In this document: piece after piece, positions 1 to 64,000 of the stretch | Layout: each line of letters starts with the position of its first letter | Position numbering within the stretch: position 1 is the first letter of the stretch | Assembly (NCBI RefSeq): GCF_006385135.1 | Contig: NZ_CP041025.1 | Span: forward strand, 3,069,501 to 3,133,500 | Reading direction: 5' to 3' | Source of the DNA: Paremcibacter congregatus | GTDB taxonomy: Bacteria; Pseudomonadota; Alphaproteobacteria; Sphingomonadales; Emcibacteraceae | Length of the DNA stretch: 64,000 nt | Position numbers and translations under genes: made by a program | Notes under the pieces: generated by a model | The model's database searches: none | What the model was told of the DNA's origin: nothing | Seen by the model: the letters and a program-made list of their open reading frames with translations, nothing else

Positions 1-199
1 CCACCGCCATCAGATCCGGCAATCCCAGCCCCGCGAGATGCGGATAGACCGTTTCAATTGATTGACCAGCCTTGCGATCCGCTGTCATCAAAACGATTTC
101 CACATGTGGATGACGCACCAGCAGACGGATAAGTTCCGCGCCAGTGTACCCGCTAGCGCCCAGGATTGCGGCTCTGATTTTTTTCGGAGATGTTGTCAT
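1..199 (-). CDS. argC: N-acetyl-gamma-glutamyl-phosphate reductase (5' part only)
   Basis: This is the N-terminal part of ArgC, the NADPH-dependent reductase of N-acetylglutamyl phosphate in arginine biosynthesis. The gene runs off the left edge of the window. Reading from the ATG at 199, the protein opens with a short tail, then [19 protein letters not shown], the Rossmann dinucleotide-binding GxxGxxG-type loop typical of ArgC, followed by a [13 protein letters not shown]-type strand. About 66 residues are visible. In many alphaproteobacteria argC lies directly downstream of rplM-rpsI. Here it is on the same strand as those genes but separated from them by a GGDEF/EAL-like gene. The catalytic Cys lies outside the window. 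Confidence 0.9.
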
Positions 200-305
200 A
201 ATGTGGTCCACGGTTCTAAATAAGCTGTATTTCCCCTATATAGGCTTCTTTGTCGTGAAATTCAAAATGATCTGTGGAAAAAATAACTTTTCAGGAAACA
301 ATATA

Positions 306-1622
306 TCACTTTGCCACCAGATCCTGCCAGGTCACCCGTGTCATATGCCCCGGGATATCCACATAAGGCCCGATCATATCGCCCGAGAGAAAATTCACAC
401 CGATTTCCTTCGACAAAATAAGATCCTCTTCCGTTTTGATATTTTGCAGAGCCGTGTAGATGTGCAATTTTCGACACTTGCCGACGAACAGGGCCAGCTG
501 TTTCCAATAGGCCGTCGGATTGACGGGCTTGTCCGGATAAGTCAAACTCAGGCCCTTCACCCCGCACTCATGGTAATAGCTGACATTCTGCGGTATATGA
601 TCGCAGGCGACCACCACCCCCCGTGAATAGGCCATCAGACTTGAGATGATGAAACGCAATTTGGTTTCCGGCACCCCGTCCGGAAAATTAATCAGGGTGA
701 ACGAAATATATTTATGCAGCGCGACGGGGATCACCTTGCAGCGCGACAGAAACCCCTGCAACATGTCCGTATTAAACAAGGTTTCATAACAAATCGGCAG
801 CGAGAAGATCGCCCTGAAATTATTCTGAAACAGATCATCCATGGTTGTGATGGTCTCGATCATCACCATATAATCCATACCGATCATGGCTTCGATGCAA
901 CTGGGGTCGGCCAGAACCTCGTAGCCCCGGCTGATATTCTTGTATCGATCAATACTTTGTGTATTCACTATGTACGTTGATATTGCCTGATTTCGGACAT
1001 CCCATATCGGCCGGTACACAACCTCATAAGGCAGTTCCTGCAATGGCGAAGCAGACTGAAAATTTGTTCCACCCTGGCTTGCCTGCCGGATTTCCTCTTC
1101 CGCTTCCTCGACACTGATATCTTTATAGATACTGTCTACGCCTTTTTCTTCAAACAGCATCTCGCCCTTACTGCGGCCGACAGCCGTCTTGACCGTGAGA
1201 CAATCGGTATCCGCAGACCCCAGATATATTTCCGTAAGCTCCCGCAGAATGTTCGAGCAGATCAGCCGTGATCCAGCCTCAGACAAACGGGAGAACACCA
1301 CGATATGCTCATCATCGGAACGGGAAAAAAACACATCATCTTCGGCGATATGACTATTAACAATTTTAGTGAGATTTTCCAGTATTCGACTTCTCAGTCC
1401 GGGCCACTTGTCGCCCAGTTTGAGCTTTAACGCCTCTAGCCCGAGAAGATGCACCCGCCCCGAATCGACCAGGTCACTGTTGGAAATAATCCGTTCAAGC
1501 TTGCGTTCTGCATCACTGTAGCATTTTAGGATTTTGGGTTTTTTGTGCTGCGTCGGTGCGATACTCTTCTGAAACCCCGCGCTTATAAACTTTAGTAATC
1601 CGGCCATAACCCTCTTTACCAC
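306..1622 (-). CDS. degenerate GGDEF/EAL-like protein
   Basis: A 438-residue soluble protein. The first ~190 residues resemble a degenerate GGDEF/PAS-type fold without a GGDEF motif. Residues ~200-430 resemble an EAL phosphodiesterase domain: a YRPIWDVRNQAIST strand like the YQPI-D start of EAL domains, GYEVL (EVL at 235-237) where EAL is expected, and a C-terminal GVNFLSGDMIGPYVDIP like the GcdyaQGyyfg-P end. The acidic metal-binding residues of active EAL enzymes are not evident, so it is probably inactive and may bind c-di-GMP or a protein partner. It sits between rpsI and argC. The domain call rests on pattern resemblance only. A short inverted repeat precedes the start. Confidence 0.6.
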   Translation of the reverse strand: MVKRVMAGLLKFISAGFQKSIAPTQHKKPKILKCYSDAERKLERIISNSDLVDSGRVHLLGLEALKLKLGDKWPGLRSRILENLTKIVNSHIAEDDVFFSRSDDEHIVVFSRLSEAGSRLICSNILRELTEIYLGSADTDCLTVKTAVGRSKGEMLFEEKGVDSIYKDISVEEAEEEIRQASQGGTNFQSASPLQELPYEVVYRPIWDVRNQAISTYIVNTQSIDRYKNISRGYEVLADPSCIEAMIGMDYMVMIETITTMDDLFQNNFRAIFSLPICYETLFNTDMLQGFLSRCKVIPVALHKYISFTLINFPDGVPETKLRFIISSLMAYSRGVVVACDHIPQNVSYYHECGVKGLSLTYPDKPVNPTAYWKQLALFVGKCRKLHIYTALQNIKTEEDLILSKEIGVNFLSGDMIGPYVDIPGHMTRVTWQDLVAK

Positions 1623-1633
1623 CCTTAAAAAAT

Positions 1634-1652
1634 AGACGTCATACAGACGTCT
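1634..1652. repeat. short inverted repeat upstream of the EAL-like gene
   Basis: AGACGTC (1634-1640) and GACGTCT (1646-1652) form a 7-bp inverted repeat with a 5-nt loop, 12 nt upstream of the ATG at 1622. It could be an operator or a hairpin in the leader. No regulator is implied by the sequence alone. Confidence 0.4.
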
Positions 1653-1765
1653 TCCATCGGAACATATATGCAGGACTGCATATCGTGCAAGTTTAGCGCC
1701 CGAGTGTTAAGAATTCTCTAATATTACAATTCAGCCCCCTGTTCTTCTCCTCTATGATGACCTAC

Positions 1766-1797
1766 AAAAAAAGGCCGCCCCAAGCGGAGCGACCTTC
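1766..1797 (-). terminator. rho-independent terminator of rplM-rpsI
   Basis: On the minus strand GGTCGCTCC pairs with GGGGCGGCC (two G-U pairs) around a GCTT loop and runs into a T tract. It lies about 35 nt after the rpsI stop, so it separates the ribosomal-protein operon from the EAL-like gene downstream. Confidence 0.85.
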
Positions 1798-1831
1798 TGT
1801 AATCTTTTGTGCAGGAGAACCCTGCAAAACC

Positions 1832-2347
1832 TTAACGTTTGGAGAACTGGAAGCTACGACGCGCTTTCGCTTTACCGTATTTCTTACGTTCAACCACACG
1901 TGCATCGCGGGTCATGAAGCCAGCAGCTTTCAGGGCCGGACGCAAGGCAGGTTCGTAGTATGTCAAAGCCTTGGAGATACCATGACGAACGGCGCCAGCC
2001 TGGCCGGACAAACCGCCGCCCTTGACTGTGGCGACAACATCAAACTGTCCAACACGTGACGTCACGTCAAATGTCTGGTTCACAATCATCCGCAGTGTTG
2101 GGCGGGCGAAGTAAACAGCCTGATCACGACCATTGACGATGATTTTACCAGTACCCGGTTTCAGCCAAACGCGGGCGACCGCGTCTTTACGTTTTCCGGT
2201 TGCGTAGGAACGGCCCTGGGAATCGATCTTTGGCTCAACAACTTCGGCTTCTTCACCGGCTTCACCGGCTGTTACAGCAGCGGCTGTCGCTTTGGCTTCC
2301 AAGGTAATGTCCTTGAGATCGTCCAGCGTTTTCTTTTCGTCAGCCAT
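1832..2347 (-). CDS. rpsI: 30S ribosomal protein S9
   Basis: Ribosomal protein S9 of the small subunit; its C-terminal tail reaches the P-site tRNA. The 171 residues include an N-terminal acidic Ala/Glu-rich extension of about 40 residues, common in alphaproteobacterial S9. Next comes the core [18 protein letters not shown], where the family's GRRK-type signature is seen. The universal basic tail is at the end, with RSFQFSKR standing where most S9 proteins have QFSKR. The ATG overlaps the rplM stop as TAATG, so the two genes are translationally coupled. A strong terminator follows. Confidence 0.97.
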
Positions 2348-2814
2348 TATGCACGACTCCTTGTATTCTTGATATTCATTGCCGCAACATCAATAACCTC
2401 TGGGTTCTGAGCCGCGTGGCTATGTTCCGCACCAACAAAGACGCGCAGGTTTTTCATCACGGCGTTACCGAGAGGACCACTTGGGATCATGCGCTTGACA
2501 GCTTTGGTAACAACACGCTCGGCATGTTCGCCTTCAAGCAGCTCGCGGGCTGTGCGTTGTTTGATGCCTCCAGGATGGCCGGTATGCCAGTAATAGATCT
2601 TGTCATCCATTTTTTTACCGGACAGTTTCACTTTCTCGGCATTGATCACGATGATGTTGTCACCACAATCCATGTGAGGAGTGTAAGAGGGCTTATGTTT
2701 ACCGCGCAGACGAGTGGCAATGAGCGCCGCCAGACGACCGAGGACAATACCTTCGGCATCAATGACGAACCATTTTTTCTCAATGTCTGCTGGTGTTGCA
2801 GAAAAGGTTTTCAT
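2347..2814 (-). CDS. rplM: 50S ribosomal protein L13
   Basis: Ribosomal protein L13, an early-assembling 50S protein. The 155 residues match the family over their full length. Seen are the N-terminal [19 protein letters not shown], the basic [17 protein letters not shown] segment, and the [26 protein letters not shown] block near the C terminus. It is the first gene of the rplM-rpsI operon, and its TAA shares a base with the rpsI ATG. The ~300-bp region upstream is shared with the divergent metY and must hold the operon promoter. Confidence 0.97.
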
Positions 2815-3025
2815 TTAACAATCCTTAATTCAAATTCAACGCAGTATTAAATCAACCTAATTCCGACTTTAAGTCTGGCATGACAGGGCAAAATTTATTA
2901 CCTTGACCACAGACTTCATCTGAACGACAACAGACTTATTCCACGTCACAAAACGAGGGCAATATGCCAGCGTTTGAAAGAATGTCAATGGAAATAATCG
3001 TTATAAATTCAGTTGCTTACAATAA

Positions 3026-3041
3026 TGGTATTATAATACCA
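3026..3041. promoter_or_regulatory. perfect 16-bp palindrome upstream of metY
   Basis: TGGTATTATAATACCA is a perfect 16-bp palindrome about 70 nt before the metY ATG, in the rplM/metY divergent region. Its size and position suit a dimeric repressor operator for a sulfur/methionine gene. The cognate regulator is not in this window and the role is inferred. Confidence 0.5.
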
Positions 3042-3111
3042 CCCAATAAGTCACTTAAATTGAACTATTTTTAACAAGACCACGCAACCCTATAAAAAGG
3101 ACACGCCACAA

Positions 3112-4398
<1,287 letters not shown>

Positions 4399-4404
4399 AA
4401 AAAC

Positions 4405-4447
4405 TTAAAGGCCCTGGCACAATATTTCCGGGGCCTTTAATCTTGTT
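4405..4447 (+). terminator. terminator of metY
   Basis: TTAAAGGCCC (4405-4414) and GGGCCTTTAA (4431-4440) form a perfect 10-bp stem followed by a T-rich tail, 7 nt after the metY stop. Confidence 0.85.
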
Positions 4448-4478
4448 TTCTCCAACCACTCAACAATTGTTTTATATG

Positions 4479-4506
4479 TTGCCGTATATATTTAATTATA
4501 TATACT
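4479..4506 (+). promoter_or_regulatory. sigma-70-type promoter of the csgG-like operon
   Basis: TTGCCG (4479-4484), a 16-bp spacer, and TATACT (4501-4506) form a good housekeeping-type promoter about 90 nt before the start of the CsgG-like gene. Confidence 0.5.
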
Positions 4507-4596
4507 GAAACCTAAGTAAGTGTTGGGGTTAGTATCTACCATAATAGTAAAAAGCAGCTATCTCTAACAAAATTAATATGCATTGTGGAGATACCT

Positions 4597-5523
4597 ATGC
4601 GCCATAAAAGATACACCTTTCGCGCTATAATCGTGGCACTTTCGTTACTATTGATTTCACCTATATCCTCTTCTTTCGCTGAAACCCAACAGATAGCAAA
4701 GCCATCTGGGAAGAAGCTAAAGTTGAAAGTTGCCATTGGTCGATTCACAAACGAGACTAATTATGGCAAGAGCCTTTTGCGGGACAACGAGCTTGACCCG
4801 CTTGGCAAACAAGCCGCAGATATTCTCACAGCTTATCTGACTAAATCAGAAAGCTTTCTTATATTCGAACGACCCGACCTTAACAAAATAATGAAAGAAC
4901 AAAAACATACCGGTGGGTCCAATATCATCGGTGTTGATACCCTTATCGTCGGCTCTGTCATTGAATTTGGTCGTTCAACGGATGGTAAAAGAGGTATCTT
5001 TAATAAAAAGAAAGTTCAAAAAGCACATGCTAAGGTAGCCATTCGCCTAGTCGATGTAAGAACCGGACTGGTATTTCATTCCGCAACTGGTTCTGGAGAA
5101 GCTACAACAGCCACATCAACCGTCCTTGGGGTAGGCAGTACTGCAAAGTATGATGCATCTCTCAATGACAAGGCAATTTCAATCGCGATTGAAGATCTAA
5201 TCGAAGAACTGGTGACGCAGCTCTCTGGTCGCACCTGGAAAACGGACATCCTAAAAGTCGCGGGAACGACCGCTTATATTTCCGGGGGAAAAAGGCAAGG
5301 ATTGAAAATAGGTGATACCCTCATTGTCATGAAGCAAGGCGAGGTAATCACCAGCAATCAATCAGGCTTTGATATTACTCTGCCGGCCGAAAAAATTGGT
5401 GAATTGAAAGTAGTCTCTCTTTTTGGAGACAATGAGACCACTGAAGGTGCCGTCACTAAAATCATTTCCGGTACACTTACTGAAGGACGTCCTGAGGGCC
5501 TCTTTGTAACAATTGAAAAATAA
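4597..5523 (+). CDS. CsgG/HfaB-like outer-membrane assembly protein
   Basis: A 308-residue CsgG-family protein. CsgG-type proteins form outer-membrane secretion channels or related periplasmic scaffolds. Seen are a signal peptide ending near SSSFA, the family strand KVAIGRFTNET, then AADILTAYLTKSESFLIFERPDLNKIMKEQK, typical of the CsgG N-terminal region, and VKVAIRLVDVRTGLVFHSATGSGEA. The signal has no lipobox Cys, unlike the E. coli lipoprotein CsgG. A GTG lies 12 nt upstream in frame, but GTGGAG then acts as the ribosome site for the ATG at 4597, so that start is preferred. It heads an operon with three lipoproteins. Composition is AT-richer than in the neighbours. The transported or anchored substrate is unknown. 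Confidence 0.8.
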   Translation: MRHKRYTFRAIIVALSLLLISPISSSFAETQQIAKPSGKKLKLKVAIGRFTNETNYGKSLLRDNELDPLGKQAADILTAYLTKSESFLIFERPDLNKIMKEQKHTGGSNIIGVDTLIVGSVIEFGRSTDGKRGIFNKKKVQKAHAKVAIRLVDVRTGLVFHSATGSGEATTATSTVLGVGSTAKYDASLNDKAISIAIEDLIEELVTQLSGRTWKTDILKVAGTTAYISGGKRQGLKIGDTLIVMKQGEVITSNQSGFDITLPAEKIGELKVVSLFGDNETTEGAVTKIISGTLTEGRPEGLFVTIEK

Positions 5524-5535
5524 TAGGGGCATATT

Positions 5536-5832
5536 ATGAGACAACTTTTTATCATCACTTTACTCACTTTATTGTCTGCTTGCGGCAGCATGCCCAAACA
5601 TGCAGATATAAGGTCTGATGACCGTCCAACCATATATATTGACAAATCCGGAATCGGATCAGAGATTCATATAGATGGACAATATTTGGGGCTTGTAAAC
5701 AAAGACCGTCAAACTTTTGCTACGACGCCAGGCAAACATGACATTAAGATCATTTCACCTTCTGGGACAATTACCAAAAAAACAATTTTTGTTCAGGGTA
5801 ATACCAGAAGAGAAATAACACCAAATCAATAA
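5536..5832 (+). CDS. small PEGA-like lipoprotein
   Basis: A 98-residue predicted lipoprotein. The signal MRQLFIITLLTLLSAC ends in an LSAC lipobox. The mature part, with IHIDGQYLGLVNKDRQTFATTPGKHDIKI, has the pattern of a PEGA domain: a short beta unit with a G-x-x-x-G turn and P-G-x-H near its end. It starts 12 nt after the csgG-like stop behind an AGGGG ribosome site and is AT-rich like the rest of the operon. The usual csgG/DUF4810/DUF799 set does not, as far as I know, include this gene, so it is an extra member. Function unknown; probably periplasmic and membrane-anchored. Confidence 0.7.
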   Translation: MRQLFIITLLTLLSACGSMPKHADIRSDDRPTIYIDKSGIGSEIHIDGQYLGLVNKDRQTFATTPGKHDIKIISPSGTITKKTIFVQGNTRREITPNQ

Positions 5833-5861
5833 AATAATAATTTCAAATTGAGGGTTTAGCT

Positions 5862-6275
5862 ATGAGATTTATTAAAAAATCGCACACTAAAGCAGTCGCT
5901 GCTGTCTGCTTATCTGCATTAATATCGGGTTGTGGCGTCAAAACCATGTATGAATGGGATGGCTACAGCAGCCATCTTCTTTCCTATTATAAACACCCTG
6001 AAGAACTGCAAAAATTTTCAGAAAAACTTTATGATGGAATACAAAAGGCAGAAGAAACAAATACAGTTCCACCAGGAATTTATGCGGAATATGGGTATGT
6101 GCAACTTGCTATGAATGACATGTCCACAGCCGCCCTTTATTTCACAAAAGAAAAAGAAAAATGGCCTGAATCTGCTTACCTAATGGATAAAGCTTTAGGG
6201 AAAATAGCAAAAATGCCATCCGATGAAACAACAGACATCCAAGAAACCAATGAAACTGCAGGGGCAACCAAATGA
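5862..6275 (+). CDS. DUF4810 family lipoprotein
   Basis: A 137-residue lipoprotein of the DUF4810 family. The signal ends at LISGC (lipobox). The mature start MYEWDGYSSHLLSYYKHPEE matches the family's Y-W-G-Y-s-x-x-L-Y opening. PPGIYAEYGYVQLAMNDMSTAALYF looks like a TPR-type helix pair. It sits between the PEGA-like and DUF799 genes and overlaps DUF799 by 4 nt (ATGA), so the two are coupled. Genes of this family are found with csgG-like and DUF799 genes in Neisseria (next to the GNA1162 gene) and many gammaproteobacteria. The molecular role is not established; a part in an outer-membrane CsgG-type complex is inferred from the context. Confidence 0.8.
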   Translation: MRFIKKSHTKAVAAVCLSALISGCGVKTMYEWDGYSSHLLSYYKHPEELQKFSEKLYDGIQKAEETNTVPPGIYAEYGYVQLAMNDMSTAALYFTKEKEKWPESAYLMDKALGKIAKMPSDETTDIQETNETAGATK

Positions 6276-7081
6276 GAAATTTCAAAACAATAGCTATCCT
6301 TCTCTTTTCTTGCGCCTTGACTGCGTGTGCCGCAACACCCAATTCCAAAGACTATACTTCCTTTGCAACAGCAGATCCCCATTCCATTTTGATCGTTCCT
6401 GTAATTAATCATTCAGAAGAAGCCGAAGCACCTGACTTGTTCCTGACGACCCTCGCTATTCCTCTGGCTGAACGCGGGTACTATGTCTTCCCCACCAATA
6501 TGGTGAAAGACATGATGGAAAAAGACGGCTTGGCGGATGCCCATATGGTTCACTCTGCCAATACCACAAGACTAGCTGAACTCTTTGGTGCTGACAGCGT
6601 CATTTATGTTGAGATTCTGCAATGGGAATCAAAGTATAATGTATTGGCTTCTGGCGTACAGGTTCATTTCCTCTACACCATTAAAGACGGGCGTTCAGGC
6701 TCTCTTTTATGGCAGGATGAAGAAAACTTCTATTTTAATAAATCATCGAGCTCAGGTAATATATTTGCTGATCTTATCGTAAATGCTGTTACTGCTGCAG
6801 TTGATAACGCAAGTTCTGACTACACGCCGGTCGCTCATGCCGCCAATGCAACTGCTCTCTTGCGTGAAGGCCAAGGTATCCCCGCAGGCCCATACTCCGC
6901 ACGGTATAAAAAAGATAGTGCTCAATTCCCCAGCAGCGGTACGGGTCGGTTAACTGATGCAACATCAACTGCCATCTCCTATAACGCGGACCCAAACGCT
7001 AATCTAAGAGAAGTTCCAGAAGAAGGTGCTCCTGAAGAAAAGTCTGAAGAAGCAGCCCCTGCGGAAGGTGTTGAAAAATAA
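6272..7081 (+). CDS. DUF799 (GNA1162-like) lipoprotein
   Basis: A 269-residue lipoprotein of the DUF799 family, relatives of the meningococcal antigen GNA1162. The signal ends at ALTAC (lipobox). Residues ~25-170 form the conserved domain: DPHSILIVPVINHSEEAEAP, a strand with PLAERGYYVFP, then LAELFGADSVIYVEILQWESKY and an LYTIKDGRSGSLLWQ strand. The C-terminal ~40 residues are acidic, Glu/Pro/Ala-rich and probably disordered. It is the last gene of the operon and its start overlaps the DUF4810 stop. The fold is related to the TolB/CsgG N-terminal fold, so it may pack against the CsgG-like protein. A strong terminator follows. Confidence 0.83.
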   Translation: MRNFKTIAILLFSCALTACAATPNSKDYTSFATADPHSILIVPVINHSEEAEAPDLFLTTLAIPLAERGYYVFPTNMVKDMMEKDGLADAHMVHSANTTRLAELFGADSVIYVEILQWESKYNVLASGVQVHFLYTIKDGRSGSLLWQDEENFYFNKSSSSGNIFADLIVNAVTAAVDNASSDYTPVAHAANATALLREGQGIPAGPYSARYKKDSAQFPSSGTGRLTDATSTAISYNADPNANLREVPEEGAPEEKSEEAAPAEGVEK

Positions 7082-7109
7082 TCTGGATTAAGCTCTAAAA
7101 TCTTATGCG

Positions 7110-7148
7110 GCCCGAACGGAATTTAATTTTTCTGTTCGGGCTTTTTTT
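7110..7148 (+). terminator. terminator of the csgG-like operon
   Basis: GCCCGAACGGA (7110-7120) pairs with TCTGTTCGGGC (7131-7141) and is followed by seven T. The tail touches the stop codon of the convergent cutA. Confidence 0.85.
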
Positions 7149-7473
7149 ATGCCTCATCACCACATACTTCCCCAACCCATTTCAGATAGTCTTCATGGCC
7201 TGCCGTAATATCCCATTGCACGATACAGGGTGTGTCATAAGGATGCAGTTCTGTAATGCGGGTGATGGCGGCGGCGGCCTTGCGACGCGGGGTTTTGATA
7301 AACATCGCAACCTCCGGGTCTTCACAGACCTTCCCTTGCCATCTGTAAAGCGAGGTCATCTCTACCGTGATATTGGCGCAGGCAATCAGCTTCTCCGTCA
7401 ATAAACGACGACCAATATCCACCGCGGCCTGACGCGTCGGACATGTTACGTAAAGGGTACAGCATTCTGTCAC
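7147..7473 (-). CDS. cutA: divalent cation tolerance protein CutA
   Basis: CutA1 is a small trimeric, PII-like protein linked to copper tolerance; its exact role is debated. From the GTG at 7473 the product is 108 residues, the family norm. Seen are the TLYVTCPTRQAAVDIGRRLLTEKLIACANI opening (split here as TLYVTCP and LIACANI), the YRWQGK motif, EVAMFIKT, and HPYDTPCIVQWDI. A longer reading frame extends upstream into ctaA, but a perfect AGGAGG lies 5 nt before this GTG (minus strand, 7479-7484), which decides the start. It lies 28 nt after ctaA and is probably co-transcribed with it. Confidence 0.9.
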   Translation of the reverse strand: MTECCTLYVTCPTRQAAVDIGRRLLTEKLIACANITVEMTSLYRWQGKVCEDPEVAMFIKTPRRKAAAAITRITELHPYDTPCIVQWDITAGHEDYLKWVGEVCGDEA

Positions 7474-7501
7474 CTGAACCTCCTGTTCGCTGTTTGCCTG
7501 A

Positions 7502-8518
7502 TCACCCTTTGGCGCGGCGCAACGCATACAGCGCCGCCGACAAAGTGACCAGCGCCCCGGCCTGATGCAATGCCGCCAGCGGGATCGGCACAACATGGAT
7601 CAAGGTCAGAACGCCCAACGTCACCTGCCCCAACAGACTGAACAGCATCAGATAGCCCGCGATCCGCACCACAATATGATTATCCTGACGCAAGCGATAC
7701 CAGACGTAAAGCCCGAGCAGTGTAATGACATAAGCCAGCATACGATGGTTAAACTGCACGGTCATAATATCTTCAAATGCGCTCATATACCACGGTGTCA
7801 TGCCATAGACATCCGCCGGAATAAGCCGGCCCTCCATCATCGGCCAGCTGTTGTAAACCATACCGGCGTTGAGCCCCGCCACCAGTCCTCCGAGCAGAAT
7901 TTGCAGAAAAATCAATCCGATTAAAACCCGCAGCGGCCCGATCGGACGCGGACGGGTCGCCTCGCATCGGGACATCACCAACCCGGACGCCACCCAGAAA
8001 ACATACAGATAAATCAGCACCGCCAGCCCCAGGTGCGCCGTCAGACGATAATGGCTGACGTCCGGATGATCAACAAGCCCGCTTTTCACCATCCACCAGC
8101 CCAGCAGCCCCTGCAGTCCCCCGAGAACGAACATTGCCCAGAGCTTGGGCTGGAGAGAGCCAGACACCTTGCCTTTCACCAGAAACAGGACGAAGGGGAT
8201 AAAAAACACAATCCCGATCAGACGCCCCAGCAGCCGATGACTATATTCCCAATAAAAAATATTCTTGAATTCATCAAGACCCATGCCGTGATTAACTTTT
8301 TGGTATTCAGGATATTGTTTATAGGCCTCAAATTCCTTGAGCCAGGCCGCATCACTGAGCGGCGGTAAAATGCCGGTAACAGGGCGCCAGTCCACCATGC
8401 TCAGACCGGATTCTGTCAGACGGGTCACGCCGCCAACAATAACCATGCAAAAAATCATTGCACAGACGAAGAATAACCAATTCGCAATCTGCCGATTATT
8501 TCTATTTGTCCAAGACAT
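7502..8518 (-). CDS. ctaA: heme A synthase (Cox15/CtaA)
   Basis: Heme A synthase oxidises the C8 methyl of heme O to the formyl group of heme A for aa3-type cytochrome oxidase. At 338 residues with about eight membrane helices it is the long alphaproteobacterial/mitochondrial Cox15 type. Seen are the TRLTESGLSMVDWRPVTG loop and the conserved histidines in YWEYSHRLLGRL, DVSHYRLTAHLG, QFNHRMLAY and ALHQAGAL, which ligate hemes in this family. It is followed on the same strand by cutA. Its presence implies a heme-aa3 terminal oxidase and aerobic respiration. Confidence 0.93.
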   Translation of the reverse strand: MSWTNRNNRQIANWLFFVCAMIFCMVIVGGVTRLTESGLSMVDWRPVTGILPPLSDAAWLKEFEAYKQYPEYQKVNHGMGLDEFKNIFYWEYSHRLLGRLIGIVFFIPFVLFLVKGKVSGSLQPKLWAMFVLGGLQGLLGWWMVKSGLVDHPDVSHYRLTAHLGLAVLIYLYVFWVASGLVMSRCEATRPRPIGPLRVLIGLIFLQILLGGLVAGLNAGMVYNSWPMMEGRLIPADVYGMTPWYMSAFEDIMTVQFNHRMLAYVITLLGLYVWYRLRQDNHIVVRIAGYLMLFSLLGQVTLGVLTLIHVVPIPLAALHQAGALVTLSAALYALRRAKG

Positions 8519-8699
8519 TTTTTCCCTTTTAAACTTACAATCAACCTGGGTTCGTATTTCGGCTTCTCAATTTGGCGACATACTAACCGAAATTGCCGCG
8601 ACGTACATTGTTTTTCTGAGCCGGAAGGATAGATACAATTTGAATAAAAAGTCTGGAAAAATCTAATAATTGTTAATATTTTTCTGACATTATTAGTTA

Positions 8700-9329
8700 A
8701 TGGTTATATATTTAAACAGTTGCGTAGATTGTGTCGCCCGGATCAAACATACCGGATCCCGTCTTCTGTATATAATTTTGAGCATAATTCTGTTTATTAT
8801 TCCCCCCCAACAGGTAATGGCCGGCCTCACCCCGCAAACCGCATCCCTCGGCATGCTTCCCCTCCATCAGGCGGAATCTCTGACCCCTTCCCTGATCACC
8901 GCCTATAAGGGATTTATCCTGCCATCAGGACGGAAAATCGTCCTGACGGCAGACCTTTCCGGCGTCCAAAAGGATGATTTTATCACAAGTATGATTTCCA
9001 CGATGGAGTATCACAAGCGCAAGCACCTCTTCGGCCTTGGCGTGACCGGCAAGATAATGATGCCGGTGCTGCAGCAAAACAGCTGGAGCCTCAGCTTCAA
9101 TGGCACCATCACGGGAGCGCAACATGAAGTGATCCCGCAGGACCAACGCAACCGCTGGAATCTGGAATTTCAGGTCGGCGGACAGGCCAACTTTCATATT
9201 ACGCCCGCCCTCAATTTCGCTGTTGGCGCCTATCAATATCGCATCATTAATCATAATGAATTCGAAAACCCCAAACGGGCCTTTACCCGAAGCCACGGCG
9301 GCTTCGCCACGCTGCAACTGCATTTCTGA
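8700..9329 (+). CDS. secreted or outer-membrane protein of unknown function
   Basis: I do not recognise a family. The 209-residue product has a hydrophobic signal at ~20-41 ending near VMA-GLTP. The rest alternates polar and hydrophobic residues in strands rich in Gly, Asn and aromatics, as in LFGLGVTGKIMMPVLQQNSW and LNFAVGAYQYRIINHNEF. It ends in LQLHF, a terminal Phe as in outer-membrane beta-barrel proteins. This suggests a small barrel or periplasmic beta protein. No clear ribosome site precedes the ATG at 8700 and the upstream DNA is AT-rich. It stands alone, divergent from ctaA. The coding pattern (GC-rich third positions) supports a real gene. Confidence 0.6.
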   Translation: MVIYLNSCVDCVARIKHTGSRLLYIILSIILFIIPPQQVMAGLTPQTASLGMLPLHQAESLTPSLITAYKGFILPSGRKIVLTADLSGVQKDDFITSMISTMEYHKRKHLFGLGVTGKIMMPVLQQNSWSLSFNGTITGAQHEVIPQDQRNRWNLEFQVGGQANFHITPALNFAVGAYQYRIINHNEFENPKRAFTRSHGGFATLQLHF

Positions 9330-9414
9330 CACAGGCAGAATGCATATTGATCTTTGGCGGGAAAAGACTATCTTTAGCCACAACACCCAACGTCTTTAAC
9401 AACAAGCAGTCCGC

Positions 9415-9618
9415 ATGGATCAAACTCTGACCCTTATTCTCATGGCCGTGACCACTCTGGTGGCGGCTTTTTCCCTCTACAAAGCACGGAAACCCCTGGA
9501 ACTCGGTCGGTCCTGGCATGTACCATGGAATGGCATCCTGTTTCTCGGGCTGCTCGCCTTTCTGCTGTTGCTGCGGCATCAACTGAGCCTGTCCGGCGTT
9601 GATTTGCCGGCGCGCTAG
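9415..9618 (+). CDS. small membrane protein of unknown function
   Basis: A 67-residue protein with two predicted membrane helices, one at ~5-20 (LILMAVTTLVAAFSLY) and one at ~41-57 (GILFLGLLAFLLLL), joined by a basic loop with KARKPLELGRSWHVPWNG. It ends one base before the stop of the convergent maeB. No family is recognised. The length, helix spacing and codon use are consistent with a real small gene. Confidence 0.55.
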   Translation: MDQTLTLILMAVTTLVAAFSLYKARKPLELGRSWHVPWNGILFLGLLAFLLLLRHQLSLSGVDLPAR

Positions 9619-9619
9619 A

Positions 9620-11908
9620 TCAGGATTTGCTTTCCTGATCGAGGTTTTGCGCATCGGCCAGGGCAATGGCCGCCATATTGAAAATTCCCTTGGCTGTCGC
9701 CGATGGCGTCACGATATGGGCCGGTTGCGCCGCCCCCAGCAGGATCGGCCCCACCAGCAACCCGTTGTCGATGGTCCGCAGCATATCAATGGTGATATTC
9801 GCCGCATCCAGATTGGGGAAGATGAACAGATTGGCCGACCCGGTAAAGCCGCTGTCCGGCACCATGCGTTCCCGAATATCCTCTTTCAAGGCCGCATCCG
9901 CGTGCATTTCTCCATCAACCAGCATATCCGGCCGCAACTCTTTGAGAATTTTTGTGGCTCTGCGCATCTTGCGCGCCGACGGAGCATTTGACGATCCGAA
10001 ATTGGAATGCGACAGCAACGCTACTTTCGGCTCCACACCGAAATGCCTGACTTTTTCCGCCGCAGCCAGGGTGTTTTCCACAATCTGGTCGACATCCGGT
10101 TCCACTGTCATAAAGGCATCCGCGAAGAAAATCGTCCGGCGCGGCAGGATCAGGGTGCTGACGGTGGACAATTTCTGATCGCCATGTTTCCGGCCAATGA
10201 TGTCGATGATATATTTGACGTGGAAATCAAAACGACCATAACTGCCGCAAATCATTGCATCCGCATCGCCGCGGCGCACCGCCAGGGCGGCAATCACGGT
10301 GGTGTTGGTGCGCACAATGGTGCGGGCGGCTTCCTTTGAAACCCCCTGACGACAGACCAGGGCATGATATTCCTGCCAGTAACTACGGTAGCGATCATCC
10401 TTCTGGGGGTTGATCAGGTCAAAATGTTCATCCTTGATCAGGCGCAGACCGAGCCGTTCTATTTTCTGATTGACCACGGCGGGGCGCCCAATCAGGGTCG
10501 GGCGGCCCATTTTTTCATCGACCAGCGCCTGTACGGCCAGCAGAACGCTTTCATTCTCGCCTTCGGCAAAAACAATCCGTTTCGGGCTTTGTTTGGCCCG
10601 CTCCAAAACCGGCTGCAGCAGAATGGTTGACTTAAAGACAAAACGACTCAGCGTTTCCTTATAGGCCTCGATATCTTTCAAGGGCCGGGTCGCGACCCCG
10701 CTGTCCATCGCCGCCTGGGCGACCGCCGGGGCCACTTCCAGAATAAGCCGTGGGTCAAGCGGTTTGGGAATGATGTATTCGGGGCCGAATTTCAGCACAT
10801 CCCCCTGATAGGCATTCACCACCTGTTCCGAAGATTCGCGAAACGCCAGATCGGCAATTGCCTTGACGCAGGCATGTTTCATTTCTTCATTGATGGTCGT
10901 CGCGCCCACATCCAGCGCACCACGGAACAGGAACGGAAAACACAATACATTGTTGACCTGATTGGGATAGTCAGACCGCCCCGTAGCGATGATCGCATCA
11001 CTGCGCACCTCTTTCGCCGCTTCCGGCAAAATTTCCGGCGTCGGATTGGCCAGCGCCAGAATAAACGGCTTGTCCGCCATCCGCCGGACCATATCAGGTT
11101 TCAGAATGCCCGGCGCCGACAGGCCAAGGAACACGTCTGCCCCGTCAATCACATCATTCAGCGTCCGATGATCGGTCGTGATGGCATATTTGTCTTTATA
11201 GGGGTTCATGTCTTTTTCTCGGCCGACATAAACCACGCCTTCCACGTCAACGAGACTGACATTTTCCCGCTTCAGCCCCATGCTGACCAGAAGGTCAAGA
11301 CAGGCGAGCGAGGCCGCGCCGCCGCCGGTGGCGACAACCTTGACCTGCGAGATGTCCTTATCCACAATGCGCAACCCGTTATAAACGGCCGCGCCCACCA
11401 CAATCGCCGTACCATGTTGGTCATCGTGAAAAACCGGGATATTCATCCGCTCCTTCAGGGCTTTTTCTACGATAAAGCATTCCGGGGCCTTGATGTCTTC
11501 CAGATTGATCGCCCCGAAGGTCGGTTCCAGCGCCGCAATGGTGTCAATCAGTTTTTCCGGGTTCTGCTGATCGATTTCAATATCAAACACATCAATGCCG
11601 GCAAATTTCTTGAACAGAACCGCCTTGCCCTCCATGACCGGCTTGGACGCCAGAGGTCCGATATTGCCCAGCCCCAACACCGCCGATCCGTTGGTCACCA
11701 CCCCGACCAGATTACCACGAATGGTCATGTCATTGACCGCCGCCGCATCTTCCATGATCGCTTCGCAGGCGAAGGCCACACCAGGGGAATAGGCCCGGGC
11801 CAGGTCACGCTGGTTCGACAGCGGTTTGGTAGGGGTTATTTCAAATTTTCCAGGCGTGGGATCAGTGTGATAGCGGAGGGAGGTTTCTTTGAACGTTTTG
11901 TCTGGCAT
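9620..11908 (-). CDS. maeB: NADP-dependent malic enzyme with phosphotransacetylase-like domain
   Basis: MaeB-type malic enzyme: oxidative decarboxylation of malate to pyruvate, linking the TCA cycle with gluconeogenesis and NADPH supply. The product is 762 residues from the ATG at 11908, the usual length. Residues ~1-430 are the malic enzyme: [35 protein letters not shown] (metal and substrate) and the NADP loop [17 protein letters not shown]. Residues ~440-760 are the phosphotransacetylase-like domain ([31 protein letters not shown]), in this family an allosteric acetyl-CoA-sensing module. A longer frame from 11950 is possible, but GGACAGAG before 11908 favours the shorter start. Confidence 0.93.
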
Positions 11909-12021
11909 ATGTCTCTGTCCATTTTCAATGAGACAACAGCTTATACTCAACCTGAAAGAATAAACAAGGGGGAGTTTCCTCCCCCCGTCAATAAAATAAA
12001 AATCAAACCCGGCAGTAACTT

Positions 12022-13128
12022 TTACAGGTCAAGCGGGCGATATTCTTTACCCAGGGCATCCGCCACTGCCTTGTAAGTTACAAAGCCATCGGACACATTT
12101 ACCCCGTTGGCCAGATGCTTGTCATCTTTACAGGCCTGTTTCCAGCCTTTGTTGGCCAACGCCAGACCAAACGGCAGGGTCGCATTATTCAGGGCAAAAG
12201 TAGATGTGCGCGCCACACCGCCGGGCATGTTGGCCACGCAGTAATGCACCACACCATCCACCACAAAGGTTGGCTCGGCATGAGTTGTCGGACGGGAATT
12301 TTCAAAACAGCCCCCCTGGTCAATGGAAATATCAACCAGAACAGCGCCGTCTTTCATCCGCTTGACCATATCGGCTGTCACCAGTTTCGGCGCCGCAGCC
12401 CCGGCCACCAGAACAGCACCGATCACCAGATCCGCGTCAAGCACGGCTTCTTCCAGATCATGGGCCGTGGAATAACGGGTTTTTACCGCCCCGCGGAACC
12501 GGGCGTCAAGACGCCGCAGAACATCAAGGTTACGGTCAAAGATGCTAACATCAGCCCCCATGCCTACAGCCATTTCCGCAGCATTCATGCCGGATACGCC
12601 GCCACCGATAACCACAACTTTCGCCGGCGCCACACCTGGTACGCCACCGAGTAGCAGGCCACGACCGCCCACTGATTTCTCCAGCGCATGGGCACCAGCC
12701 TGAATGGACATACGTCCGGCCACTTCACTCATCGGCGCGAGCAGCGGCAGGCCGCCCGCATCATTGGTCACGGTTTCATAGGCAATGGCGGTACAGCCGG
12801 ATTTCAACAATGCATCTGTCTGCGCGGGGTCCGGCGCCAGATGCAGGTAGGTATAGAGCAAATGATTTTCGGTCAGCATGGCGCATTCCGGCAATTGCGG
12901 CTCTTTCACTTTGATGATCATTTCCGCCTGGGCGAAGACCTCAGCCGCAGTCGGGATAATTTCCGCCCCAACGGCTGTATAGTCGGCGTCGGAAAAGCCA
13001 ATGCCGGCCCCGGCGTTGGTTTCCACGATCACTTTATGACCATTACGGATAAATTCCGATGCGCTGGCCGGCGTCAGGCCAACACGATACTCATGAACTT
13101 TAATTTCTTTTGGCACACCAACAATCAT
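12022..13128 (-). CDS. ald: alanine dehydrogenase
   Basis: NAD-dependent alanine dehydrogenase converts L-alanine to pyruvate and ammonia, reversibly. The 368-residue product has the family start [20 protein letters not shown] and the substrate-binding region with MIIKVKEPQ and YLHLAPDP (Lys and His of the active site). The NAD loop is in [24 protein letters not shown] and the late motif in [18 protein letters not shown]. It is divergent from an Lrp/AsnC-type gene across 186 bp. This is a common arrangement in which the regulator responds to alanine and controls ald. Confidence 0.96.
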
Positions 13129-13292
13129 TTTCTTACTACTCTCTATATCTGAAGTTAGGGGTTTCGTAAAACCGCCGTTTCGGACAATTCCTGAGCCGAT
13201 TTTTGGCGGATGATACTTATTGTCCCCATGATAGCAAATAATGCATCGAATATCCTTGCAAAGATCGCGATCATTTCACTAGATATTCGCAT

Positions 13293-13307
13293 ATTATTGT
13301 GCATAAT
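13293..13307. promoter_or_regulatory. candidate Lrp-type site between ald and its regulator
   Basis: ATTAT-TGTGC-ATAAT is an AT-rich inverted repeat with a 5-nt centre, just upstream of the regulator ATG (13315). Its form resembles Lrp/AsnC operators. Assignment is by form and context only. Confidence 0.4.
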
Positions 13308-13314
13308 TCCATTT

Positions 13315-13797
13315 ATGAGAGATAAATTTCGAAATTTAAGCTTGGACAGGATTGATCATGCGATCCTGAAAATACTGCAGAAGGAAGGCCGGATCAGCAA
13401 TAATGACCTGGCCGACCGCATCGGGCTGTCGGCGTCGGCCTGCCTGCGGCGGGTCAAGGCGCTGGAAAACAATGATGTCATTGATCGTTATGTTGCGATC
13501 GTGCCCCAGACTGCCGCCGAGCTCCCCGATAATGTTTTCGTCCAGATCACGGTCGAGAAACAAACCAAGGAAAAGCTGGCCGAGTTTGAAAGAAGTGTCA
13601 AGAACTGCCCCCAGATCATGGAATGTTACCTGATGTCCGGGGATGCGGATTATCTGCTGCGGGTGATCGTGTCGGATGCGTCGGATTACGAGCGACTGCA
13701 TATGGACGTTCTGACGGCCCTGCCCGGCGTTTCACAGATCAAATCAAACTTTTCTTTACGCACGGTCACCAAGAAAACCTCCATACCGTTCAAATGA
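13315..13797 (+). CDS. Lrp/AsnC family transcriptional regulator
   Basis: A 160-residue feast/famine regulator. The N-terminal winged helix-turn-helix is clear: LDRIDHAILKILQKEGRISN, then NDLADRIGLSASACLRRVK. The C-terminal RAM domain follows (VFVQITVEKQTKEKLAEFE; CYLMSGDADYLLRVIV; LPGVSQIKSNFSLRTV), an alpha-beta sandwich that binds amino acids and forms octamers. An in-frame extension to 13210 exists, but the family start and length fit the ATG at 13315. It is divergent from ald, so it probably activates ald in response to alanine, as AldR-type proteins do. Confidence 0.9.
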   Translation: MRDKFRNLSLDRIDHAILKILQKEGRISNNDLADRIGLSASACLRRVKALENNDVIDRYVAIVPQTAAELPDNVFVQITVEKQTKEKLAEFERSVKNCPQIMECYLMSGDADYLLRVIVSDASDYERLHMDVLTALPGVSQIKSNFSLRTVTKKTSIPFK

Positions 13798-13870
13798 AGT
13801 TAAAAATTTAATCATTTATTCAGCATCCCCGCTTAAGATGCCCTCAAAGCAGCTAAAATAGGGAAAAAAA

Positions 13871-14722
13871 ATGAATGAAATTGGCGCAGTAAATGACTTC
13901 AGAGCGGAGAATGCTCAGGAAGATATCCAGGAAATAATCCGGTCGTTATCCTTGATTGGTGACGAAAAATATAAAAATGTACCCTCCAGCCAGACCCCCC
14001 TCGGACTTGCCGTCAAAGCATTGTCAAACAAGATCATGGCGCGCGAAGACGCAACTTTCGAAGAAAGAACTCAAAAGACAGAGTCTGTCGGCGCGGCGAT
14101 CAACGCCCTGGTGAACGCCATTGTCATTTTGAGCGAACGGGCTGATTCAGTGACCCGCATTTCACGCGATGCCGGCAATACCGCCAGCGAAGGCGCGCAG
14201 ACCATTGGCCAGGCCCGGGACAAGATGACCAGCATCTCCAATGCGGTTGAAGAATCCGGCACCAAGGTTAATCAACTGGCCCAGGCCTCCAATGAAATTG
14301 GCGGCATCGTCAAATCCATTGAAGATATCGCCAGCCAGACCAATCTTCTGGCCCTGAACGCCACCATCGAAGCCGCCCGCGCCGGGGAAGCCGGCCGTGG
14401 TTTCGCCGTTGTGGCCTCGGAAGTCAAAACACTGGCCAATCAGACCGCCAGCGCCACGGAAGACATCCGCACACGCATCGCCCGCCTGACCACTGAAATG
14501 GAAGAGATCATGACCGCCATGTCCGGCATGTCAGAAGCCGTCGCCGAAGGTCAAAGCAGCATTGAAACCGCGAATGAAAAAGTAGCGGATGTTCATCAGA
14601 ACATCGCCACGGTGAATGAGAACTTCAAGGAAATCAACACCATCATTGGCGAACAAAAGATCGCTTCTCAGGATATTGCCGCAACAGTCGCGTCGTTCAG
14701 CAAAGATCTTGATCAACACTGA
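13871..14722 (+). CDS. soluble methyl-accepting chemotaxis-type signalling protein
   Basis: A 283-residue protein with an MCP cytoplasmic signalling hairpin but no membrane helix, HAMP domain or recognised sensor domain. The hairpin tip is exact: [18 protein letters not shown], then [17 protein letters not shown], then [16 protein letters not shown], which contacts CheA and CheW. The N-terminal ~75 residues are unassigned and may hold a short helical sensor. The flanking helices are short, so it is smaller than most receptors. An AGGGAAAAAAA ribosome site precedes the ATG. No other chemotaxis genes are in the window. It may be a cytoplasmic receptor or belong to a chemotaxis-like pathway. Confidence 0.85.
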
Positions 14723-14740
14723 GGCCAGCTTATCCTTGCA

Positions 14741-14805
14741 AAAAGCCGTTCCCCTATATCAGGCCCCCATATCAGGCGCCATATCAGGGTGGACGGCTTT
14801 TTTTT
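14741..14805 (+). terminator. terminator of the MCP-like gene with a triple repeat in its loop
   Basis: AAAAGCCGT (14741-14749) pairs with ACGGCTTTTT near 14793, followed by further T. The loop carries three copies of ATATCAGG at 14756, 14769 and 14781 (period 12-13 nt) separated by C-rich spacers. Confidence 0.7.
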
Positions 14806-14811
14806 ACAGGA

Positions 14812-15285
14812 TCAGAATTCCGCCCGCACCCCGGATCTCAACAGATCAACCTTGACCAGCAAGCCCTCAAGCACACCGCGAAACATTTGCTTCTGCTGAT
14901 CCGGCACATCCGACAGCAACATCTGCTCCAGCGCCTTGGCCATATCCACGATGTCCTGATAGACCCGCGCGCCCTTCTTGCTCAGGGTTAGGATCACCTT
15001 GCGGCGGTCCTTCGGGTCGGTTTTACGGTCCACATACCTCAGGTCCAACAGCTTGTTCAGGGCCCGGGTGACCTGCACCTGGTCCATGTCCAGCAACACG
15101 CCCAACTCTTTCGCCGAGACCGGTGCAGAGGAGGCCAACATGGCCATAAAGCGCCAGTTTTCGCCTTTTATATTATATTTTACCGAATATTGATCTTCAA
15201 GAAGATAGCCCGCCTCCTGTGACAAACGCCACAATTGATACGGCACCCAATCCCTGACATCGAATAGTTTATTTTCTTCTGACAC
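14812..15285 (-). CDS. MarR family transcriptional regulator
   Basis: A 157-residue MarR-type winged-helix regulator. Seen are the helix-turn-helix region KELGVLLDMDQVQVTRALNKL, the wing with YVDRKTDPKDRRKVILTLSKKG (the D-x-R-D-R-R-signature) and flanking dimerisation helices. Translation starts at a GTG (15285). It lies downstream of the PLP decarboxylase on the same strand with a gap of about 95 nt that holds an inverted repeat, a likely own operator. The ligand and target are unknown. Confidence 0.87.
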   Translation of the reverse strand: MSEENKLFDVRDWVPYQLWRLSQEAGYLLEDQYSVKYNIKGENWRFMAMLASSAPVSAKELGVLLDMDQVQVTRALNKLLDLRYVDRKTDPKDRRKVILTLSKKGARVYQDIVDMAKALEQMLLSDVPDQQKQMFRGVLEGLLVKVDLLRSGVRAEF

Positions 15286-15327
15286 GTCCCATTCTCGCCA
15301 TTTGATTATTATTGTGGTTTTATAGCA

Positions 15328-15345
15328 GAATTCACGGTTGAATTC
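15328..15345. promoter_or_regulatory. inverted repeat upstream of the MarR gene
   Basis: GAATTC-ACGGTT-GAATTC lies about 43 nt upstream of the MarR GTG. Its length and spacing fit a MarR dimer operator, suggesting autoregulation. Inferred from position. Confidence 0.4.
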
Positions 15346-15379
15346 AGTGAAGATAAAAAATAATCTCCTGTATATACAA

Positions 15380-16747
15380 TTACTCTGAATTCCCCTGCAG
15401 GGTCAATATCTTTTTGAAGGCGGCGACGGATTTGGCAATATCCTGCTCTGTGGTTTTCCAGGAAGAAATACTGATGCGAAAGGCTTTTTGCCCCTGCCAT
15501 TCGGTCTGGCCAAACCAGCAGGTGCCCTCCGCCTGCATCGCCTCGATCATTTGCGCCGTTCGGCGCGCGCTTCCGCAAGAAACCACAATCTGGTTCAGCA
15601 CCACCTTATTGTGAATGGTCAGCCCCAAAGCCGACAGCTCCTGCGCGAAGAGCCGGGCCAGACGACAATTCTCGCTGATCAAATGGTCCACACCGTCCCG
15701 GCCCAGGGTCCGTAAAGCCGCCCAGACCTCGATGCCCCGCGCCCGCCGGGAAAACTCCGGCACCCGATCCTTGGCGGCGCCATCCTCTTCCTTCAGATAA
15801 GCCGCCGATGTGGAAAAAGCGCCGGCCAACGCCCGCTTGTGGCGACAGATAACCACACCGCAGTCATAAGGCGTGTTCAGCCATTTATGACCGTCCGTGG
15901 CCCAACTGTCCGCCTTCTCCACCCCTTTGGCCATGTCCGCCAAGGCCGGCGCCGCCCGGGCCCACAGTCCGAAAGCCCCATCCACATGCACCCAGGCGCC
16001 GGCGGCGCGCGCCGCCGCACAAATGCTCTCAATCGGATCAAACGCGCCACTATTGACATTGCCGGCCTGAACACAAACGATCGTATTCGGCCCCAGTGGC
16101 GGCACCTGCGCCACATCTATCGCGCCGTTGGCGTCCACCGGAATCTTGATGATATTTTTTTGCCCCATGCCCAGCATATTCAACGCCTTCAGGACCGTGA
16201 CATGCACCTCTGCGCTGACCACCACCGTAATCTGCGGCGCACCGTACAGCCCATACTCGCCCACGTTCCATCCCTGCCGGTCCAACAGATGATGCCGCGC
16301 CGCCGCCAGAGCAGAAAATGTCGCCATGGTGGCCCCTGTGACAAAGCCAACGGCGCTCCCCCGCGGCAAATCAAGAATATCCAGCACCCATTCGCCCGCA
16401 ACCCGTTCAATGTGATCGGCCACCGGGGAAGTCACCTGACTGGACGCCACCTGGTCCCAGGCCGCCGCCAGCCAGTTGGCCGCCACCGTCACCGGCAGGC
16501 TGCCGCCAACGACAAAACCGAAATAACGCCCCCCCATATTCGCCACCGTCGCCGGGGACCCATGTCGATCCAGAAGATCGAGCGTCTCCTGCCCTTCCCG
16601 GCCTTCATGCGGCAGATTTTCGTTAAAAGCCGCCAGGCCATCCAACATGGTATCATCCGGGAAAACCCGGCGCCGGTCCAAGGCATCCAGATAAGATAGC
16701 GCCCGGCATTTGCTATTTTCCAGCAGGTCATCGTAAGAGGTTGCCAT
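15380..16747 (-). CDS. PLP-dependent group II amino-acid decarboxylase family protein
   Basis: A 455-residue aspartate-aminotransferase-fold enzyme of the group II decarboxylase family (relatives: aromatic-L-amino-acid and diaminobutyrate decarboxylases). Seen are GGRYFGFVVGGSLPVTVAA near residue 75, VGFVTGATMATFSALAAAR for PLP phosphate binding, WVHVDGAFGLWA with the Asp that holds the pyridine N, and the Schiff-base Lys in ATDGHKWLN. The substrate cannot be told from the sequence; some relatives act on aromatic or acidic amino acids. It is divergent from a MocR-type regulator, with a pair of 12-bp direct repeats between the two genes. That suggests control by PLP or by its substrate. Confidence 0.85.
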   Translation of the reverse strand: MATSYDDLLENSKCRALSYLDALDRRRVFPDDTMLDGLAAFNENLPHEGREGQETLDLLDRHGSPATVANMGGRYFGFVVGGSLPVTVAANWLAAAWDQVASSQVTSPVADHIERVAGEWVLDILDLPRGSAVGFVTGATMATFSALAAARHHLLDRQGWNVGEYGLYGAPQITVVVSAEVHVTVLKALNMLGMGQKNIIKIPVDANGAIDVAQVPPLGPNTIVCVQAGNVNSGAFDPIESICAAARAAGAWVHVDGAFGLWARAAPALADMAKGVEKADSWATDGHKWLNTPYDCGVVICRHKRALAGAFSTSAAYLKEEDGAAKDRVPEFSRRARGIEVWAALRTLGRDGVDHLISENCRLARLFAQELSALGLTIHNKVVLNQIVVSCGSARRTAQMIEAMQAEGTCWFGQTEWQGQKAFRISISSWKTTEQDIAKSVAAFKKILTLQGNSE

Positions 16748-16777
16748 ATCAACATTCCTTATTTCATTGCGTTTCCA

Positions 16778-16807
16778 CCTGAATATTGATAGTGTCCTGA
16801 ATATTGA
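16778..16807. promoter_or_regulatory. paired direct repeats between the decarboxylase and mocR-type gene
   Basis: CCTGAATATTGA occurs twice, at 16778-16789 and 16796-16807, 18 bp start to start, in the short divergent region. MocR/GabR/PdxR regulators are known to bind direct repeats near their own promoters, so this is a good operator candidate. Confidence 0.6.
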
Positions 16808-16842
16808 ACTATATCAATTATAACATTGTCACAAAGTACAAT

Positions 16843-18219
16843 ATGAAAAACTGGTCCCCCAGACTGGATAATGATCCAGGTCCTTTGTTCATGCAGCTCT
16901 TCCGGCCGCTGCAGCAGGATATTTTTACCGGGACGCTCAAAGCCGGCGACAGCCTGCCGCCGCAACGTCGTACCGCAAGCGATCTGGGGCTCAGTCTGGG
17001 CACGGTCAGCAAGGCCTATCAGCATGCGATCCAATGCGGTCTGGTGGAAGCCCACGTGGGCCGGGGCACCATTGTTTCCGGCTTGCAGGAACCGGAACAG
17101 ATCACCGATAATGGCACTTTGATTGACTTGCAGACCAATACGCCGCCGTTTCCTCTTACCCGTTCCCTGTTGCTGGAGGCATCAGGCAGAGCCGCCCGGA
17201 CGCTCTATCGCGACAGTAGCATGCAATATCCACCGGTCGCCGGCCTGCCCCGACATCGCGCCACCATCAGTCAGTGGATCAAAAAACGCTTTAACATCCC
17301 CCTGGCGCCAGATGACATCACCCTGACCCTTGGCGCCCTTCAGGCCATCTCTCTGGCCATCGCCGCCACCAGCAAGGTCGGACAGAAAATTTACGGCGAA
17401 CCGGTCACTTTTGCGGGCATCAAATCGGCCGCCCAGTATCTCGGCCGCGACCTGTGCCCCTTGCCCATGGATGAAGACGGCATCATCCCGGAGGCCTTTG
17501 AGCAGGTTGCCCGCACCCGCCCCGGCGTCACCCTGATCACCATCCCGACGGTGCAGAACCCGACAGGCCTGACTTACAAAGCCCGACGACGGCAGGCCTT
17601 AGCGGCCATTGCCCAGAAATATGACGCCTGGATCATCGAAAGCGATGTTTACCGTTTCCTGAACCCGACGGCGCCGGCCCCCTTGCACAGCCACGCGCCC
17701 GACCGGACCCTCTATATCAACAGTTTCAGCAAATGCCTGAGTCCCGATTTGCGGGTCGGTTTGCTGGTGGCCCCGGAACAGCTGCGGGCAAAAATCCAGC
17801 AGGGGCAACAGGCCGGCGGCTGGTCAACCCCGCCCCTGTCGGTGGAAATCGTCTGCCAACTGTTACAGAACGGCGTGGCCGACGCTTATATGACACGTCT
17901 GGCGCAGACATGCCGGGACCGGGCGACGCTGGTGTCCCGTCATCTAAATGACTTCCGGGCGCCGGCCGCCGGCAGCAGCTATCATCTGTGGATGCCCTGC
18001 GATTTCCAAACGGCGGAAAAAATGTACATACAGGCCCGAAACCAGAATGTCATCCTGACCCCGCCCGCCGCCATTACCCTACACCCGGCCCCCGATACAG
18101 CCTCCGGCATCCGGCTATGTCTCGGCAGTGAACAACGGCCCCAATATTTTTATTTTGCGCTTCTGCGCCTGAAAAAAGCCCTGACACAAGACCCCTCAAG
18201 CGCCTGCGGCATCATCTAG
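16843..18219 (+). CDS. MocR-type GntR/aminotransferase fusion regulator
   Basis: A PLP-dependent transcription regulator of the MocR subgroup, 458 residues from the ATG at 16843. The N-terminal GntR wHTH has FMQLFRPLQQDIFTGTLKAG, then PPQRRTASDLGLSLGTVSKAY. The C-terminal class I aminotransferase-like domain covers residues ~95-450, with IPTVQNPTGLTY and the PLP lysine in NSFSKCLSPDLRVGLL. A TTG at 16804 would extend the protein, but the ATG fits family starts better. It is divergent from the decarboxylase and probably regulates it. The regulators GabR and PdxR are the studied models. Confidence 0.9.
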   Translation: MKNWSPRLDNDPGPLFMQLFRPLQQDIFTGTLKAGDSLPPQRRTASDLGLSLGTVSKAYQHAIQCGLVEAHVGRGTIVSGLQEPEQITDNGTLIDLQTNTPPFPLTRSLLLEASGRAARTLYRDSSMQYPPVAGLPRHRATISQWIKKRFNIPLAPDDITLTLGALQAISLAIAATSKVGQKIYGEPVTFAGIKSAAQYLGRDLCPLPMDEDGIIPEAFEQVARTRPGVTLITIPTVQNPTGLTYKARRRQALAAIAQKYDAWIIESDVYRFLNPTAPAPLHSHAPDRTLYINSFSKCLSPDLRVGLLVAPEQLRAKIQQGQQAGGWSTPPLSVEIVCQLLQNGVADAYMTRLAQTCRDRATLVSRHLNDFRAPAAGSSYHLWMPCDFQTAEKMYIQARNQNVILTPPAAITLHPAPDTASGIRLCLGSEQRPQYFYFALLRLKKALTQDPSSACGII

Positions 18220-18273
18220 AGCAACCGTCCGGGACAGGGCGATGCAAAATAACTTGATGAGTGTTTAGAACAC

Positions 18274-18307
18274 ACAAAAAAAGAGCCGACGCGAACGCCG
18301 GCTCTTT
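18274..18307 (-). terminator. terminator of groESL
   Basis: On the minus strand AGAGCCGGCG pairs with CGTCGGCTCT around a TTCG tetraloop (one G-U pair) and runs into seven T. It lies about 30 nt after the groEL stop. Confidence 0.88.
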
Positions 18308-18336
18308 CAGATTTCTTCGGATGAAGAGAGGTTGGC

Positions 18337-20013
<1,677 letters not shown>

Positions 20014-20042
20014 TTAGATTATATTTCCAGAAGGGAGACAAA

Positions 20043-20330
20043 TTATTCGATGATGCCCATCAGGTCGGATTCTTTCATGATCAACAGGTCTTCGCCGTCG
20101 ATCTTGACTTCCGTACCGGACCATTTACCGAACAATACTGTATCGCCTGCTTTTACGTCGAGGGCCGTTACCGTACCGTCTTCGGCTTTGGCGCCATTGC
20201 CTACGGCGATGATTTCGCCCTGGCTTGGTTTTTCCTGTGCGCTATCCGGAATGATGATGCCGCCAGCAGTTTTTTGTTCCGCGTCAATGCGACGGACAAG
20301 AACACGATCATGTAAAGGACGAAAACCCAT
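20043..20330 (-). CDS. groS: 10 kDa co-chaperonin GroES
   Basis: GroES is the lid of the GroEL chamber. The 95-residue product has the family start [20 protein letters not shown]. It also shows the mobile loop with [21 protein letters not shown] (given here as two parts, [14 protein letters not shown] and QGEIIAVG), then [20 protein letters not shown]. It is the first gene of groESL. A perfect CIRCE element and a heat-shock-like promoter lie upstream. Confidence 0.98.
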
Positions 20331-20368
20331 TTCTGAGAACCTCTTCTAGTTTGTTGAAATTTTTCCCG

Positions 20369-20395
20369 TTAGCACTCCCTGCATGAGAGTGCTAA
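20369..20395 (-). promoter_or_regulatory. CIRCE element of groESL
   Basis: TTAGCACTC - 9 nt - GAGTGCTAA, a perfect match to the CIRCE operator bound by the heat-shock repressor HrcA. It lies 39 nt before the groES ATG and just downstream of the promoter. Confidence 0.97.
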
Positions 20396-20406
20396 CAACA
20401 CTGCTA

Positions 20407-20435
20407 GAGATAGAAGCTCTGACGATATAGTTCAA
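20407..20435 (-). promoter_or_regulatory. groESL promoter (sigma-70 or RpoH type)
   Basis: On the minus strand TTGAAC (20435-20430), a 17-bp spacer and TATCTC (20412-20407). The preceding CC makes CCTTGAAC, and TCTATCT spans the -10, so it also resembles the alphaproteobacterial RpoH consensus. CIRCE lies just downstream. Confidence 0.6.
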
Positions 20436-20513
20436 GGGGCAGGATGGAAAAAAATCACAAAAAAGTGAAAAATGATCGTCCCCCGGAAAACGTCATAGAA
20501 AACAGGCTCATTT

Positions 20514-20843
20514 TCACGATAAAGGCTGGTACAATCCCTTGGGGTCGTCCACCTCCAGAAGCCAGAGGTCCTCATCATATTTACGCTGCCGCATCATATA
20601 ATCCGTCGCCTCGAATTCAGGCACAAAATATTCTCCCAGCGGCTTGTGCCAACCGAGTTTTCCCTCCGGATTGCGGCACTGCCCATATAGAATACACCCC
20701 TGCCCGGAGACATATTGCTTGATCAAAACCAGACCACGATCGCCATCACCGCGCTGCTCTACCGTCATGGGCAGGAACAATCCATCGCACCGGCGAATTT
20801 CCGCCGCCACCCACAGGCTGGTTTTCAGGCCTTCGTCAAACAT
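20514..20843 (-). CDS. DUF1491 family protein
   Basis: A 109-residue protein of the DUF1491 family, found almost only in alphaproteobacteria and of unknown function. It starts with LKTSLWVAAEIRRCD and continues with GDGDRGLVLIKQYV, the family's characteristic G-D-x-x-x-G-x-V-x-x-K block. A WHKPLGEYFVPE segment and a YDEDLWLLEVDDP C terminus follow. No signal peptide or membrane helix is present. It stands alone upstream of groESL on the same strand, but the groESL promoter between them implies separate expression. Confidence 0.8.
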   Translation of the reverse strand: MFDEGLKTSLWVAAEIRRCDGLFLPMTVEQRGDGDRGLVLIKQYVSGQGCILYGQCRNPEGKLGWHKPLGEYFVPEFEATDYMMRQRKYDEDLWLLEVDDPKGLYQPLS

Positions 20844-20892
20844 GCTGTATAATATCCTTTATCATTGAGAACCGTATATAGACCGAACCTGA

Positions 20893-20930
20893 CCAAAAAA
20901 AAAGCCCCGGCGGTTAAACCGGGGCCAAAA
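20893..20930 (-). terminator. terminator of the small membrane-protein genes
   Basis: GCCCCGG (20904-20910) and CCGGGGC (20919-20925) form a strong stem. On the minus strand it is followed by nine T. It lies about 80 nt after the stop of the 89-residue gene ending at 21007. Confidence 0.85.
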
Positions 20931-21006
20931 TGTCCTGAAACATAATATCATGACAGTTGGAAGATATCAGGGGTTCATTCCTGATGGAAATTCTTGAGAG
21001 ATCAGG

Positions 21007-21276
21007 TCACACCATTTTACAGGCCTCTACGCCACAGGCTTCGCCTGTACGGGTCTCTCCAAAGGATAATTCGGTCGCAGCCTGGTCCTGGCTTAGATCC
21101 GCCGGGGCCATCTGACTTATGGCGACCATCAGAAGAAGAGACACCATGGCGGCATTAATCATATGCTGCAGTTTACGCGTCGCCGTGAAACGCTGACCCC
21201 GCAGCGGACGTCCGCCGGCATGCAACAAGCTCATAAAGCTGTAAGGGTCTGTTTGGCTGATCAGTAAATTCTTCAT
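21007..21276 (-). CDS. small one-helix membrane protein (orphan)
   Basis: An 89-residue protein without recognised family. The N-terminal ~40 residues are polar and basic (GGRPLRGQRFTATRKLQ), then one hydrophobic segment at ~40-57 (INAAMVSLLLMVAIS), then a short acidic tail with two Cys (GEACGVEACKMV). The layout parallels the next upstream gene (21344-21595): M-x-x-(I/L)-L, an SF(M/L)xL motif, a basic stretch and one helix. This suggests that the two are diverged copies. It is the last gene before a strong terminator. Probably an inner-membrane protein; function unknown. Confidence 0.55.
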   Translation of the reverse strand: MKNLLISQTDPYSFMSLLHAGGRPLRGQRFTATRKLQHMINAAMVSLLLMVAISQMAPADLSQDQAATELSFGETRTGEACGVEACKMV

Positions 21277-21343
21277 GTCTCTTTCCTTTTCTTAAAACCT
21301 TCGGGGCCGCATCGAAAGCGTCCTCAGAGGCGCGCCAGCCTGT

Positions 21344-21595
21344 CTAGACGGCGACCTCGGTCACAACAGGAGCAACAAATCTCGCCTGTTCAATTTTCTG
21401 TTGTGATACGGAACCTGCAGCCAGACCCATAACAATGACGATGGTGGCGACAGCAAGGTTCGTTAAAACTTCAGTGCTTTCCACTTTGGCCATCTGCCGA
21501 CGGGCAAACGTCTTGATGCCATTCTTCTTCTGTGTGTTCTGTACCAGGCCTAAAAAGCTGTTGGCTTCAATGCTGTTTGTCAAAATGCTGTTCAT
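21344..21595 (-). CDS. small one-helix membrane protein (orphan)
   Basis: An 83-residue protein without recognised family. A polar N-terminal part contains ANSFLGLVQNTQ and a basic KTFARRQMAK. One hydrophobic helix lies at ~46-62 (TNLAVATIVIVMGLAAG), and the tail ends VAPVVTEVAV. TAAGGAGA (minus strand) gives a good ribosome site before the ATG. It is 67 nt upstream of a similar 89-residue gene and both probably share a promoter (21664-21693) and the terminator near 20900. No function can be assigned. Confidence 0.55.
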   Translation of the reverse strand: MNSILTNSIEANSFLGLVQNTQKKNGIKTFARRQMAKVESTEVLTNLAVATIVIVMGLAAGSVSQQKIEQARFVAPVVTEVAV

Positions 21596-21663
21596 AACTA
21601 ATCTCCTTAGTAGGGTTTAAAGTATCTCGCTGTTTCTCTGTTCTAGCGACTTGGTGTGCTACT

Positions 21664-21693
21664 TATATAGTACACTAGATCGATAATCGTCAA
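21664..21693 (-). promoter_or_regulatory. sigma-70-type promoter of the small membrane-protein pair
   Basis: On the minus strand TTGACG (21693-21688), an 18-bp spacer and TATATA (21669-21664), about 70 nt before the start at 21595. Confidence 0.45.
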
Positions 21694-21695
21694 CA

Positions 21696-22104
21696 AAAAA
21701 ACAACAAAAAATAATTTATCGTTTATTTACAATGCATTATTGTTAATAAATTTTTCCCATAACTGTTATAGCGGTGTATTACACGGCCAAAACAGGTGTA
21801 TTAGGGCGACTCATAGAGGGTGAGTCTCAGGTGGTTTCCTCTCACATTTGGCTTATATTGCCAAAAGGCCGGCCAACCGGTGCAGCACACTGCCAGCATT
21901 GCAGAGGGGGCCGTCTACCCCCCTATACCTATAGGATCACCACTTTCAGGCCGAAAATTCAGACTTGAAAAATCCGCAAAAGTATATTACTTTCATATTG
22001 TAATAATTGAAACTTCTATTTTATGATCTGGATCAAGGCGGCGCGCGCCTGATCGGGACAAGAAAGACCAGCAGAATTTGAGTTAAGCGACGAGAGAAAA
22101 TACC
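21696..22104. other. intergenic region upstream of the ThDP enzyme
   Basis: About 400 bp without a convincing gene. It begins AT-rich and carries an FNR-like site at 22023-22036. A frame of about 64 codons here lacks coding bias and a ribosome site. No RNA structure could be recognised by eye. Confidence 0.5.
22023..22036. promoter_or_regulatory. FNR/FixK-type site upstream of the ThDP enzyme
   Basis: ATGAT-CTGG-ATCAA matches the TTGAT-N4-ATCAA consensus of FNR/FixK/Anr-type regulators in 9 of 10 positions, about 70 nt before the ATG at 22105. It suggests oxygen-responsive control, by inference. Confidence 0.5.
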
Positions 22105-23784
22105 ATGACGGAAATGCCCCCAAAGTCCAAACTGACCCCTCCATCCACCTGTACGGCCAGCACAGCCAGTACAGCCATTGTCAAAGGCCTGATCGAAAAT
22201 GATGTCGACACGGTCTTCGGCTTGCCCGGGGCGCAGATGTATGATCTCTTCGACGCCTTCTATCAGCATCAGGACCAGATCCGGGTCATCGGCGCCCGCC
22301 ATGAACAGGCCCTTGGCTATATGGCGTTCGGCTATGCCCGCTCTTCAGGCAAGCTCGGGGTCTTCTCGCCCGTACCCGGTCCCGGTGTTCTCAACACCAC
22401 CGCCGCCCTGTGCACGGCTTACGGCGCCTGCGCCCCCACCCTCTGCCTGACCGGGGAAGTCCCCACCAGCTTCAAGGGACAGGGCCGCGGCCATCTGCAT
22501 GAATTACCTGATCAACTGAATATCCTCAAAGGCCTGACCAAATGGGCCGCCCATGTGGACAACCCCGAAGACACCCCGCGTCTGCTGCAGGAAGCCATTC
22601 ATCAGGCCACCACGGGCCGGCAAGGCCCCGCCTCATTGCAGCTCTGCTGGGATGATCTTGGCAAGGTCATCCACTCCGACACCCCACCGGCCGTGGAGCC
22701 TCCCAAAACACCGTCCATCAACACGGAGGAAATCGACCGAGCCATAACCCTGCTGAAAAATGCGAAAGCCCCGATGATCTTCGTCGGCAGCGGCGCCCAG
22801 CATGCCAGCGCCGAAATCACCGAACTCGCCGAGTTGCTTGATGCGCCTGTGGTCGGCTTTCGCGGCGGACGCGGCATTGTCAGCGACGATCATGAGCTTG
22901 GCCTGACCATCGCCTCGGCTTACAAGCTGTGGCCCGACACGGATGTGATGATCGGTATTGGCACCCGGCTCGAAATTCCCTTCATCCGCTGGGGCAGCTT
23001 TATGACATATGAGCGCGCCCTGCCCGGCCGCCAATTGTTGCGACTGGATATAGACGCCGCAGAAATGGACAAGCTCGACACCGATGCCCCGGTGATCGCA
23101 GATGCCGCCGACGGTGCCCAGGCCCTGGTCGATGCCCTGATCAAGGCGGGCGTTCCCGGTTCCGGCCGCCGCGCCGCAATCCGCGCCGCCAAGACGGAGA
23201 GCCTGGCCGAAATTCAACAGGTTCAGCCGCAGATGGATTATCTCCAGGTGATCCGCGACGTGCTGCCCCGCGACGGTTTTCTGGTAGAAGAGGTCTGCCA
23301 GATGGGTTTTGCCGCCAGCTACGGCTTCCCGGTTTATCATCCGCGCCGATATGTCAGCTGCGGCTATCAGGGCAATCTCGGCTTCGGCTTCCCGACGGCC
23401 CTCGGCGTCAAGGTGGCCCATCCGGACAAGGCGGTGATCTCCATCGCTGGCGACGGCGGATTTATGTTCGGAGTTCAGGAACTGGCGACCGCCGTACAAT
23501 ATAATATCCCGTTGGTAACCCTGGTGTTCAACAACCACGCCTACGGTAATGTGCGCCGGGACCAGCAAGAAAAATATGACAGCCGGGTGATCGGTTCGGA
23601 ACTGGTCAACCCGGATTTCGTACAGCTCGGCGAAAGCTTCGGCGTCACGAGCTTTCGGGTGGCAAGCCCGGCGGACTTAAAACCCGTTCTGGAGATGGCA
23701 CTGTCGCTCGACAAACCGGTCCTGATTGAAGTCACTCAGGCCCGTGGCAGCGAGGTTTCGCCCTGGAAGTTCCTGCTGAAATGA
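22105..23784 (+). CDS. thiamine-diphosphate-dependent enzyme, acetolactate synthase-like
   Basis: A 559-residue ThDP enzyme of the acetohydroxyacid synthase / benzoylformate decarboxylase superfamily. Domains: Pyr (~20-190) with GLPGAQMYDLFDAF and the catalytic Glu in GARHEQALGYMAFGYAR; central (~205-345) with IDRAITLLKNAKAPMIFVGSG; PP (~380-545) with IAGDGGFMFGVQELATAV and NNHAYG, the Mg-ThDP motif (GDG-x~25-NN). The substrate is not evident. No small regulatory subunit gene is adjacent, so it is probably not the biosynthetic AHAS. A GAGAGAA ribosome site precedes the ATG. An FNR-like site upstream suggests low-oxygen regulation. Confidence 0.85.
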   Translation: MTEMPPKSKLTPPSTCTASTASTAIVKGLIENDVDTVFGLPGAQMYDLFDAFYQHQDQIRVIGARHEQALGYMAFGYARSSGKLGVFSPVPGPGVLNTTAALCTAYGACAPTLCLTGEVPTSFKGQGRGHLHELPDQLNILKGLTKWAAHVDNPEDTPRLLQEAIHQATTGRQGPASLQLCWDDLGKVIHSDTPPAVEPPKTPSINTEEIDRAITLLKNAKAPMIFVGSGAQHASAEITELAELLDAPVVGFRGGRGIVSDDHELGLTIASAYKLWPDTDVMIGIGTRLEIPFIRWGSFMTYERALPGRQLLRLDIDAAEMDKLDTDAPVIADAADGAQALVDALIKAGVPGSGRRAAIRAAKTESLAEIQQVQPQMDYLQVIRDVLPRDGFLVEEVCQMGFAASYGFPVYHPRRYVSCGYQGNLGFGFPTALGVKVAHPDKAVISIAGDGGFMFGVQELATAVQYNIPLVTLVFNNHAYGNVRRDQQEKYDSRVIGSELVNPDFVQLGESFGVTSFRVASPADLKPVLEMALSLDKPVLIEVTQARGSEVSPWKFLLK

Positions 23785-23881
23785 CTGACCGGCCGGCGGC
23801 GCAGGGGCCGCCCCGAAGAAATCCATTCCCTCGATTGATCGCGCCCTGTCTTTATGCTAAAGAACAGAAGCTTTCAAGAGT

Positions 23882-23958
23882 GGTCCCGTAGCTCAGCAGG
23901 ATAGAGCACCAGATTCCTAATCTGGGGGTCACGCGTTCGAATCGCGTCGGGATCACCA
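23882..23958 (+). tRNA. tRNA-Arg (anticodon CCT)
   Basis: A 77-nt cloverleaf with CCA encoded. The acceptor GGTCCCG pairs with CGGGATC, followed by A and CCA. The anticodon arm is CCAGA-TTCCTAA-TCTGG, giving anticodon CCT, which reads AGG. The T arm has GCG-TTCGAAT-CGC. The D arm has GCTCAGCAGGATAGAGC. Confidence 0.96.
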
Positions 23959-24100
23959 TTTTTGCACAGACCTAACCGTTCTGTGCCGTCCCCGTTTTAT
24001 ATCCCCCCAATGCTTTCGTATACCTTTAGTTAATTATATTCTGATATTGTACAGTGGTATGTTGTGAAAGTACCCTTAAGTCCTGCGTAAAGGTGATTCT

Positions 24101-24610
24101 ATGTTGAATATGAGAAATAGCGACCATCGGGACTCGATACATATTGAATTGCAAGATATCCCCGATCATCACCCGGCGAAACTCTTTTATGATTATTGGG
24201 AAATGATCAAGGGCGATAAAGATCTACCTTTAAGGCGCGACCTTCTTCCCCCTGAAATCCCGTCAATTTTACCCTATATCATCTTGCTGGAAGCAAAATT
24301 CCATAACGGCAGACAGGATTATTTCGACCGACTTGAAGGTGAAGGCATCATTGAGATATGCGGTGCTTCCGATTCCAAAAAATTCATCAGCGAAATCATG
24401 CCAGAGGACAAATTCGAAAAACGCCATAAGGAATTTGTCATGATCGGAAAGACCAAGGCCCCTCTCTTTGAAACGGGGCATATCTCCTATTTGGACAAAG
24501 ATTATATTAAAGTCGTGCGCGGCGCTTTCCCTTTTTCCAAAGAGGGTGAAACAGCAGATTATTTTGTCCTTATTCTCGCCCGGGCAGATGCCCAGATTAT
24601 GGGCCGTTGA
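24101..24610 (+). CDS. PAS-domain protein (PF07310-like)
   Basis: A 169-residue soluble protein that resembles the alphaproteobacterial single-PAS family PF07310. The opening HPAKLFYDYWEMIKGDKDLPLRRDL, shown here in part (LFYDYWEMIKGDKDLPLRRD), fits the family's F-x-x-x-Y-W-x-x-x-x-G/R-x-x-x-x-P-x-R-x-d pattern. LLPPEIPSILPYIILLE and RQDYFDRLEGEGIIEICG follow as the next helix and strands. The last strand is DYIKVVRGAFPF with DYFVLILAR. No output domain is attached. A second, more distant member is at 57136-57579. Ligand and role unknown. Confidence 0.7.
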   Translation: MLNMRNSDHRDSIHIELQDIPDHHPAKLFYDYWEMIKGDKDLPLRRDLLPPEIPSILPYIILLEAKFHNGRQDYFDRLEGEGIIEICGASDSKKFISEIMPEDKFEKRHKEFVMIGKTKAPLFETGHISYLDKDYIKVVRGAFPFSKEGETADYFVLILARADAQIMGR

Positions 24611-24724
24611 CTGCACGCCACCAATCGTCTTTTTTGGGCGCACATTATACAGACATAAATCGACAGCCCTTTACTTTTTACCGGAAAATACTATGGTTTT
24701 ACATAATCATAACCGGAGATTTTC

Positions 24725-25063
24725 ATGACCACCATCACCTGGGACCAGTTCAGCGCCGTAGAACTGCGCGTTGGCACCATTATCGAAGCCCATCCCTTTC
24801 CCGAAGCCCGCAACCCCGCCTATATCCTGCATGTGGACTTCGGTGCAGAGGTTGGAGTCCGTAAATCAAGCGCCCAGATCACCGACCTTTATACCCTTGA
24901 TAAACTCGTCGGCAAACAGGTCGTCGCCGTAACCAATTTCCCGGCCAAACAAATCGGACCCCTGATGTCGGAATGTCTGGTCACCGGGTTTTATCAGGAC
25001 GGCAAAGCCGTGGTGCTGGCCGTGCCTGACAAACCGGTGCCCAATGGCGCGCGCCTGGTTTAA
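24725..25063 (+). CDS. csaA: tRNA-binding protein CsaA
   Basis: CsaA is a small OB-fold dimer related to the tRNA-binding domain of Arc1p/MetRS, reported to bind tRNA and to act as an export-related chaperone. The 112-residue product covers the whole fold: VELRVGTIIEAHPFPEARNPAY, with the core LRVGTIIEAHPFPEA, then HVDFGAEVGVRKSSAQITDLY and VVAVTNFPAKQIGPLMSECL. The C terminus ends in VPNGARLV. A GGAGATTTTC segment gives a ribosome site. The gene ends 4 nt inside the stop of the convergent sulfotransferase gene. Confidence 0.92.
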   Translation: MTTITWDQFSAVELRVGTIIEAHPFPEARNPAYILHVDFGAEVGVRKSSAQITDLYTLDKLVGKQVVAVTNFPAKQIGPLMSECLVTGFYQDGKAVVLAVPDKPVPNGARLV

Positions 25064-27039
25064 ATCCCCCTCAGTGCCGTCTTCAAGGGGCCAAGGTGCG
25101 CCTCGAAATGCTGCCACTGTTTCAGGCCCTTGGTGTTGATTTTTTCCCGCACCTGTTCCGAGCTTGCGGTTTTCACCGTCCGCGCCGTCTTATGGAAATT
25201 GACGCAGGCTTCCTCGAATTCCAGCCCGCAATAATCCAGAATGCGCCGCACCTGCCCCTCCAGATCGGCAACCACCTCTTCATATTGCACCTTGAGAATT
25301 TCTCCCGGCAGCACCCGGTCCCAATGGTCCATCAGCTCAACATAGTCATGGTAATAGCGCCCGACCTGTGTAAGCCCGTACGTAAATTCCTGCCCCTCGG
25401 CGAACAACTGCTTGAAACCGCTGAAGCAGCAGGCCATAGGATCGCGGCGGGCGTCAATGATTTTGGCGTTGGGCAGGATCAGTTTGATCAGGCCGATATG
25501 GCGGAAATTATTGGGCATCTTGTCGGTAAAGAAAGGGGCCTCGGCGCGATGCTGCGCCGTCTCGCGGATATACCGCTCGCCCAGTTCCGCAAGCTCTTCG
25601 GCGCTGAGGCTGTGCAGGTTTCGGGGATAGCCGGTTTCAGAGGTGATTTTCTGGCGATTGCGCAAACCATGGGCCAGACTGAGGATATTGGGCAGTTCCA
25701 GGGTGCCGTCCACCTGACTGTGGCTCGCCAGAATCTGCTCCAGCAAGGTCGAACCCGCCCGCGGCAGACCAACAATGAAGATCGGATCCGGCGCCGGGCA
25801 GCCCTGCCCCTTGCGGCTCTGAAACAGTTCCCCCGTACAGATCTCGGCCTGCACCTGGAGTTCTTCCGTCATCTGATCGGCGTCATAGCGGCTCTGGGCC
25901 CGTTTCAGGTCATTGCCTTTGGTGTAATAGAGAAACGCCTGATCATAGTCCGCCGCATCCTCGTAAGCCTTGCCAAGGGAGAAGTACAGTTGTACCCGGC
26001 TGGCGCCCGACAGCAACCCGTCCTTTTCCTGAGCCTGCATCAGGGCGCGCTCGCCCTCCGTAAAGCGGTAGGTCTTCAGATTGGCCAGGCCATACCAGGC
26101 GTCGCCATGACCGGGCGTCGTGTCAAATACCTTGCGGTAAGAGGCAATCGCCTCCGCCTGATGGCCCATGGTTTTCAGCGCATGCCCCCGTGACGTTAGC
26201 GTCGCCGGATCGTCAGGCAAAGTTTCGAGAACCTGGTCGAACAGGCGTAACGCCTGGTCATATTCCCCGGCCTGCAGGCTTTCAATGGCATAATGGGACT
26301 GGAACACCGGATTGTCGGGCTCCCGGTCATACAGCAATTTTGCCTGCGCCAGGGCTTCGCGGAATTTCTGGCGCTTGCGCAAAACCGCGATAAAATCGAG
26401 CCGCAGCTGTATATTCTCCGGCGCAAAAGCAATGGCGCTGTCGAGCAGGAACTCCGCTTCTTCCATAACACCATAACGGCTGGCCACATCGGCAAGCAAC
26501 CGCATGGCTTCTGTATCTTTGGGATACTTCTGCAAAAAGGCCCGGCAGAGTTTTTCCGCCTTCAACAGCTTGCCCTCATGCAGATAATGGCTCACCGCCA
26601 ATAATTCTTTCGGCAGCGCCGCCAGGCGATCCGCCTGGGCCGCCGCGATTTCCGCCGCCCGGGATTGGCCCCGTTCACGCTGGATTTCCGCCTGGGCCCG
26701 CCAACTGGCGGTCAACGCCGGATTACACTGACAGGCCTGCACATAGGCATGCAAAGCCCTGTCCATATCCGGTATTTCACGATAAAGATGCCCGCATTCC
26801 TGATAGGCGCGACCAAAGTCCGGCTCCTGTGTCAACAAACGGTCGAGGGTTTCCTGCGCCTGTTGCGCCTGCCCGCCATAACGCTGCGCCACCGCCAGCA
26901 TATAGAGCGCGTCACTGTGATCCGGATGCTGTTGCAAAATCCCGGACACCGTCGCGATGGCCTGCGTGAACTGGCCGTCATAGAGCGCCTTCTGGGCCTG
27001 CTGTAACGTCTGGTTGATCTCCATCGCCTCTGCGGTCAC
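25060..27039 (-). CDS. TPR-repeat sulfotransferase family protein
   Basis: A 659-residue fusion. Residues ~8-400 are TPR-type helical repeats (ALYMLAVAQRYGGQAQQAQE; YDQALRLFDQVLETLPDDPA; AIASYRKVFDTTPGHGDAWY). Residues ~420-650 are a P-loop sulfotransferase domain, with the PAPS 5'-phosphosulfate loop in IFIVGLPRAGSTLLEQIL and the 3'-phosphate region near DARRDPMACCFSGFKQLF. Proteins of this build sulfonate peptides or other acceptors; the substrate here is unknown. Translation starts at a GTG with AGGAGA 8 nt upstream. It lies 80 nt downstream of a TonB receptor gene on the same strand; this pairing is seen in other alphaproteobacteria. A terminator hairpin lies between the two genes. Confidence 0.88.
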   Translation of the reverse strand: MTAEAMEINQTLQQAQKALYDGQFTQAIATVSGILQQHPDHSDALYMLAVAQRYGGQAQQAQETLDRLLTQEPDFGRAYQECGHLYREIPDMDRALHAYVQACQCNPALTASWRAQAEIQRERGQSRAAEIAAAQADRLAALPKELLAVSHYLHEGKLLKAEKLCRAFLQKYPKDTEAMRLLADVASRYGVMEEAEFLLDSAIAFAPENIQLRLDFIAVLRKRQKFREALAQAKLLYDREPDNPVFQSHYAIESLQAGEYDQALRLFDQVLETLPDDPATLTSRGHALKTMGHQAEAIASYRKVFDTTPGHGDAWYGLANLKTYRFTEGERALMQAQEKDGLLSGASRVQLYFSLGKAYEDAADYDQAFLYYTKGNDLKRAQSRYDADQMTEELQVQAEICTGELFQSRKGQGCPAPDPIFIVGLPRAGSTLLEQILASHSQVDGTLELPNILSLAHGLRNRQKITSETGYPRNLHSLSAEELAELGERYIRETAQHRAEAPFFTDKMPNNFRHIGLIKLILPNAKIIDARRDPMACCFSGFKQLFAEGQEFTYGLTQVGRYYHDYVELMDHWDRVLPGEILKVQYEEVVADLEGQVRRILDYCGLEFEEACVNFHKTARTVKTASSEQVREKINTKGLKQWQHFEAHLGPLKTALRGI

Positions 27040-27061
27040 CTGGTCTTCTCCTGACTGAAAA

Positions 27062-27086
27062 AAGGCGCCACAATCTGCAGCGCCTT
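27062..27086 (-). terminator. terminator-like hairpin after the TonB receptor
   Basis: On the minus strand AAGGCGC pairs with GCGCCTT and a T tract follows. It could attenuate read-through from the receptor gene into the sulfotransferase gene. Confidence 0.6.
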
Positions 27087-27119
27087 GTCTTCGATAATAA
27101 ACTTTAGCAAATATACGCC

Positions 27120-29666
27120 TTAGAAATCCACCCCAAAACGCATCCCGAAGGTGCGGGGACGGTTGATCGACACCCGTTCGCGGTCAAACACCAGATTGTT
27201 GTTCAACTGCGCCCTCTCGTCGGTCAGATTTTCACCGAAGATTTCCATGGACCATTTATCATTGCGGACGCCAAAGGCCATGCCCATCATGAAATAACTG
27301 TCCTGTTGCGCCCGGTTGATCAGCACGATATCGCTGAAAGACGATGCGGAGTAGGTCAGACTTGGTTGAACATGGGCTTCGAAATCATCTGATATATCCC
27401 AAACATACCGGGCCCGCAGATTACCCTGGAAAGACGGCGCATAAGAGAGGTCTTCGCCCGGCCCGGCAATCGCCACGCTGGCGCCGACCAACTTCGTCAC
27501 CTTCGCATCCAGGATGGAAAACGCCCCGGAAATCATCAGGCCCGGCACCGCATCCGGCATCCAGTTAATATCGCCTTCGACGCCTTTGATTTCCGCATCG
27601 GCGGCATTATCCGAGAAGAACAGGTTGGTCACCGTCGGATCGAAGATCGTGGTTTGCAGATCGCTGATATCCACATAGAAGGCGCTGCCATTGAACCGTA
27701 CTGTGCCGTCAAACAGATCCATCTTCCAGCCCAGTTCATAATTGGTCACCTCGTCGGTGCGCACCACGGCCGGAACCGCGCCACCCCCGGCCCCCGCCGG
27801 CCGATTGGGCAGACCCGGACGATAACCTTCGGAATAGGTCACATAGAGCAGGATATCATCATTGGGGCGGTAAGAAACGTTACCTTTAAATACCCAGCCC
27901 TTGGCCTCGGCGCCTTTCGGCACCGCAACGCCGTTGATTACCTGGGTGCCATCAAACTGGGTATCCAGATTGGTGCCAAAAGCATTCACGTCCTCGCCGC
28001 CGAAGTTAAAGAAGGAGGAGTTGGCGCTGCCTTTCAGACGCACATCCACATCATGCCAGCGCGCGCCCGCCGTGACGGACAATGTCTCGCTGATGTCGTA
28101 AGTCACTTCGCCGAAGAAGCCAAGTTGCTTGTCCGTTCGGGTGATGTCGTTAAAGAAGATCACGCCCAGAGGACGCGGGGTCGGATCACTGACCGACGAT
28201 CCCGGCAAAGCCCCGTTCTGAGGCCAGCCATAAACACCCGGCGTGAAGCTCTCGGCGTTGATGGATCCCGGATAGGTAAAATCATTACGTTCAACCAGGG
28301 TCTGGCTGCTGTAAAAACCGCCGAAGGTGGCCCGCAACGGATTTTCCTCCGGAGTCGTGAAGCGCAGCTCATGGGTCCAGACCTCGGTTTCCGTAGTCGA
28401 CCCCACATAGAGATCAGGGGCCTGACAGGTGCCCGACGGCGCCGCCGCCCCCGGATAGGTCACGGATGCATCACAGATGTAATACGGCAGATACTGACCA
28501 ACAAACATATAATCGGTATAATCAATCGTTTGCTCTGTATCACGGTTCAGATAGGTGCCGGCATAGACCATCTGCAGCGCGCCGACGCGCCCTTCTACCG
28601 TAAGAGCCGTCGTATCGAAATCATCGGTGGTGGAGTCAGGGGAAAACCGCTCGACAGAAAGATTTTCGGGATCATCAAGCTCTGGGTCGATGAAGAAAAC
28701 CCCTTCGGAATCAATCCGCTGACGCATATGAACCAGTGTGGCGCTCCAGTCTTCGGCGAAATCATAAAGGCCACTGACCCGGAAGCCGGTATAGGTGGCG
28801 TCGTTAAAGTTTTCTTCGACGAGATGTTCATTGCGCGCCTCAAGGAAACGAACCCCGGAGAAATCGGCGCCGGCCTGAAAACCGTCCGTGGTCGGAACCC
28901 CGTTCGGACGCGGCGTGCTTGAGGCAAAACGCGCGCTTTCCGCAGCGGTCCGTACCCCGGACACATTATCAATATAGCCGCCCTGAACATCGGCAAAGAA
29001 AACCCCGCGCACGGCGAACTTGTCTTCAATCACCGGTACATTGACCATGGCTTCAAGTTTCTCGCTCATTTCACCGCCCTTGGTGAAAGAGACACCGCCG
29101 CTGATGCTGGCTTGAAAACCGTTAAAACTTGGTTTGTTGGTGATCAGGCGGATGGTGCCCGCCTGGGAACTGGCCCCGAACAAGGTGCCCTGGGAACCCG
29201 GCAGAACTTCGATGCGGTTAAGATCAGCGGCGTAGACATCAAGGTTACGGCCCACCTGGGTTACCGGCTGCTCATCAAGATAGAGCGCCACATTGGGCGC
29301 AAGCCCCGCCACACCGGCCGTCGTCAGGTTGGGGGTCGTGGACGCCAGCCCGCGAATGTAGATGGTGCCCTGTCCTGGGCCACTGCCACCAGAAGAAACG
29401 CCGGGAAGCTGCAGCAGGTAATCGTTGAAGACATCAACCCGCAGATTTTCGAGGGAGCTTTCCCCCAGCGCCTGCACGGCGACCGGAATATCCTGGGTGC
29501 TGGCGGCGCGTTTTGTCGCCGTCACCATAATTTCTTCCAACACCATCGGGGCGCGTTCGCCCTCGGCCTGTGCCGGCAAAGACCCCGCCGCCGTGGCAAG
29601 TGTCATCAACGCCACGGACGACAGCAAGGATTTTTGTTTCAAAGAACCAGTTCTTAAAGAACGCAT
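27120..29666 (-). CDS. TonB-dependent receptor
   Basis: An 848-residue outer-membrane TonB-dependent receptor. After a signal peptide (LSSVALMTLATAAGSLPAQA) come the TonB-box region VLEEIMVTATKRA and the plug domain with DIPVAVQALGESSLENLRV, LPGVSSGGSGPGQGTIYIRG and VEVLPGSQGTLFGASS-type segments. The 22-strand barrel ends at GMRFGVDF with a terminal Phe. The substrate is not evident. The C-terminal INRPRTFGMRFG form is common in Sphingomonas/Emcibacter-type receptors for complex organics. A TPR-sulfotransferase gene follows. Confidence 0.93.
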   Translation of the reverse strand: MRSLRTGSLKQKSLLSSVALMTLATAAGSLPAQAEGERAPMVLEEIMVTATKRAASTQDIPVAVQALGESSLENLRVDVFNDYLLQLPGVSSGGSGPGQGTIYIRGLASTTPNLTTAGVAGLAPNVALYLDEQPVTQVGRNLDVYAADLNRIEVLPGSQGTLFGASSQAGTIRLITNKPSFNGFQASISGGVSFTKGGEMSEKLEAMVNVPVIEDKFAVRGVFFADVQGGYIDNVSGVRTAAESARFASSTPRPNGVPTTDGFQAGADFSGVRFLEARNEHLVEENFNDATYTGFRVSGLYDFAEDWSATLVHMRQRIDSEGVFFIDPELDDPENLSVERFSPDSTTDDFDTTALTVEGRVGALQMVYAGTYLNRDTEQTIDYTDYMFVGQYLPYYICDASVTYPGAAAPSGTCQAPDLYVGSTTETEVWTHELRFTTPEENPLRATFGGFYSSQTLVERNDFTYPGSINAESFTPGVYGWPQNGALPGSSVSDPTPRPLGVIFFNDITRTDKQLGFFGEVTYDISETLSVTAGARWHDVDVRLKGSANSSFFNFGGEDVNAFGTNLDTQFDGTQVINGVAVPKGAEAKGWVFKGNVSYRPNDDILLYVTYSEGYRPGLPNRPAGAGGGAVPAVVRTDEVTNYELGWKMDLFDGTVRFNGSAFYVDISDLQTTIFDPTVTNLFFSDNAADAEIKGVEGDINWMPDAVPGLMISGAFSILDAKVTKLVGASVAIAGPGEDLSYAPSFQGNLRARYVWDISDDFEAHVQPSLTYSASSFSDIVLINRAQQDSYFMMGMAFGVRNDKWSMEIFGENLTDERAQLNNNLVFDRERVSINRPRTFGMRFGVDF

Positions 29667-29825
29667 GTGTTTCCACCTATTATGTTTATTGTTCAGGGTT
29701 ATCTTGTGATAACCACTCCAGAGCTTGACTTAAATATTATGTATTCAGCAGCATTTTATATATCACAATATACTAATATTTCGTTTAATTTAAATGTACT
29801 GAAAGTATATTGACCTGCCCTACAT

Positions 29826-31823
29826 TTACCGGGCAATGCTTAGATAGTGTAAATGGCGGTTATACTGGTTCAGAACTTCATGAATGATCTGCTCCCGGTT
29901 ATAGCCGTAAATATCGTAATCCTGCCCCCCATCAGACAGATAAACCTCGGCGCGGAAGTATTTCTCATCTTCCTTATCGCCAGCCTCTTCCCCATCTTCC
30001 AAATTCGCCCCGCTCAGTGCAAAGACCGGCGTCTTATGAGAAATGGGCACGATCGCAAAACGGAATTCCGGCTCATCCTCATGCAGGATTGTCAGATCCG
30101 CCCCGTCGCCGCTCATCTTCGCCTGAGCCGCATTGTCATGCGCCTGGATTTCCTTCATCACATCCAGCAGAGCCGGACGCGCCGTATCATTGATAAACTG
30201 CCTGATCTGCGTGCTGTCGGGATGAGCCAGAATGGAATGCAGCCGCAGCCGCCAGGGCATATTGACTCCGCCACCAATAATATCCGGTGCGACATCGGCG
30301 CCTTTTGCTTTGCGCGCCTCCATAGACAAGCCCCGCAGCAGACCGGCAATAGACAGGATAATCACAAATGTGAACGGCAAAGCCGTCGCCACCGTCGCCG
30401 CCTGCAAAGCCCCCAGCCCCCCGGCCAAAAGCAGAGTCGCCGCCACAAGACCCTCGGCCACAGCCCAGAAAACCCGTTGCCACACCGGTGTTTTTGTCGA
30501 GCCGCCCGCGGTAATGATATCGATCACCAGGGACCCGCTATCGGACGAGGTGACAAAAAACGTAATGACCAGAATAATCCCCAGGAAAGAAGTAATCCCC
30601 GGCATTGGCAACTGTTCCAACATGACAAACAGCGCGACCGGCATATTTTCAGACACCATGGCGACAATATCACCGGCGCCCGATCCAATAAAATATAACG
30701 CCGTATTACCAAAGGCCGTCAGCCAGAAAAAACACATCAGGGTCGGAACAAAAAGAACGCCCAGAACAAATTCTCGTATCGTCCGCCCGCGAGAGATCCG
30801 GGCAATAAACATGCCGACGAAAGGTGACCAGCTGATCCACCAGCCCCAATAAAAAATGGTCCAGTCTCCGACCCAGCTGCTGTCAGGATCATAGGCCCCG
30901 ACATTGAGCCCCCGGTCCACCATTACCGCAAGATAATTCCCCAGATTTTCCGTGAAAGAGCTAAAAATCAACACCGTAGGCCCCAACACCACAACAAAGA
31001 CCAGCAGACACAGCGCAAGGATCAGATTGAGTTCAGATAAACGCTTGATCCCCGCATCAAGCCCCGCCACCACAGATGCCGTCGCCAATACCGTAATCCC
31101 GCCGATCAGCAGAACCTGAATGGTGACACTGACCTCAATATCAAACAGGTAATGCAATCCCGCATTGACCTGATTGACACCAAATCCCAGAGAGGTCGCA
31201 ACCCCGAACAGAGTCCCGAGCACGGCGAACACATCCACCGCATGCCCTATCGGCCCATAAATACGGTCACCAATCAACGGATATAACGCCGACCGGATGG
31301 TCAACGGCAGATTATGACGGAAACCGAAATAGGCCAGACATAACCCGATCATCGCATATACCGCCCAGCCATGCAGCCCCCAATGCAGGAAGGTGACCTG
31401 CATCGCCTGACTGGCCAAAGCCTGATGCCCCACGGCATCACCAGGCGGAGCCATATAATGCATCACCGGTTCGGCAACAGAGAAAAACAGCAACCCGATC
31501 CCCATACCGGCCGAAAATAACATCGCCACCCAACTGGCGAAACTGAACCGGGGAGTTTCGTGATCCGCCCCGAGTTTGATCGCGCCAAAGCGGGAAAAGG
31601 CGATCCCCAGAGCCACCAGCAAAAACCCGACAACAGACAAGGCATACAGCCACCCAAAGGTCTGGGTGACCCACATATTGAGATGCTTAAAGAAAGGCGC
31701 GGCCCAGGCGGGGAACAGAACCACAGACAGAACAATCAAAAAAACCGCCACCGCGGAAGGAATGAATACAGCAGGCAATATCCCCTTGCGCAATTGCAGC
31801 GACAACCGATTAGCCTCTTCCAC
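29826..31823 (-). CDS. BCCT family transporter (choline/betaine-type)
   Basis: A 665-residue betaine/carnitine/choline transporter with 12 membrane helices and a long cytoplasmic C-terminal domain (~residues 515-665), as in BetT and other osmoregulated members. Seen are ASWVAMLFSAGMGIGLLFFS, the glycine-rich helix of the family, then GWWISWSPFVGMFIARISRGRT with the conserved Trp motif and loop. The substrate is probably a compatible solute or its precursor, moved with Na+ or H+. It starts at a GTG (31823). It is divergent from a MarR-type gene, which may regulate it. Confidence 0.88.
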   Translation of the reverse strand: MEEANRLSLQLRKGILPAVFIPSAVAVFLIVLSVVLFPAWAAPFFKHLNMWVTQTFGWLYALSVVGFLLVALGIAFSRFGAIKLGADHETPRFSFASWVAMLFSAGMGIGLLFFSVAEPVMHYMAPPGDAVGHQALASQAMQVTFLHWGLHGWAVYAMIGLCLAYFGFRHNLPLTIRSALYPLIGDRIYGPIGHAVDVFAVLGTLFGVATSLGFGVNQVNAGLHYLFDIEVSVTIQVLLIGGITVLATASVVAGLDAGIKRLSELNLILALCLLVFVVVLGPTVLIFSSFTENLGNYLAVMVDRGLNVGAYDPDSSWVGDWTIFYWGWWISWSPFVGMFIARISRGRTIREFVLGVLFVPTLMCFFWLTAFGNTALYFIGSGAGDIVAMVSENMPVALFVMLEQLPMPGITSFLGIILVITFFVTSSDSGSLVIDIITAGGSTKTPVWQRVFWAVAEGLVAATLLLAGGLGALQAATVATALPFTFVIILSIAGLLRGLSMEARKAKGADVAPDIIGGGVNMPWRLRLHSILAHPDSTQIRQFINDTARPALLDVMKEIQAHDNAAQAKMSGDGADLTILHEDEPEFRFAIVPISHKTPVFALSGANLEDGEEAGDKEDEKYFRAEVYLSDGGQDYDIYGYNREQIIHEVLNQYNRHLHYLSIAR

Positions 31824-32073
31824 TCACTTCATCCTTAATATACACGAACCATATCCGGCGCCGCATACTTTGTTTGAACTCTAAACACATAAATCAATTT
31901 ACTTTTATTTAGTGTTCTAAATGTATTGCTTGTTTTTTTCAAGGAAATTCACGATTTCCGACGCCAGCGCCGCCCGCCCCGCCCGCACGGTGGACAATAA
32001 AAACATGTTGAGCTTCGCGGGAATTGTTGTAGCTTGGTCAGCACAATGACGCTTGAGAGGACAAGAGACCGTT

Positions 32074-32553
32074 ATGAGTGACTATGATGAAATACTGATT
32101 TCCATCCGGCGTATTATGCGGGCCGTTGATCTGCAATCCAAGCGCCTGATGAAATCATCCGGCCTGACCGCGCCACAGCTTGTCCTGATGCAGTCTCTGC
32201 GGCGGGAAGGCCATATGTCGCCCAGCGCCCTGGCCCGCGACGTCTCCCTGTCGCAAGCAACCGTGACCTCTATCCTCGACCGGCTTGAGAAAGCCGGCTA
32301 CAGCCGTCGCGACCGCAGCGAAACCGACAAACGCATCGTCTATGCCTGCCTGACCGCGGAAGGACTGAAAAAACTTGAAGAAGCCCCGGAACTGCTGCAG
32401 AGCGGCTTTCTGCGTGAATACCGCAAGCTGGAAGAATGGGAACGCACCCAGTTGATATCCAGCCTGCAGCGGGTCGCCACCATGATGGACGCCGAAGATC
32501 TTGACGCCTCGCCCATTCTGGAAGTCGGCGATTTGCAGGTCGACAAGAAATAA
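32074..32553 (+). CDS. MarR family transcriptional regulator
   Basis: A 159-residue MarR-type regulator. Seen are LTAPQLVLMQSLRREGHMSP, the helix-turn-helix SALARDVSLSQATVTSILDRL and the wing GYSRRDRSETDKRIVYACLTAEG, here RDRSETDKRIVYACLT. An in-frame TTG at 32053 is less likely than the ATG at 32074, which has a purine-rich AAGAGA upstream. It is divergent from the BCCT transporter across about 250 bp. It may control that transporter or the oxygenase downstream, whose leader has a perfect inverted repeat. The effector is unknown. Confidence 0.87.
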   Translation: MSDYDEILISIRRIMRAVDLQSKRLMKSSGLTAPQLVLMQSLRREGHMSPSALARDVSLSQATVTSILDRLEKAGYSRRDRSETDKRIVYACLTAEGLKKLEEAPELLQSGFLREYRKLEEWERTQLISSLQRVATMMDAEDLDASPILEVGDLQVDKK

Positions 32554-32589
32554 AGCTGTACCCGGCACACATATCTGGTAAAATGCGGC

Positions 32590-32609
32590 GGTACGAAATT
32601 GTTCGTACC
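32590..32609. promoter_or_regulatory. 20-bp inverted repeat before the 2OG oxygenase gene
   Basis: GGTACGAA-ATTG-TTCGTACC is a perfect inverted repeat between the MarR gene and the oxygenase gene. It has no T tract, so it looks like an operator rather than a terminator. It lies about 70 nt before the ATG at 32680. Confidence 0.5.
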
Positions 32610-32679
32610 TCAATGCGAGCAACAGCCTCATGCCTTATCCCACGACACACCGCCGTTTATATGTAGTCCTGACCTAAGC

Positions 32680-33333
32680 ATGCGCCCCTCACATCGTGGG
32701 AACGGCCCACACCGCCCCGAACCAGACGCCGGTCTCGACTACCGCGGCCTGCTCGGTCATAATGCCCCACCGCTGGTTTATGCGGCGGCGACCTACCCGG
32801 ACGCCCTGTCTCCGGAAGAATGCCAACAGATCATCGCCCATATCGACAGTCAGGATCTCCGCCGGGGCCGTCTCGCCGGCGGCCTGAAAGCGCCGCTGAT
32901 CCGTTCCGTTGCCTCGGAATGGCTTGATGAACATCAAATTCCCTGGTTGACCGAACGCATCGTCAAATATGTCGCCCGCGCCAACAGCAGCAACTTCCCG
33001 TTCGACCTTCTCGGGTTTGATGAAGGCTTTCAGGTGCTGAAATATTCCGGCGACGCCCTGTCCGGGCCCGATTTTTATGACTGGCACATCGACATGGGCC
33101 ACTCCGGCGCCAGCCAGAGCCGCAAATTATCGGTGCTGATCCAGTTGAGCAAGCCGGACACGTATCAGGGCGGCGCACTGGAAGTCAATTTTGACGGCAC
33201 CGCCATCCCCCTTGGCACCGCCCAGGGCACCCTGTGCGTCATCCCGAGCTTCACCCTTCACCGGGTATGCCCGGTCACCGCCGGACGGCGCTACTCTCTC
33301 GCCACCTGGGTGCATGGGCCAACATTCAAGTAA
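32680..33333 (+). CDS. 2-oxoglutarate/Fe(II)-dependent oxygenase (prolyl 4-hydroxylase-like)
   Basis: A ~217-residue member of the 2OG-Fe(II) oxygenase superfamily, prolyl-4-hydroxylase subgroup. The facial triad is visible: H and D in DWHIDMGHSG, distal H in TLHRVCPVTAGRR, with the Arg of GRRYSL binding 2-oxoglutarate. Double-stranded-helix strands LSVLIQLSKPDTYQGGALEV and SLATWVHGPTF surround them. Relatives hydroxylate proline, other residues or small molecules; the substrate cannot be read from the sequence. A start at TTG 32599 would extend it, but would place the operator-like palindrome inside the gene; the ATG at 32680 is preferred. Confidence 0.8.
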   Translation: MRPSHRGNGPHRPEPDAGLDYRGLLGHNAPPLVYAAATYPDALSPEECQQIIAHIDSQDLRRGRLAGGLKAPLIRSVASEWLDEHQIPWLTERIVKYVARANSSNFPFDLLGFDEGFQVLKYSGDALSGPDFYDWHIDMGHSGASQSRKLSVLIQLSKPDTYQGGALEVNFDGTAIPLGTAQGTLCVIPSFTLHRVCPVTAGRRYSLATWVHGPTFK

Positions 33334-33612
33334 CTGACTAAGCAACTGACCCATAAGCCGGGCCCGCGACATCCCGGCTGTCAGGTTTCTTTACACAATT
33401 AAATATCCCTAATATATCAAGCCAAGCTCCTGATAAATAACATATAAACAGAATACTCCATAAGCTCGCGCCCGACGCCTTCCCGCGCCGTTCCCCGATC
33501 TGCGCCAAAATGATCCAGAGAGTCGGGAATCTTTACAGTTTAGACCGCCTTCGCCGCCGCCCCGTGCCTTCTCACCAGAATAATCACCGTTTTTTCAAGG
33601 CCTTATACAAAA
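33334..33612. other. intergenic region before the PEP-CTERM gene
   Basis: About 280 bp without a credible gene. It lies upstream of a sigma-54-type promoter and would hold the activator sites if that promoter is used. No clear repeat was seen in it. Confidence 0.4.
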
Positions 33613-33628
33613 TGGCATCTTAATTGCA
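33613..33628 (+). promoter_or_regulatory. sigma-54-type (-24/-12) promoter of the PEP-CTERM gene
   Basis: TGGCATCTTAATTGCA aligns with TGGCACG-N4-TTGCA, with the GG and GC dinucleotides at the required spacing and two mismatches. It lies 64 nt upstream of the start codon at 33693. PEP-CTERM genes are known to depend on RpoN and PrsK/PrsR in some bacteria; rpoN itself is in this window. Confidence 0.6.
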
Positions 33629-33692
33629 AATACAGGGACAAACACAGTATCCCGGCGCACACCCGCCGCATAACATAATAAAGGAAGTATCC

Positions 33693-34274
33693 ATGCTTTT
33701 CAAAACCCTGATCTCCGCCGCTCTGTTGAGTGTCGCCACTCTGGTTCCGGCCCAGGCTCTGCCCGCCATCAATCAGGCCCTGACCGGCACCGCGTCTCAG
33801 TCCTCCACCTATGGTGGACAGCCTGCAGCCTCTCAGGCAGATCACGCCATTGACGGCAATACAAGCGGCGTATGGTCAACCAACAACCCAAGCAACTCCC
33901 TCAACCATACTGGATTTGAGATGAATGCCTGGTGGGAAGTTGACCTCGGCGCGATGATCGCGATTGATGACATCGTCATCTGGAACCGTACAGATTGCTG
34001 TGTCAACCGCCTGAATAACTTCAGCGTTTTCCTGGATGGCGCCCTGATCGGCGCGTATAATCAACAGAACGGCCCGACCCCGTCCTGGAGCCTGAATAAT
34101 GTCGGCCAGACCGGCCAGGTGGTCCGCGTTCAGTTGAACGACCGCGACTATCTGCATCTGGCGGAAGTTCAGGTTTTCGGCACCGTTGCCGCCGTTCCAG
34201 CCCCCGGGGCGCTCGGCCTGATGGGTCTTGGCCTGATGGGTCTCGGCCTGGTGGCCCGTCGTCGCCGCCCGTAA
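33693..34274 (+). CDS. PEP-CTERM-type exported protein with discoidin-like domain
   Basis: A 193-residue exported protein. The signal is MLFKTLISAALLSVATLVPAQA split as MLFKTLISAALLS and VATLVPAQA. Residues ~30-165 resemble an F5/8 type C (discoidin) domain: TASQSSTYGG, AIDGNTSGVWSTN, WWEVDLGAMIAIDDIVIWNR, and LHLAEVQVFG at the end. The C terminus VPAPGALGLMGLGLMGLGLV plus ARRRRP is a sorting signal of the PEP-CTERM type (VPAPGA variant): motif, helix, basic cluster. It would be processed by an exosortase, which is not in this window. AAGGAAG before the ATG at 33693 decides the start. It is a single gene with a sigma-54-type promoter and two hairpins behind. Confidence 0.85.
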   Translation: MLFKTLISAALLSVATLVPAQALPAINQALTGTASQSSTYGGQPAASQADHAIDGNTSGVWSTNNPSNSLNHTGFEMNAWWEVDLGAMIAIDDIVIWNRTDCCVNRLNNFSVFLDGALIGAYNQQNGPTPSWSLNNVGQTGQVVRVQLNDRDYLHLAEVQVFGTVAAVPAPGALGLMGLGLMGLGLVARRRRP

Positions 34275-34289
34275 CAGAAGTGCATAGCC

Positions 34290-34360
34290 GTCAGGCGGCC
34301 CGTTTACGGAAGCCGCCTGACGCATCCTCAAAGCCCCGATCATCTGGTCGGGGCTTTCTT
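34290..34360 (+). terminator. double hairpin terminator after the PEP-CTERM gene
   Basis: GTCAGGCGGC (34290-34299) pairs with GCCGCCTGAC (34312-34321). A second stem AAAGCCCCGA / TCGGGGCTTT (34330-34356) is followed by a T-rich tail and is the likely terminator. Confidence 0.8.
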
Positions 34361-34400
34361 TTATGGCCAACGCCGCCATCTTGCCCGTAACGCATATTTT

Positions 34401-34429
34401 TTGATGCATTTTCACGTTATTTGTGATAT
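34401..34429 (+). promoter_or_regulatory. promoter of the Xre/RES toxin-antitoxin operon
   Basis: TTGATG (34401-34406), a 17-bp spacer and TGATAT (34424-34429). TTTATGC occurs twice just downstream, 12 bp apart, which may be an autoregulatory site of the antitoxin. Confidence 0.45.
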
Positions 34430-34470
34430 ATGATGTTTATGCAACATTTTATGCTCCAGAGGATATACAA

Positions 34471-34827
34471 ATGACCGCCCTCGCGCTGAAAGAAACCACC
34501 GATGACGTTGTTCTGGCAAAGGCCGTGTTGAAAACAGCCAAGGCGCTGGGCCTGACACAGGAAGAGCTCGGTCAGATCCTCGGCCGCGACCGCACCTCCA
34601 TTGCCCGCGGGCTCAACCCGTCCAGCAAGGCGGGGGAACTCGCGCTGTGTCTGATCCGCTGTTACCGGGCGCTGTTTGTCGTCGTCGGCGGCGAGGCCGG
34701 GGCGATCAAACACTGGTTCTCCACCCAGAACCACCATACCCGGGGCGTGCCCAAGGAACAGGCCAAGACCATTCAGGGGCTTGTCCATATTCTTGAATAT
34801 CTGGACGCCATTCGTGGAAAAATATAG
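34471..34827 (+). CDS. Xre/MbcA/ParS-type antitoxin
   Basis: A 118-residue antitoxin of the Xre-type that pairs with RES toxins. Residues ~15-60 form a helix-turn-helix (KTAKALGLTQEELGQILG, then RDRTSIARGLNPSSKAG). Residues ~60-118 form the ParS/MbcA toxin-binding domain (LCLIRCYRALFVVVGG, AIKHWFSTQNHHTRGVPKEQ, VHILEYLDAIRGKI). The start at 34471 is chosen because AGAGGATA lies just upstream; an extended frame from 34423 overlaps the promoter. Its stop overlaps the toxin start by 14 nt. Antitoxins of this kind neutralise the toxin and repress the operon. Confidence 0.88.
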   Translation: MTALALKETTDDVVLAKAVLKTAKALGLTQEELGQILGRDRTSIARGLNPSSKAGELALCLIRCYRALFVVVGGEAGAIKHWFSTQNHHTRGVPKEQAKTIQGLVHILEYLDAIRGKI

Positions 34828-35599
34828 CCTTCCCGCACCAGACCGGATCAAAGCCGCGATCACCCCGGACATCCACGGCCTCGTCTGGCGGGTGGTGGAA
34901 AGCCAGGAACAGGTCGCCACGCTGGATCTGGTCGAGACACTGGAAGAACAGGCCCTGCTGGAAAAACTGCTGGAGGAGTCCAAACCGCCGCTGCCCGACG
35001 GCTGCGCAGGTCTGGATTATCTGCTGGCCACGCCGTTTCGCTACCCGCCGCTAAAATGGGGTTCGCGCTTTGGCAGCCCGTATGAGCCCAGTCTTTTTTA
35101 TGGCGCGGCGCAGATCCCGACGGCGCTGGCGGAAACCGCTTACTATCGGGTTTTATTCTGGACCGGCATGGCGACGCCGCCGCCGTCCGGCGCGCTCAAG
35201 ACACAGCATACGGTCTTCTCGGTCCCCTACCGATGCGCCGCCGGCCTGTCGTTAAACGCCGCCCCGTTTGAGGAGTGTCAGGACCTGCTGCGCCATCCGA
35301 CAGACTATGGCGCGACGCAATATCTCGGCGCGCGCTTAAGAGCGCTCGGCGTTGATGGCTTTACCTTCGTCTCCGCCCGCTGCCCGGACAGGGGGCTCAA
35401 TATCGCGCTTTTCACCCCGACGGCGCTGGCCGCGAAACGGCCCCGGGAAAAACAGACCTGGCTCTGTGAAACCTCGGCCCGGCATGTTATGTTCAGCGGC
35501 CCGGAACGGGGACAAGGACAGGGCCAATTGCTGAAATTTGACGGTGAAGATTTCCGGATCGCCGCCGAAGCCGTCCCCCCGGCCCTCCCGCCGCAATGA
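34814..35599 (+). CDS. RES-domain toxin (NAD+-degrading type)
   Basis: A 261-residue RES-family toxin. Studied members (MbcT, Res) break down NAD+ by phosphorolysis or glycohydrolysis in an ADP-ribosyltransferase-like fold. Visible family blocks are GLVWRVVESQEQ, RYPPLKWGSRFGSPYEPSLF with the conserved Arg, TALAETAYYR with the conserved Glu, and DGFTFVSARCPDRGLNIALF, which carries the region of the conserved Ser. Translation starts at the GTG 34814 inside the end of the antitoxin gene, in the +1 frame, which implies coupling. At ~260 residues it is longer than minimal RES toxins, with an N-terminal ~65-residue part that may be extra. Confidence 0.85.
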   Translation: MEKYSLPAPDRIKAAITPDIHGLVWRVVESQEQVATLDLVETLEEQALLEKLLEESKPPLPDGCAGLDYLLATPFRYPPLKWGSRFGSPYEPSLFYGAAQIPTALAETAYYRVLFWTGMATPPPSGALKTQHTVFSVPYRCAAGLSLNAAPFEECQDLLRHPTDYGATQYLGARLRALGVDGFTFVSARCPDRGLNIALFTPTALAAKRPREKQTWLCETSARHVMFSGPERGQGQGQLLKFDGEDFRIAAEAVPPALPPQ

Positions 35600-35647
35600 C
35601 CCCCGTCCCCGCCGAAATCCCCCCGAGAGAAAGAAAGAAAGAATAGA

Positions 35648-36001
35648 ATGATCCAGTTTCTGATCCACTACGGCCTGCATTTTCTCGCCCCCGGGCTGAT
35701 CGCGTGGATTTTCTTCCCGCAGAGCTGGAAAAAGGCCTGGATCATCATGCTGGCCACGATGCTGGTCGATCTGGATCACCTGCTCGCCACGCCTCTGTTT
35801 GACCCCGCGCGATGCAGCATCGGCCATCACCCGCTGCATTCCGGTCCCGCCATCGGGCTCTATCTTCTGCTGCTGGCCGCGACGCTGGTCCCGCCGCTCC
35901 GCCGGGCCGTCCCCGCCCGCCTGATCCCCCTGAGCCAAATGATCCTGCTCGGCCTGCTGTTCCATATGCTGACCGATTATCAGGATTGCCTCTGGATGTA
36001 A
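35648..36001 (+). CDS. DUF6122-type small membrane protein
   Basis: A 117-residue membrane protein with about three or four helices. It starts IQFLIHYGLHFLAPGLIAW, has WIIMLATMLVDLDHLLATPLF with a D-x-D-H motif, then a GHHPLHSGPAIGLYLLLL segment, and ends HMLTDYQDCLWM. The conserved His and Asp at membrane edges (HYGLHF, DLDH, GHHPLHS, DYQDC) resemble membrane metal-dependent hydrolases such as the YdjM/LexA-induced family, and I associate it with DUF6122. A purine-rich GAGAGAAAGAAAGAA precedes the ATG. It lies between the toxin-antitoxin pair and a palindromic repeat. Function unknown. Confidence 0.65.
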   Translation: MIQFLIHYGLHFLAPGLIAWIFFPQSWKKAWIIMLATMLVDLDHLLATPLFDPARCSIGHHPLHSGPAIGLYLLLLAATLVPPLRRAVPARLIPLSQMILLGLLFHMLTDYQDCLWM

Positions 36002-36447
36002 CCTTGTCGCGCCGGACGGGTGGGCACACCCCTTCCCCCCCCACCTCGTCATTACCCGACTTGATCGGGTAATCCAAGCAGGCCTCACCAAAGGACTAGA
36101 TTACCCGATCAAGTCGGGTAATGACGGCGGAAAAGGTATGAAGCGTGTAAATTGTTGTGAAAATTCCGTAATTCCGTAATTTAGCAGGGTACAACCACAC
36201 CTCTCTAGTCGTAAAAACTCCTTGACTTGCAACTCAACAATACGGACAGTAACCAGAATAGGCTTAAGAGGGGATTATCGACCCAAAGCGGACTTTAAAC
36301 ACATAAGAAAACCTAACTATATACAGCGTAAAAAAGTCAAAATTTCAATCAATACGACAGAAAAGCACTTGAAACAAAAGCTCCCATTCCTTTCTAGGAA
36401 GAGTGCGTTACAAGTAATAAATCAAAAATTTGAGGTAAACAGTCACT
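36002..36447. other. intergenic accessory region, AT-rich in its second half
   Basis: It contains the nested palindromic repeat (36047-36126), then AT-rich DNA with a short tandem duplication AATTCCGT-AATTCCGT near 36165. A frame of 84 codons from a TTG near 36222 has no ribosome site and no family resemblance, and is not called. Confidence 0.4.
36047..36126. repeat. nested palindromic intergenic repeat
   Basis: A perfect 28-bp inverted repeat (arms 36047-36074 and 36099-36126) with a 24-nt loop. Each arm is itself a palindrome, TTACCCGA-CTTGA-TCGGGTAA. This form recalls the many GGGAT/ATCCC-type palindromic repeats scattered in alphaproteobacterial intergenic regions. It can fold as one long hairpin or two short ones. 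Confidence 0.85.
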
Positions 36448-37920
36448 ATGATAACGAAATCACTCGGAGTGACTGAAACCGAGCGTGTACTCGCAGAGTT
36501 CTGTGAGCGTTCCTTTCTTAAACTCTGGAGTTACCCCAACCCATTCAAGGACGACGGCCATGAGCTATGTGATCTCCTCGCTGTATTCGGTGACTACGTC
36601 TTCATTTTTTTTGATCGCGAAAACCAGCTTCCCGAAGCACCTAAAAAAGATCCGCAAATCCTCTGGGATCGATGGAAGCGCAAAGTAATTGATCGCCAAG
36701 TCAAGACGGCTAAGGGTGCAGAGCGATACATCCGAAGCGGGCGGTCTATCTTTCTCGATGCGAAGGGAACAACGCACTTTCCACTTGAAATCAACCCGAA
36801 GAAGTCAATTATTCACAAGATCATTGTCGCGCACGGAGCGAAGGAAGCCTGCGTTCAAGCCTCAGATCAAAATATCTATGGAAGTCTTGCGATCGCCTAT
36901 AGGGAAACAAAAAGTGACCAAACACACCCCTTTCACGTCGAGGTTGATAAGCAAGACCCCATTCATATTTTCGACGGCCATAATATCTCGATTGTATTGG
37001 GTGAACTAGATACGGTTACCGACTTCTCAAGGTATCTCGACGAAAAGCTACGCGCCATAGAGAAGTTTGATTCGTTGGTATATTGCGGTGAGGAAGACTT
37101 GCTCGGACACTATCTCCTCAACTATGACAAGGATACTGAACAACACATCATTGGTACGAAACGTGACGATGTGAATTGCGTGCTGATCGGTGAAGGTGAG
37201 TGGCACGATTTCATAAATACCGATCTCTACAAAAACACCAAGAAAGAAGATCGTATTTCCTATTACTGGGATGAGCTAATTCAGCGAACTTGCCAAAATG
37301 CCTTGAACGGAGATCTTGGGGGGAACTCGGACCTTTTGCGTGGAGAGAGTGCAATATTCGAGATGGTGAAGGAGCCACGCTTTATACGCCGTGCGCTTAC
37401 TAACAGGATCAAGCAAGCTATCATTAATTTTCCCGACCACTCAGAACAGTTCACTCGCCACGTGACCTTTTTTCCGTCTCATCTTCCGAGTGTTGGCTAT
37501 GTGTTTTTCCAGCTCAGGGTTCCAGCGGATTTCCGGAAAGAATCCGACTACCTAGACAAGCGGAGAACGCTACTGGAAATTGCGTGTGGCGCAGCAAAGA
37601 ACAAGTTTCCTCATCTGACCAAGGTTATCGGTATTGGGATGGATGCTCCCAAATTCGCGGGTGGCACAAATTCGGAAGACTTCGTTCTTCTGCCCTGTGA
37701 GACTTGGGCTGACGACATGCGCGTGTATTACGAAGAACTGAACCAAGAATGGAATTTTTTTGGAACGCCACAGCTTGAGCAATACAATGAGCACGTCACG
37801 CAGTTTGTTCCACCATCTGCCACTACTGCACGAGCCATCCGACCAAACCTCAAGGTGGGACGCAATCAGCCGTGCCCATGCGGATCAGGTAAAAAGTACA
37901 AGAAGTGCCATGGGGCCTGA
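36448..37920 (+). CDS. uncharacterised protein with C-terminal SEC-C motif (possible nuclease)
   Basis: A 490-residue protein without an established function that I can name. The last 20 residues, [19 protein letters not shown], are a textbook SEC-C zinc motif (C-P-C-G-S-x8-C-H), found at the end of SecA and of many unrelated proteins. The N-terminal ~60 residues have [19 protein letters not shown], then [19 protein letters not shown] plus RENQ: a helix with Glu, then Asp and a hydrophobic strand ending in D-R-E. That order recalls a PD-(D/E)xK-type nuclease core, with the usual Lys not obvious. Base and codon composition are visibly AT-richer than around it, suggesting transfer. It lies between a palindromic repeat and an XRE gene. 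A defence role is a hypothesis. Confidence 0.7.
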
Positions 37921-37953
37921 TCTCGCTCAATATGCTCACTTTAGGCCATCAAG

Positions 37954-37977
37954 GTCCGCTTTTGGCCGAAAGCGGAC
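37954..37977 (+). terminator. hairpin after the SEC-C gene
   Basis: GTCCGCTTT (37954-37962) pairs with AAAGCGGAC (37969-37977) around TGGCCG, about 35 nt after the stop. A T tract is lacking, so it may be a palindromic repeat rather than a true terminator. Confidence 0.45.
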
Positions 37978-38083
37978 ACCGGGGATATATAAATTCTTGT
38001 GAAAATCATTATCCATATCAATGCTTCTATAATTTCACATTACAGCTTGGTAGATTTCCTAATCCTATTTGTAAAATCCGATT

Positions 38084-38329
38084 TTAGACTTTCAAGCGCA
38101 GCCCCAAGCCACCAGTTGTCGTTTCTCCCTTGGCAAGGAAAATGATGCCTGCGGCTTCTATGGCTTGCTTGATAGCTGCCAGGTTTCCGCTGCGGGGAGT
38201 CCGTGCGCCTTTTTCAAAGTCAGATAGCGTTTTAACGGCAACCCCTGCGGACTTCGCAAGCCCCCCCTGTGACATGTTCAATAAAGCGCGGGCGGCGCGA
38301 CATTGTGCTGCGGTAATATCTGTCGTCAA
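38084..38329 (-). CDS. XRE-family helix-turn-helix regulator
   Basis: An 81-residue Cro/CI-type DNA-binding protein. It has ITAAQCRAARALLNMSQGGL, then AKSAGVAVKTLSDFEKGART, the full five-helix HTH_3 pattern, and a short tail (IIFLAKGETTTGGLGLRL) of the kind found in many alphaproteobacterial solo XRE proteins. The start is a TTG (38329); no ATG is in frame upstream. A perfect palindrome lies 40 nt upstream, a likely own operator. It is convergent with the SEC-C gene and divergent from a short, probably broken frame. It may regulate either neighbour or only itself. Confidence 0.85.
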   Translation of the reverse strand: MTTDITAAQCRAARALLNMSQGGLAKSAGVAVKTLSDFEKGARTPRSGNLAAIKQAIEAAGIIFLAKGETTTGGLGLRLKV

Positions 38330-38368
38330 AATATTATACTTTCGCGCTTGTAATTCCCAATAAAATTT

Positions 38369-38387
38369 GTTACTTATTATAAGTAAC
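38369..38387. promoter_or_regulatory. perfect palindrome, candidate XRE operator
   Basis: GTTACTTAT-T-ATAAGTAAC, a perfect 9-1-9 palindrome between the XRE gene (start 38329, minus) and the frame at 38459 (plus). Size and place fit a Cro/CI-type dimer site controlling one or both directions. Confidence 0.65.
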
Positions 38388-38458
38388 TAAATCGACCCGA
38401 AAAGGTGCGCCAACACCTTATCGAGTCTAACCACACCCAACCTTGAAAGGAGGCTGGC

Positions 38459-38653
38459 ATGGCTAACTCACGTTTTAGCATATCTTATCCCGTCTTGTTA
38501 ACCAATAGCTTATCCAATTTCTCCTTTTTTCCGTACAACATACCTGCTCAGCGGTCAGAAGTCTGGATGCCCTCCTTCGAGGGCATGACGGTGGAGCGGG
38601 GGTATGGTGCGACAGAGAAGGCGACAGCTTTCGACAAAGGAGAGCTGAGATGA
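38459..38653 (+). pseudogene. short frame with perfect ribosome site, probably a truncated gene
   Basis: AAAGGAGG (38446-38453) lies 5 nt before an ATG, an excellent start, divergent from the XRE gene across its palindromic operator. The frame encodes only 64 residues (starting MANSRFSISYPVLL) and its second half is made of a palindromic intergenic repeat (38567-38586). The most likely reading is a gene whose 3' part was replaced by repeat insertion or deletion. A real small protein cannot be excluded. The N-terminal part resembles nothing I know. Confidence 0.4.
38567..38586. repeat. short palindromic repeat
   Basis: ATGCCCTC-CTTC-GAGGGCAT, a perfect 8-bp stem with a CTTC loop, flanked by GG and GACGG. 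It is of the interspersed palindromic kind, distinct from the repeat at 36047-36126. Confidence 0.6.
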
Positions 38654-38670
38654 CAAAGGAGACCCGAGAT
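38633..38670 (+). repeat. 19-bp tandem duplication of a ribosome site and start codon
   Basis: GACAAAGGAGAGCTGAGAT (38633-38651) is followed directly by GACAAAGGAGACCCGAGAT (38652-38670), two mismatches. Each copy brings an AAAGGAG and an ATG. The first ATG (38650) opens a 17-codon frame overlapping the real gene start at 38669. Confidence 0.75.
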
Positions 38671-39400
38671 GAAGACGGATATGTCCGCCCTGCCCCCCGC
38701 TGAGCGGGTGCAATTGCGCAAGATCACGGCGGCGCTGGTCGAGAGCTATCGCGCGGCGGCGAAACGTGGCCGCAGCCAGAAACAGCGTCAGGCCCAGATC
38801 ATCGCCGTGATCCTGTGCCCCGCCCCGAAAACCCCTAAATCCTCCACGCCCCCCGCCGCCAAACCCTCCGCGCCTTCCCGGTCCCCGTCCCTGCTGATCC
38901 AGGTCAACCGCCGTCTGCCGAAAGACCTGTGGCGCAGCGCGACGGCACTTCCCCCCGCCCACCGGGTGGCAACTCACCGGGTCGAGACTCTCCGGGTGGA
39001 GACATTGCGCCGCTGTAACCGGCTGCTGCGGCGGGCGGACGCGCGGGAGGGCGGCGGTGCGGACAGTTTTATGGCCGCTGTGCGTGATCGGGGCATTTTG
39101 CTCTATCACCGGGACGGCAGCCCGCTGAACCGGCTGCTCACCCCCGCGCAGGCGGCGGACCAGGCGGCGGAGCGGGCGCTGCTGCATCTGCGGCGGCATA
39201 TCTTCGCGCTGGAGGAGCCGACCGATGATCTGAGCGCGCTGGGGGAGCTGCTGCGCTCTCTCGGCTGGATCGACGAGGACGCGCCGCGCGGCGTGCATCT
39301 GCTCGGCCGCACGGTGGAGGCCCGCGCCGAGGTGATCCGCGATATATTCCGCCGGATGGTCGCGCGGCTGCCCCGGCCGTCCGCCTCCGCCCCGCCTTAA
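38669..39400 (+). CDS. Arg/Ala-rich protein of unknown function
   Basis: A 243-residue soluble, strongly basic protein with no family I can name. The N-terminal ~45 residues form a helix (VQLRKITAALVESYRAAAKR). A Pro/Ser-rich linker with APKTPKSSTPPAAKPSAPSR is at ~50-75. The rest is helical, with an internal duplication VETLRVETLRR and TPAQAADQAAERALLHLRR. It ends Pro/Ala/Ser-rich. Codon use is extremely GC-rich, in contrast with the AT-rich genes just upstream. AAAGGAGACCCGAG precedes the ATG, within a 19-bp tandem duplication. Whether it belongs with the XRE locus or the conserved rnd block is not clear. Confidence 0.6.
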   Translation: MKTDMSALPPAERVQLRKITAALVESYRAAAKRGRSQKQRQAQIIAVILCPAPKTPKSSTPPAAKPSAPSRSPSLLIQVNRRLPKDLWRSATALPPAHRVATHRVETLRVETLRRCNRLLRRADAREGGGADSFMAAVRDRGILLYHRDGSPLNRLLTPAQAADQAAERALLHLRRHIFALEEPTDDLSALGELLRSLGWIDEDAPRGVHLLGRTVEARAEVIRDIFRRMVARLPRPSASAPP

Positions 39401-39497
39401 AAATGCCCCTGGCAACAGACTTAACAGTTGCCTCTTTGCCCCGGTTAACGCTATAGTTTGTCTTGTGTTTTAAAGTTTTCAGAATAAAGGGACATTT

Positions 39498-40112
39498 ATG
39501 TCAATTGAACTGCATCGGGGCGATTTGCCGGACCATGTGAAATTTACCGGCTCCGTGGCGATCGATACGGAAACCATGGGGCTTAACCCGCACCGCGACC
39601 GGCTGTGCCTGATCCAGCTGTCCAGCGGCGACGGCACCGCCCATCTGGTGCAGATCGCCCAGGGCCAGACCAAGGCGCCGAACCTGAAAGCCATGCTGGA
39701 AGACCATCATCTGACCAAGATTTTCCATTACGCCCGGTTTGACGTGGCGGTGCTCAACAAATATCTCGGCGCCCGGGTGCGGCCGGTCTATTGCACCAAG
39801 ATCGCCTCGCGCCTGGTGCGGACCTATACGGACCGGCATGGCCTGAAAGACCTGTGTCGGGAACTGATCGGTGTTGATCTGTCAAAGAAACAGCAGAGTT
39901 CCGACTGGGGCGCTGACGAGCTGTCCAACGAACAACGGGAATATGCCGCCTCTGACGTGCTGCATCTGCATAAACTGATGAACCGGCTGAATGTGATGCT
40001 CGACCGGTCGGGCCGCCGCGACCTGGCCCAGTCCTGCTTTGATTTTCTCCCGACCCGCACCGATCTCGATCTGCTCGGCTGGCCGGATGAAGATATCTTC
40101 GCCCATAGTTAA
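39498..40112 (+). CDS. rnd: ribonuclease D-type 3'-5' exonuclease
   Basis: A 204-residue DEDD-family 3'-5' exonuclease, the short alphaproteobacterial form of RNase D that lacks HRDC domains. The DEDDy residues are visible: D and E in GSVAIDTETMGLNP (Exo I), D in KIFHYARFDVAVL (Exo II), and Y and D in EQREYAASDVLHLHKL (Exo III). In E. coli RNase D trims tRNA 3' ends. The gene precedes lptC-lptA-lptB-rpoN, a conserved alphaproteobacterial order. A ~300-nt gap before lptC contains a possible promoter. Confidence 0.9.
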   Translation: MSIELHRGDLPDHVKFTGSVAIDTETMGLNPHRDRLCLIQLSSGDGTAHLVQIAQGQTKAPNLKAMLEDHHLTKIFHYARFDVAVLNKYLGARVRPVYCTKIASRLVRTYTDRHGLKDLCRELIGVDLSKKQQSSDWGADELSNEQREYAASDVLHLHKLMNRLNVMLDRSGRRDLAQSCFDFLPTRTDLDLLGWPDEDIFAHS

Positions 40113-40413
40113 AACCTGCGCCCGCGCAAGACGACAGGGGCCCGCAACGGGGCTCTTGAAGTCGCCGCGGGAAGATATTACATTTATACTATGGATCGGG
40201 ACGGACAAACGACGACACAGGGCGTTTCCATTGTTTCGCCATGATTACCGTTCATATCAGGTGTCTTAGGCATGACGCACAGGCCCGGATAGAACAGACT
40301 AGAATAAAACAGAATAAACGAAGAAAAAGTGCCGCGCACGGCAGTATTTTAACACGCAAGTGAGGCCCGGACCGCAAGTCCCCATATGCCCACGCCATAA
40401 CAGGACCTTGTCT
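40113..40413. other. intergenic region between rnd and lptC
   Basis: About 300 bp without a credible gene. A weak promoter candidate for lptC is TTGAAG (40156-40161), 17 bp, TACATT (40179-40184), with TATACT just after. Nothing else stands out. Confidence 0.35.
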
Positions 40414-41130
40414 ATGACCGTAGACAACAGATACGAGACATCACCCGGCATGCCCGATCCGCTGCGCAGTCTGCAGCCGACAGCGCCGGTGAGCTATCGT
40501 CAGAACCAGCGGGAAATCAATCGTATCTACTGGCTCAAGATCATTGTGCCTTCGCTCGCGGCGGTCGCGCTGGTGACGCTGGTGCTGTGGCCGGTGCTCA
40601 ACAGCGCCGAGGGCAGTTTTACCCTGGCCATGGACCGGCTGGAAGAACGCGACGAGAATGCCAAGCTGGTCAAGCCACGCTATGTCGGGATCGACAACAA
40701 CAATCACCCGGTCAATATTTCCGCCGAAACCGCCTTTCGCAAGAGTAATGATGACAAGGATTATTACCTGAAGAACCTGCTGGCCAACATGCAGATGAAG
40801 GATGGCACCGGTATCGAAATCAACGCCACCAGCGGCATGTTCGATTCCAAGGCCCAGGAAATCGTGCTCGACGGCGCGGTCGATATCCATACCAACAATG
40901 ATTTCAGCATCAAGACCAACCAGGCGACCTTCCTGATCAATGAGAAAATCGTCACCGGCAACAGCGGCGTCAGCGGCGCCTCGCCCTTTGGGGACTTTTC
41001 CGCCGAAAAATTTCACATCGACGTGGATCAGGAAATCATCCGCCTGAAAGGCAATGTGCTGCATCACTATAACCCGGACAAGTTCACGGAGACGATCTCT
41101 CCCGCGGGCTCCCCGGACAAACAACAATAA
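40414..41130 (+). CDS. lptC: LPS export ABC transporter periplasmic protein LptC
   Basis: LptC anchors the periplasmic Lpt bridge to LptBFG and passes LPS to LptA. The product is 238 residues from the ATG at 40414: a cytoplasmic ~45 residues, one membrane helix (WLKIIVPSLAAVALVTLVL), then a periplasmic jellyroll with PRYVGIDNNNHPVNISAETA, then MQMKDGTGIEINATSGMFDS and VDIHTNNDFSIKTNQATFLI. It is longer at the N terminus than E. coli LptC, as is usual in alphaproteobacteria. lptA follows after 25 nt. Confidence 0.9.
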   Translation: MTVDNRYETSPGMPDPLRSLQPTAPVSYRQNQREINRIYWLKIIVPSLAAVALVTLVLWPVLNSAEGSFTLAMDRLEERDENAKLVKPRYVGIDNNNHPVNISAETAFRKSNDDKDYYLKNLLANMQMKDGTGIEINATSGMFDSKAQEIVLDGAVDIHTNNDFSIKTNQATFLINEKIVTGNSGVSGASPFGDFSAEKFHIDVDQEIIRLKGNVLHHYNPDKFTETISPAGSPDKQQ

Positions 41131-41155
41131 CCCATAGCTGACAAGGGAAAAAATC

Positions 41156-41761
41156 GTGCTGAACGCCCTCAAGATATCCTGGACATCGAAAGCCACCGCC
41201 CTTTTATGGGGCCTGGCCCTGCCGCTGCTGGGGACTGCCCCCGTCAGCGCCCAGGTGACGACAGAAACAACCACCCAAGTTGCCGGCAATGGCCCCGTGG
41301 ACATCAGCCGCGATGTCTATATCAGTTCCAATGACTGGGAAGCCAACCTGAAGAAAAATATTGCCGTTTATATTGGCGATGTGGTGGTCAAGCAGAAAGA
41401 CCTGACGCTTTATTCCGATCGCATGACGGTATTTTTTCAAGGCAGCGAAGCCGCCGATAAAACCATCACCCGTCTTGATGTGTCCGGCGGGGTCAAGCTG
41501 ACCACCAAAAACGAAACCATCGAAAGCACCTGGGGCATTTATGATGTGGAAGAAAAGATCGTCACCCTCGGCGGCAATGTGCTCCTCAAAGCCGAGGAAG
41601 GCGAAACCCGCAGCGAGCGTCTGACCTATGATCTTGACAGCGGCGTGATCACCATGCAGGGCAAACCGACGAAAGATGGCCGGGTCACGGGAAAATTCAC
41701 TCTCCCCGAAAAGAAAAAAGATCCCTCCGGCGGGACAGAAAAACAGAACGACAGGCCATAA
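41156..41761 (+). CDS. lptA: LPS transport periplasmic protein LptA (OstA-like)
   Basis: LptA forms the periplasmic beta-jellyroll bridge that carries LPS to LptD. The 201-residue product has a signal peptide ending near APVSA-Q and the OstA_N fold: NIAVYIGDVVVKQKDLTLYS and DRMTVFF, then LDVSGGVKLTTKNETIES and VTLGGNVLLKAEEGETRSER (the repeated G-x-V-x-V/L strands). The C-terminal tail is polar and Lys/Asp-rich. Translation starts at a GTG (41156) with AAGGGA upstream. It lies between lptC and lptB. Confidence 0.9.
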   Translation: MLNALKISWTSKATALLWGLALPLLGTAPVSAQVTTETTTQVAGNGPVDISRDVYISSNDWEANLKKNIAVYIGDVVVKQKDLTLYSDRMTVFFQGSEAADKTITRLDVSGGVKLTTKNETIESTWGIYDVEEKIVTLGGNVLLKAEEGETRSERLTYDLDSGVITMQGKPTKDGRVTGKFTLPEKKKDPSGGTEKQNDRP

Positions 41762-41826
41762 TCTCACGGATTTATTAATCAAATCGTTACCCTCACCGGG
41801 CTATACTGATGCCATAAAAAGAAGAT

Positions 41827-42609
41827 ATGAATAAAATGCCAACAACAACACTTCAGGATGACGCCACCGCAACCGCACCGCAGCTCAGCAGCGGGCTGGT
41901 GATTGATGCTGTGGAAAAGAAATTCCGCAAGCGCCCCGTCCTGAAAGGCGTCAGCCTGCAGGTCAAAACCGGAGAGGTCGTCGGCCTGCTCGGGCCTAAC
42001 GGCGCTGGCAAGACCACGACATTCTATTCCATGATCGGCCTGATCGACCCCGACGCCGGGCGGATTTTGCTGGACGGGCATGATATCACCCGCCTGCCCA
42101 TGTATCGCCGGGCCCGTCTGGGCATTGGCTATTTGCCGCAGGAAGCGTCTATTTTTCGCGGCATGACGGTGGAAGAAAACATCTGGTCTGTGCTTGAGGT
42201 CTGCGAACCGGATCACAAGATACGCGAAGAAATGCTCGAAAGCCTGCTGACGGAATTTTCCATCACCCATATTCGCCATGCCTCGGCCCTGGCCCTGTCC
42301 GGCGGGGAACGTCGGCGGGCGGAAATTGCCCGGGCGCTGGCGACGCGGCCATCGTTTATTTTGCTGGATGAACCCTTCGCGGGAATCGATCCAATTGCCA
42401 TTTCAGACATTCGTAATCTGGTGTCCCATCTGAAAGATCGGGGCATCGGGGTTTTGATCACCGACCATAACGTCCGGGAAACCCTTGATATCATTGACAG
42501 AGCGTACATCATCCACGACGGGCAGGTCTTGATGACCGGCACACCGGAAGAAATTGTCGCCAACGAGGATGTTCGTCGTGTATACTTAGGGGACAGCTTT
42601 AGCTTATAA
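41827..42609 (+). CDS. lptB: LPS export ABC transporter ATP-binding protein LptB
   Basis: LptB is the ATPase of the LptBFG transporter that extracts LPS from the inner membrane. The 260-residue product has Walker [12 protein letters not shown], a Q-loop in [20 protein letters not shown], the ABC signature [15 protein letters not shown], Walker [16 protein letters not shown] and the H-loop [10 protein letters not shown]. The [11 protein letters not shown]-type region and the GDSF-like C terminus (YLGDSFSL) are typical of LptB. It is followed 17 nt later by rpoN. Confidence 0.96.
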
Positions 42610-42626
42610 AGCGGGGTAAGAAAAAT

Positions 42627-44156
42627 ATGGCTCTTTCGCCAAGAATAGAATTAAAATTATCGCAATCACTGGTCATGACACCCCAGTTGCAGCAGGCCAT
42701 CAAGCTTCTGCAATACTCCAATATTGACCTGGTAGATTTCGTCGCCCAGGAGATTGAAAAAAATCCCCTGCTCGAAGTCGGCGACAGCTCCCCTTCATCC
42801 GCCGCGGAAGATATCAATGGCGCGAAAACGAAAGAAGGCAGCGAGGCCACCTCAGACGATTATCTCACCAACCCTGGCGCGGAAAACCTGAACAGTGAAG
42901 CAGCGCTCGACACCAGTTTCGACAATGACTTTACCAACGACTGCATCAATGACGGCGTACAGAAGTCCCCCACAGACAATGATATGGGCCTGACCTCCAG
43001 TTCGATGATCGGCAATGGCGGCAGCAGTTTTGATCAGGCCGGCAGCGGCTTTGACCTGCGGCTCAGTGAAGAAATTTCCTTAAGCGACCATTTGCTGGAT
43101 CAGCTTAATCTGCTGGCGCTCGACCATCATGACAAGTCCATCATTCGGTTTCTCGTCGGCATGCTTGATGATGCCGGCTATCTGTCCGAAAGCACCCCCG
43201 ACATCGCTGAACGTTTTAACTGTGACGTTGCAGAAATCGAGAAACTCCTTGACGTCGCCCAAGGTCTGGAGCCCGTCGGGGTTTTTGCCCGCGATCTGAG
43301 CGAGTGCCTGAAGCTGCAACAGAAAGCCAATGATAGGCTCGATCCAGCCATGGAAGCCTTGCTCGACAATCTGGAACGGCTGGCCAAACGGGACTATAAT
43401 GGCCTGATGCGGATCTGCGGCGTTGATGAGGAAGATTTGCGTGACATGATCAGCGAGATACAGGCGCTGAATCCCAAGCCCGGACAGATTTTTGGCAACC
43501 CGGTGTCCCAATCCGTGATCCCCGACGTCTTTATCCGCAAGAACCCCAAAGGCAACTGGATCGTCGAACTCAACAGCGAAACCCTGCCCCGGGTCCTGTT
43601 CAACAATCATTATTTCACCGAAATACAGGACCTGACCAAGAAAAAGGAAGACAAGGAGTATCTCGCCGAATGCGCCGCCTCCGCCAGCTGGCTGGTCAAG
43701 GCGCTTGATCAGCGGGCACGAACAATTTTGAAAGTCTCGTCAGAACTTGTCAAACATCAAGAACTTTTCTTTGAGAAAGGGGTAAAATACCTCAAACCGT
43801 TAAATTTAAAGACCATTGCGGATGCCATCGAAATGCATGAAAGTACTGTGAGTCGCGTGACTTCGAATAAATTCATCTCCACCAACAGGGGAATCTTCGA
43901 ACTGAAGTATTTCTTCACCACCGCCATCTCCTCGGTCGAGGGCGGCGAGAGTCATTCTTCTGAATCCGTCAAACATGCGCTGCAGTCCCTGATCGATGAT
44001 GAGGACCCCAAAAAGATTTTATCCGATGACAAGCTTGTGGAAATTCTAAAGTCCCAAGGCATTGATATCGCTCGCAGAACGGTTGCCAAATACCGTGAAG
44101 CGTTACATATACCCTCCTCTATCCAACGCAGGAGGATCAAGAATGCTGCTTTCTAG
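42627..44156 (+). CDS. rpoN: RNA polymerase sigma-54 factor
   Basis: Sigma-54 directs polymerase to -24/-12 promoters with AAA+ activators. The 509-residue product has region I (LKLSQSLVMTPQLQQAIKLL), an acidic region II (~55-135) rich in Asn/Ser/Asp, a core-binding region (~140-300), the helix-turn-helix with TIADAIEMHESTVSRVTSNK and the RpoN box ARRTVAKYRE that reads the -24 element. It follows lptB, the usual order. A -24/-12 site is seen upstream of the PEP-CTERM gene in this window. Confidence 0.97.
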   Translation: MALSPRIELKLSQSLVMTPQLQQAIKLLQYSNIDLVDFVAQEIEKNPLLEVGDSSPSSAAEDINGAKTKEGSEATSDDYLTNPGAENLNSEAALDTSFDNDFTNDCINDGVQKSPTDNDMGLTSSSMIGNGGSSFDQAGSGFDLRLSEEISLSDHLLDQLNLLALDHHDKSIIRFLVGMLDDAGYLSESTPDIAERFNCDVAEIEKLLDVAQGLEPVGVFARDLSECLKLQQKANDRLDPAMEALLDNLERLAKRDYNGLMRICGVDEEDLRDMISEIQALNPKPGQIFGNPVSQSVIPDVFIRKNPKGNWIVELNSETLPRVLFNNHYFTEIQDLTKKKEDKEYLAECAASASWLVKALDQRARTILKVSSELVKHQELFFEKGVKYLKPLNLKTIADAIEMHESTVSRVTSNKFISTNRGIFELKYFFTTAISSVEGGESHSSESVKHALQSLIDDEDPKKILSDDKLVEILKSQGIDIARRTVAKYREALHIPSSIQRRRIKNAAF

Positions 44157-44208
44157 TTTATTCCAACGCGGGAAAAATACAGATAGCGTTTCCCGTGGAA
44201 AGCAGTCC

Positions 44209-44248
44209 ATCCGGATCAGGTGAAATATCATATTTCATCTCTCCGGAT
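44209..44248 (+). other. long imperfect hairpin between rpoN and hpf
   Basis: ATCCGGA...GTGAAATAT pairs with ATATTTCATC...TCCGGAT with a small internal loop. A second, shorter CGGGAAA/TTTCCCG pair lies before it (~44169-44196). It may act as a weak terminator or RNA-stability element for rpoN. Confidence 0.5.
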
Positions 44249-44270
44249 TTTAGCGGAAGTTTGTGCAAAC

Positions 44271-44299
44271 TTGACAAATGCAAAAGCAAACACTAACTT
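44271..44299 (+). promoter_or_regulatory. sigma-70-type promoter of hpf
   Basis: TTGACA (44271-44276), a 17-bp spacer and TAACTT (44294-44299). A perfect -35 suggests that hpf-ptsN is expressed independently of the lpt-rpoN genes. Confidence 0.6.
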
Positions 44300-44377
44300 C
44301 CCCGGCTTTACAGAGAATATGTGTTTCTCTGAAGGCTCTCGTTAATAACTAGCTATCTGAGAATGGTTCGAGTCAAA

Positions 44378-44950
44378 ATGAAAATTATCGTTACTGGCAA
44401 ACAAATGGACATCGGCGAAAGCCTGAAATCTTATGTGGAAGGCCATATAGACGGGATTGTTGATAAATATTTTGATCATTCAATCGACGGAACTGTAACG
44501 ATGTCCAAGAATGCTCATCTGCATCGCGCGGATTGTAGTGTTCATCTCGGTCATGGCGTTCATTTGCAAACCCATGCCGAAGAAAAGGACATATATGCCG
44601 CGTTCGACGCTGCCGCAGAAAAAATGGAAAAACGACTGCGCCGCTATAAACGTAGGCTGACCAACCATCATAAAGAGCGTTCAAATGGCAAGGATCAACT
44701 GCCGGCCCAATATAATATCTTGGCCGCCGAAGACGATTCCATTGATGAACCTCAGGAAGACCTGCAGCCAGCCATCGTGGCCGAAATGCAGCTTGATATA
44801 CCGGAAGTATCCGTTAGTGATGCTGTCATGCGGCTTGATCTCGGGGAATTACAAACCCTGATGTTCCGCAACAGTTCACATGGCGGCCTCAATGTGGTCT
44901 ACCGCCGGATCGATGGCAACATCGGCTGGATAGACCCGAAAGTAACTTAA
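44378..44950 (+). CDS. hpf: ribosome hibernation-promoting factor, long form
   Basis: Long-form HPF dimerises 70S ribosomes into 100S particles in stationary phase. The product is 190 residues from the ATG at 44378. The N-terminal S30AE domain has IIVTGKQMDIGESLKSYVEG and the basic KRLRRYKRRLTNHHKER helix. A variable linker (~100-135) precedes the C-terminal dimerisation domain with SVSDAVMRLDLGELQTLMFR and RIDGNIGWIDP. An upstream in-frame ATG at 44363 adds five residues; family starts favour 44378, but neither has a clear ribosome site. It has its own sigma-70 promoter and precedes ptsN. Confidence 0.92.
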   Translation: MKIIVTGKQMDIGESLKSYVEGHIDGIVDKYFDHSIDGTVTMSKNAHLHRADCSVHLGHGVHLQTHAEEKDIYAAFDAAAEKMEKRLRRYKRRLTNHHKERSNGKDQLPAQYNILAAEDDSIDEPQEDLQPAIVAEMQLDIPEVSVSDAVMRLDLGELQTLMFRNSSHGGLNVVYRRIDGNIGWIDPKVT

Positions 44951-44968
44951 CAACAGAAAAGTGTCCGT

Positions 44969-45436
44969 ATGGAGATTACTGATCTCATAAATCTGGAGTC
45001 AATCGTTCCAGACCTGAAGGCGTCCAGCAAGAAACAAGTCTTGCAGGAACTCGCCCATCATGCAGAAAAGGTTGTGCCAAAAGGTCATCATGAAATTTTG
45101 GACGTCCTGCTGGAAAGAGAACGACTGGGCACCACCGGTGTTGGCCATGGGGTTGCTATTCCCCATGGCAAATTCACCGACCTGGACCGGCCTTACGGCC
45201 TGTTCGCCCGTCTGGAACATCCTGTGGATTTCGATTCCCTTGATGATCAGCCGGTCGATCTTCTCTTTTTGCTGCTGGTGCCGGAAACCGCAGGGGCCGA
45301 CCATCTCAAGGCCTTGGCGAAAGTATCCCGCACATTACGGGATAAAGCCGTCTGCGACAAAATCCGGGGTTCAGAAAGCGGCGATGCCATCTATGCCATA
45401 CTGACATCAAGCTCCTCTTCTAGCCACGCGGCCTGA
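44969..45436 (+). CDS. ptsN: nitrogen PTS enzyme IIA (EIIA-Ntr)
   Basis: PtsN is the phosphoacceptor at the end of the nitrogen-related PTS (PtsP-PtsO-PtsN) and affects potassium, nitrogen and envelope regulation. The 155-residue product has the phosphorylated His66 in GVGHGVAIPHGK. Before it is RERLGTTGVG, and after it DQPVDLLFLLLVPETAGADH and LKALAKVSRTLRD, the standard EIIA fold. It lies next to hpf in the classic rpoN-hpf-ptsN order. A strong bidirectional terminator follows. Confidence 0.96.
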   Translation: MEITDLINLESIVPDLKASSKKQVLQELAHHAEKVVPKGHHEILDVLLERERLGTTGVGHGVAIPHGKFTDLDRPYGLFARLEHPVDFDSLDDQPVDLLFLLLVPETAGADHLKALAKVSRTLRDKAVCDKIRGSESGDAIYAILTSSSSSSHAA

Positions 45437-45461
45437 TCAGAGCTGTTATTTTAAAACATAA

Positions 45462-45494
45462 AAAAAGCCTCCTGAACATTTCAGGAGGCTTTTT
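45462..45494. terminator. bidirectional terminator between ptsN and the TPR-SPOR gene
   Basis: AAAAAGCCTCCTGAA and TTCAGGAGGCTTTTT form a near-perfect stem with a CAT loop, A-rich before and T-rich after, so it works for both converging genes. Confidence 0.92.
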
Positions 45495-45513
45495 CTTGTT
45501 CTATCAAAAACCT

Positions 45514-46983
45514 TTACGCGCCGTCGTCAGGTGTTTCTGGCGTTTCTGGAGTTTCTGTCATTTCTGGTGCTTCTGGCGTTTTACCGGAATAAACCTTGCG
45601 GCGGAATTCTTCTGCTTTTTCAACATCTTCTTCCGGAACGCTGCCTTCCTGTACTTCAGGCACCCGCACCCAACAATCCGTGCCCAGGGCCAGAATCTTG
45701 CGACAGGCTTCCTCGGCTTCGGCCATGCTGGTCAAAGGACCGGCATTCAGGCGATAATAAAAGCCATGCGGACCCCCGGGATATTTCGCTTCGCCCAGGT
45801 CAATTTCAGACCGGCGCGGTTCCAGATCACCGATGATATCGGCATATTTCTCTTTCAGCTTTTCCCAGCCCGGCATCAATTCGGACTTTTTACGATAGGC
45901 GGCAATCTGTAACGCCCACCCTTGTGGTCCCAACAGCGGCGGTACATTTTCCTCAACAGCTTCTGGTTCTGGCTCCGGTTCGACAATCGCCATCGGCTCC
46001 GGCGGCACTTCGACCAGACGCGCGACAGTAACCTGTTTCACCCGGCTGGTGTCGTCATAAACTTCATTGGCCGGCTCGGCAGTATCTGTCTTCGGATTGG
46101 TGGATTGACGCACCACGGCATCAAAGCGTTCTTCCGCCGGCAGGCTGGCAAGAATGCGGAAATACCCAAGGTTTTCATTGGTCAGATCCGGACCGTTATC
46201 AATCGCCAGCAAGCGGGATGACATCATCTCGTTGCCGCTCAACGCATAAGCCATCGCCAGATTCTGCCGGTGACTGGCGCCGGCATCTTTATGCTGCGCC
46301 GCCTGTTTCAAAACATCAATCGCCTGATCATGACGGGATTGCAACGCCAGTGACAGACCGTAATTGTTGAGCAGTTTCAGGTTATCTGGATCAATGCTTA
46401 GACCGTCCTTATAAACTTCCGATGCGGCCTGTGCATGCCCCTGCAGTTCCAGCGCCACGGCAAGACTGCTGATCGCTTCCACGTCACGGGGGTCCAGAGA
46501 CACGGCATCATGTAGCAATGGCACGGCCAGGGTTGGCCGACCCAGAGTAATATAGGTGCTGCCCAGACCTTTCAGGGCCGCCAGATTTTTTTCATTGCGG
46601 GACAGGGCTGATTGATAGACCTTTTCCGCTTCCTGATACTGACCGACAGCCCGCAGGGAATCACCCAGCCCTACTAACGGGTCAGAGGCAAAAGGATGCC
46701 ATTTGATCGCCCGGCGATATAAAGGAATGGCCGCCGCATGGTCTCCCTGTGCCGCCATTTCGCTGGCCAGAGCCATAAAGCTGCTCTCTGTCGTGGTCGA
46801 TTGCGTTGAACGCGCGACCTGAACGCTGACACTTTTATCGGCCGCCTGGTTATAATCGCCCCCTGTTCCGGAACAGGCCAGCAATACTGCCGGCATGGCC
46901 ACAGAAGCCAGAATTTTGGCGATATTCGCTCGACGCGGCTTTTCACAAAATATCATAATTTTCTCTTTGTTTTCTTGTATCAT
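45514..46983 (-). CDS. TPR lipoprotein with C-terminal SPOR domain
   Basis: A predicted lipoprotein of ~489 residues. The signal ends in AVLLACSG (lipobox). Residues ~55-290 are TPR repeats (AAIPLYRRAIKWHPFASDPL; EAEKVYQSALSRNEKNLAAL; AASEVYKDGLSIDPDNLKLL), like TadD-type Flp pilus lipoproteins. A Pro/Glu-rich linker leads to a SPOR domain at ~360-455 (GWALQIAAYRKKSELMPGWE; FYYRLNAGPLTSMAEAEEAC), which binds denuded peptidoglycan at division septa. An acidic Thr/Pro/Glu repeat tail closes it. AGGAG lies 6 nt before the ATG at 46983. It follows parA and an RHH gene on the same strand, suggesting a division- or envelope-linked operon. Confidence 0.82.
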   Translation of the reverse strand: MIQENKEKIMIFCEKPRRANIAKILASVAMPAVLLACSGTGGDYNQAADKSVSVQVARSTQSTTTESSFMALASEMAAQGDHAAAIPLYRRAIKWHPFASDPLVGLGDSLRAVGQYQEAEKVYQSALSRNEKNLAALKGLGSTYITLGRPTLAVPLLHDAVSLDPRDVEAISSLAVALELQGHAQAASEVYKDGLSIDPDNLKLLNNYGLSLALQSRHDQAIDVLKQAAQHKDAGASHRQNLAMAYALSGNEMMSSRLLAIDNGPDLTNENLGYFRILASLPAEERFDAVVRQSTNPKTDTAEPANEVYDDTSRVKQVTVARLVEVPPEPMAIVEPEPEPEAVEENVPPLLGPQGWALQIAAYRKKSELMPGWEKLKEKYADIIGDLEPRRSEIDLGEAKYPGGPHGFYYRLNAGPLTSMAEAEEACRKILALGTDCWVRVPEVQEGSVPEEDVEKAEEFRRKVYSGKTPEAPEMTETPETPETPDDGA

Positions 46984-47054
46984 CATACACTCCTGTATCA
47001 GGCTTGCTCGTTCAGACCAAGGCTCCCTACTCCCTCGTCTAAATGAAAAACCTA

Positions 47055-47585
47055 TCATTGTTGTGATACTCTACTTTCCAGTGGAAGGGAATCCCCCATC
47101 TCGTCGAGATAGAGTTCCAACGCCTCACTGAGAATAACCTGACAGCTTTTCCGGGTATGCGCCGAAAAAAGCCGCAATTTCAAATGACTGTCTTCGTCCA
47201 TGCGTAATGTCATGGCAATCCGCTTCTGGCGCGCGACATCCGCTTCTGATTCTGCGAACTTTGGCTTTTGCGTCACTGCCATCTTGCGCTTACGCGTCGG
47301 GGCCGCCCGTCTGGAAGTCGGAACCTGAGCTACAGGCTCTGGGGCTGACCGCTGATTCTGTCGGTTGGTGACCTCCTGAACCGTCTCTATCGCATGCTCA
47401 AGCGGGGCCCGCTTTGCCTCATCAGGCAACGTCGGTTCCGCCGTCCCATCTGCAACATGGGAAAATCTGTTGATGGCTGGCTGGTGTAACGACAACGTCG
47501 CGGAAGACGGGGCCGCGGCCCCTTTACGGGCCAATAACGCGCCGGTTAAACGGGATACTTGTTTTTTGTTACTGTCTTTTGTCAT
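47055..47585 (-). CDS. ribbon-helix-helix-like partner of ParA
   Basis: A 176-residue basic protein with no close family that I can name. The first ~115 residues are low-complexity, Ala/Pro/Arg-rich (SRRAAPTRKRKMAVTQKPK). The last ~55 residues, KRIAMTLRMDEDSHLKLRLF, then SAHTRKSCQVILSEALELYL, have the strand-helix-helix pattern of ribbon-helix-helix DNA-binding proteins. It begins 3 nt after the ParA stop on the same strand. That is the position of a ParB/ParG-type centromere-binding partner, and an RHH partner is known for ParA type Ib systems. A chromosomal positioning role is inferred. Confidence 0.7.
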   Translation of the reverse strand: MTKDSNKKQVSRLTGALLARKGAAAPSSATLSLHQPAINRFSHVADGTAEPTLPDEAKRAPLEHAIETVQEVTNRQNQRSAPEPVAQVPTSRRAAPTRKRKMAVTQKPKFAESEADVARQKRIAMTLRMDEDSHLKLRLFSAHTRKSCQVILSEALELYLDEMGDSLPLESRVSQQ

Positions 47586-47588
47586 GAT

Positions 47589-48299
47589 TTACGCCTGTAC
47601 TTGCTTGCGTCCAAAACCAGCCCGCGGGTTGGTCGCTTTCGTCTGAACGGCCTGATGCTGGAAAACGGTTCTTCTGAAGTTTTTCTCTAAACGGTCCCCA
47701 ATATATTCCCAAAGACTTTCAATTTCTTTCGCGGAACGTCCTTTCGGATTAACTTCCATCACCGTACGGCCATCAATCATGGCAGACGCATATTCTGTCC
47801 GGTGATGCAGGGTAATCGGCGCCACTGTGCCATGCTGGGACAGGGCGATCGCCGCATCGGACGTAATCCGGGCGCGGGGTGTTGCTCCATTGACGACAAA
47901 CATAAACGGTTTATCCGTCCGGTCTGCCAGTTCGACCGTTCCCCCGGCTGCGCGCAGATCATGAGGACTGGGCCGGGTCGGAATAACAATAAGGTCTGAA
48001 ACCGCGATCACACTTTGAATCGCCAGGGTAATCGCTGGCGGCGTATCAATCACAGCCAGTTTGAACCCCTGCTCCCGCAGTTCGTCCAGATCAGTCAGTA
48101 ACCGGGACACATTGGTCTGGGCGAAGGCCGGTGTCGGCGCCTCCCGCTCGTTCCACCATTCTGTCAGACTGCCCTGAGGGTCCGTGTCCACCAGAACTAC
48201 AGGCCCTTCACCGGCGAGTTCTGCCTGAACGGCGATATGGCCGCTCAACGTCGTCTTACCGGAGCCGCCTTTTTGTGAGGTAAATGCTACAACTCGCAT
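47589..48299 (-). CDS. ParA/MinD-family ATPase
   Basis: A 236-residue ParA-type Walker ATPase. It starts MRVVAFTSQKGGSGKTTLSG with the deviant Walker A (KGGSGKTT), has VVLVDTDPQGSLTEWW and LAVIDTPPAITLAIQS, and lacks the N-terminal HTH of plasmid P1-type ParA. It is therefore of the short Ib or MinD/ParC-like kind that positions plasmids, protein clusters or organelles. A longer frame to 48371 is unlikely. It heads a cluster with an RHH-type gene and a SPOR lipoprotein. No parS-like repeats were noticed. It looks like an extra chromosomal ParA rather than the main segregation protein, whose parB partner is absent here. Confidence 0.88.
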   Translation of the reverse strand: MRVVAFTSQKGGSGKTTLSGHIAVQAELAGEGPVVLVDTDPQGSLTEWWNEREAPTPAFAQTNVSRLLTDLDELREQGFKLAVIDTPPAITLAIQSVIAVSDLIVIPTRPSPHDLRAAGGTVELADRTDKPFMFVVNGATPRARITSDAAIALSQHGTVAPITLHHRTEYASAMIDGRTVMEVNPKGRSAKEIESLWEYIGDRLEKNFRRTVFQHQAVQTKATNPRAGFGRKQVQA

Positions 48300-48544
48300 A
48301 TGTTTCAACCTTGTTCTATTTTTTAAAAGTTCTTCCGCATTCTGTGTTATTTTGACGGAGAACCATTTCAACAGGATGATTGTGCCTTCCAGGTCTTAAG
48401 AAATAGTAAAGTAAAGACGCATTTTTCTTTTCTAACACTTTGATAATCAATAGAATATTTATAAAATTTTCAGTATAGTGGGGCATATTTACATCCACAG
48501 AACCCCGGAAAATTAACTTTTCACCTGAAAAGGATGCCGTGAAG

Positions 48545-49534
48545 ATGAAACATAACGTATTAAAAAGACATCTTATTTCCCTGGTCGGCGTTGCAGGCCT
48601 GACCGCCTTATATCCTGCTCCCGCTCTGGCCACTGTCGCGGACGGCGTCTACGCCTATCAGGTCGGTGATTATTCCCGCGCTCATGCGGAATGGCTGCCT
48701 TATGCGGCCCTCGGCAATGAAAACGCCCTTTATAACCTGGGGCAGCTTTATCGCATGGGGCGCGGGGTCGAACGAAATTATACCAAGGCGGAAAGCTATT
48801 ATCTGCGCGCCGCCGAAAGCGGCCATGTGGGCGCGCAGCGCAATTTGGGCACCCTGTATTATTTTGGCCGTATCGGCGCAGTTGACCATAAAAAGGCCTT
48901 TTCCTGGCTGATCAAGGCCGCCAAGAACGGTGATCCTAAATCACAGCTTATGGTCGGCACCATGTATTATAATGGCGAAGCTGTCGAGAGAGATCCGGTA
49001 AAGGCCCATGCCTGGATTTCTCTGGCCGCCGGCCGGGGGCTTGGCGATGCCGAAAGCGCCTTGCAGACCTTGAATGGCGCCATGACGTCAGACCAGATCA
49101 GTCAATCCCAGGATTTAGCCCCGACATTAACCACGCTTCATCTTTCCCCTGACGATGTGGGCCTGATGGTCCAGCCGCCGACAGAAACGGAAACCCCAAA
49201 ACCGCTGATACCTACGCAGACCACAGCCGCACCAGAGACAAAACAGGACGTCGCCCCGACGGAACCAGATGGCGCTGATCTCTATCGGGTACAGGTCGGA
49301 TCCTATACATCGGAACAGGCGGCCGAAAAAGCCCGTGCAGACCTTGCCAATCGGCAGGCGGATATTTTGCAGGGTGTGGCCAGCAAGATTACCTATGCCG
49401 ATATCACCGGAAAAGGGGTTTTCTATCGTCTGCAGCTCGCGCCCTTCCGGGACAGAACAAGCGCCGGACAATTGTGTCAGCAGTTAAAGGATGCCGGTCA
49501 GGGCTGCTATGTGGTTAAAACACCGCAGGACTAA
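48545..49534 (+). CDS. Sel1-repeat protein with C-terminal SPOR domain
   Basis: An exported protein of ~329 residues. The signal peptide ends near ALATVADG. Residues ~35-180 hold Sel1-like repeats (ENALYNLGQLYRMGRGVERN, YTKAESYYLRAAESGHVGAQ, KSQLMVGTMYYNGEAVERDP). A Pro/Thr-rich linker leads to a SPOR domain at ~245-329 (LYRVQVGSYTSEQAAEKARA; GVFYRLQLAPFRDRTSAGQL). A GTG six bases upstream (48539) is a possible alternative start, with AAAAGGA upstream of both. It is divergent from the ParA cluster, which also ends in a SPOR lipoprotein, so the two SPOR proteins may act together at the septum. Confidence 0.85.
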   Translation: MKHNVLKRHLISLVGVAGLTALYPAPALATVADGVYAYQVGDYSRAHAEWLPYAALGNENALYNLGQLYRMGRGVERNYTKAESYYLRAAESGHVGAQRNLGTLYYFGRIGAVDHKKAFSWLIKAAKNGDPKSQLMVGTMYYNGEAVERDPVKAHAWISLAAGRGLGDAESALQTLNGAMTSDQISQSQDLAPTLTTLHLSPDDVGLMVQPPTETETPKPLIPTQTTAAPETKQDVAPTEPDGADLYRVQVGSYTSEQAAEKARADLANRQADILQGVASKITYADITGKGVFYRLQLAPFRDRTSAGQLCQQLKDAGQGCYVVKTPQD

Positions 49535-49548
49535 AACAGGGGTGGTCA

Positions 49549-51366
49549 TTAAGGCAGCGGCCGGAACGCAACCTCAACCAATCCCCGGACACTGTTGCCC
49601 AGATAAATGGCGTCAGCCTGTTCCAGGTCGTCAATCGTCAGGCTACAGGCCCGGATGTCCACCGTCGGATCATCAAACATCGCCTGTCTCAAAACCCCTG
49701 GCAACACGCCGTCTTCACAAGGCGGGGTATAATATACGCCGCCCCGCTGGACAAATACCGAATGATAACTGGCTTCCGTCAGGCGCCCCGCCTCATTGAT
49801 AAACAGCACATCATAACTCCCATGCGCCTGCACATGACGGTCGCGTTCCACATCGTAAAAGGCCCGGTCTGTGGTTTTATGAAACAACATGGCATTGGCA
49901 GAATCCACCGGCCGGCCCGACAAGGTGACACAAGGCTTTGTTTTACGGTCAGGCGGCGGCAAGGGCGATGACGTCAGCGAAAAGGCGCCTTTAGACGACA
50001 ACAGCAGCCGCACCTTCCATTTTTGCGCCGGGTCAAGGCAGGCCGCATGCGTCATAAGATCTTCACCAATGGCCTCGGGATAAATAAAATCAAAATAGGC
50101 AGCCGACTGCCGCAGACGGTCCAAATGACGGTCCAGATAGAGAAATCCTTCTGCCGCGTCCCACCCCAGTGTTTCAATAAGATCAAAGGGCGCAAAACGC
50201 CGACTGGCAAAATTGGCCTTCAACAGACATTCGTCATATTCCGCCGCCACTTGTGAATCAGCGACAATTGCACTGCCAATTCCCATTTCCCCCCGGCCCT
50301 CGCCATCAATGGTCATGGTCCGGATCGGCACACTGAAACAGCAATCGCCCTCAGGGGCCATATAGCCGATCGCGCCGGTATAGATGCCCCGGGGCGCAAC
50401 TTCCAGTTCGTCAATAATTTCCATCGCCCTGATTTTTGGCGCGCCAGTGACCGACCCGCAGGGGAACAAGGCCTTCAGAATGGCTACGGGCGTCATATCG
50501 GGCCCGACCTTCGCCTCTATATGTGATGTCATCTGAAACAGGGTGCGGTATTTCTCTACATCATAAAGACTGTTGACCTTGACCGACCCCGGCAGGGCAA
50601 TACGTGACAGGTCATTGCGCAACAGATCAACAATCATCAGATTTTCCGCGCGGCTTTTGTCATCCTGTTGCATGGCGTCTGCATAAACCCGATCTTCCGC
50701 GACGGTGCGACCCCGCCCGCAAGTCCCTTTCATCGGACGGGTTGTCACCTGTTCGCCCCGCTTGTCAAAAAAAAGTTCCGGGCTCAGCGACAGGATGCTG
50801 TAGTCTTCCATCGTGATAAATGCGCCATATTCGACCTTCTGGGCCCGGCGCAGGGCGGCATAGTAACTCGCGGCGCTGCCCTCAAAATCGAACTGGGATT
50901 TCAGGGTATAATTGACCTGATAGATATCGCCCGCCGCCAGATAGGATTTTATTCGCCCCACCGCATCTTCATACGCGCTGCGGGAAATATTCAGGCGGTT
51001 ATGGCTGATGTCATACGTTCCGGCCGCGGCCTGCGCCGCCCAATAGACATCACTTTCCGCCGCAGTTAAAAACTGACGCGCCTCAAAAACCCCGAAACAC
51101 AGGAACGGCGCCGGATAGGTGGCCTTGCACAAGGGCTGCAGTTTTTTCTCCAGATAAAGTCCCGCCTCATAACTGATCCAGCCGGCAACATAGCGACCTT
51201 CCGCCAGATGTTGATCAACAGCGTCAAGCGCAGCGTCAATTTCAGAAACCGTTTCGGCAAGAATAACTGCGCTCGGGTCGCGAAACACATAAGCGCCGCA
51301 CCGACCACCCTCTTCTTTATTGGCATCGAGATAAACAGAAAAATCCAGTTTGGCGTGCGCCATCAT
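49549..51366 (-). CDS. pabB: aminodeoxychorismate synthase I fused to aminodeoxychorismate lyase (PabBC)
   Basis: A 605-residue bifunctional enzyme of p-aminobenzoate (folate) synthesis. Residues ~1-400 are the chorismate-binding PabB part (LFPCGSVTGAPKIRAMEIID, with GAPK; GEMGIGSAIVADSQVAAEYD). Residues ~405-605 are a class IV PLP aminotransferase fold like PabC (YLDRHLDRLRQSAAYFDFIY; GRLTEASYHSVFVQRGG; LPGVLRQAM). The PabB part makes aminodeoxychorismate with ammonia or the PabA glutaminase, and the PabC part releases pyruvate. Two consecutive ATG codons (51366, 51363) are possible starts. The fusion is common in alphaproteobacteria. Confidence 0.93.
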   Translation of the reverse strand: MMAHAKLDFSVYLDANKEEGGRCGAYVFRDPSAVILAETVSEIDAALDAVDQHLAEGRYVAGWISYEAGLYLEKKLQPLCKATYPAPFLCFGVFEARQFLTAAESDVYWAAQAAAGTYDISHNRLNISRSAYEDAVGRIKSYLAAGDIYQVNYTLKSQFDFEGSAASYYAALRRAQKVEYGAFITMEDYSILSLSPELFFDKRGEQVTTRPMKGTCGRGRTVAEDRVYADAMQQDDKSRAENLMIVDLLRNDLSRIALPGSVKVNSLYDVEKYRTLFQMTSHIEAKVGPDMTPVAILKALFPCGSVTGAPKIRAMEIIDELEVAPRGIYTGAIGYMAPEGDCCFSVPIRTMTIDGEGRGEMGIGSAIVADSQVAAEYDECLLKANFASRRFAPFDLIETLGWDAAEGFLYLDRHLDRLRQSAAYFDFIYPEAIGEDLMTHAACLDPAQKWKVRLLLSSKGAFSLTSSPLPPPDRKTKPCVTLSGRPVDSANAMLFHKTTDRAFYDVERDRHVQAHGSYDVLFINEAGRLTEASYHSVFVQRGGVYYTPPCEDGVLPGVLRQAMFDDPTVDIRACSLTIDDLEQADAIYLGNSVRGLVEVAFRPLP

Positions 51367-51632
51367 GCCATATAAACCTTTTTATCCAGAAGCATAAAAC
51401 TCCGTTCCTCAACCTCACCAATATTTCCTCTTTACATACCATCTGTCGACCAAAAACAATATTGATTTATGGTTTCTCATTATATTCTTCCCTTTCTCGC
51501 CACATACAATCTCAGCTCTGAAAACTATTTATTGGCATATGCATCGAAATTATGTTATTTCTCTTGCTTATTGAAATAAGAATTATTTTCAACTAGTTGT
51601 AGTATATAAATCAGGCAGAATATAATAGTATC

Positions 51633-52340
51633 ATGAACAATAAAAACGTGACCAAACTTAATGAAAAACAACGCGTTACCCCTACTTCCAAAGTCGAAAA
51701 AGCCGTACACCACCTGATCACAGGCATTCATGCCGGACATTACGCCCCTGGCCAACGTCTGGTTGAATCAGATCTGACTCAGGAAATCGGAATCAGTCGG
51801 GGGCCCCTGCGCGAAGCCTTAAAAATCCTCGCCGCGAAAGACATGCTGGACCTTGCCCCCAACCGCGGCGCCCGCATCAAGCGCCTGCAGCGGGAAGACC
51901 TTCACCAGAGATTTCAATTACTGGAAACCCTGGGTACCCTCGCCATAGAAGGCCTTCCGGACCAAGACAAAAAAACTCTTCAGCAAAATGCCCCCTACCC
52001 CCTCCAGACAGAAAAAACAAATGTGTCCCTGACTTCGGATCATTCCCCGACAATTCTGGCGCTGGTGGTCAATTATTATTGTCATCTTGCCCATCTGGGA
52101 CAAAACAGCCTTCTGGCAGATTATATTTTCAAGCTTAATCTAACCTATTTCGCGCCCCATATTATGCGCACGCTTGATGTTAATGTGGATATTCTGGAAA
52201 AACAATTCAGCAAGGTAAAGGCCGCGATCCTGCAGGCCGACACCCTGACCGCGCAGAAAGCCCATCAGAACTGGTGCCGTCAGGTTCTGGAAGCCACTCA
52301 TCTCTTGCCCGCCAGTACATCCAAACAAGGGGCCTTCTAG
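51633..52340 (+). CDS. GntR family transcriptional regulator (FadR type)
   Basis: A 235-residue regulator. The N-terminal GntR winged helix is clear: VEKAVHHLITGIHAGHYAPG, then QRLVESDLTQEIGISRGPLR plus EALKILAAKDMLDLAPNRGA. The C-terminal ~120 residues are helical and match an FCD-type ligand domain only loosely; it is shorter than usual, with a low-complexity insert near 115-130. No target is evident. It lies alone between pabBC and apbE in AT-rich flanks. The ligand might be a small carboxylate, as for many FCD proteins. Confidence 0.8.
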   Translation: MNNKNVTKLNEKQRVTPTSKVEKAVHHLITGIHAGHYAPGQRLVESDLTQEIGISRGPLREALKILAAKDMLDLAPNRGARIKRLQREDLHQRFQLLETLGTLAIEGLPDQDKKTLQQNAPYPLQTEKTNVSLTSDHSPTILALVVNYYCHLAHLGQNSLLADYIFKLNLTYFAPHIMRTLDVNVDILEKQFSKVKAAILQADTLTAQKAHQNWCRQVLEATHLLPASTSKQGAF

Positions 52341-52351
52341 TCCAAAACAGA

Positions 52352-53356
52352 TTACAGCAAGGCGACATGGCCCTGCGGATCGGTCAGCCGCACATGGGTT
52401 CCGGAAAAGGATTTCAAACAGGTTTTGATGTCTGGTTCTGATAAAGAGCAGAAAGCGGTCGAGAGAGCGTCGGCGGTTGTCGCCTCCGGCGCGGTCACAG
52501 TGACAGATGCGTAGCGGGAGGGGCTCAGTCCCGTACGTGGATCAAGCAGATGATGATAATCGCCTTGTGCGTCGAATATATCACCGCCGCCGGACGACGT
52601 CGCCACCGCCCCGCCCCGCATTTCCAGAACATCCGCCAAACCGCCCGGCCGGAAGGGGTCTGCAAGCCCGATACGCCAGGGCGCGCCCCCCGCCTGCGGG
52701 CCGAGCGCCCGATATTCTCCCATATCAACCAGAACTTCCGTCAAACCTTCCTGCGCCAGATAGGCCGACACCTGATCCGTGACATAACCTTGGGCAATGC
52801 CATTCAGGGTCGCCGCCATACCGGGGCGGGCAAAGGCGATCTTATCCGCCGTGACCAGCAAGCCATCATATCCAATGTGACGCCGCACGGTTGCAAGATC
52901 CGCCGCTGACAGATCCGACACTGTCTTCCGCCCCGCCGTAAAATGGTTTTTGTAAAACTGCCACAAAGGTTGAACCGTAATATCAAATGCGCCCTGGGTC
53001 GCATGACTGACCTGTTGCGCCGTCCGCAGCAAATCCAGGAAGGGCACAGCGGGTTTCAACAGCATCCCGGTGGTATTTAACTGATTAAGCAGTGAGTCGG
53101 TCCGGTAGAGGCTAAACAACCCTTCCATTTCACGAAGAAGACCAACGGCATTATCAATGATCCGGTCAGCCTGAGATTTATCAGCATGATAAATTTGCAA
53201 AGACACATCGGCCCCCAAGGCCTGACCATGCCAAAGGTGAAGCGAAGACGCAGACCCGGCCCAGGCCCCCGATGCCCCGGCAAGGCTTGCGCCGCAAGAC
53301 ATTAGCCCCCCGGCCGCCATAAGACGGATCACCCGCCGTCGCGTCATTGTTGTCAC
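52352..53356 (-). CDS. apbE: FAD:protein FMN transferase ApbE
   Basis: ApbE covalently attaches FMN to Thr/Ser of target flavoproteins using FAD. The 334-residue product is exported: TRRRVIRLMAAGGLMSCGAS could be a Tat-like signal or a lipoprotein signal with LMSC. The ApbE fold is seen in VSLQIYHADKSQADRIIDNA, GAFDITVQPLWQFYKNHFTA, the core LNGIAQGYVTDQVSAYLAQE, then LVDMGEYRALG and the late DARTGLSP-like DPRTGLSPSRYASVTV. Translation starts at a GTG with AAGGAGA 9 nt before. It is divergent from the porin and shares with it a Fur-box-like site. The FMN-binding protein at 55000 is the likely substrate. Confidence 0.92.
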   Translation of the reverse strand: MTTMTRRRVIRLMAAGGLMSCGASLAGASGAWAGSASSLHLWHGQALGADVSLQIYHADKSQADRIIDNAVGLLREMEGLFSLYRTDSLLNQLNTTGMLLKPAVPFLDLLRTAQQVSHATQGAFDITVQPLWQFYKNHFTAGRKTVSDLSAADLATVRRHIGYDGLLVTADKIAFARPGMAATLNGIAQGYVTDQVSAYLAQEGLTEVLVDMGEYRALGPQAGGAPWRIGLADPFRPGGLADVLEMRGGAVATSSGGGDIFDAQGDYHHLLDPRTGLSPSRYASVTVTAPEATTADALSTAFCSLSEPDIKTCLKSFSGTHVRLTDPQGHVALL

Positions 53357-53447
53357 CGCCTGACTCTCCTTCTTCTGAATGCCCCTCTAAATTCCGGGCT
53401 ACATCAGAATAACCAAATATTTCCAGCAGTATTATCTTTTTACTATT

Positions 53448-53466
53448 GATAATGCAAATCATTAAT
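53448..53466. promoter_or_regulatory. Fur box between apbE and the porin gene
   Basis: GATAATGCAAATCATTAAT agrees with the 19-bp Fur consensus GATAATGATAATCATTATC at 15 positions. It lies in the divergent region, so it could control both apbE and the porin-FMN-PepSY genes in response to iron. Confidence 0.65.
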
Positions 53467-53480
53467 GTTAGATCACATCC

Positions 53481-53501
53481 TTGTTACATTGTAAGTAACA
53501 A
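53481..53501. promoter_or_regulatory. perfect 7-7-7 inverted repeat upstream of the porin gene
   Basis: TTGTTAC-ATTGTAA-GTAACAA lies between the Fur-like box and the porin start, with AATGATTATTAAT directly after. It could be a second regulator site. Its GTTAC/GTAAC half-sites recall the palindrome at 38369-38387. Confidence 0.5.
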
Positions 53502-53583
53502 TGATTATTAATTTCATATCGAAAGTTCAATGTCGTCCCCTACACCCGATGAAACACCGGGCGACTTGAAAAGAGGAAATAGA

Positions 53584-54849
53584 ATGACCCGGAAACTTCT
53601 GAAAACTACTGCTTCCGCCCTGGCAATCACCTTCGCCTTTTCCGCCACGGGCGCTTTGGCCCAGGATATGCCATCCAAAGAAGAGATGTGGAAAATGATC
53701 CAGCAACAGCAAGAGCAGATCAAGAAGCTCGAAGCGATTGTTGGCGTGACCACCCAGAAAGTAGAAGAAACTGCCGTTAAAGTCGCCGAGACAGAGAAGA
53801 AAGTCGAAGCCACAGGCGCGGCGCTTGATAATGTCGCCGTCACAGCTTCTGCCGGCAGCAGCAACGCCACCACCATTGGCGGCTATGCTGAACTGCATTA
53901 TAACGGCGGCGATGCCGACCAGATCGACCTGCACCGCTTTGTGTTGTTCCTCGGCCATGAATTCAACGACAACATTCGCTTCTTCAGTGAACTGGAAGTC
54001 GAACATTCCATCGCCGGTGAAGGCCAGGTTGGGGAAGTCGAGCTTGAACAGGCCTATGTGGAAATGGATCTCAATGAAAACACCCGTGTATCTGTTGGGC
54101 AGATCCTGATCCCGGTTGGCATTCTTAATGAAACCCACGAGCCCCCCACATTCTATGGTGTCGAACGCAATAATGTTGAAAAAAACATCGTGCCCGCGAC
54201 CTGGTGGGAAGCCGGTGTAAAACTGAGCGGCAACCTGACCGAAAGCTTCAGCTATGACCTGATGATGCATTCCGGTCTGGATACCACGGGCAAGGATTAC
54301 AAGATCCGCAGCGGTCGTCAAAAAGTTGGTAAAGCGCCATGGAAAAACACAGCCTTCACCGCCCGCGCTTCCTGGCAGGCCATGCCTGGTGTCGAGTTCG
54401 CCGGTACGTTCCAGTATCAGGACGACATCACCCAGAGCGGCGGTTTGGATCAATCCGCGTCTGCGACCCTGTTTGAAGCCCACGCCAATGTGGAACGCGC
54501 CGTGAGTGACAATGGTACGTTCGGTCTGCGCGCCCTGTTTGCCCAGTGGAATGTCAATGCCGATCAGGCTGACCTTCTGGGCCGGGATACCCAACGCGGC
54601 TGGTATATCGAGCCCTCCTACAAAATCACTCTGGATGACCAGAATGCCGTTGGTTTCTTCGCCCGCTACAGCGTCTGGGATAATGAAGCCGGTGACAGCA
54701 TCGACAGCGCCTACAAGCAGACCAATTTTGGTGTGAACTACTGGCCACATAAAAATGTCGTGCTGAAAATGGATTACCAGATCGACAGCTTTGCAAGCGA
54801 ATCCAAGGAAGACAACCGCCTGAATCTGGGTGTTGGACTTTACTTCTAG
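53584..54849 (+). CDS. outer-membrane porin with N-terminal coiled coil
   Basis: A 421-residue porin-like protein. The signal peptide ends at GALA-QD. Residues ~28-75 form a coiled coil (MWKMIQQQQEQIKKLEAIVG and KVEETAVKVAETEKKVEATG), a periplasmic segment known from phosphate-type (OprP/O) and DcaP-like porins. The remaining ~340 residues are beta strands with alternating aromatics (IDLHRFVLFLGHEFNDNIRF; VSVGQILIPVGILNETHEPP), ending in LNLGVGLYF with a terminal Phe. AGAGGAAA precedes the ATG at 53584. The Fur-like box upstream suggests a role in iron acquisition. Confidence 0.85.
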   Translation: MTRKLLKTTASALAITFAFSATGALAQDMPSKEEMWKMIQQQQEQIKKLEAIVGVTTQKVEETAVKVAETEKKVEATGAALDNVAVTASAGSSNATTIGGYAELHYNGGDADQIDLHRFVLFLGHEFNDNIRFFSELEVEHSIAGEGQVGEVELEQAYVEMDLNENTRVSVGQILIPVGILNETHEPPTFYGVERNNVEKNIVPATWWEAGVKLSGNLTESFSYDLMMHSGLDTTGKDYKIRSGRQKVGKAPWKNTAFTARASWQAMPGVEFAGTFQYQDDITQSGGLDQSASATLFEAHANVERAVSDNGTFGLRALFAQWNVNADQADLLGRDTQRGWYIEPSYKITLDDQNAVGFFARYSVWDNEAGDSIDSAYKQTNFGVNYWPHKNVVLKMDYQIDSFASESKEDNRLNLGVGLYF

Positions 54850-54883
54850 GGGATATAAGACCCAAGCATATTTCATCTTATTG

Positions 54884-54916
54884 AACGGGCCGCTCTTCGG
54901 AGCGGTTCTTTTTTAT
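54884..54916 (+). terminator. terminator after the porin gene
   Basis: GCCGCTC-TTCG-GAGCGGT forms a stable tetraloop hairpin, followed by TCTTTTTT. It separates the porin from the FMN-binding gene, although some read-through is possible. Confidence 0.85.
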
Positions 54917-54999
54917 GTTTTTGCGACTGATTTTTACTTTTAAATAGAAACTGGCCAGTAAAAATGCTAGATAATGCCTGATATAAGTGGATGTGATCA

Positions 55000-55551
55000 A
55001 TGCGTGGTATAACCGGACTTCTATATTTTCTGATCCTGCTCACCCCTTCCCTCTGGGCAGGCGCGGCGGTCACGGAAGAAACCTATCTCAAGACCGATGA
55101 TTATATTACTGCGGCCCTTGGTCAAAAACCTGAAAAGCCGGGTATCCTGTGGGTGACCGGCGACATGCGGCTAACGGTGGAAAAAATTCTGGACCGCAAA
55201 ACCTTCCCGCTGCGCTATCGTTACTGGCGCAACGGAAACCGGACGGTATGGATTCTCAATGAAATTGGCAAGGTTTTGCCGATCACAACCGGCATCACCG
55301 TAGAAAACGAAAAAATCATTGATCTGACGGTCCTCACCTACCGGGAAAGCCATGGATCGGAAATTCGTTTTCCCGCCTATAGCAATCAGTTCAATGATGT
55401 CACCCTGAAAGATAACCTGCGGCTGTCCAAACCTATAAATGGCATTTCCGGCGCGACCCTGTCGACCAACGCCATGAAAAAAGTCAGCCGCCTGGCGCTC
55501 TACCTTCACCATAAGCTCATGGAAGAAAATGGCTCAACAACCGCAAAATAA
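55000..55551 (+). CDS. periplasmic FMN-binding protein with flavinylation motif
   Basis: A 183-residue exported FMN-binding-domain protein. The signal peptide ends near LWAGAA. The C-terminal ~95 residues are the FMN_bind fold, as in NqrC/RnfG: VEKIIDLTVLTYRESHG-type strands and the motif INGISGATLST. The Thr of SGAT (about residue 153) is the site where ApbE links FMN in this family. The next gene, a PepSY membrane protein, overlaps by 23 nt. With apbE, porin and PepSY it makes a candidate extracytoplasmic electron-transfer chain. Confidence 0.87.
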   Translation: MRGITGLLYFLILLTPSLWAGAAVTEETYLKTDDYITAALGQKPEKPGILWVTGDMRLTVEKILDRKTFPLRYRYWRNGNRTVWILNEIGKVLPITTGITVENEKIIDLTVLTYRESHGSEIRFPAYSNQFNDVTLKDNLRLSKPINGISGATLSTNAMKKVSRLALYLHHKLMEENGSTTAK

Positions 55552-56305
55552 CCGCAATGGGCGGCAGAAAACCATCCGCCGCTGGCATCGTCGGGTCGGC
55601 TATGTGTCGCTGCTGCTGGTTATGATTCTAAGCATAACCGGTCTGATTCTTAACCGCACGGAAAAGCTCGGCCTTGACCAGATCACCATCCAGAATAAGG
55701 TTATCTCCGCATTATACGGTCTGGCCCCGGATGCCCCCGCGGTTCATTTTCCTCTGGACGGCCATTGGGTCAGCTGGCTGGACGGACGTTTATATTACGA
55801 CAACAAGCTGATCGCGCAAAACAGTCCCCGCCCCCGGGGAGCAATACAATTGCAGGAAATATTCGCCGTCGCCGCAACAGACCGCCTGTCGCTTTACCTG
55901 ATGGATGGCAGCCTGGTGGAAACCCTTGATCAGGCCGCTCTGCCCGGCCCCATCACGCGCCTCGGCCATAGTAAGGATCACCACCTGATTATCGACAGTC
56001 AGGGTACCTATTATAATAGCCCCGACGATTTCCTCAGCTGGACGCGTCGGGAAGACCCTACGGACTTCACCCCGTCCGAACAGGCCCCGGCCCCGGCCCC
56101 TATCGTTGAGGCTGTCCTGCGGGACTATCAAGGTCAGGGTATTTCTCTTTATAAAATTATTCTTGATCTGCATTCCGGCCATATATTCGGCGCCTATGGG
56201 CCATATCTTATGGACTTGGCCGCGATAAGCCTTATATTCCTAGGCATTACCGGATTAATGAAACGCAGACAAAACGGCAAGAACAAGCGCCGCAACGAAA
56301 AATGA
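55529..56305 (+). CDS. PepSY-associated membrane protein
   Basis: A 258-residue membrane protein of the PepSY-TM kind. A basic start (IRRWHRRVGYVSLLLVMILS) leads into helix 1 (~25-45) with ITGLILNRTEKLGL, the family pattern with a conserved H-x-x-x-G in the first helix. A periplasmic domain of ~180 residues follows, with a PepSY-like segment (KIILDLHSGHIFGAYGPYL). Helix 2 (~228-245, LMDLAAISLIFLGITGLM) and a basic tail close it. Histidines in the helices may bind heme, so it may pass electrons from the quinone pool to the FMN protein, whose gene overlaps it. uppP follows 10 nt later. Confidence 0.78.
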   Translation: MAQQPQNNRNGRQKTIRRWHRRVGYVSLLLVMILSITGLILNRTEKLGLDQITIQNKVISALYGLAPDAPAVHFPLDGHWVSWLDGRLYYDNKLIAQNSPRPRGAIQLQEIFAVAATDRLSLYLMDGSLVETLDQAALPGPITRLGHSKDHHLIIDSQGTYYNSPDDFLSWTRREDPTDFTPSEQAPAPAPIVEAVLRDYQGQGISLYKIILDLHSGHIFGAYGPYLMDLAAISLIFLGITGLMKRRQNGKNKRRNEK

Positions 56306-56315
56306 GGAATATAGT

Positions 56316-57125
56316 GTGACGTTATTGCAGATTATCGTACTGGCTATTGTCCAGGGCATTACCGAATTCCTCCCCATCAGTTCTTCCGGCCATCTGATCC
56401 TTGTTCCTGCCCTGACAGACTGGCCTGACCAGGGGCTGCTGATGGATGTCGGGGTCCATGTCGGGACTCTCGCCGCCGTATTAGTGTACTTCCGTCAGGA
56501 TGTCGCCACCCTGATCCGGGGCTTTTGGCATCTTGTCACCTTCAACAAGGACGCCTCGCCGCAAAACCGCCGCCTGATGCTGGCCCTGATCCTGTCAACC
56601 ATTCCGGTGGTGGTGATCGGCGGCATCGTCTCTAAAATGGGCTGGAATGACACCTGGCGCACCATCGAAATTATCGGCTGGACCAGCATCATCTTTGGCC
56701 TGCTGCTTTATGTGCTCGACAAGACCTGTGCAGTGAACAAAGTGATCGCCGACATGCGCTATGGGCAGGCCCTGATCATTGGCCTTGCACAGGTGCTGGC
56801 AATCATTCCAGGGACCAGCCGTTCGGGCATCACCATGACGGCCGCACGCGGACTGGGATTTACCCGTACAGAAGCCGCCCGTTTTTCCATGCTGATGTCG
56901 ATCCCGACAATTCTGGCTGCCGGCACCATCGAAGGTCTGAAACTTTTCGAGTCCGGTGACATGGCCTTGAGCACCGATATTCTCCTCGGCGCGGGCTTGT
57001 CATTCATTACGGCCCTGATCGCCATAGCAGGATTAATGACCTGGCTGCAAAAATCCAGCATGACACCCTTTGTCATTTACCGGGTAATTCTCGGGATTGG
57101 ATTATTAGGGCTGGTTTACGGCTAA
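56316..57125 (+). CDS. uppP: undecaprenyl-diphosphatase UppP/BacA
   Basis: UppP dephosphorylates undecaprenyl diphosphate to recycle the lipid carrier for peptidoglycan and other polymers. The 269-residue product has the BacA signatures VQGITEFLPISSSGHLILVP, with the catalytic E and S/H region, and AQVLAIIPGTSRSGITMTAA, with the P-G-T-S-R-S-G motif. It has about eight helices. It starts at a GTG (56316) with TGAGGAA upstream, 10 nt after the PepSY gene, and may be co-transcribed with it though functionally separate. Confidence 0.96.
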   Translation: MTLLQIIVLAIVQGITEFLPISSSGHLILVPALTDWPDQGLLMDVGVHVGTLAAVLVYFRQDVATLIRGFWHLVTFNKDASPQNRRLMLALILSTIPVVVIGGIVSKMGWNDTWRTIEIIGWTSIIFGLLLYVLDKTCAVNKVIADMRYGQALIIGLAQVLAIIPGTSRSGITMTAARGLGFTRTEAARFSMLMSIPTILAAGTIEGLKLFESGDMALSTDILLGAGLSFITALIAIAGLMTWLQKSSMTPFVIYRVILGIGLLGLVYG

Positions 57126-57135
57126 GCTGAGTAAA

Positions 57136-57579
57136 TCAGCTATAAAAATGAACTGAACATATGATGATATTTACAACCTTGTCGTCATTCGACAAGGGCA
57201 GGCTCACTGTTGAATAGCTTTTGAAATCATCTGTTTCAAAGGGAAAGGGCCCTTTCCAGAAGTATGGCTGCCGCGTTTCCACCAGAGCCGTCATTCGTTT
57301 AATAATGCCGCCGGTAAAGGAAAATTCGTCCAGACGTCTGTCGGTTGCTTCCAGTTGAAAGGCCCGCACCAGATCAGTACCGAACAGCCGCGCCTTGAAC
57401 CCGACAGGGTCCCCATGCAATACGTCCGCCATCCAGATAGACGAGAGCAAATGAGGAATATCCATTGGATTAATGTCTTTGCGGGACGGCATTGACGATT
57501 CCCCCCGGACCTTAAGCCAATATGCATAAAGTTCTCTCTGCTTTTCGCAGGTAAAACTGGTGGGGTCCAGGTGTGTCAT
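57136..57579 (-). CDS. PAS-domain protein (PF07310-like)
   Basis: A 147-residue soluble protein of the single-PAS family PF07310. It has KQRELYAYWLKVRGESSMPS, then RKDINPMDIPHLLSSIWMAD, the family's Y-W-x-x-x-R-G-x-x-x-x-P-x-R-x-d-i-d-P pattern, FKARLFGTDLVRAFQLEATD and a C-terminal YSTVSLPLSNDDKVVNIIIC. It is convergent with uppP, with 10 nt between the stops. A relative lies at 24101-24610. No output domain; role unknown. Confidence 0.75.
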   Translation of the reverse strand: MTHLDPTSFTCEKQRELYAYWLKVRGESSMPSRKDINPMDIPHLLSSIWMADVLHGDPVGFKARLFGTDLVRAFQLEATDRRLDEFSFTGGIIKRMTALVETRQPYFWKGPFPFETDDFKSYSTVSLPLSNDDKVVNIIICSVHFYS

Positions 57580-57779
57580 ATGGCTTCGTACAAATCCTTT
57601 AGGTGCCTTAACAGTAAATCAATATTGTACTACAGAGAGCGCATTCTACGCATTCACCGTATAGAGTCAAACCCTCAAATTAGTCAGGTACAATATTTAT
57701 AACATTGCCGTATATTCCCGCCCTCTATTCCGACCGCCAAACCTCAGCAAAACCGACAGTCCCGCTCTGAAAGATAAAA

Positions 57780-57808
57780 AAAAGCCGATCCACAAAGGAT
57801 CGGCTTTT
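57780..57808 (-). terminator. terminator of the inositol-phosphate synthase operon
   Basis: AAAAGCCGATCC and GGATCGGCTTTT form a perfect 12-bp stem around ACAAA. On the minus strand an eight-T tail follows. It lies 19 nt after the nucleotidyltransferase stop. Confidence 0.9.
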
Positions 57809-57826
57809 AAAAAATGATACTGCGTT

Positions 57827-58543
57827 TTACAGACGGCCCTCATTGATATAGACAATCGCCTTGCCGAACGCCGTGGGATCATCCACGTCAAGCCACAGAC
57901 GACCCTCGATATCAAAAGTCCGCGCCTTGTCCCAACTGCCCAGCACATTCATCGCTCCGGAAATGCTGTCATCGCCTTCCCGGCCGCTTTGTTCCAGCGC
58001 CTCGAACATCTTGGGGGTGCAATAAAAAATCCCGGTATCAAAAGCGTTATAACCCTTGATCACCTTGCCGATATTTTCAATCCGCGACCGGGTGCAGCTG
58101 ACCCGGGTTACATCTTCAATATCCACAACAGGATTTTCAATATTATAATCGACGCACAGGGTTACTGTATCGTCTTCATGATCATGCGCCAGAAGAGACT
58201 TAATGATTTCCGGATCAAACAGATGATCACACATGGTCAGAATGAAAGGACCTTCAATAACCTCTTTGGCTTTCAACACGGAAATGCCGTTGGGCCGTTC
58301 CCAGTCCTCATTGATGATGTGGGTAATCTTGATATTTTCACGTTCGGCCAGCATGTCCAGGAAACCCCGAACCTTGGTGCCGCGATATCCGCTGGTGACA
58401 TAAAAGTCATCCACGCCCCCGGCCCGGAGATTTTTGATCACCCGTTCAATGATCGGCACACCGTCAAGCTCGATCAGGGGCTTGATTTCCCCTTTCTCGC
58501 GCATTCTGGTGCCTTGTCCGGCCGCCGCAATTAAACATTTCAT
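57827..58543 (-). CDS. NTP-transferase family protein (inositol-phosphate cytidylyltransferase-like)
   Basis: A 238-residue nucleotidyltransferase. It starts CLIAAAGQGTRMREKGEIKP, the NTP-binding G-x-G-T-R-M-r signature, and has VTSGYRGTKVRGFLDMLAER, MCDHLFDPEII (metal Asp), and LWLDVDDPTAFGKAI near the end. The gene lies 35 nt after an inositol-3-phosphate synthase gene on the same strand, so CTP:inositol-1-phosphate cytidylyltransferase activity, giving CDP-inositol, is a reasonable inference. A CDP-alcohol phosphatidyltransferase, which would be the next step in dialkylether or phospholipid inositol pathways, is not in the window. Confidence 0.78.
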   Translation of the reverse strand: MKCLIAAAGQGTRMREKGEIKPLIELDGVPIIERVIKNLRAGGVDDFYVTSGYRGTKVRGFLDMLAERENIKITHIINEDWERPNGISVLKAKEVIEGPFILTMCDHLFDPEIIKSLLAHDHEDDTVTLCVDYNIENPVVDIEDVTRVSCTRSRIENIGKVIKGYNAFDTGIFYCTPKMFEALEQSGREGDDSISGAMNVLGSWDKARTFDIEGRLWLDVDDPTAFGKAIVYINEGRL

Positions 58544-58578
58544 CGGAAAATACCTTTTACCTTAACTTCACTACAGTC

Positions 58579-59706
58579 TTATTCAGCAGCATTCAGAGCA
58601 CTTACGCGGGTCGCGATGAACTCTTCTGTCATTTCATAAGCCTGATCGTCGGTATATTGAACCGGAGGATGTTTACAGAAATATGCAGACGCCCCATGCA
58701 GGATGCCGCCTTCCCCGTTCAACAACGCCAGTTTACAGCAGCGGATCATGTCGATCGCCACACCGGCGGAGTTTGGAGAATCTTCAACGCTCAACCGCAG
58801 TTCAATATTCATCGGCACGCCACCGAACAGATCACCTTCCATGCGCAGGAAACAAAGCTTGTTGTCATTCTGCCACGGAATATAATCTGAAGGGCCGATG
58901 TGGATATTCTCATCGCTCAGACGCTTGCCGGCTACGGACTGAACGGCTTCTGTTTTAGAGATTTTCTTGGATTCCAGACGATCCTGGTTTTTCATGTTCA
59001 GGAAGTCTGTGTTCCCGCCAGTGTTCAGCTGATACGTCCGTTCCAGAACCACACCACGCTTGGCGAACAGGTCTGTCAGGGTCCGGTGGGTGATGGTCGC
59101 GCCGAGCTGGGCTTTAATGTCATCGCCGACGATCGGCAGGTTTTTCTCTTTAAAGCGATCGGCCCATTCCGGGTTGGACGCGATAAAGACCGGCATGTTG
59201 TTGATAAAGGCAACGCCCGCTTCCAACGCACATTCGGCGTAGAATTTAGCCGCGGCTTCAGACCCAACCGGCATATAGTTGGTGAGAATTTCCGCACCGC
59301 TTTCTTTCAATTCGCGCACGATGTCTTCTTTGGTGGCGGAAGCTGTGCCATCAAGCAGGAATGTCCGGTCATCATCATAATTGGCCATATGTTCGGATAC
59401 GCCGTCAAGGATGTTGCCCATTTTGACAATGGTGCCGCTTTTCGGCAGGTCAGCACAGAAAACAGTTGTACAGTTCGGCTTTTCAAAGATCGCTTCATTG
59501 ACGTCTTTACCGACTTTGCGTTTGTCCACGTCAAAAGCCGCAACCACTTCGATATCGCTCGGACGATAACCGCCGACTTCCAGATGCATCAGACCCGGAA
59601 CGACAGTGGCATCACCGGTGCGCTCTGGTGTGTAATAGTAAAGCCCCTGGATGAGAGAGCTCGCACAGTTCCCGATACCGGCAATCGCAATTTTGATTTT
59701 TGACAT
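58579..59706 (-). CDS. ino1: inositol-3-phosphate synthase
   Basis: myo-Inositol-1-phosphate synthase converts glucose 6-phosphate to L-myo-inositol 1-phosphate with internal NAD. The product is 375 residues from the ATG at 59706, the short bacterial/archaeal length. Seen are the NAD loop IKIAIAGIGNCASSLIQGL, DIEVVAAFDVDKRKVGKDVN, the core NYMPVGSEAAAKFYAECALE, GDDIKAQLGATITHRTL with active-site Lys, TYQLNTGGNTDFLNM and the late LRLSVEDSPNSAGVAIDMIR. A nucleotidyltransferase gene follows. The product could feed inositol lipids or a compatible solute such as di-inositol phosphate. Confidence 0.92.
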   Translation of the reverse strand: MSKIKIAIAGIGNCASSLIQGLYYYTPERTGDATVVPGLMHLEVGGYRPSDIEVVAAFDVDKRKVGKDVNEAIFEKPNCTTVFCADLPKSGTIVKMGNILDGVSEHMANYDDDRTFLLDGTASATKEDIVRELKESGAEILTNYMPVGSEAAAKFYAECALEAGVAFINNMPVFIASNPEWADRFKEKNLPIVGDDIKAQLGATITHRTLTDLFAKRGVVLERTYQLNTGGNTDFLNMKNQDRLESKKISKTEAVQSVAGKRLSDENIHIGPSDYIPWQNDNKLCFLRMEGDLFGGVPMNIELRLSVEDSPNSAGVAIDMIRCCKLALLNGEGGILHGASAYFCKHPPVQYTDDQAYEMTEEFIATRVSALNAAE

Positions 59707-60012
59707 ATTATATAACCTTATTTTCTCTGAATCTTTGCCGCACAATCCGGCCAAGAATAAACAACAAAAGGGGGAGAACGCCTGCTCTCCGCCCAAAGAA
59801 TTCCAAATTTATGACACTGATATATCATATAACCGTCATACGGCAAGCATTTAACAGTTACATGTCCTCTCCTAACAGGAAACTCCCCCGCCGCCTTTAA
59901 AGCCACCTGCCCAGAATGGCGCGCACTATTCATCGTAAATGTGGCGATTTTCTGTTCGTAGCATTTTCCCCGGCCATTCCACAAAAGATGTCCAAAATCA
60001 CCCAGTTTTACC
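59707..60012. other. divergent intergenic region ino1 / FKBP gene
   Basis: About 370 bp separate the two starts. GGAGA-ACGCCTGC-TCTCC forms a small hairpin near 59775. The FKBP promoter lies at 60013-60041. No further gene is supported. Confidence 0.4.
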
Positions 60013-60041
60013 TTGGATCGGAACGGATTTTACGCTATGCA
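60013..60041 (+). promoter_or_regulatory. sigma-70-type promoter of the FKBP gene
   Basis: TTGGAT (60013-60018), a 17-bp spacer and TATGCA (60036-60041), about 36 nt before the start codon. Confidence 0.5.
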
Positions 60042-60076
60042 GAACCCTTAATCGCGAAAAAATGGAGTGTTTCGGC

Positions 60077-61075
60077 ATGGCTGCCCAACAAAATATAATC
60101 TTAAAAAGCATCACCCAAAAAATTGCAAAACCTGCCGTGCTGGCGGTTCTGACCTCTGCATTGGCTCTCACCCTGACCGCTTGTTCTGATAAAGAAAACA
60201 AGGAACAGACGGCAGAAGACAAGCAAACTGTCGAAGACAATAAACCTGTCGCAGACACACAAACCAAGGAACAAACATTGCCCTCTGAGACTGAAATTTT
60301 CACCACAGAAAGTGGCCTTCAATATCAAATCCTGACCAAAGGTGACGGCGCAAGCCCCGAAGCCACCGACACCGTCACTGTCCATTATGAAGGCACCCTG
60401 ATGGATGGCACTGTCTTTGACAGCTCCTACAAACGCGGTGAAACGATTTCCTTTCCCCTGAACCGCGTGATCAAGGGATGGACAGAAGGCGTGCAGCTGA
60501 TGAATGTCGGCTCCAAGTATAAATTCACCATTCCGTCCGAACTGGCCTACGGCGAAAGCGGCGCCGGCGGCGTGATCCCGCCGAACGCTGACCTGATTTT
60601 CACCGTCGAACTGTTCGATATTCTTGATGCCGATGAAATTGAGAAACAGGAAGCGGCCAAGCGTGCGGAAATGGAAAAAATGATCGAGGCCATGAAAGCC
60701 GAAGGAGAGAAATTCCTCACCGAAAACGCCAAAAAATCCGGCGTCAAGGTAACCGAGAGTGGTCTGCAGTATAAAGAACTTCTTGCCGGCACCGGTAAAA
60801 GCCCCGCCGCCACAGATCGTGTTACCGTTCACTATGAAGGCACCCTGATTGACGGCACTAAATTCGACAGCTCCTATGATCGCGGTGAACCGATTGATTT
60901 CGGCCTCAATCAGGTCATCTCCGGCTGGACCGAAGGCCTGCAACTGATGCAGGAAGGCGCGAAATACAAACTGTTCATCCCGTATGATCTGGCCTATGGC
61001 CCCCAAGGTTCCCCTGGTGCGATTCCTCCGTATGCGACGCTGGTTTTCACCGTCGAACTGATCCGGGTAAACTAA
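60077..61075 (+). CDS. lipoprotein with two FKBP-type peptidyl-prolyl isomerase domains
   Basis: A 332-residue periplasmic lipoprotein. The signal ends in LALTLTAC (lipobox), then a charged Glu/Lys/Asp linker. Two FKBP_C domains follow: one at ~75-185 (VTVHYEGTLMDGTVFDSSYK; VIKGWTEGVQLMNVGSKYKF; VIPPNADLIFTVELFDI) and one at ~225-332 (VTVHYEGTLIDGTKFDSSYD; VISGWTEGLQLMQEGAKYKL; AIPPYATLVFTVELIRV). A ~45-residue Glu/Lys/Ala-rich helix links them. Both domains keep the isomerase core residues (Y, F/D, W, I, Y, F). Most bacterial FKBP lipoproteins have a single domain. GGAG lies 9 nt before the ATG at 60077; an ATG at 60062 is an alternative. Confidence 0.9.
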   Translation: MAAQQNIILKSITQKIAKPAVLAVLTSALALTLTACSDKENKEQTAEDKQTVEDNKPVADTQTKEQTLPSETEIFTTESGLQYQILTKGDGASPEATDTVTVHYEGTLMDGTVFDSSYKRGETISFPLNRVIKGWTEGVQLMNVGSKYKFTIPSELAYGESGAGGVIPPNADLIFTVELFDILDADEIEKQEAAKRAEMEKMIEAMKAEGEKFLTENAKKSGVKVTESGLQYKELLAGTGKSPAATDRVTVHYEGTLIDGTKFDSSYDRGEPIDFGLNQVISGWTEGLQLMQEGAKYKLFIPYDLAYGPQGSPGAIPPYATLVFTVELIRVN

Positions 61076-61079
61076 TCTG

Positions 61080-61469
61080 ATGATGCGATCCCTTCTCCTC
61101 CTGGCAGCCTTCAGCGGCTTTACAGCCGTGCTGTTCGGGGCAATGGGATCGCATTTCCTCTTTCCCTATATGACAGAAAAAGGCCCGGCGCTGTTCCGCA
61201 CAGCCAACCTGTACCATCTAGTCCATAGTCTGGCCCTGCTAGGTTGCGCCCTGCTGGTTCCCCTCTGCGACAAATCAGAACAAGCCCTCAAATACCTCAA
61301 ACTCTCCGCTGGCGCTTTCCTTCTTGGCCTGATTCTGTTCAGCGGCATGATCTATTATGTGGCATTGTCTCCTTCTCCGCTGCATTTCCTCATTCCTCTG
61401 GGTGGTCTGAGTTTTATGACCGGATGGGCCCTGCTTGCGGCCACAGCGCTGTCACTGTCCCGCCCATAA
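61080..61469 (+). CDS. DUF423 family membrane protein
   Basis: A 129-residue DUF423 protein with four membrane helices. The family pattern is clear: LLLAAFSGFTAVLFGAMGSH, with the G-A-x-G-x-H, then RTANLYHLVHSLALLGCALL with Y-H-x-x-H-s-l-a-L, and the final GGLSFMTGWALLAATAL. The function of DUF423 (YgdD-type) proteins is unknown. It begins 4 nt after the FKBP stop, so the two genes are probably co-transcribed. Two ATG codons in a row (61080, 61083) are possible starts. The terminator of the opposing peroxiredoxin gene starts at its stop. Confidence 0.88.
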   Translation: MMRSLLLLAAFSGFTAVLFGAMGSHFLFPYMTEKGPALFRTANLYHLVHSLALLGCALLVPLCDKSEQALKYLKLSAGAFLLGLILFSGMIYYVALSPSPLHFLIPLGGLSFMTGWALLAATALSLSRP

Positions 61470-61470
61470 A

Positions 61471-61500
61471 AAAAGCCGGCGCTGTTTCCAGACACCGGCT
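61471..61500 (-). terminator. terminator of the symporter-peroxiredoxin operon
   Basis: On the minus strand GCCGGTGTCTG-GAAA-CAGCGCCGGC folds into a stem with an interior mismatch and runs into seven T, about 20 nt after the peroxiredoxin stop. Confidence 0.75.
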
Positions 61501-61520
61501 CATTCTTTAGTAAAATATTT

Positions 61521-62003
61521 TTAGAGCTGATCAAGCATGTATTCCGCACTGGAAACATGGAATTCACCAGGGCCTTCAATATTCAGAGACGTAACAACAC
61601 CGTCTTCCACCACCATGGAAAAACGCTTGCCGCGCATTCCCATGCCGAATCCCGTGCCATCCATTTCCAGGCCAAGCGCCTTGGCGAAATCACCGTTACC
61701 GTCCGCCAGCATGCTGACTTTCCCATCGGCATTCTGGCTCTTGCCCCAGGCCCCCATAACAAAAGCGTCATTCACCGCCATACAGGCGATCTCGTCCACG
61801 CCCTTGGCTTTAAACGCGTCAGCCTTTTCAATAAAGCCTGGCAGATGCTTGGCGGAACAGGTCGGGGTAAAAGCGCCCGGAACGGAGAAAAGCGCGACTT
61901 TGCGTCCGCCAAAAATCTCGGCCGTCGTCCGCGGAGTGGGCCCGTCGGCTGTCATTTCAACAAGAGTAGCTTCCGGCAGTTTGTCACCAACAGCAATGGT
62001 CAT
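61521..62003 (-). CDS. peroxiredoxin of the Prx5 (AhpE/PRX5-like) type
   Basis: A 160-residue 1-Cys-type thiol peroxidase of the Prx5 group, reducing peroxides with a glutaredoxin or thioredoxin donor. The peroxidatic Cys49 is in VPGAFTPTCSAKHLPGF, followed by KGVDEIACMAVNDAFVMGAW and a C-terminal YMLDQL. The length and the FTPTCS motif are typical of alphaproteobacterial and plant type II peroxiredoxins. Its ATG overlaps the TGA of the symporter gene (ATGA), so the two are coupled. No OxyR-type site was looked for in detail. Confidence 0.93.
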   Translation of the reverse strand: MTIAVGDKLPEATLVEMTADGPTPRTTAEIFGGRKVALFSVPGAFTPTCSAKHLPGFIEKADAFKAKGVDEIACMAVNDAFVMGAWGKSQNADGKVSMLADGNGDFAKALGLEMDGTGFGMGMRGKRFSMVVEDGVVTSLNIEGPGEFHVSSAEYMLDQL

Positions 62004-63427
62004 GGCGTATCCTTTTGAGTAAAGTTAAGTTTCGTTGCGTAGAGCAATATAAAACAAATAAGAAATGGAACCAATCTTTCAAGGATATCCCCGATAGAAT
62101 TTGGCTGAAGATAAAAAAGGATTGTCAAACTCAGACCAATCAGCATGCTTGGCAATATCATCTTTGGATTAAGCCGCACCCCGGCCAGCCTGAGCAAAAC
62201 CACTGGCCCGAAGGCTGATCCCAGGGCGCCCCAGGCAAACATGACCCGAGAGAAAATATCCGACGGCAAATAAATCGCCACCGCCACCGACAGGCCGCAC
62301 AGCACTGCAATTACCAGCCGTGAAACCCACAGACGGTTTTCTCCCTCATCCGGTTCCCCCATGACATCATGGGCCACAGCCGAGGCGCTGACCAAAAGCT
62401 GGCTGTCCGCTGTCGACATGATCGCACTCAGCACCGCCGCCAGCAGTATAGCCCCCAGCACCGTGGGCAGAAGACTGTCTGTCATGACAAAAAACAGCTG
62501 TTCCGGGTCGGCCAGGGGCTGGGTAATCAGGATCCTGCCACACAGTCCAAGTACCACCATATTTCCCAACACAACCACGAACCAGAAGATGGCAAACTTC
62601 TGCGCTGTCCGCACCGCTTTCTGACTTTTCAAGGCCATGAAACGCGTGAGCAAATGCGGCTGCCCAAAAGCGCCAAGCCCCATCGCCATTGTGCCGACAA
62701 CAAACCCCAGCGCCATCAACCCCACATTGGGTCCCGTCAACGACAACTGTTCTGGGCTAGAAATTGCCTGCAGCCCCTGCCACAAACCGATCGGGCCCCC
62801 AACTTCAATCAGGGCCAGCGCCGGCAGCAGCAGCGCCGCCACAAGCATCAGCATCCCCTGCAGGGTGTCCGTCACACTCACCGCCCAAAATCCACCGAGC
62901 AATGTATAAATCAGCACAATGCCGCCACCCAGAAGAATGCTCGTCGACATAGACATATCAAAAGTACTGGCAAATGCCTTGCCTGCCCCCATAAACTGTG
63001 TCGCCACGTAAAAGACAAAACAAAAGGTCACCACAGCCGCAGCGAAAAGACGAATAGCCCGCTTTGTCCGCTCTGTTCCGTCCAAGGCCAGTACATCGGT
63101 TAACGTCACGAGCTTCTCCGCCGCCGCCAGACGCTGAAGACGCGGCGCGAGCCACAACCAGGAACCACCATGACCGAGAATCAGACCAACAAACATCCAG
63201 ATGGTCGACAGGCCAAAAGTGAAAGCGGCAGCGCTAAGACTTAAGATTGACCAGGCCGAAGCAGAACTCGCCGCATAACTTATAGAGGCGACAAAAGGCC
63301 CCAGCGCCCGACCGCCGACAAAGAAATCCGTATTGCTGTGCGTGCGGCGCTGCGCCCAGAGGCCGATCAGAATTAATGTGATTTTATAAACCACAAGGAC
63401 AATAACTACCGTGGTCTCTTTTGACAT
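62000..63427 (-). CDS. sodium:solute symporter family protein (proline permease-like)
   Basis: A 475-residue SSSF-family transporter with about 13 helices. Seen are FFVGGRALGPFVASISYAAS (helix 1, sodium site), then SSASAWSILSLSAAAFTFGL, the conserved GFWAVSVTDTLQGMLMLVAA of helix 5 and the GQPHLLTRFMALKSQKAVRT loop typical of PutP and relatives. A late AAVLSAIMSTADSQLLVSAS is the Na+ site of helix 8. Proline is a plausible substrate because of these motifs but is not proven. It starts at the ATG 63427, is divergent from a TonB receptor, and is coupled to a peroxiredoxin gene downstream. Confidence 0.88.
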   Translation of the reverse strand: MSKETTVVIVLVVYKITLILIGLWAQRRTHSNTDFFVGGRALGPFVASISYAASSASAWSILSLSAAAFTFGLSTIWMFVGLILGHGGSWLWLAPRLQRLAAAEKLVTLTDVLALDGTERTKRAIRLFAAAVVTFCFVFYVATQFMGAGKAFASTFDMSMSTSILLGGGIVLIYTLLGGFWAVSVTDTLQGMLMLVAALLLPALALIEVGGPIGLWQGLQAISSPEQLSLTGPNVGLMALGFVVGTMAMGLGAFGQPHLLTRFMALKSQKAVRTAQKFAIFWFVVVLGNMVVLGLCGRILITQPLADPEQLFFVMTDSLLPTVLGAILLAAVLSAIMSTADSQLLVSASAVAHDVMGEPDEGENRLWVSRLVIAVLCGLSVAVAIYLPSDIFSRVMFAWGALGSAFGPVVLLRLAGVRLNPKMILPSMLIGLSLTILFYLQPNSIGDILERLVPFLICFILLYATKLNFTQKDTP

Positions 63428-63513
63428 ATATTTCCCGATTCCCTATTTAGTTTCATATTCTTCCTGTTATTATCCCAGTGTACCCGAGCAAAGCCCCATT
63501 CGCGAGTTTTATG

Positions 63514-63534
63514 ATTTCATTACTCATATGAAAT
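63514..63534. promoter_or_regulatory. 7-7-7 inverted repeat between the symporter and TonB receptor
   Basis: ATTTCAT-TACTCAT-ATGAAAT is a perfect inverted repeat in the divergent region, about 90 nt before the symporter start and 115 nt before the receptor start. Operator-like by form; regulator unknown. Confidence 0.45.
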
Positions 63535-63648
63535 AATTTCTTGATGAAATACTTGATATCATTCTATTTTTCTGAATAATATAAACGTTAGTTTTAAAAG
63601 CTACAGTATTCTGAATCATAAAAAACAACATACCTTGGGAATAAATCA

Positions 63649-64000
63649 ATGATTAAATGCGCCACACTCACCTCTATTCTCGGCTTATCAGCAGCCCTTA
63701 CCAGCCTGACCCCGGCCGCGGTATACGCCGCGGAAGAAATCGCAATTGAAGATATTGTGGTGACCGCGACTAAACGGTCCGAACGTTTGAAGGATGTGCC
63801 GATTTCTATGTCCGCAATTTCTGCCGAACAACTGGATCAAACGGGGGTGCGGGATTTGAAATCCATTGCCGAATATATCCCTAACCTGCAGATCAGCCAG
63901 AGTAATGATTTCCGCTCCACCGTGACCATTCGCGGTGTTGGCGCCCAGAGCCGTAATATCGGATTTGACGCCCGGGTCGGGGTTTATGTGGATGGTGTAT
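63649..64000 (+). CDS. TonB-dependent receptor (5' part only)
   Basis: The first ~117 residues of an outer-membrane TonB-dependent receptor; the gene continues past the right edge. A signal peptide of about 27 residues ends near VYA-AEE. The TonB-box region EDIVVTATKRSERLKDVPIS follows, and the plug domain begins (VRDLKSIAEYIPNLQISQSN; TIRGVGAQSRNIGFDARVGV; YVDGV). It is divergent from the symporter gene and a 7-7-7 inverted repeat lies upstream. The substrate is unknown. Confidence 0.9.
   Translation, partial: MIKCATLTSILGLSAALTSLTPAAVYAAEEIAIEDIVVTATKRSERLKDVPISMSAISAEQLDQTGVRDLKSIAEYIPNLQISQSNDFRSTVTIRGVGAQSRNIGFDARVGVYVDGV

Follow-up and report, generated by a model that had tools for sequence, protein, structure and literature searches.

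The described proteins closest to the one reported here are archaeal Holliday-junction resolvases, McrC, AF1548 and the nuclease domains of Can2 and Cdn1 (some of these being what we take the matching chains to be), with which its N-terminal part is predicted to share a fold (Z 4.7-8.8). A Glu on the first helix and an Asp before the second long strand are common to both. The family differs from these domains in overall sequence (5-14% identity), in having Ser or Phe at the [D/E] position and Lys or Arg at the Lys position, in its C-terminal part and in having no recurring partner. In restriction enzymes of the Cfr10I/NgoMIV type, Ser replaces the acid of [D/E]xK and the acid is supplied from elsewhere. 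No sequence match between these enzymes and the family was found; the family has no recurring methyltransferase partner and, in the clade of our protein, Phe rather than Ser. By genomic place, the nearest described case is the cargo of P4-like satellites: at the psu-int hotspot presented by Rousset et al. 2022 (PMC9122126), the system carried differs from satellite to satellite, and seven of those that were cloned gave phage resistance. Our family gene occupies the same place in seven E. coli satellites; the term 'SEC-C' is absent from the main text of that paper. At the other end of the protein, the SEC-C motif of SecA is described as binding SecB, with similar motifs in YecA and YchJ (PMC8076867). 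A CxCx8CH tail is common to these three proteins and ours, and nothing beyond the tail (residues 457-490 at most).

The protein is encoded in a 64,000-nucleotide stretch of the genome of Paremcibacter congregatus, hereafter the window. The gene and its parts are as follows.

36448-37920, + strand: family gene encoding a 490-amino-acid protein (P0001), an open reading frame from ATG to TGA
36448-37125, + strand: predicted PD-(D/E)XK-like nuclease domain, residues ~1-226 (AlphaFold2 model, realigned PDB chains and alignment)
36481-36483, + strand: codon of the invariant E12 (this and the next three by residue-to-base arithmetic)
36562-36564, + strand: codon of the invariant E39
36571-36573, + strand: codon of the invariant D42
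36616-36618, + strand: codon of the K/R position 57, Arg in the window protein
37126-37800, + strand: C-terminal region, residues ~227-451, with no assigned fold (alignment and model)
37861-37914, + strand: SEC-C metal-binding motif, residues 472-489 (PF02810)

The gene stands apart from its surroundings in composition, as the first-pass annotation had claimed: its GC content is 47.8% and its GC3 0.518, compared to 50.8-70.5% and 0.537-0.836 in 14 neighbouring genes. The protein belongs to PHROG 18195 (E 7.2e-41 over residues 2-489, profile positions 5-487 of 489), a catalogue entry of unassigned function that carries neither mechanism nor context, and an open-access literature search found no paper on this protein family. 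Employing the SEC-C-free body of the protein in a pattern-based scan of genome_contigs, which reaches close relatives only, we found 13 loci with 45-90% identity over the best piece. Eleven of them aligned across at least residues 24-444 at 45-80% identity and the other two partly; three copies (L024, L032 and L033) are interrupted or partial. DNA similarity to the window gene was found in 13 of the 14 relatives compared and was confined to the coding sequence within about 11 bases. Comparison with L021 gave a dN of 0.109 and a dS of 1.43; in comparisons with 8 other relatives, synonymous sites were saturated and dN was 0.16-0.28. The window gene is under purifying selection, synonymous change exceeding replacement change. 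Because of this excess, the conservation among relatives and the confinement of DNA similarity to the coding sequence, we regard it as a real gene beyond chance.

The genome_contigs loci include Methylobacter, Bradyrhizobium, Gallionella, Achromobacter, Janthinobacterium, Desulfobulbus and Chlorobiaceae. Relatives at 65-80% identity come from what we take to be gamma-, beta- and alphaproteobacteria, together with Chlorobiaceae and Desulfobulbus, some loci being metagenome bins of possibly wrong taxonomy (the 'Anaerolineae' copy pairs with Methylobacter in the tree). Presence is sparse. Seven of 289 genomes matched in a class sample, the window's own included and one only at E 7e-4, and 6 of 398 in a phylum sample, again with the window's own. 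Among the other 31 genomes of the taxonomic family, matches lay only at query residues 440-490, inside longer open reading frames, and a profile search of the window's genome and 20 relatives found the full-length gene in the former only. On plasmids, copies were found in 141 of 72,556 records, 105 of which matched 80% or more of the query at a single site, and 91 of the 141 were typed as conjugative. Three members used as tblastn queries found no relative among 50,697 phage records, and a scan of viral contigs with the window protein's own body found none either; a profile scan of the viral contigs gave 27 matches, including one restricted to the tail (L086) and one fragment (L085).

In the window, the gene is one part of a larger variable region (29826-39400), which is flanked by a 3'-5' exonuclease gene (39498-40112). 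In four genus mates, the ~13-14 kb that precede the exonuclease gene contained none of ten proteins tested from this region, and they also differ from mate to mate. The sparse presence, the unshared surroundings and the confinement of DNA similarity to the coding sequence therefore indicate an acquired gene that moves singly. A small DUF6122 gene ends 0.45 kb before it, and an HTH/XRE gene (38084-38329, - strand) follows on the opposite strand; the latter matches the PADLOC model 'Control_protein' at 4.6e-15. Further upstream, overlapping genes for an Xre/MbcA/ParS-type antitoxin and a RES-domain toxin (34423-35599, + strand) form a RES/Xre toxin-antitoxin pair 0.85 kb from the window gene, preceded by a gene whose product combines an F5/8 type C domain and a PEP-CTERM motif (33624-34274, + strand). 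A direct repeat is found on both sides of the gene.

36148-36164, + strand: left copy of the direct repeat (17 nt, 16 of them as in the right copy)
37990-38006, + strand: right copy, 1842 bases downstream of the left

Elsewhere in the 4.19-Mb genome, the repeat pattern is found once with one mismatch and never exactly; its reversed control is found twice when up to one mismatch is allowed. A 16-of-17 pair did not arise in any of 500 dinucleotide shuffles of the two flanks. As a possible insertion footprint the repeat is suggestive only, because its length was chosen after it was seen. A perfect 28-nt inverted repeat (36047-36074 and 36099-36126, 24-nt spacer) is also present, and its core has two further near matches elsewhere in the genome. 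The palindrome GTCCGCTTTTGG/CCGAAAGCGGAC was considered as the end of a mobile unit and rejected; it has one other near copy in the genome and none in the other family loci searched. The palindromic repeat and the XRE gene singled out by the annotation are both present in the window, but they are not conserved companions of the family.

Conservation counts, a tree and an AlphaFold2 model were based on a family alignment, A2, of 45 rows. It contains neither plasmid nor E. coli copies; also omitted are L024, L032, L033, L038, L040, L041 and L085, which are interrupted or partial, L086, which consists of the tail only, and L042, a duplicate. The row of L056 was trimmed to its first start codon and therefore starts past D42. 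The model from the 45 aligned members had a pLDDT of 86.2 and a pTM of 0.85; a structure predicted without an alignment (pLDDT 34) was set aside. In the model, a helix (10-22) is followed by strands 28-30, 43-47 and 50-58, a long helix (69-96) and a strand (121-129), a predicted order of elements that corresponds to the alpha-beta-beta-beta-alpha-beta core of PD-(D/E)XK proteins.

We realigned the 1000 top Foldseek chains using VIA-align 2. Z-scores reached 8.8, with four chains at 8 or above: they were 8.8 for Cdn1, 8.3 for Can2, 8.2 for the small subunit of R.BspD6I, 7.3 for chain M of McrBC, 6.5 for HindIII, 4.7-6.1 for archaeal Holliday-junction resolvases, 4.6 for LmuA and 4.0 for Avs3, values below 8 perhaps reflecting a common arrangement and values of 7-8 being typical of models with no clear match. 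Among the best 50 realigned PDB entries, 38 are presumably PD-(D/E)XK proteins, all aligned within model residues 1-282; the other 12 we take to be nine acetyl-CoA carboxylase entries, YdjA-YdiS, a spliceosome entry and a tRNA splicing endonuclease. Absence of a family from the VIA list was not counted as exclusion. With Foldseek alone, the best E-values were 0.12 in the PDB and 0.009 among viral models, with none at 0.001 or better; PD-(D/E)XK and RecB-type names were frequent among the weak viral matches. Pfam over the 45 members gave no nuclease profile, the matches being SEC-C (in 20) and four single weak ones, including NERD at E 0.094, and the family profile had no match among PDB chains at E 10. 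Because the realigned list is coherent, rather than by virtue of any single Z, a restriction-endonuclease-like, PD-(D/E)XK-like fold is supported for the modelled N-terminal half. The annotation had suggested a PD-(D/E)xK-like nuclease and had named profile search and structure prediction as checks. Its proposal stands as far as the fold goes, by the confident model and the realignment, but Foldseek alone and sequence profiles did not recover it. The C-terminal region (~227-451), in which S271, D275, R311, R314 and R372 are invariant, may be a sensor or activation part; 5o9z was considered as a match to residues 276-448 of this region and, with a Z of 3.9, was too weak to use.

The putative active site departs from the usual one. 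E12, E39 and D42 are invariant in all 44 rows with a residue there, the 45th row starting after the motif. An Asp before or on the second core strand, as expected of PD-(D/E)XK proteins, is provided by D42; [D/E]xK on the next strand was absent from all 45 rows, and therefore we name the family PD-(D/E)XK-like, not a canonical member. At position 55, where the acid of [D/E]xK is usually found, 30 of the 45 rows have Ser and 15 Phe; at position 56, 38 have Asp, 4 Glu and 3 Val; and at position 57, 30 have Lys and 15 Arg. The window protein has Glu12, Asp42, the strand VFIFF and then Asp56-Arg57-Glu58. These are the residues listed in the annotation; its D-R-E does not represent the canonical catalytic order, the conserved set being E12, E39, D42 and K/R57. 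The Phe-Asp-Arg (FDR) form is restricted to one branch of 15 rows (support 100/100), to which the window protein belongs. With Phe at the acid position and Arg in place of Lys, the proteins of this clade could be without catalytic activity. By spacing, E12, D42 and residue 57 fit what we take to be Glu9, Asp33 and Lys48 of the resolvase Hjc, the distance of 15 from D42 to 57 presumably equalling that from Asp33 to Lys48. The alignment with 1gef starts at model residue 8 on chain residue 5, which would place E12 on Glu9 if ungapped. The missing acid may be replaced by the invariant E39. Given Ser or Phe at the acid position, catalysis by the family is putative.

SEC-C is the sole Pfam domain of the 490-residue window protein (E 1.1e-10; 41.6 bits, cut-off 20.4), at the C-terminus, where the annotation had placed it. 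Its pattern, CxCx8C[HC], is a motif and not a whole-protein family. This tail is not shared by the whole family: 20 of the 45 members end in SEC-C, 13 in a Lys/Arg-rich tail (at least 36% Lys/Arg among the last 25 residues) and 12 in neither; nine changes are required on the tree for the three labels, and the close relatives L021 and L022 (80% identity) are without SEC-C. Since it varies in this way among members, the tail is an accessory rather than a fixed part, perhaps one for docking. NCBIfam gave eight matches to the window protein at E up to 1, all within residues 457-490 and below cut-off; one match at 471-488 likewise involved the tail only, and the YecA family had no similarity to the protein beyond the SEC-C tail. 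Matches of the protein in PADLOC cover just residues 450-489, and no described defence protein matches it elsewhere. In RefSeq, all 21 plasmid copies listed and most chromosomal copies of E. coli nevertheless bear the label 'YecA family protein'. In E. coli records such as NZ_CP074001.1, nuclease-like proteins bear this label with a library match in the tail only.

Neighbouring genes were compared with PADLOC models. At least 10 of the 13 genome_contigs loci (L021, L022, L025, L026, L027, L029, L030, L031, L032 and L033) have one or more neighbours with a model match of 1e-15 or better, including Lamassu, type III REase, SIR2-pAgo, Avs2 and AriAB; L030 was counted on the strength of its Lamassu-type genes, which share 95-98% identity with those of L026. 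No PADLOC neighbour was seen at L023, L024 or L028 among the 25 of 79 families listed. As L026/L030 and L025/L033 are pairs, there are about eight independent cases. Weaker signs are an XRE-ImmA-type regulator (RmrA model) next to L022 and a DUF2326 ATPase next to L021. At the Janthinobacterium locus L029, the family copy is preceded by a gene (4501-5628, + strand) for an uncharacterised protein with its own SEC-C near the N-terminus and followed by S8 protease, NACHT-model and trypsin-model genes.

In the sampled genomes, 61 open reading frames around 8 copies gave one Ssp set (L104, where SspC matched and SspA/DndA and SspB were assigned by adjacency) and one methyltransferase match, so that a clear defence system stood in the fetched flank of one of the eight; this sample omits G041, G258 and G259 (short contigs, split or weak matches) of the eleven matching genomes besides the window's own. 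As a control, 104 of 171 open reading frames were used, from 9 of the 16 stretches fetched, in seven of the same eight genomes. They gave 27 PADLOC families, chiefly through one helicase matching several helicase models, mad3 in three open reading frames and single generic models. Since control stretches also give matches, single matches are weak, and the counts set against the control are not a formal enrichment test. By eye, L105 and L111 adjoin apparent housekeeping genes; L109 adjoins apparent relaxase and integrase genes, and some copies lie in chromosomal stretches with no visible element. Satellite, prophage, plasmid and defence-gene contexts are found elsewhere. The link to defence is thus strong in the close clade and on mobile elements, and weak in the distant sampled copies, so the defence role put forward in the annotation agrees with the former contexts but with only one clear case among the eight sampled copies. 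No partner gene recurred within 4 kb in more than 4 of 55 loci. The largest recurring groups (4 of 55 loci) are mostly phage or satellite genes of near-identical elements, and a few others are distant matches (24-36% identity) to integrase-, LysR-, recombinase- or phage-like genes. With no recurring partner, the system, if there is one, consists of a single gene.

In E. coli, the L048 allele matched 21 of 5,426 genomes, always in plasmid-borne copies, and the L046 allele, searched in distant mode, matched 30, with 21 copies on plasmids and 9 on the chromosome; such searches could miss more divergent alleles. The nine chromosomal copies found comprise one in a lambdoid prophage, seven in P4-like satellites and one remnant. 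The prophage copy lies between replication and antitermination genes, flanked by restriction-endonuclease and HEPN genes. In the seven satellites, the interval from the delta/psu genes to the host gene contains no annotated gene other than the family gene; the satellite integrase was found at the opposite end in the three that were fetched far enough, and three of the seven have a delta gene split by an IS66-type element. In the circular form of a P4-like satellite, psu and int lie on either side of this place, which is the hotspot described by Rousset et al. The seven copies look like one lineage, not independent events. The remnant is a fragment followed by IS1 and the same integrase as in the satellites. 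In a satellite-like element of Klebsiella (L046, one of the plasmid copies), with integrase, AlpA, primase-like, capsid, portal and terminase genes and no annotated tail gene in the stretch, the family gene lies between the primase-like and capsid genes. Among the other plasmid copies, L043 is near IetAS genes, L049 near a DUF1837 and DEAD/DEAH pair, which we take to be of the Hachiman type, and L044 ~4.6 kb from a DNA methyltransferase and specificity gene; L048 is on a plasmid typed IncN, and the plasmid stretch around L045 has no obvious defence gene.

What the analysis shows is a conserved open reading frame with a predicted fold, mobile contexts that are in part linked to defence, and no recurring partner. 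On balance, and with moderate confidence, we favour a solitary, mobile, divergent PD-(D/E)XK-fold nuclease with a C-terminal sensor or activation half and a docking tail, acting as a single-gene system against phages (or competitors). The gene would travel as cargo of satellites, prophages, plasmids and defence islands, and its product would stay quiet in uninfected cells. From the fold and the contexts we infer a trigger, a nuclease activity and its substrate, a defence phenotype and a role of the tail: the C-terminal region would sense a phage-encoded signal, the activated protein would cut nucleic acid, probably DNA, and cutting would stop the invading element or the infected cell, the interchangeable tail (SEC-C knuckle or Lys/Arg-rich end) serving as a docking element. 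A protein that keeps the nuclease fold but not catalysis, at least in the FDR clade, and works as a nucleic-acid-binding regulator or competitor, for instance by blocking a phage or plasmid process, is unlikely. It would account for Phe55 and Arg57 in all 15 rows of that fully supported branch; E12, E39 and D42 are, however, invariant in those rows of the clade that extend to them. This and the purifying selection on the gene make lost catalysis less expected, because a dead site should drift. We also think it unlikely that the gene serves the mobile elements themselves in housekeeping or competition not aimed at phages, as a stability, packaging or anti-plasmid nuclease. The many plasmid (141 records) and satellite copies and the position of the Klebsiella copy beside the capsid gene fit such a role, but a neighbour shared by more than 4 of 55 loci is lacking and some chromosomal copies are in stretches where no element is seen by eye.

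A homing endonuclease standing on its own, which spreads selfishly by cutting its target site and copying its gene there, would be a single gene with DNA similarity limited to its coding sequence and could explain the 17-nt repeats on both sides. Such a gene needs a shared target site, whereas the flanks had no DNA similarity in the 13 relatives with a match, and flanking genes recur only in near-identical elements and as a few distant matches; we consider this very improbable. An accessory of the Sec pathway or of chaperones, as the RefSeq label 'YecA family protein' and the likeness of the motif to that of SecA might suggest, is scarcely credible: the NCBIfam matches are below cut-off and confined to the tail, SEC-C is missing from 25 of the 45 members, a nuclease fold is predicted for the body and the distribution is sporadic. 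Within the favoured reading of a solitary anti-phage nuclease, a more specific version is quite improbable as a whole, namely a new immune nuclease held at the translation or export machinery by its swappable tail, with a rebuilt site (E12, E39, D42 and K/R57), and switched on by a nascent or new phage protein.

Prophages, plasmids of clinical Enterobacteriaceae and P4-like satellites, the last at a proven antiviral hotspot, carry a full-length gene family that has no assigned function and is hidden in RefSeq behind names like 'YecA family protein'. The altered active site and the interchangeable tails of this family are relevant to how nuclease folds are re-used. We regard it as an uncharacterised, mobile single-gene family with a nuclease-like predicted fold and an unusual site, and as a candidate anti-phage gene at a known hotspot. 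The family probably protects its carrier against competing phages.
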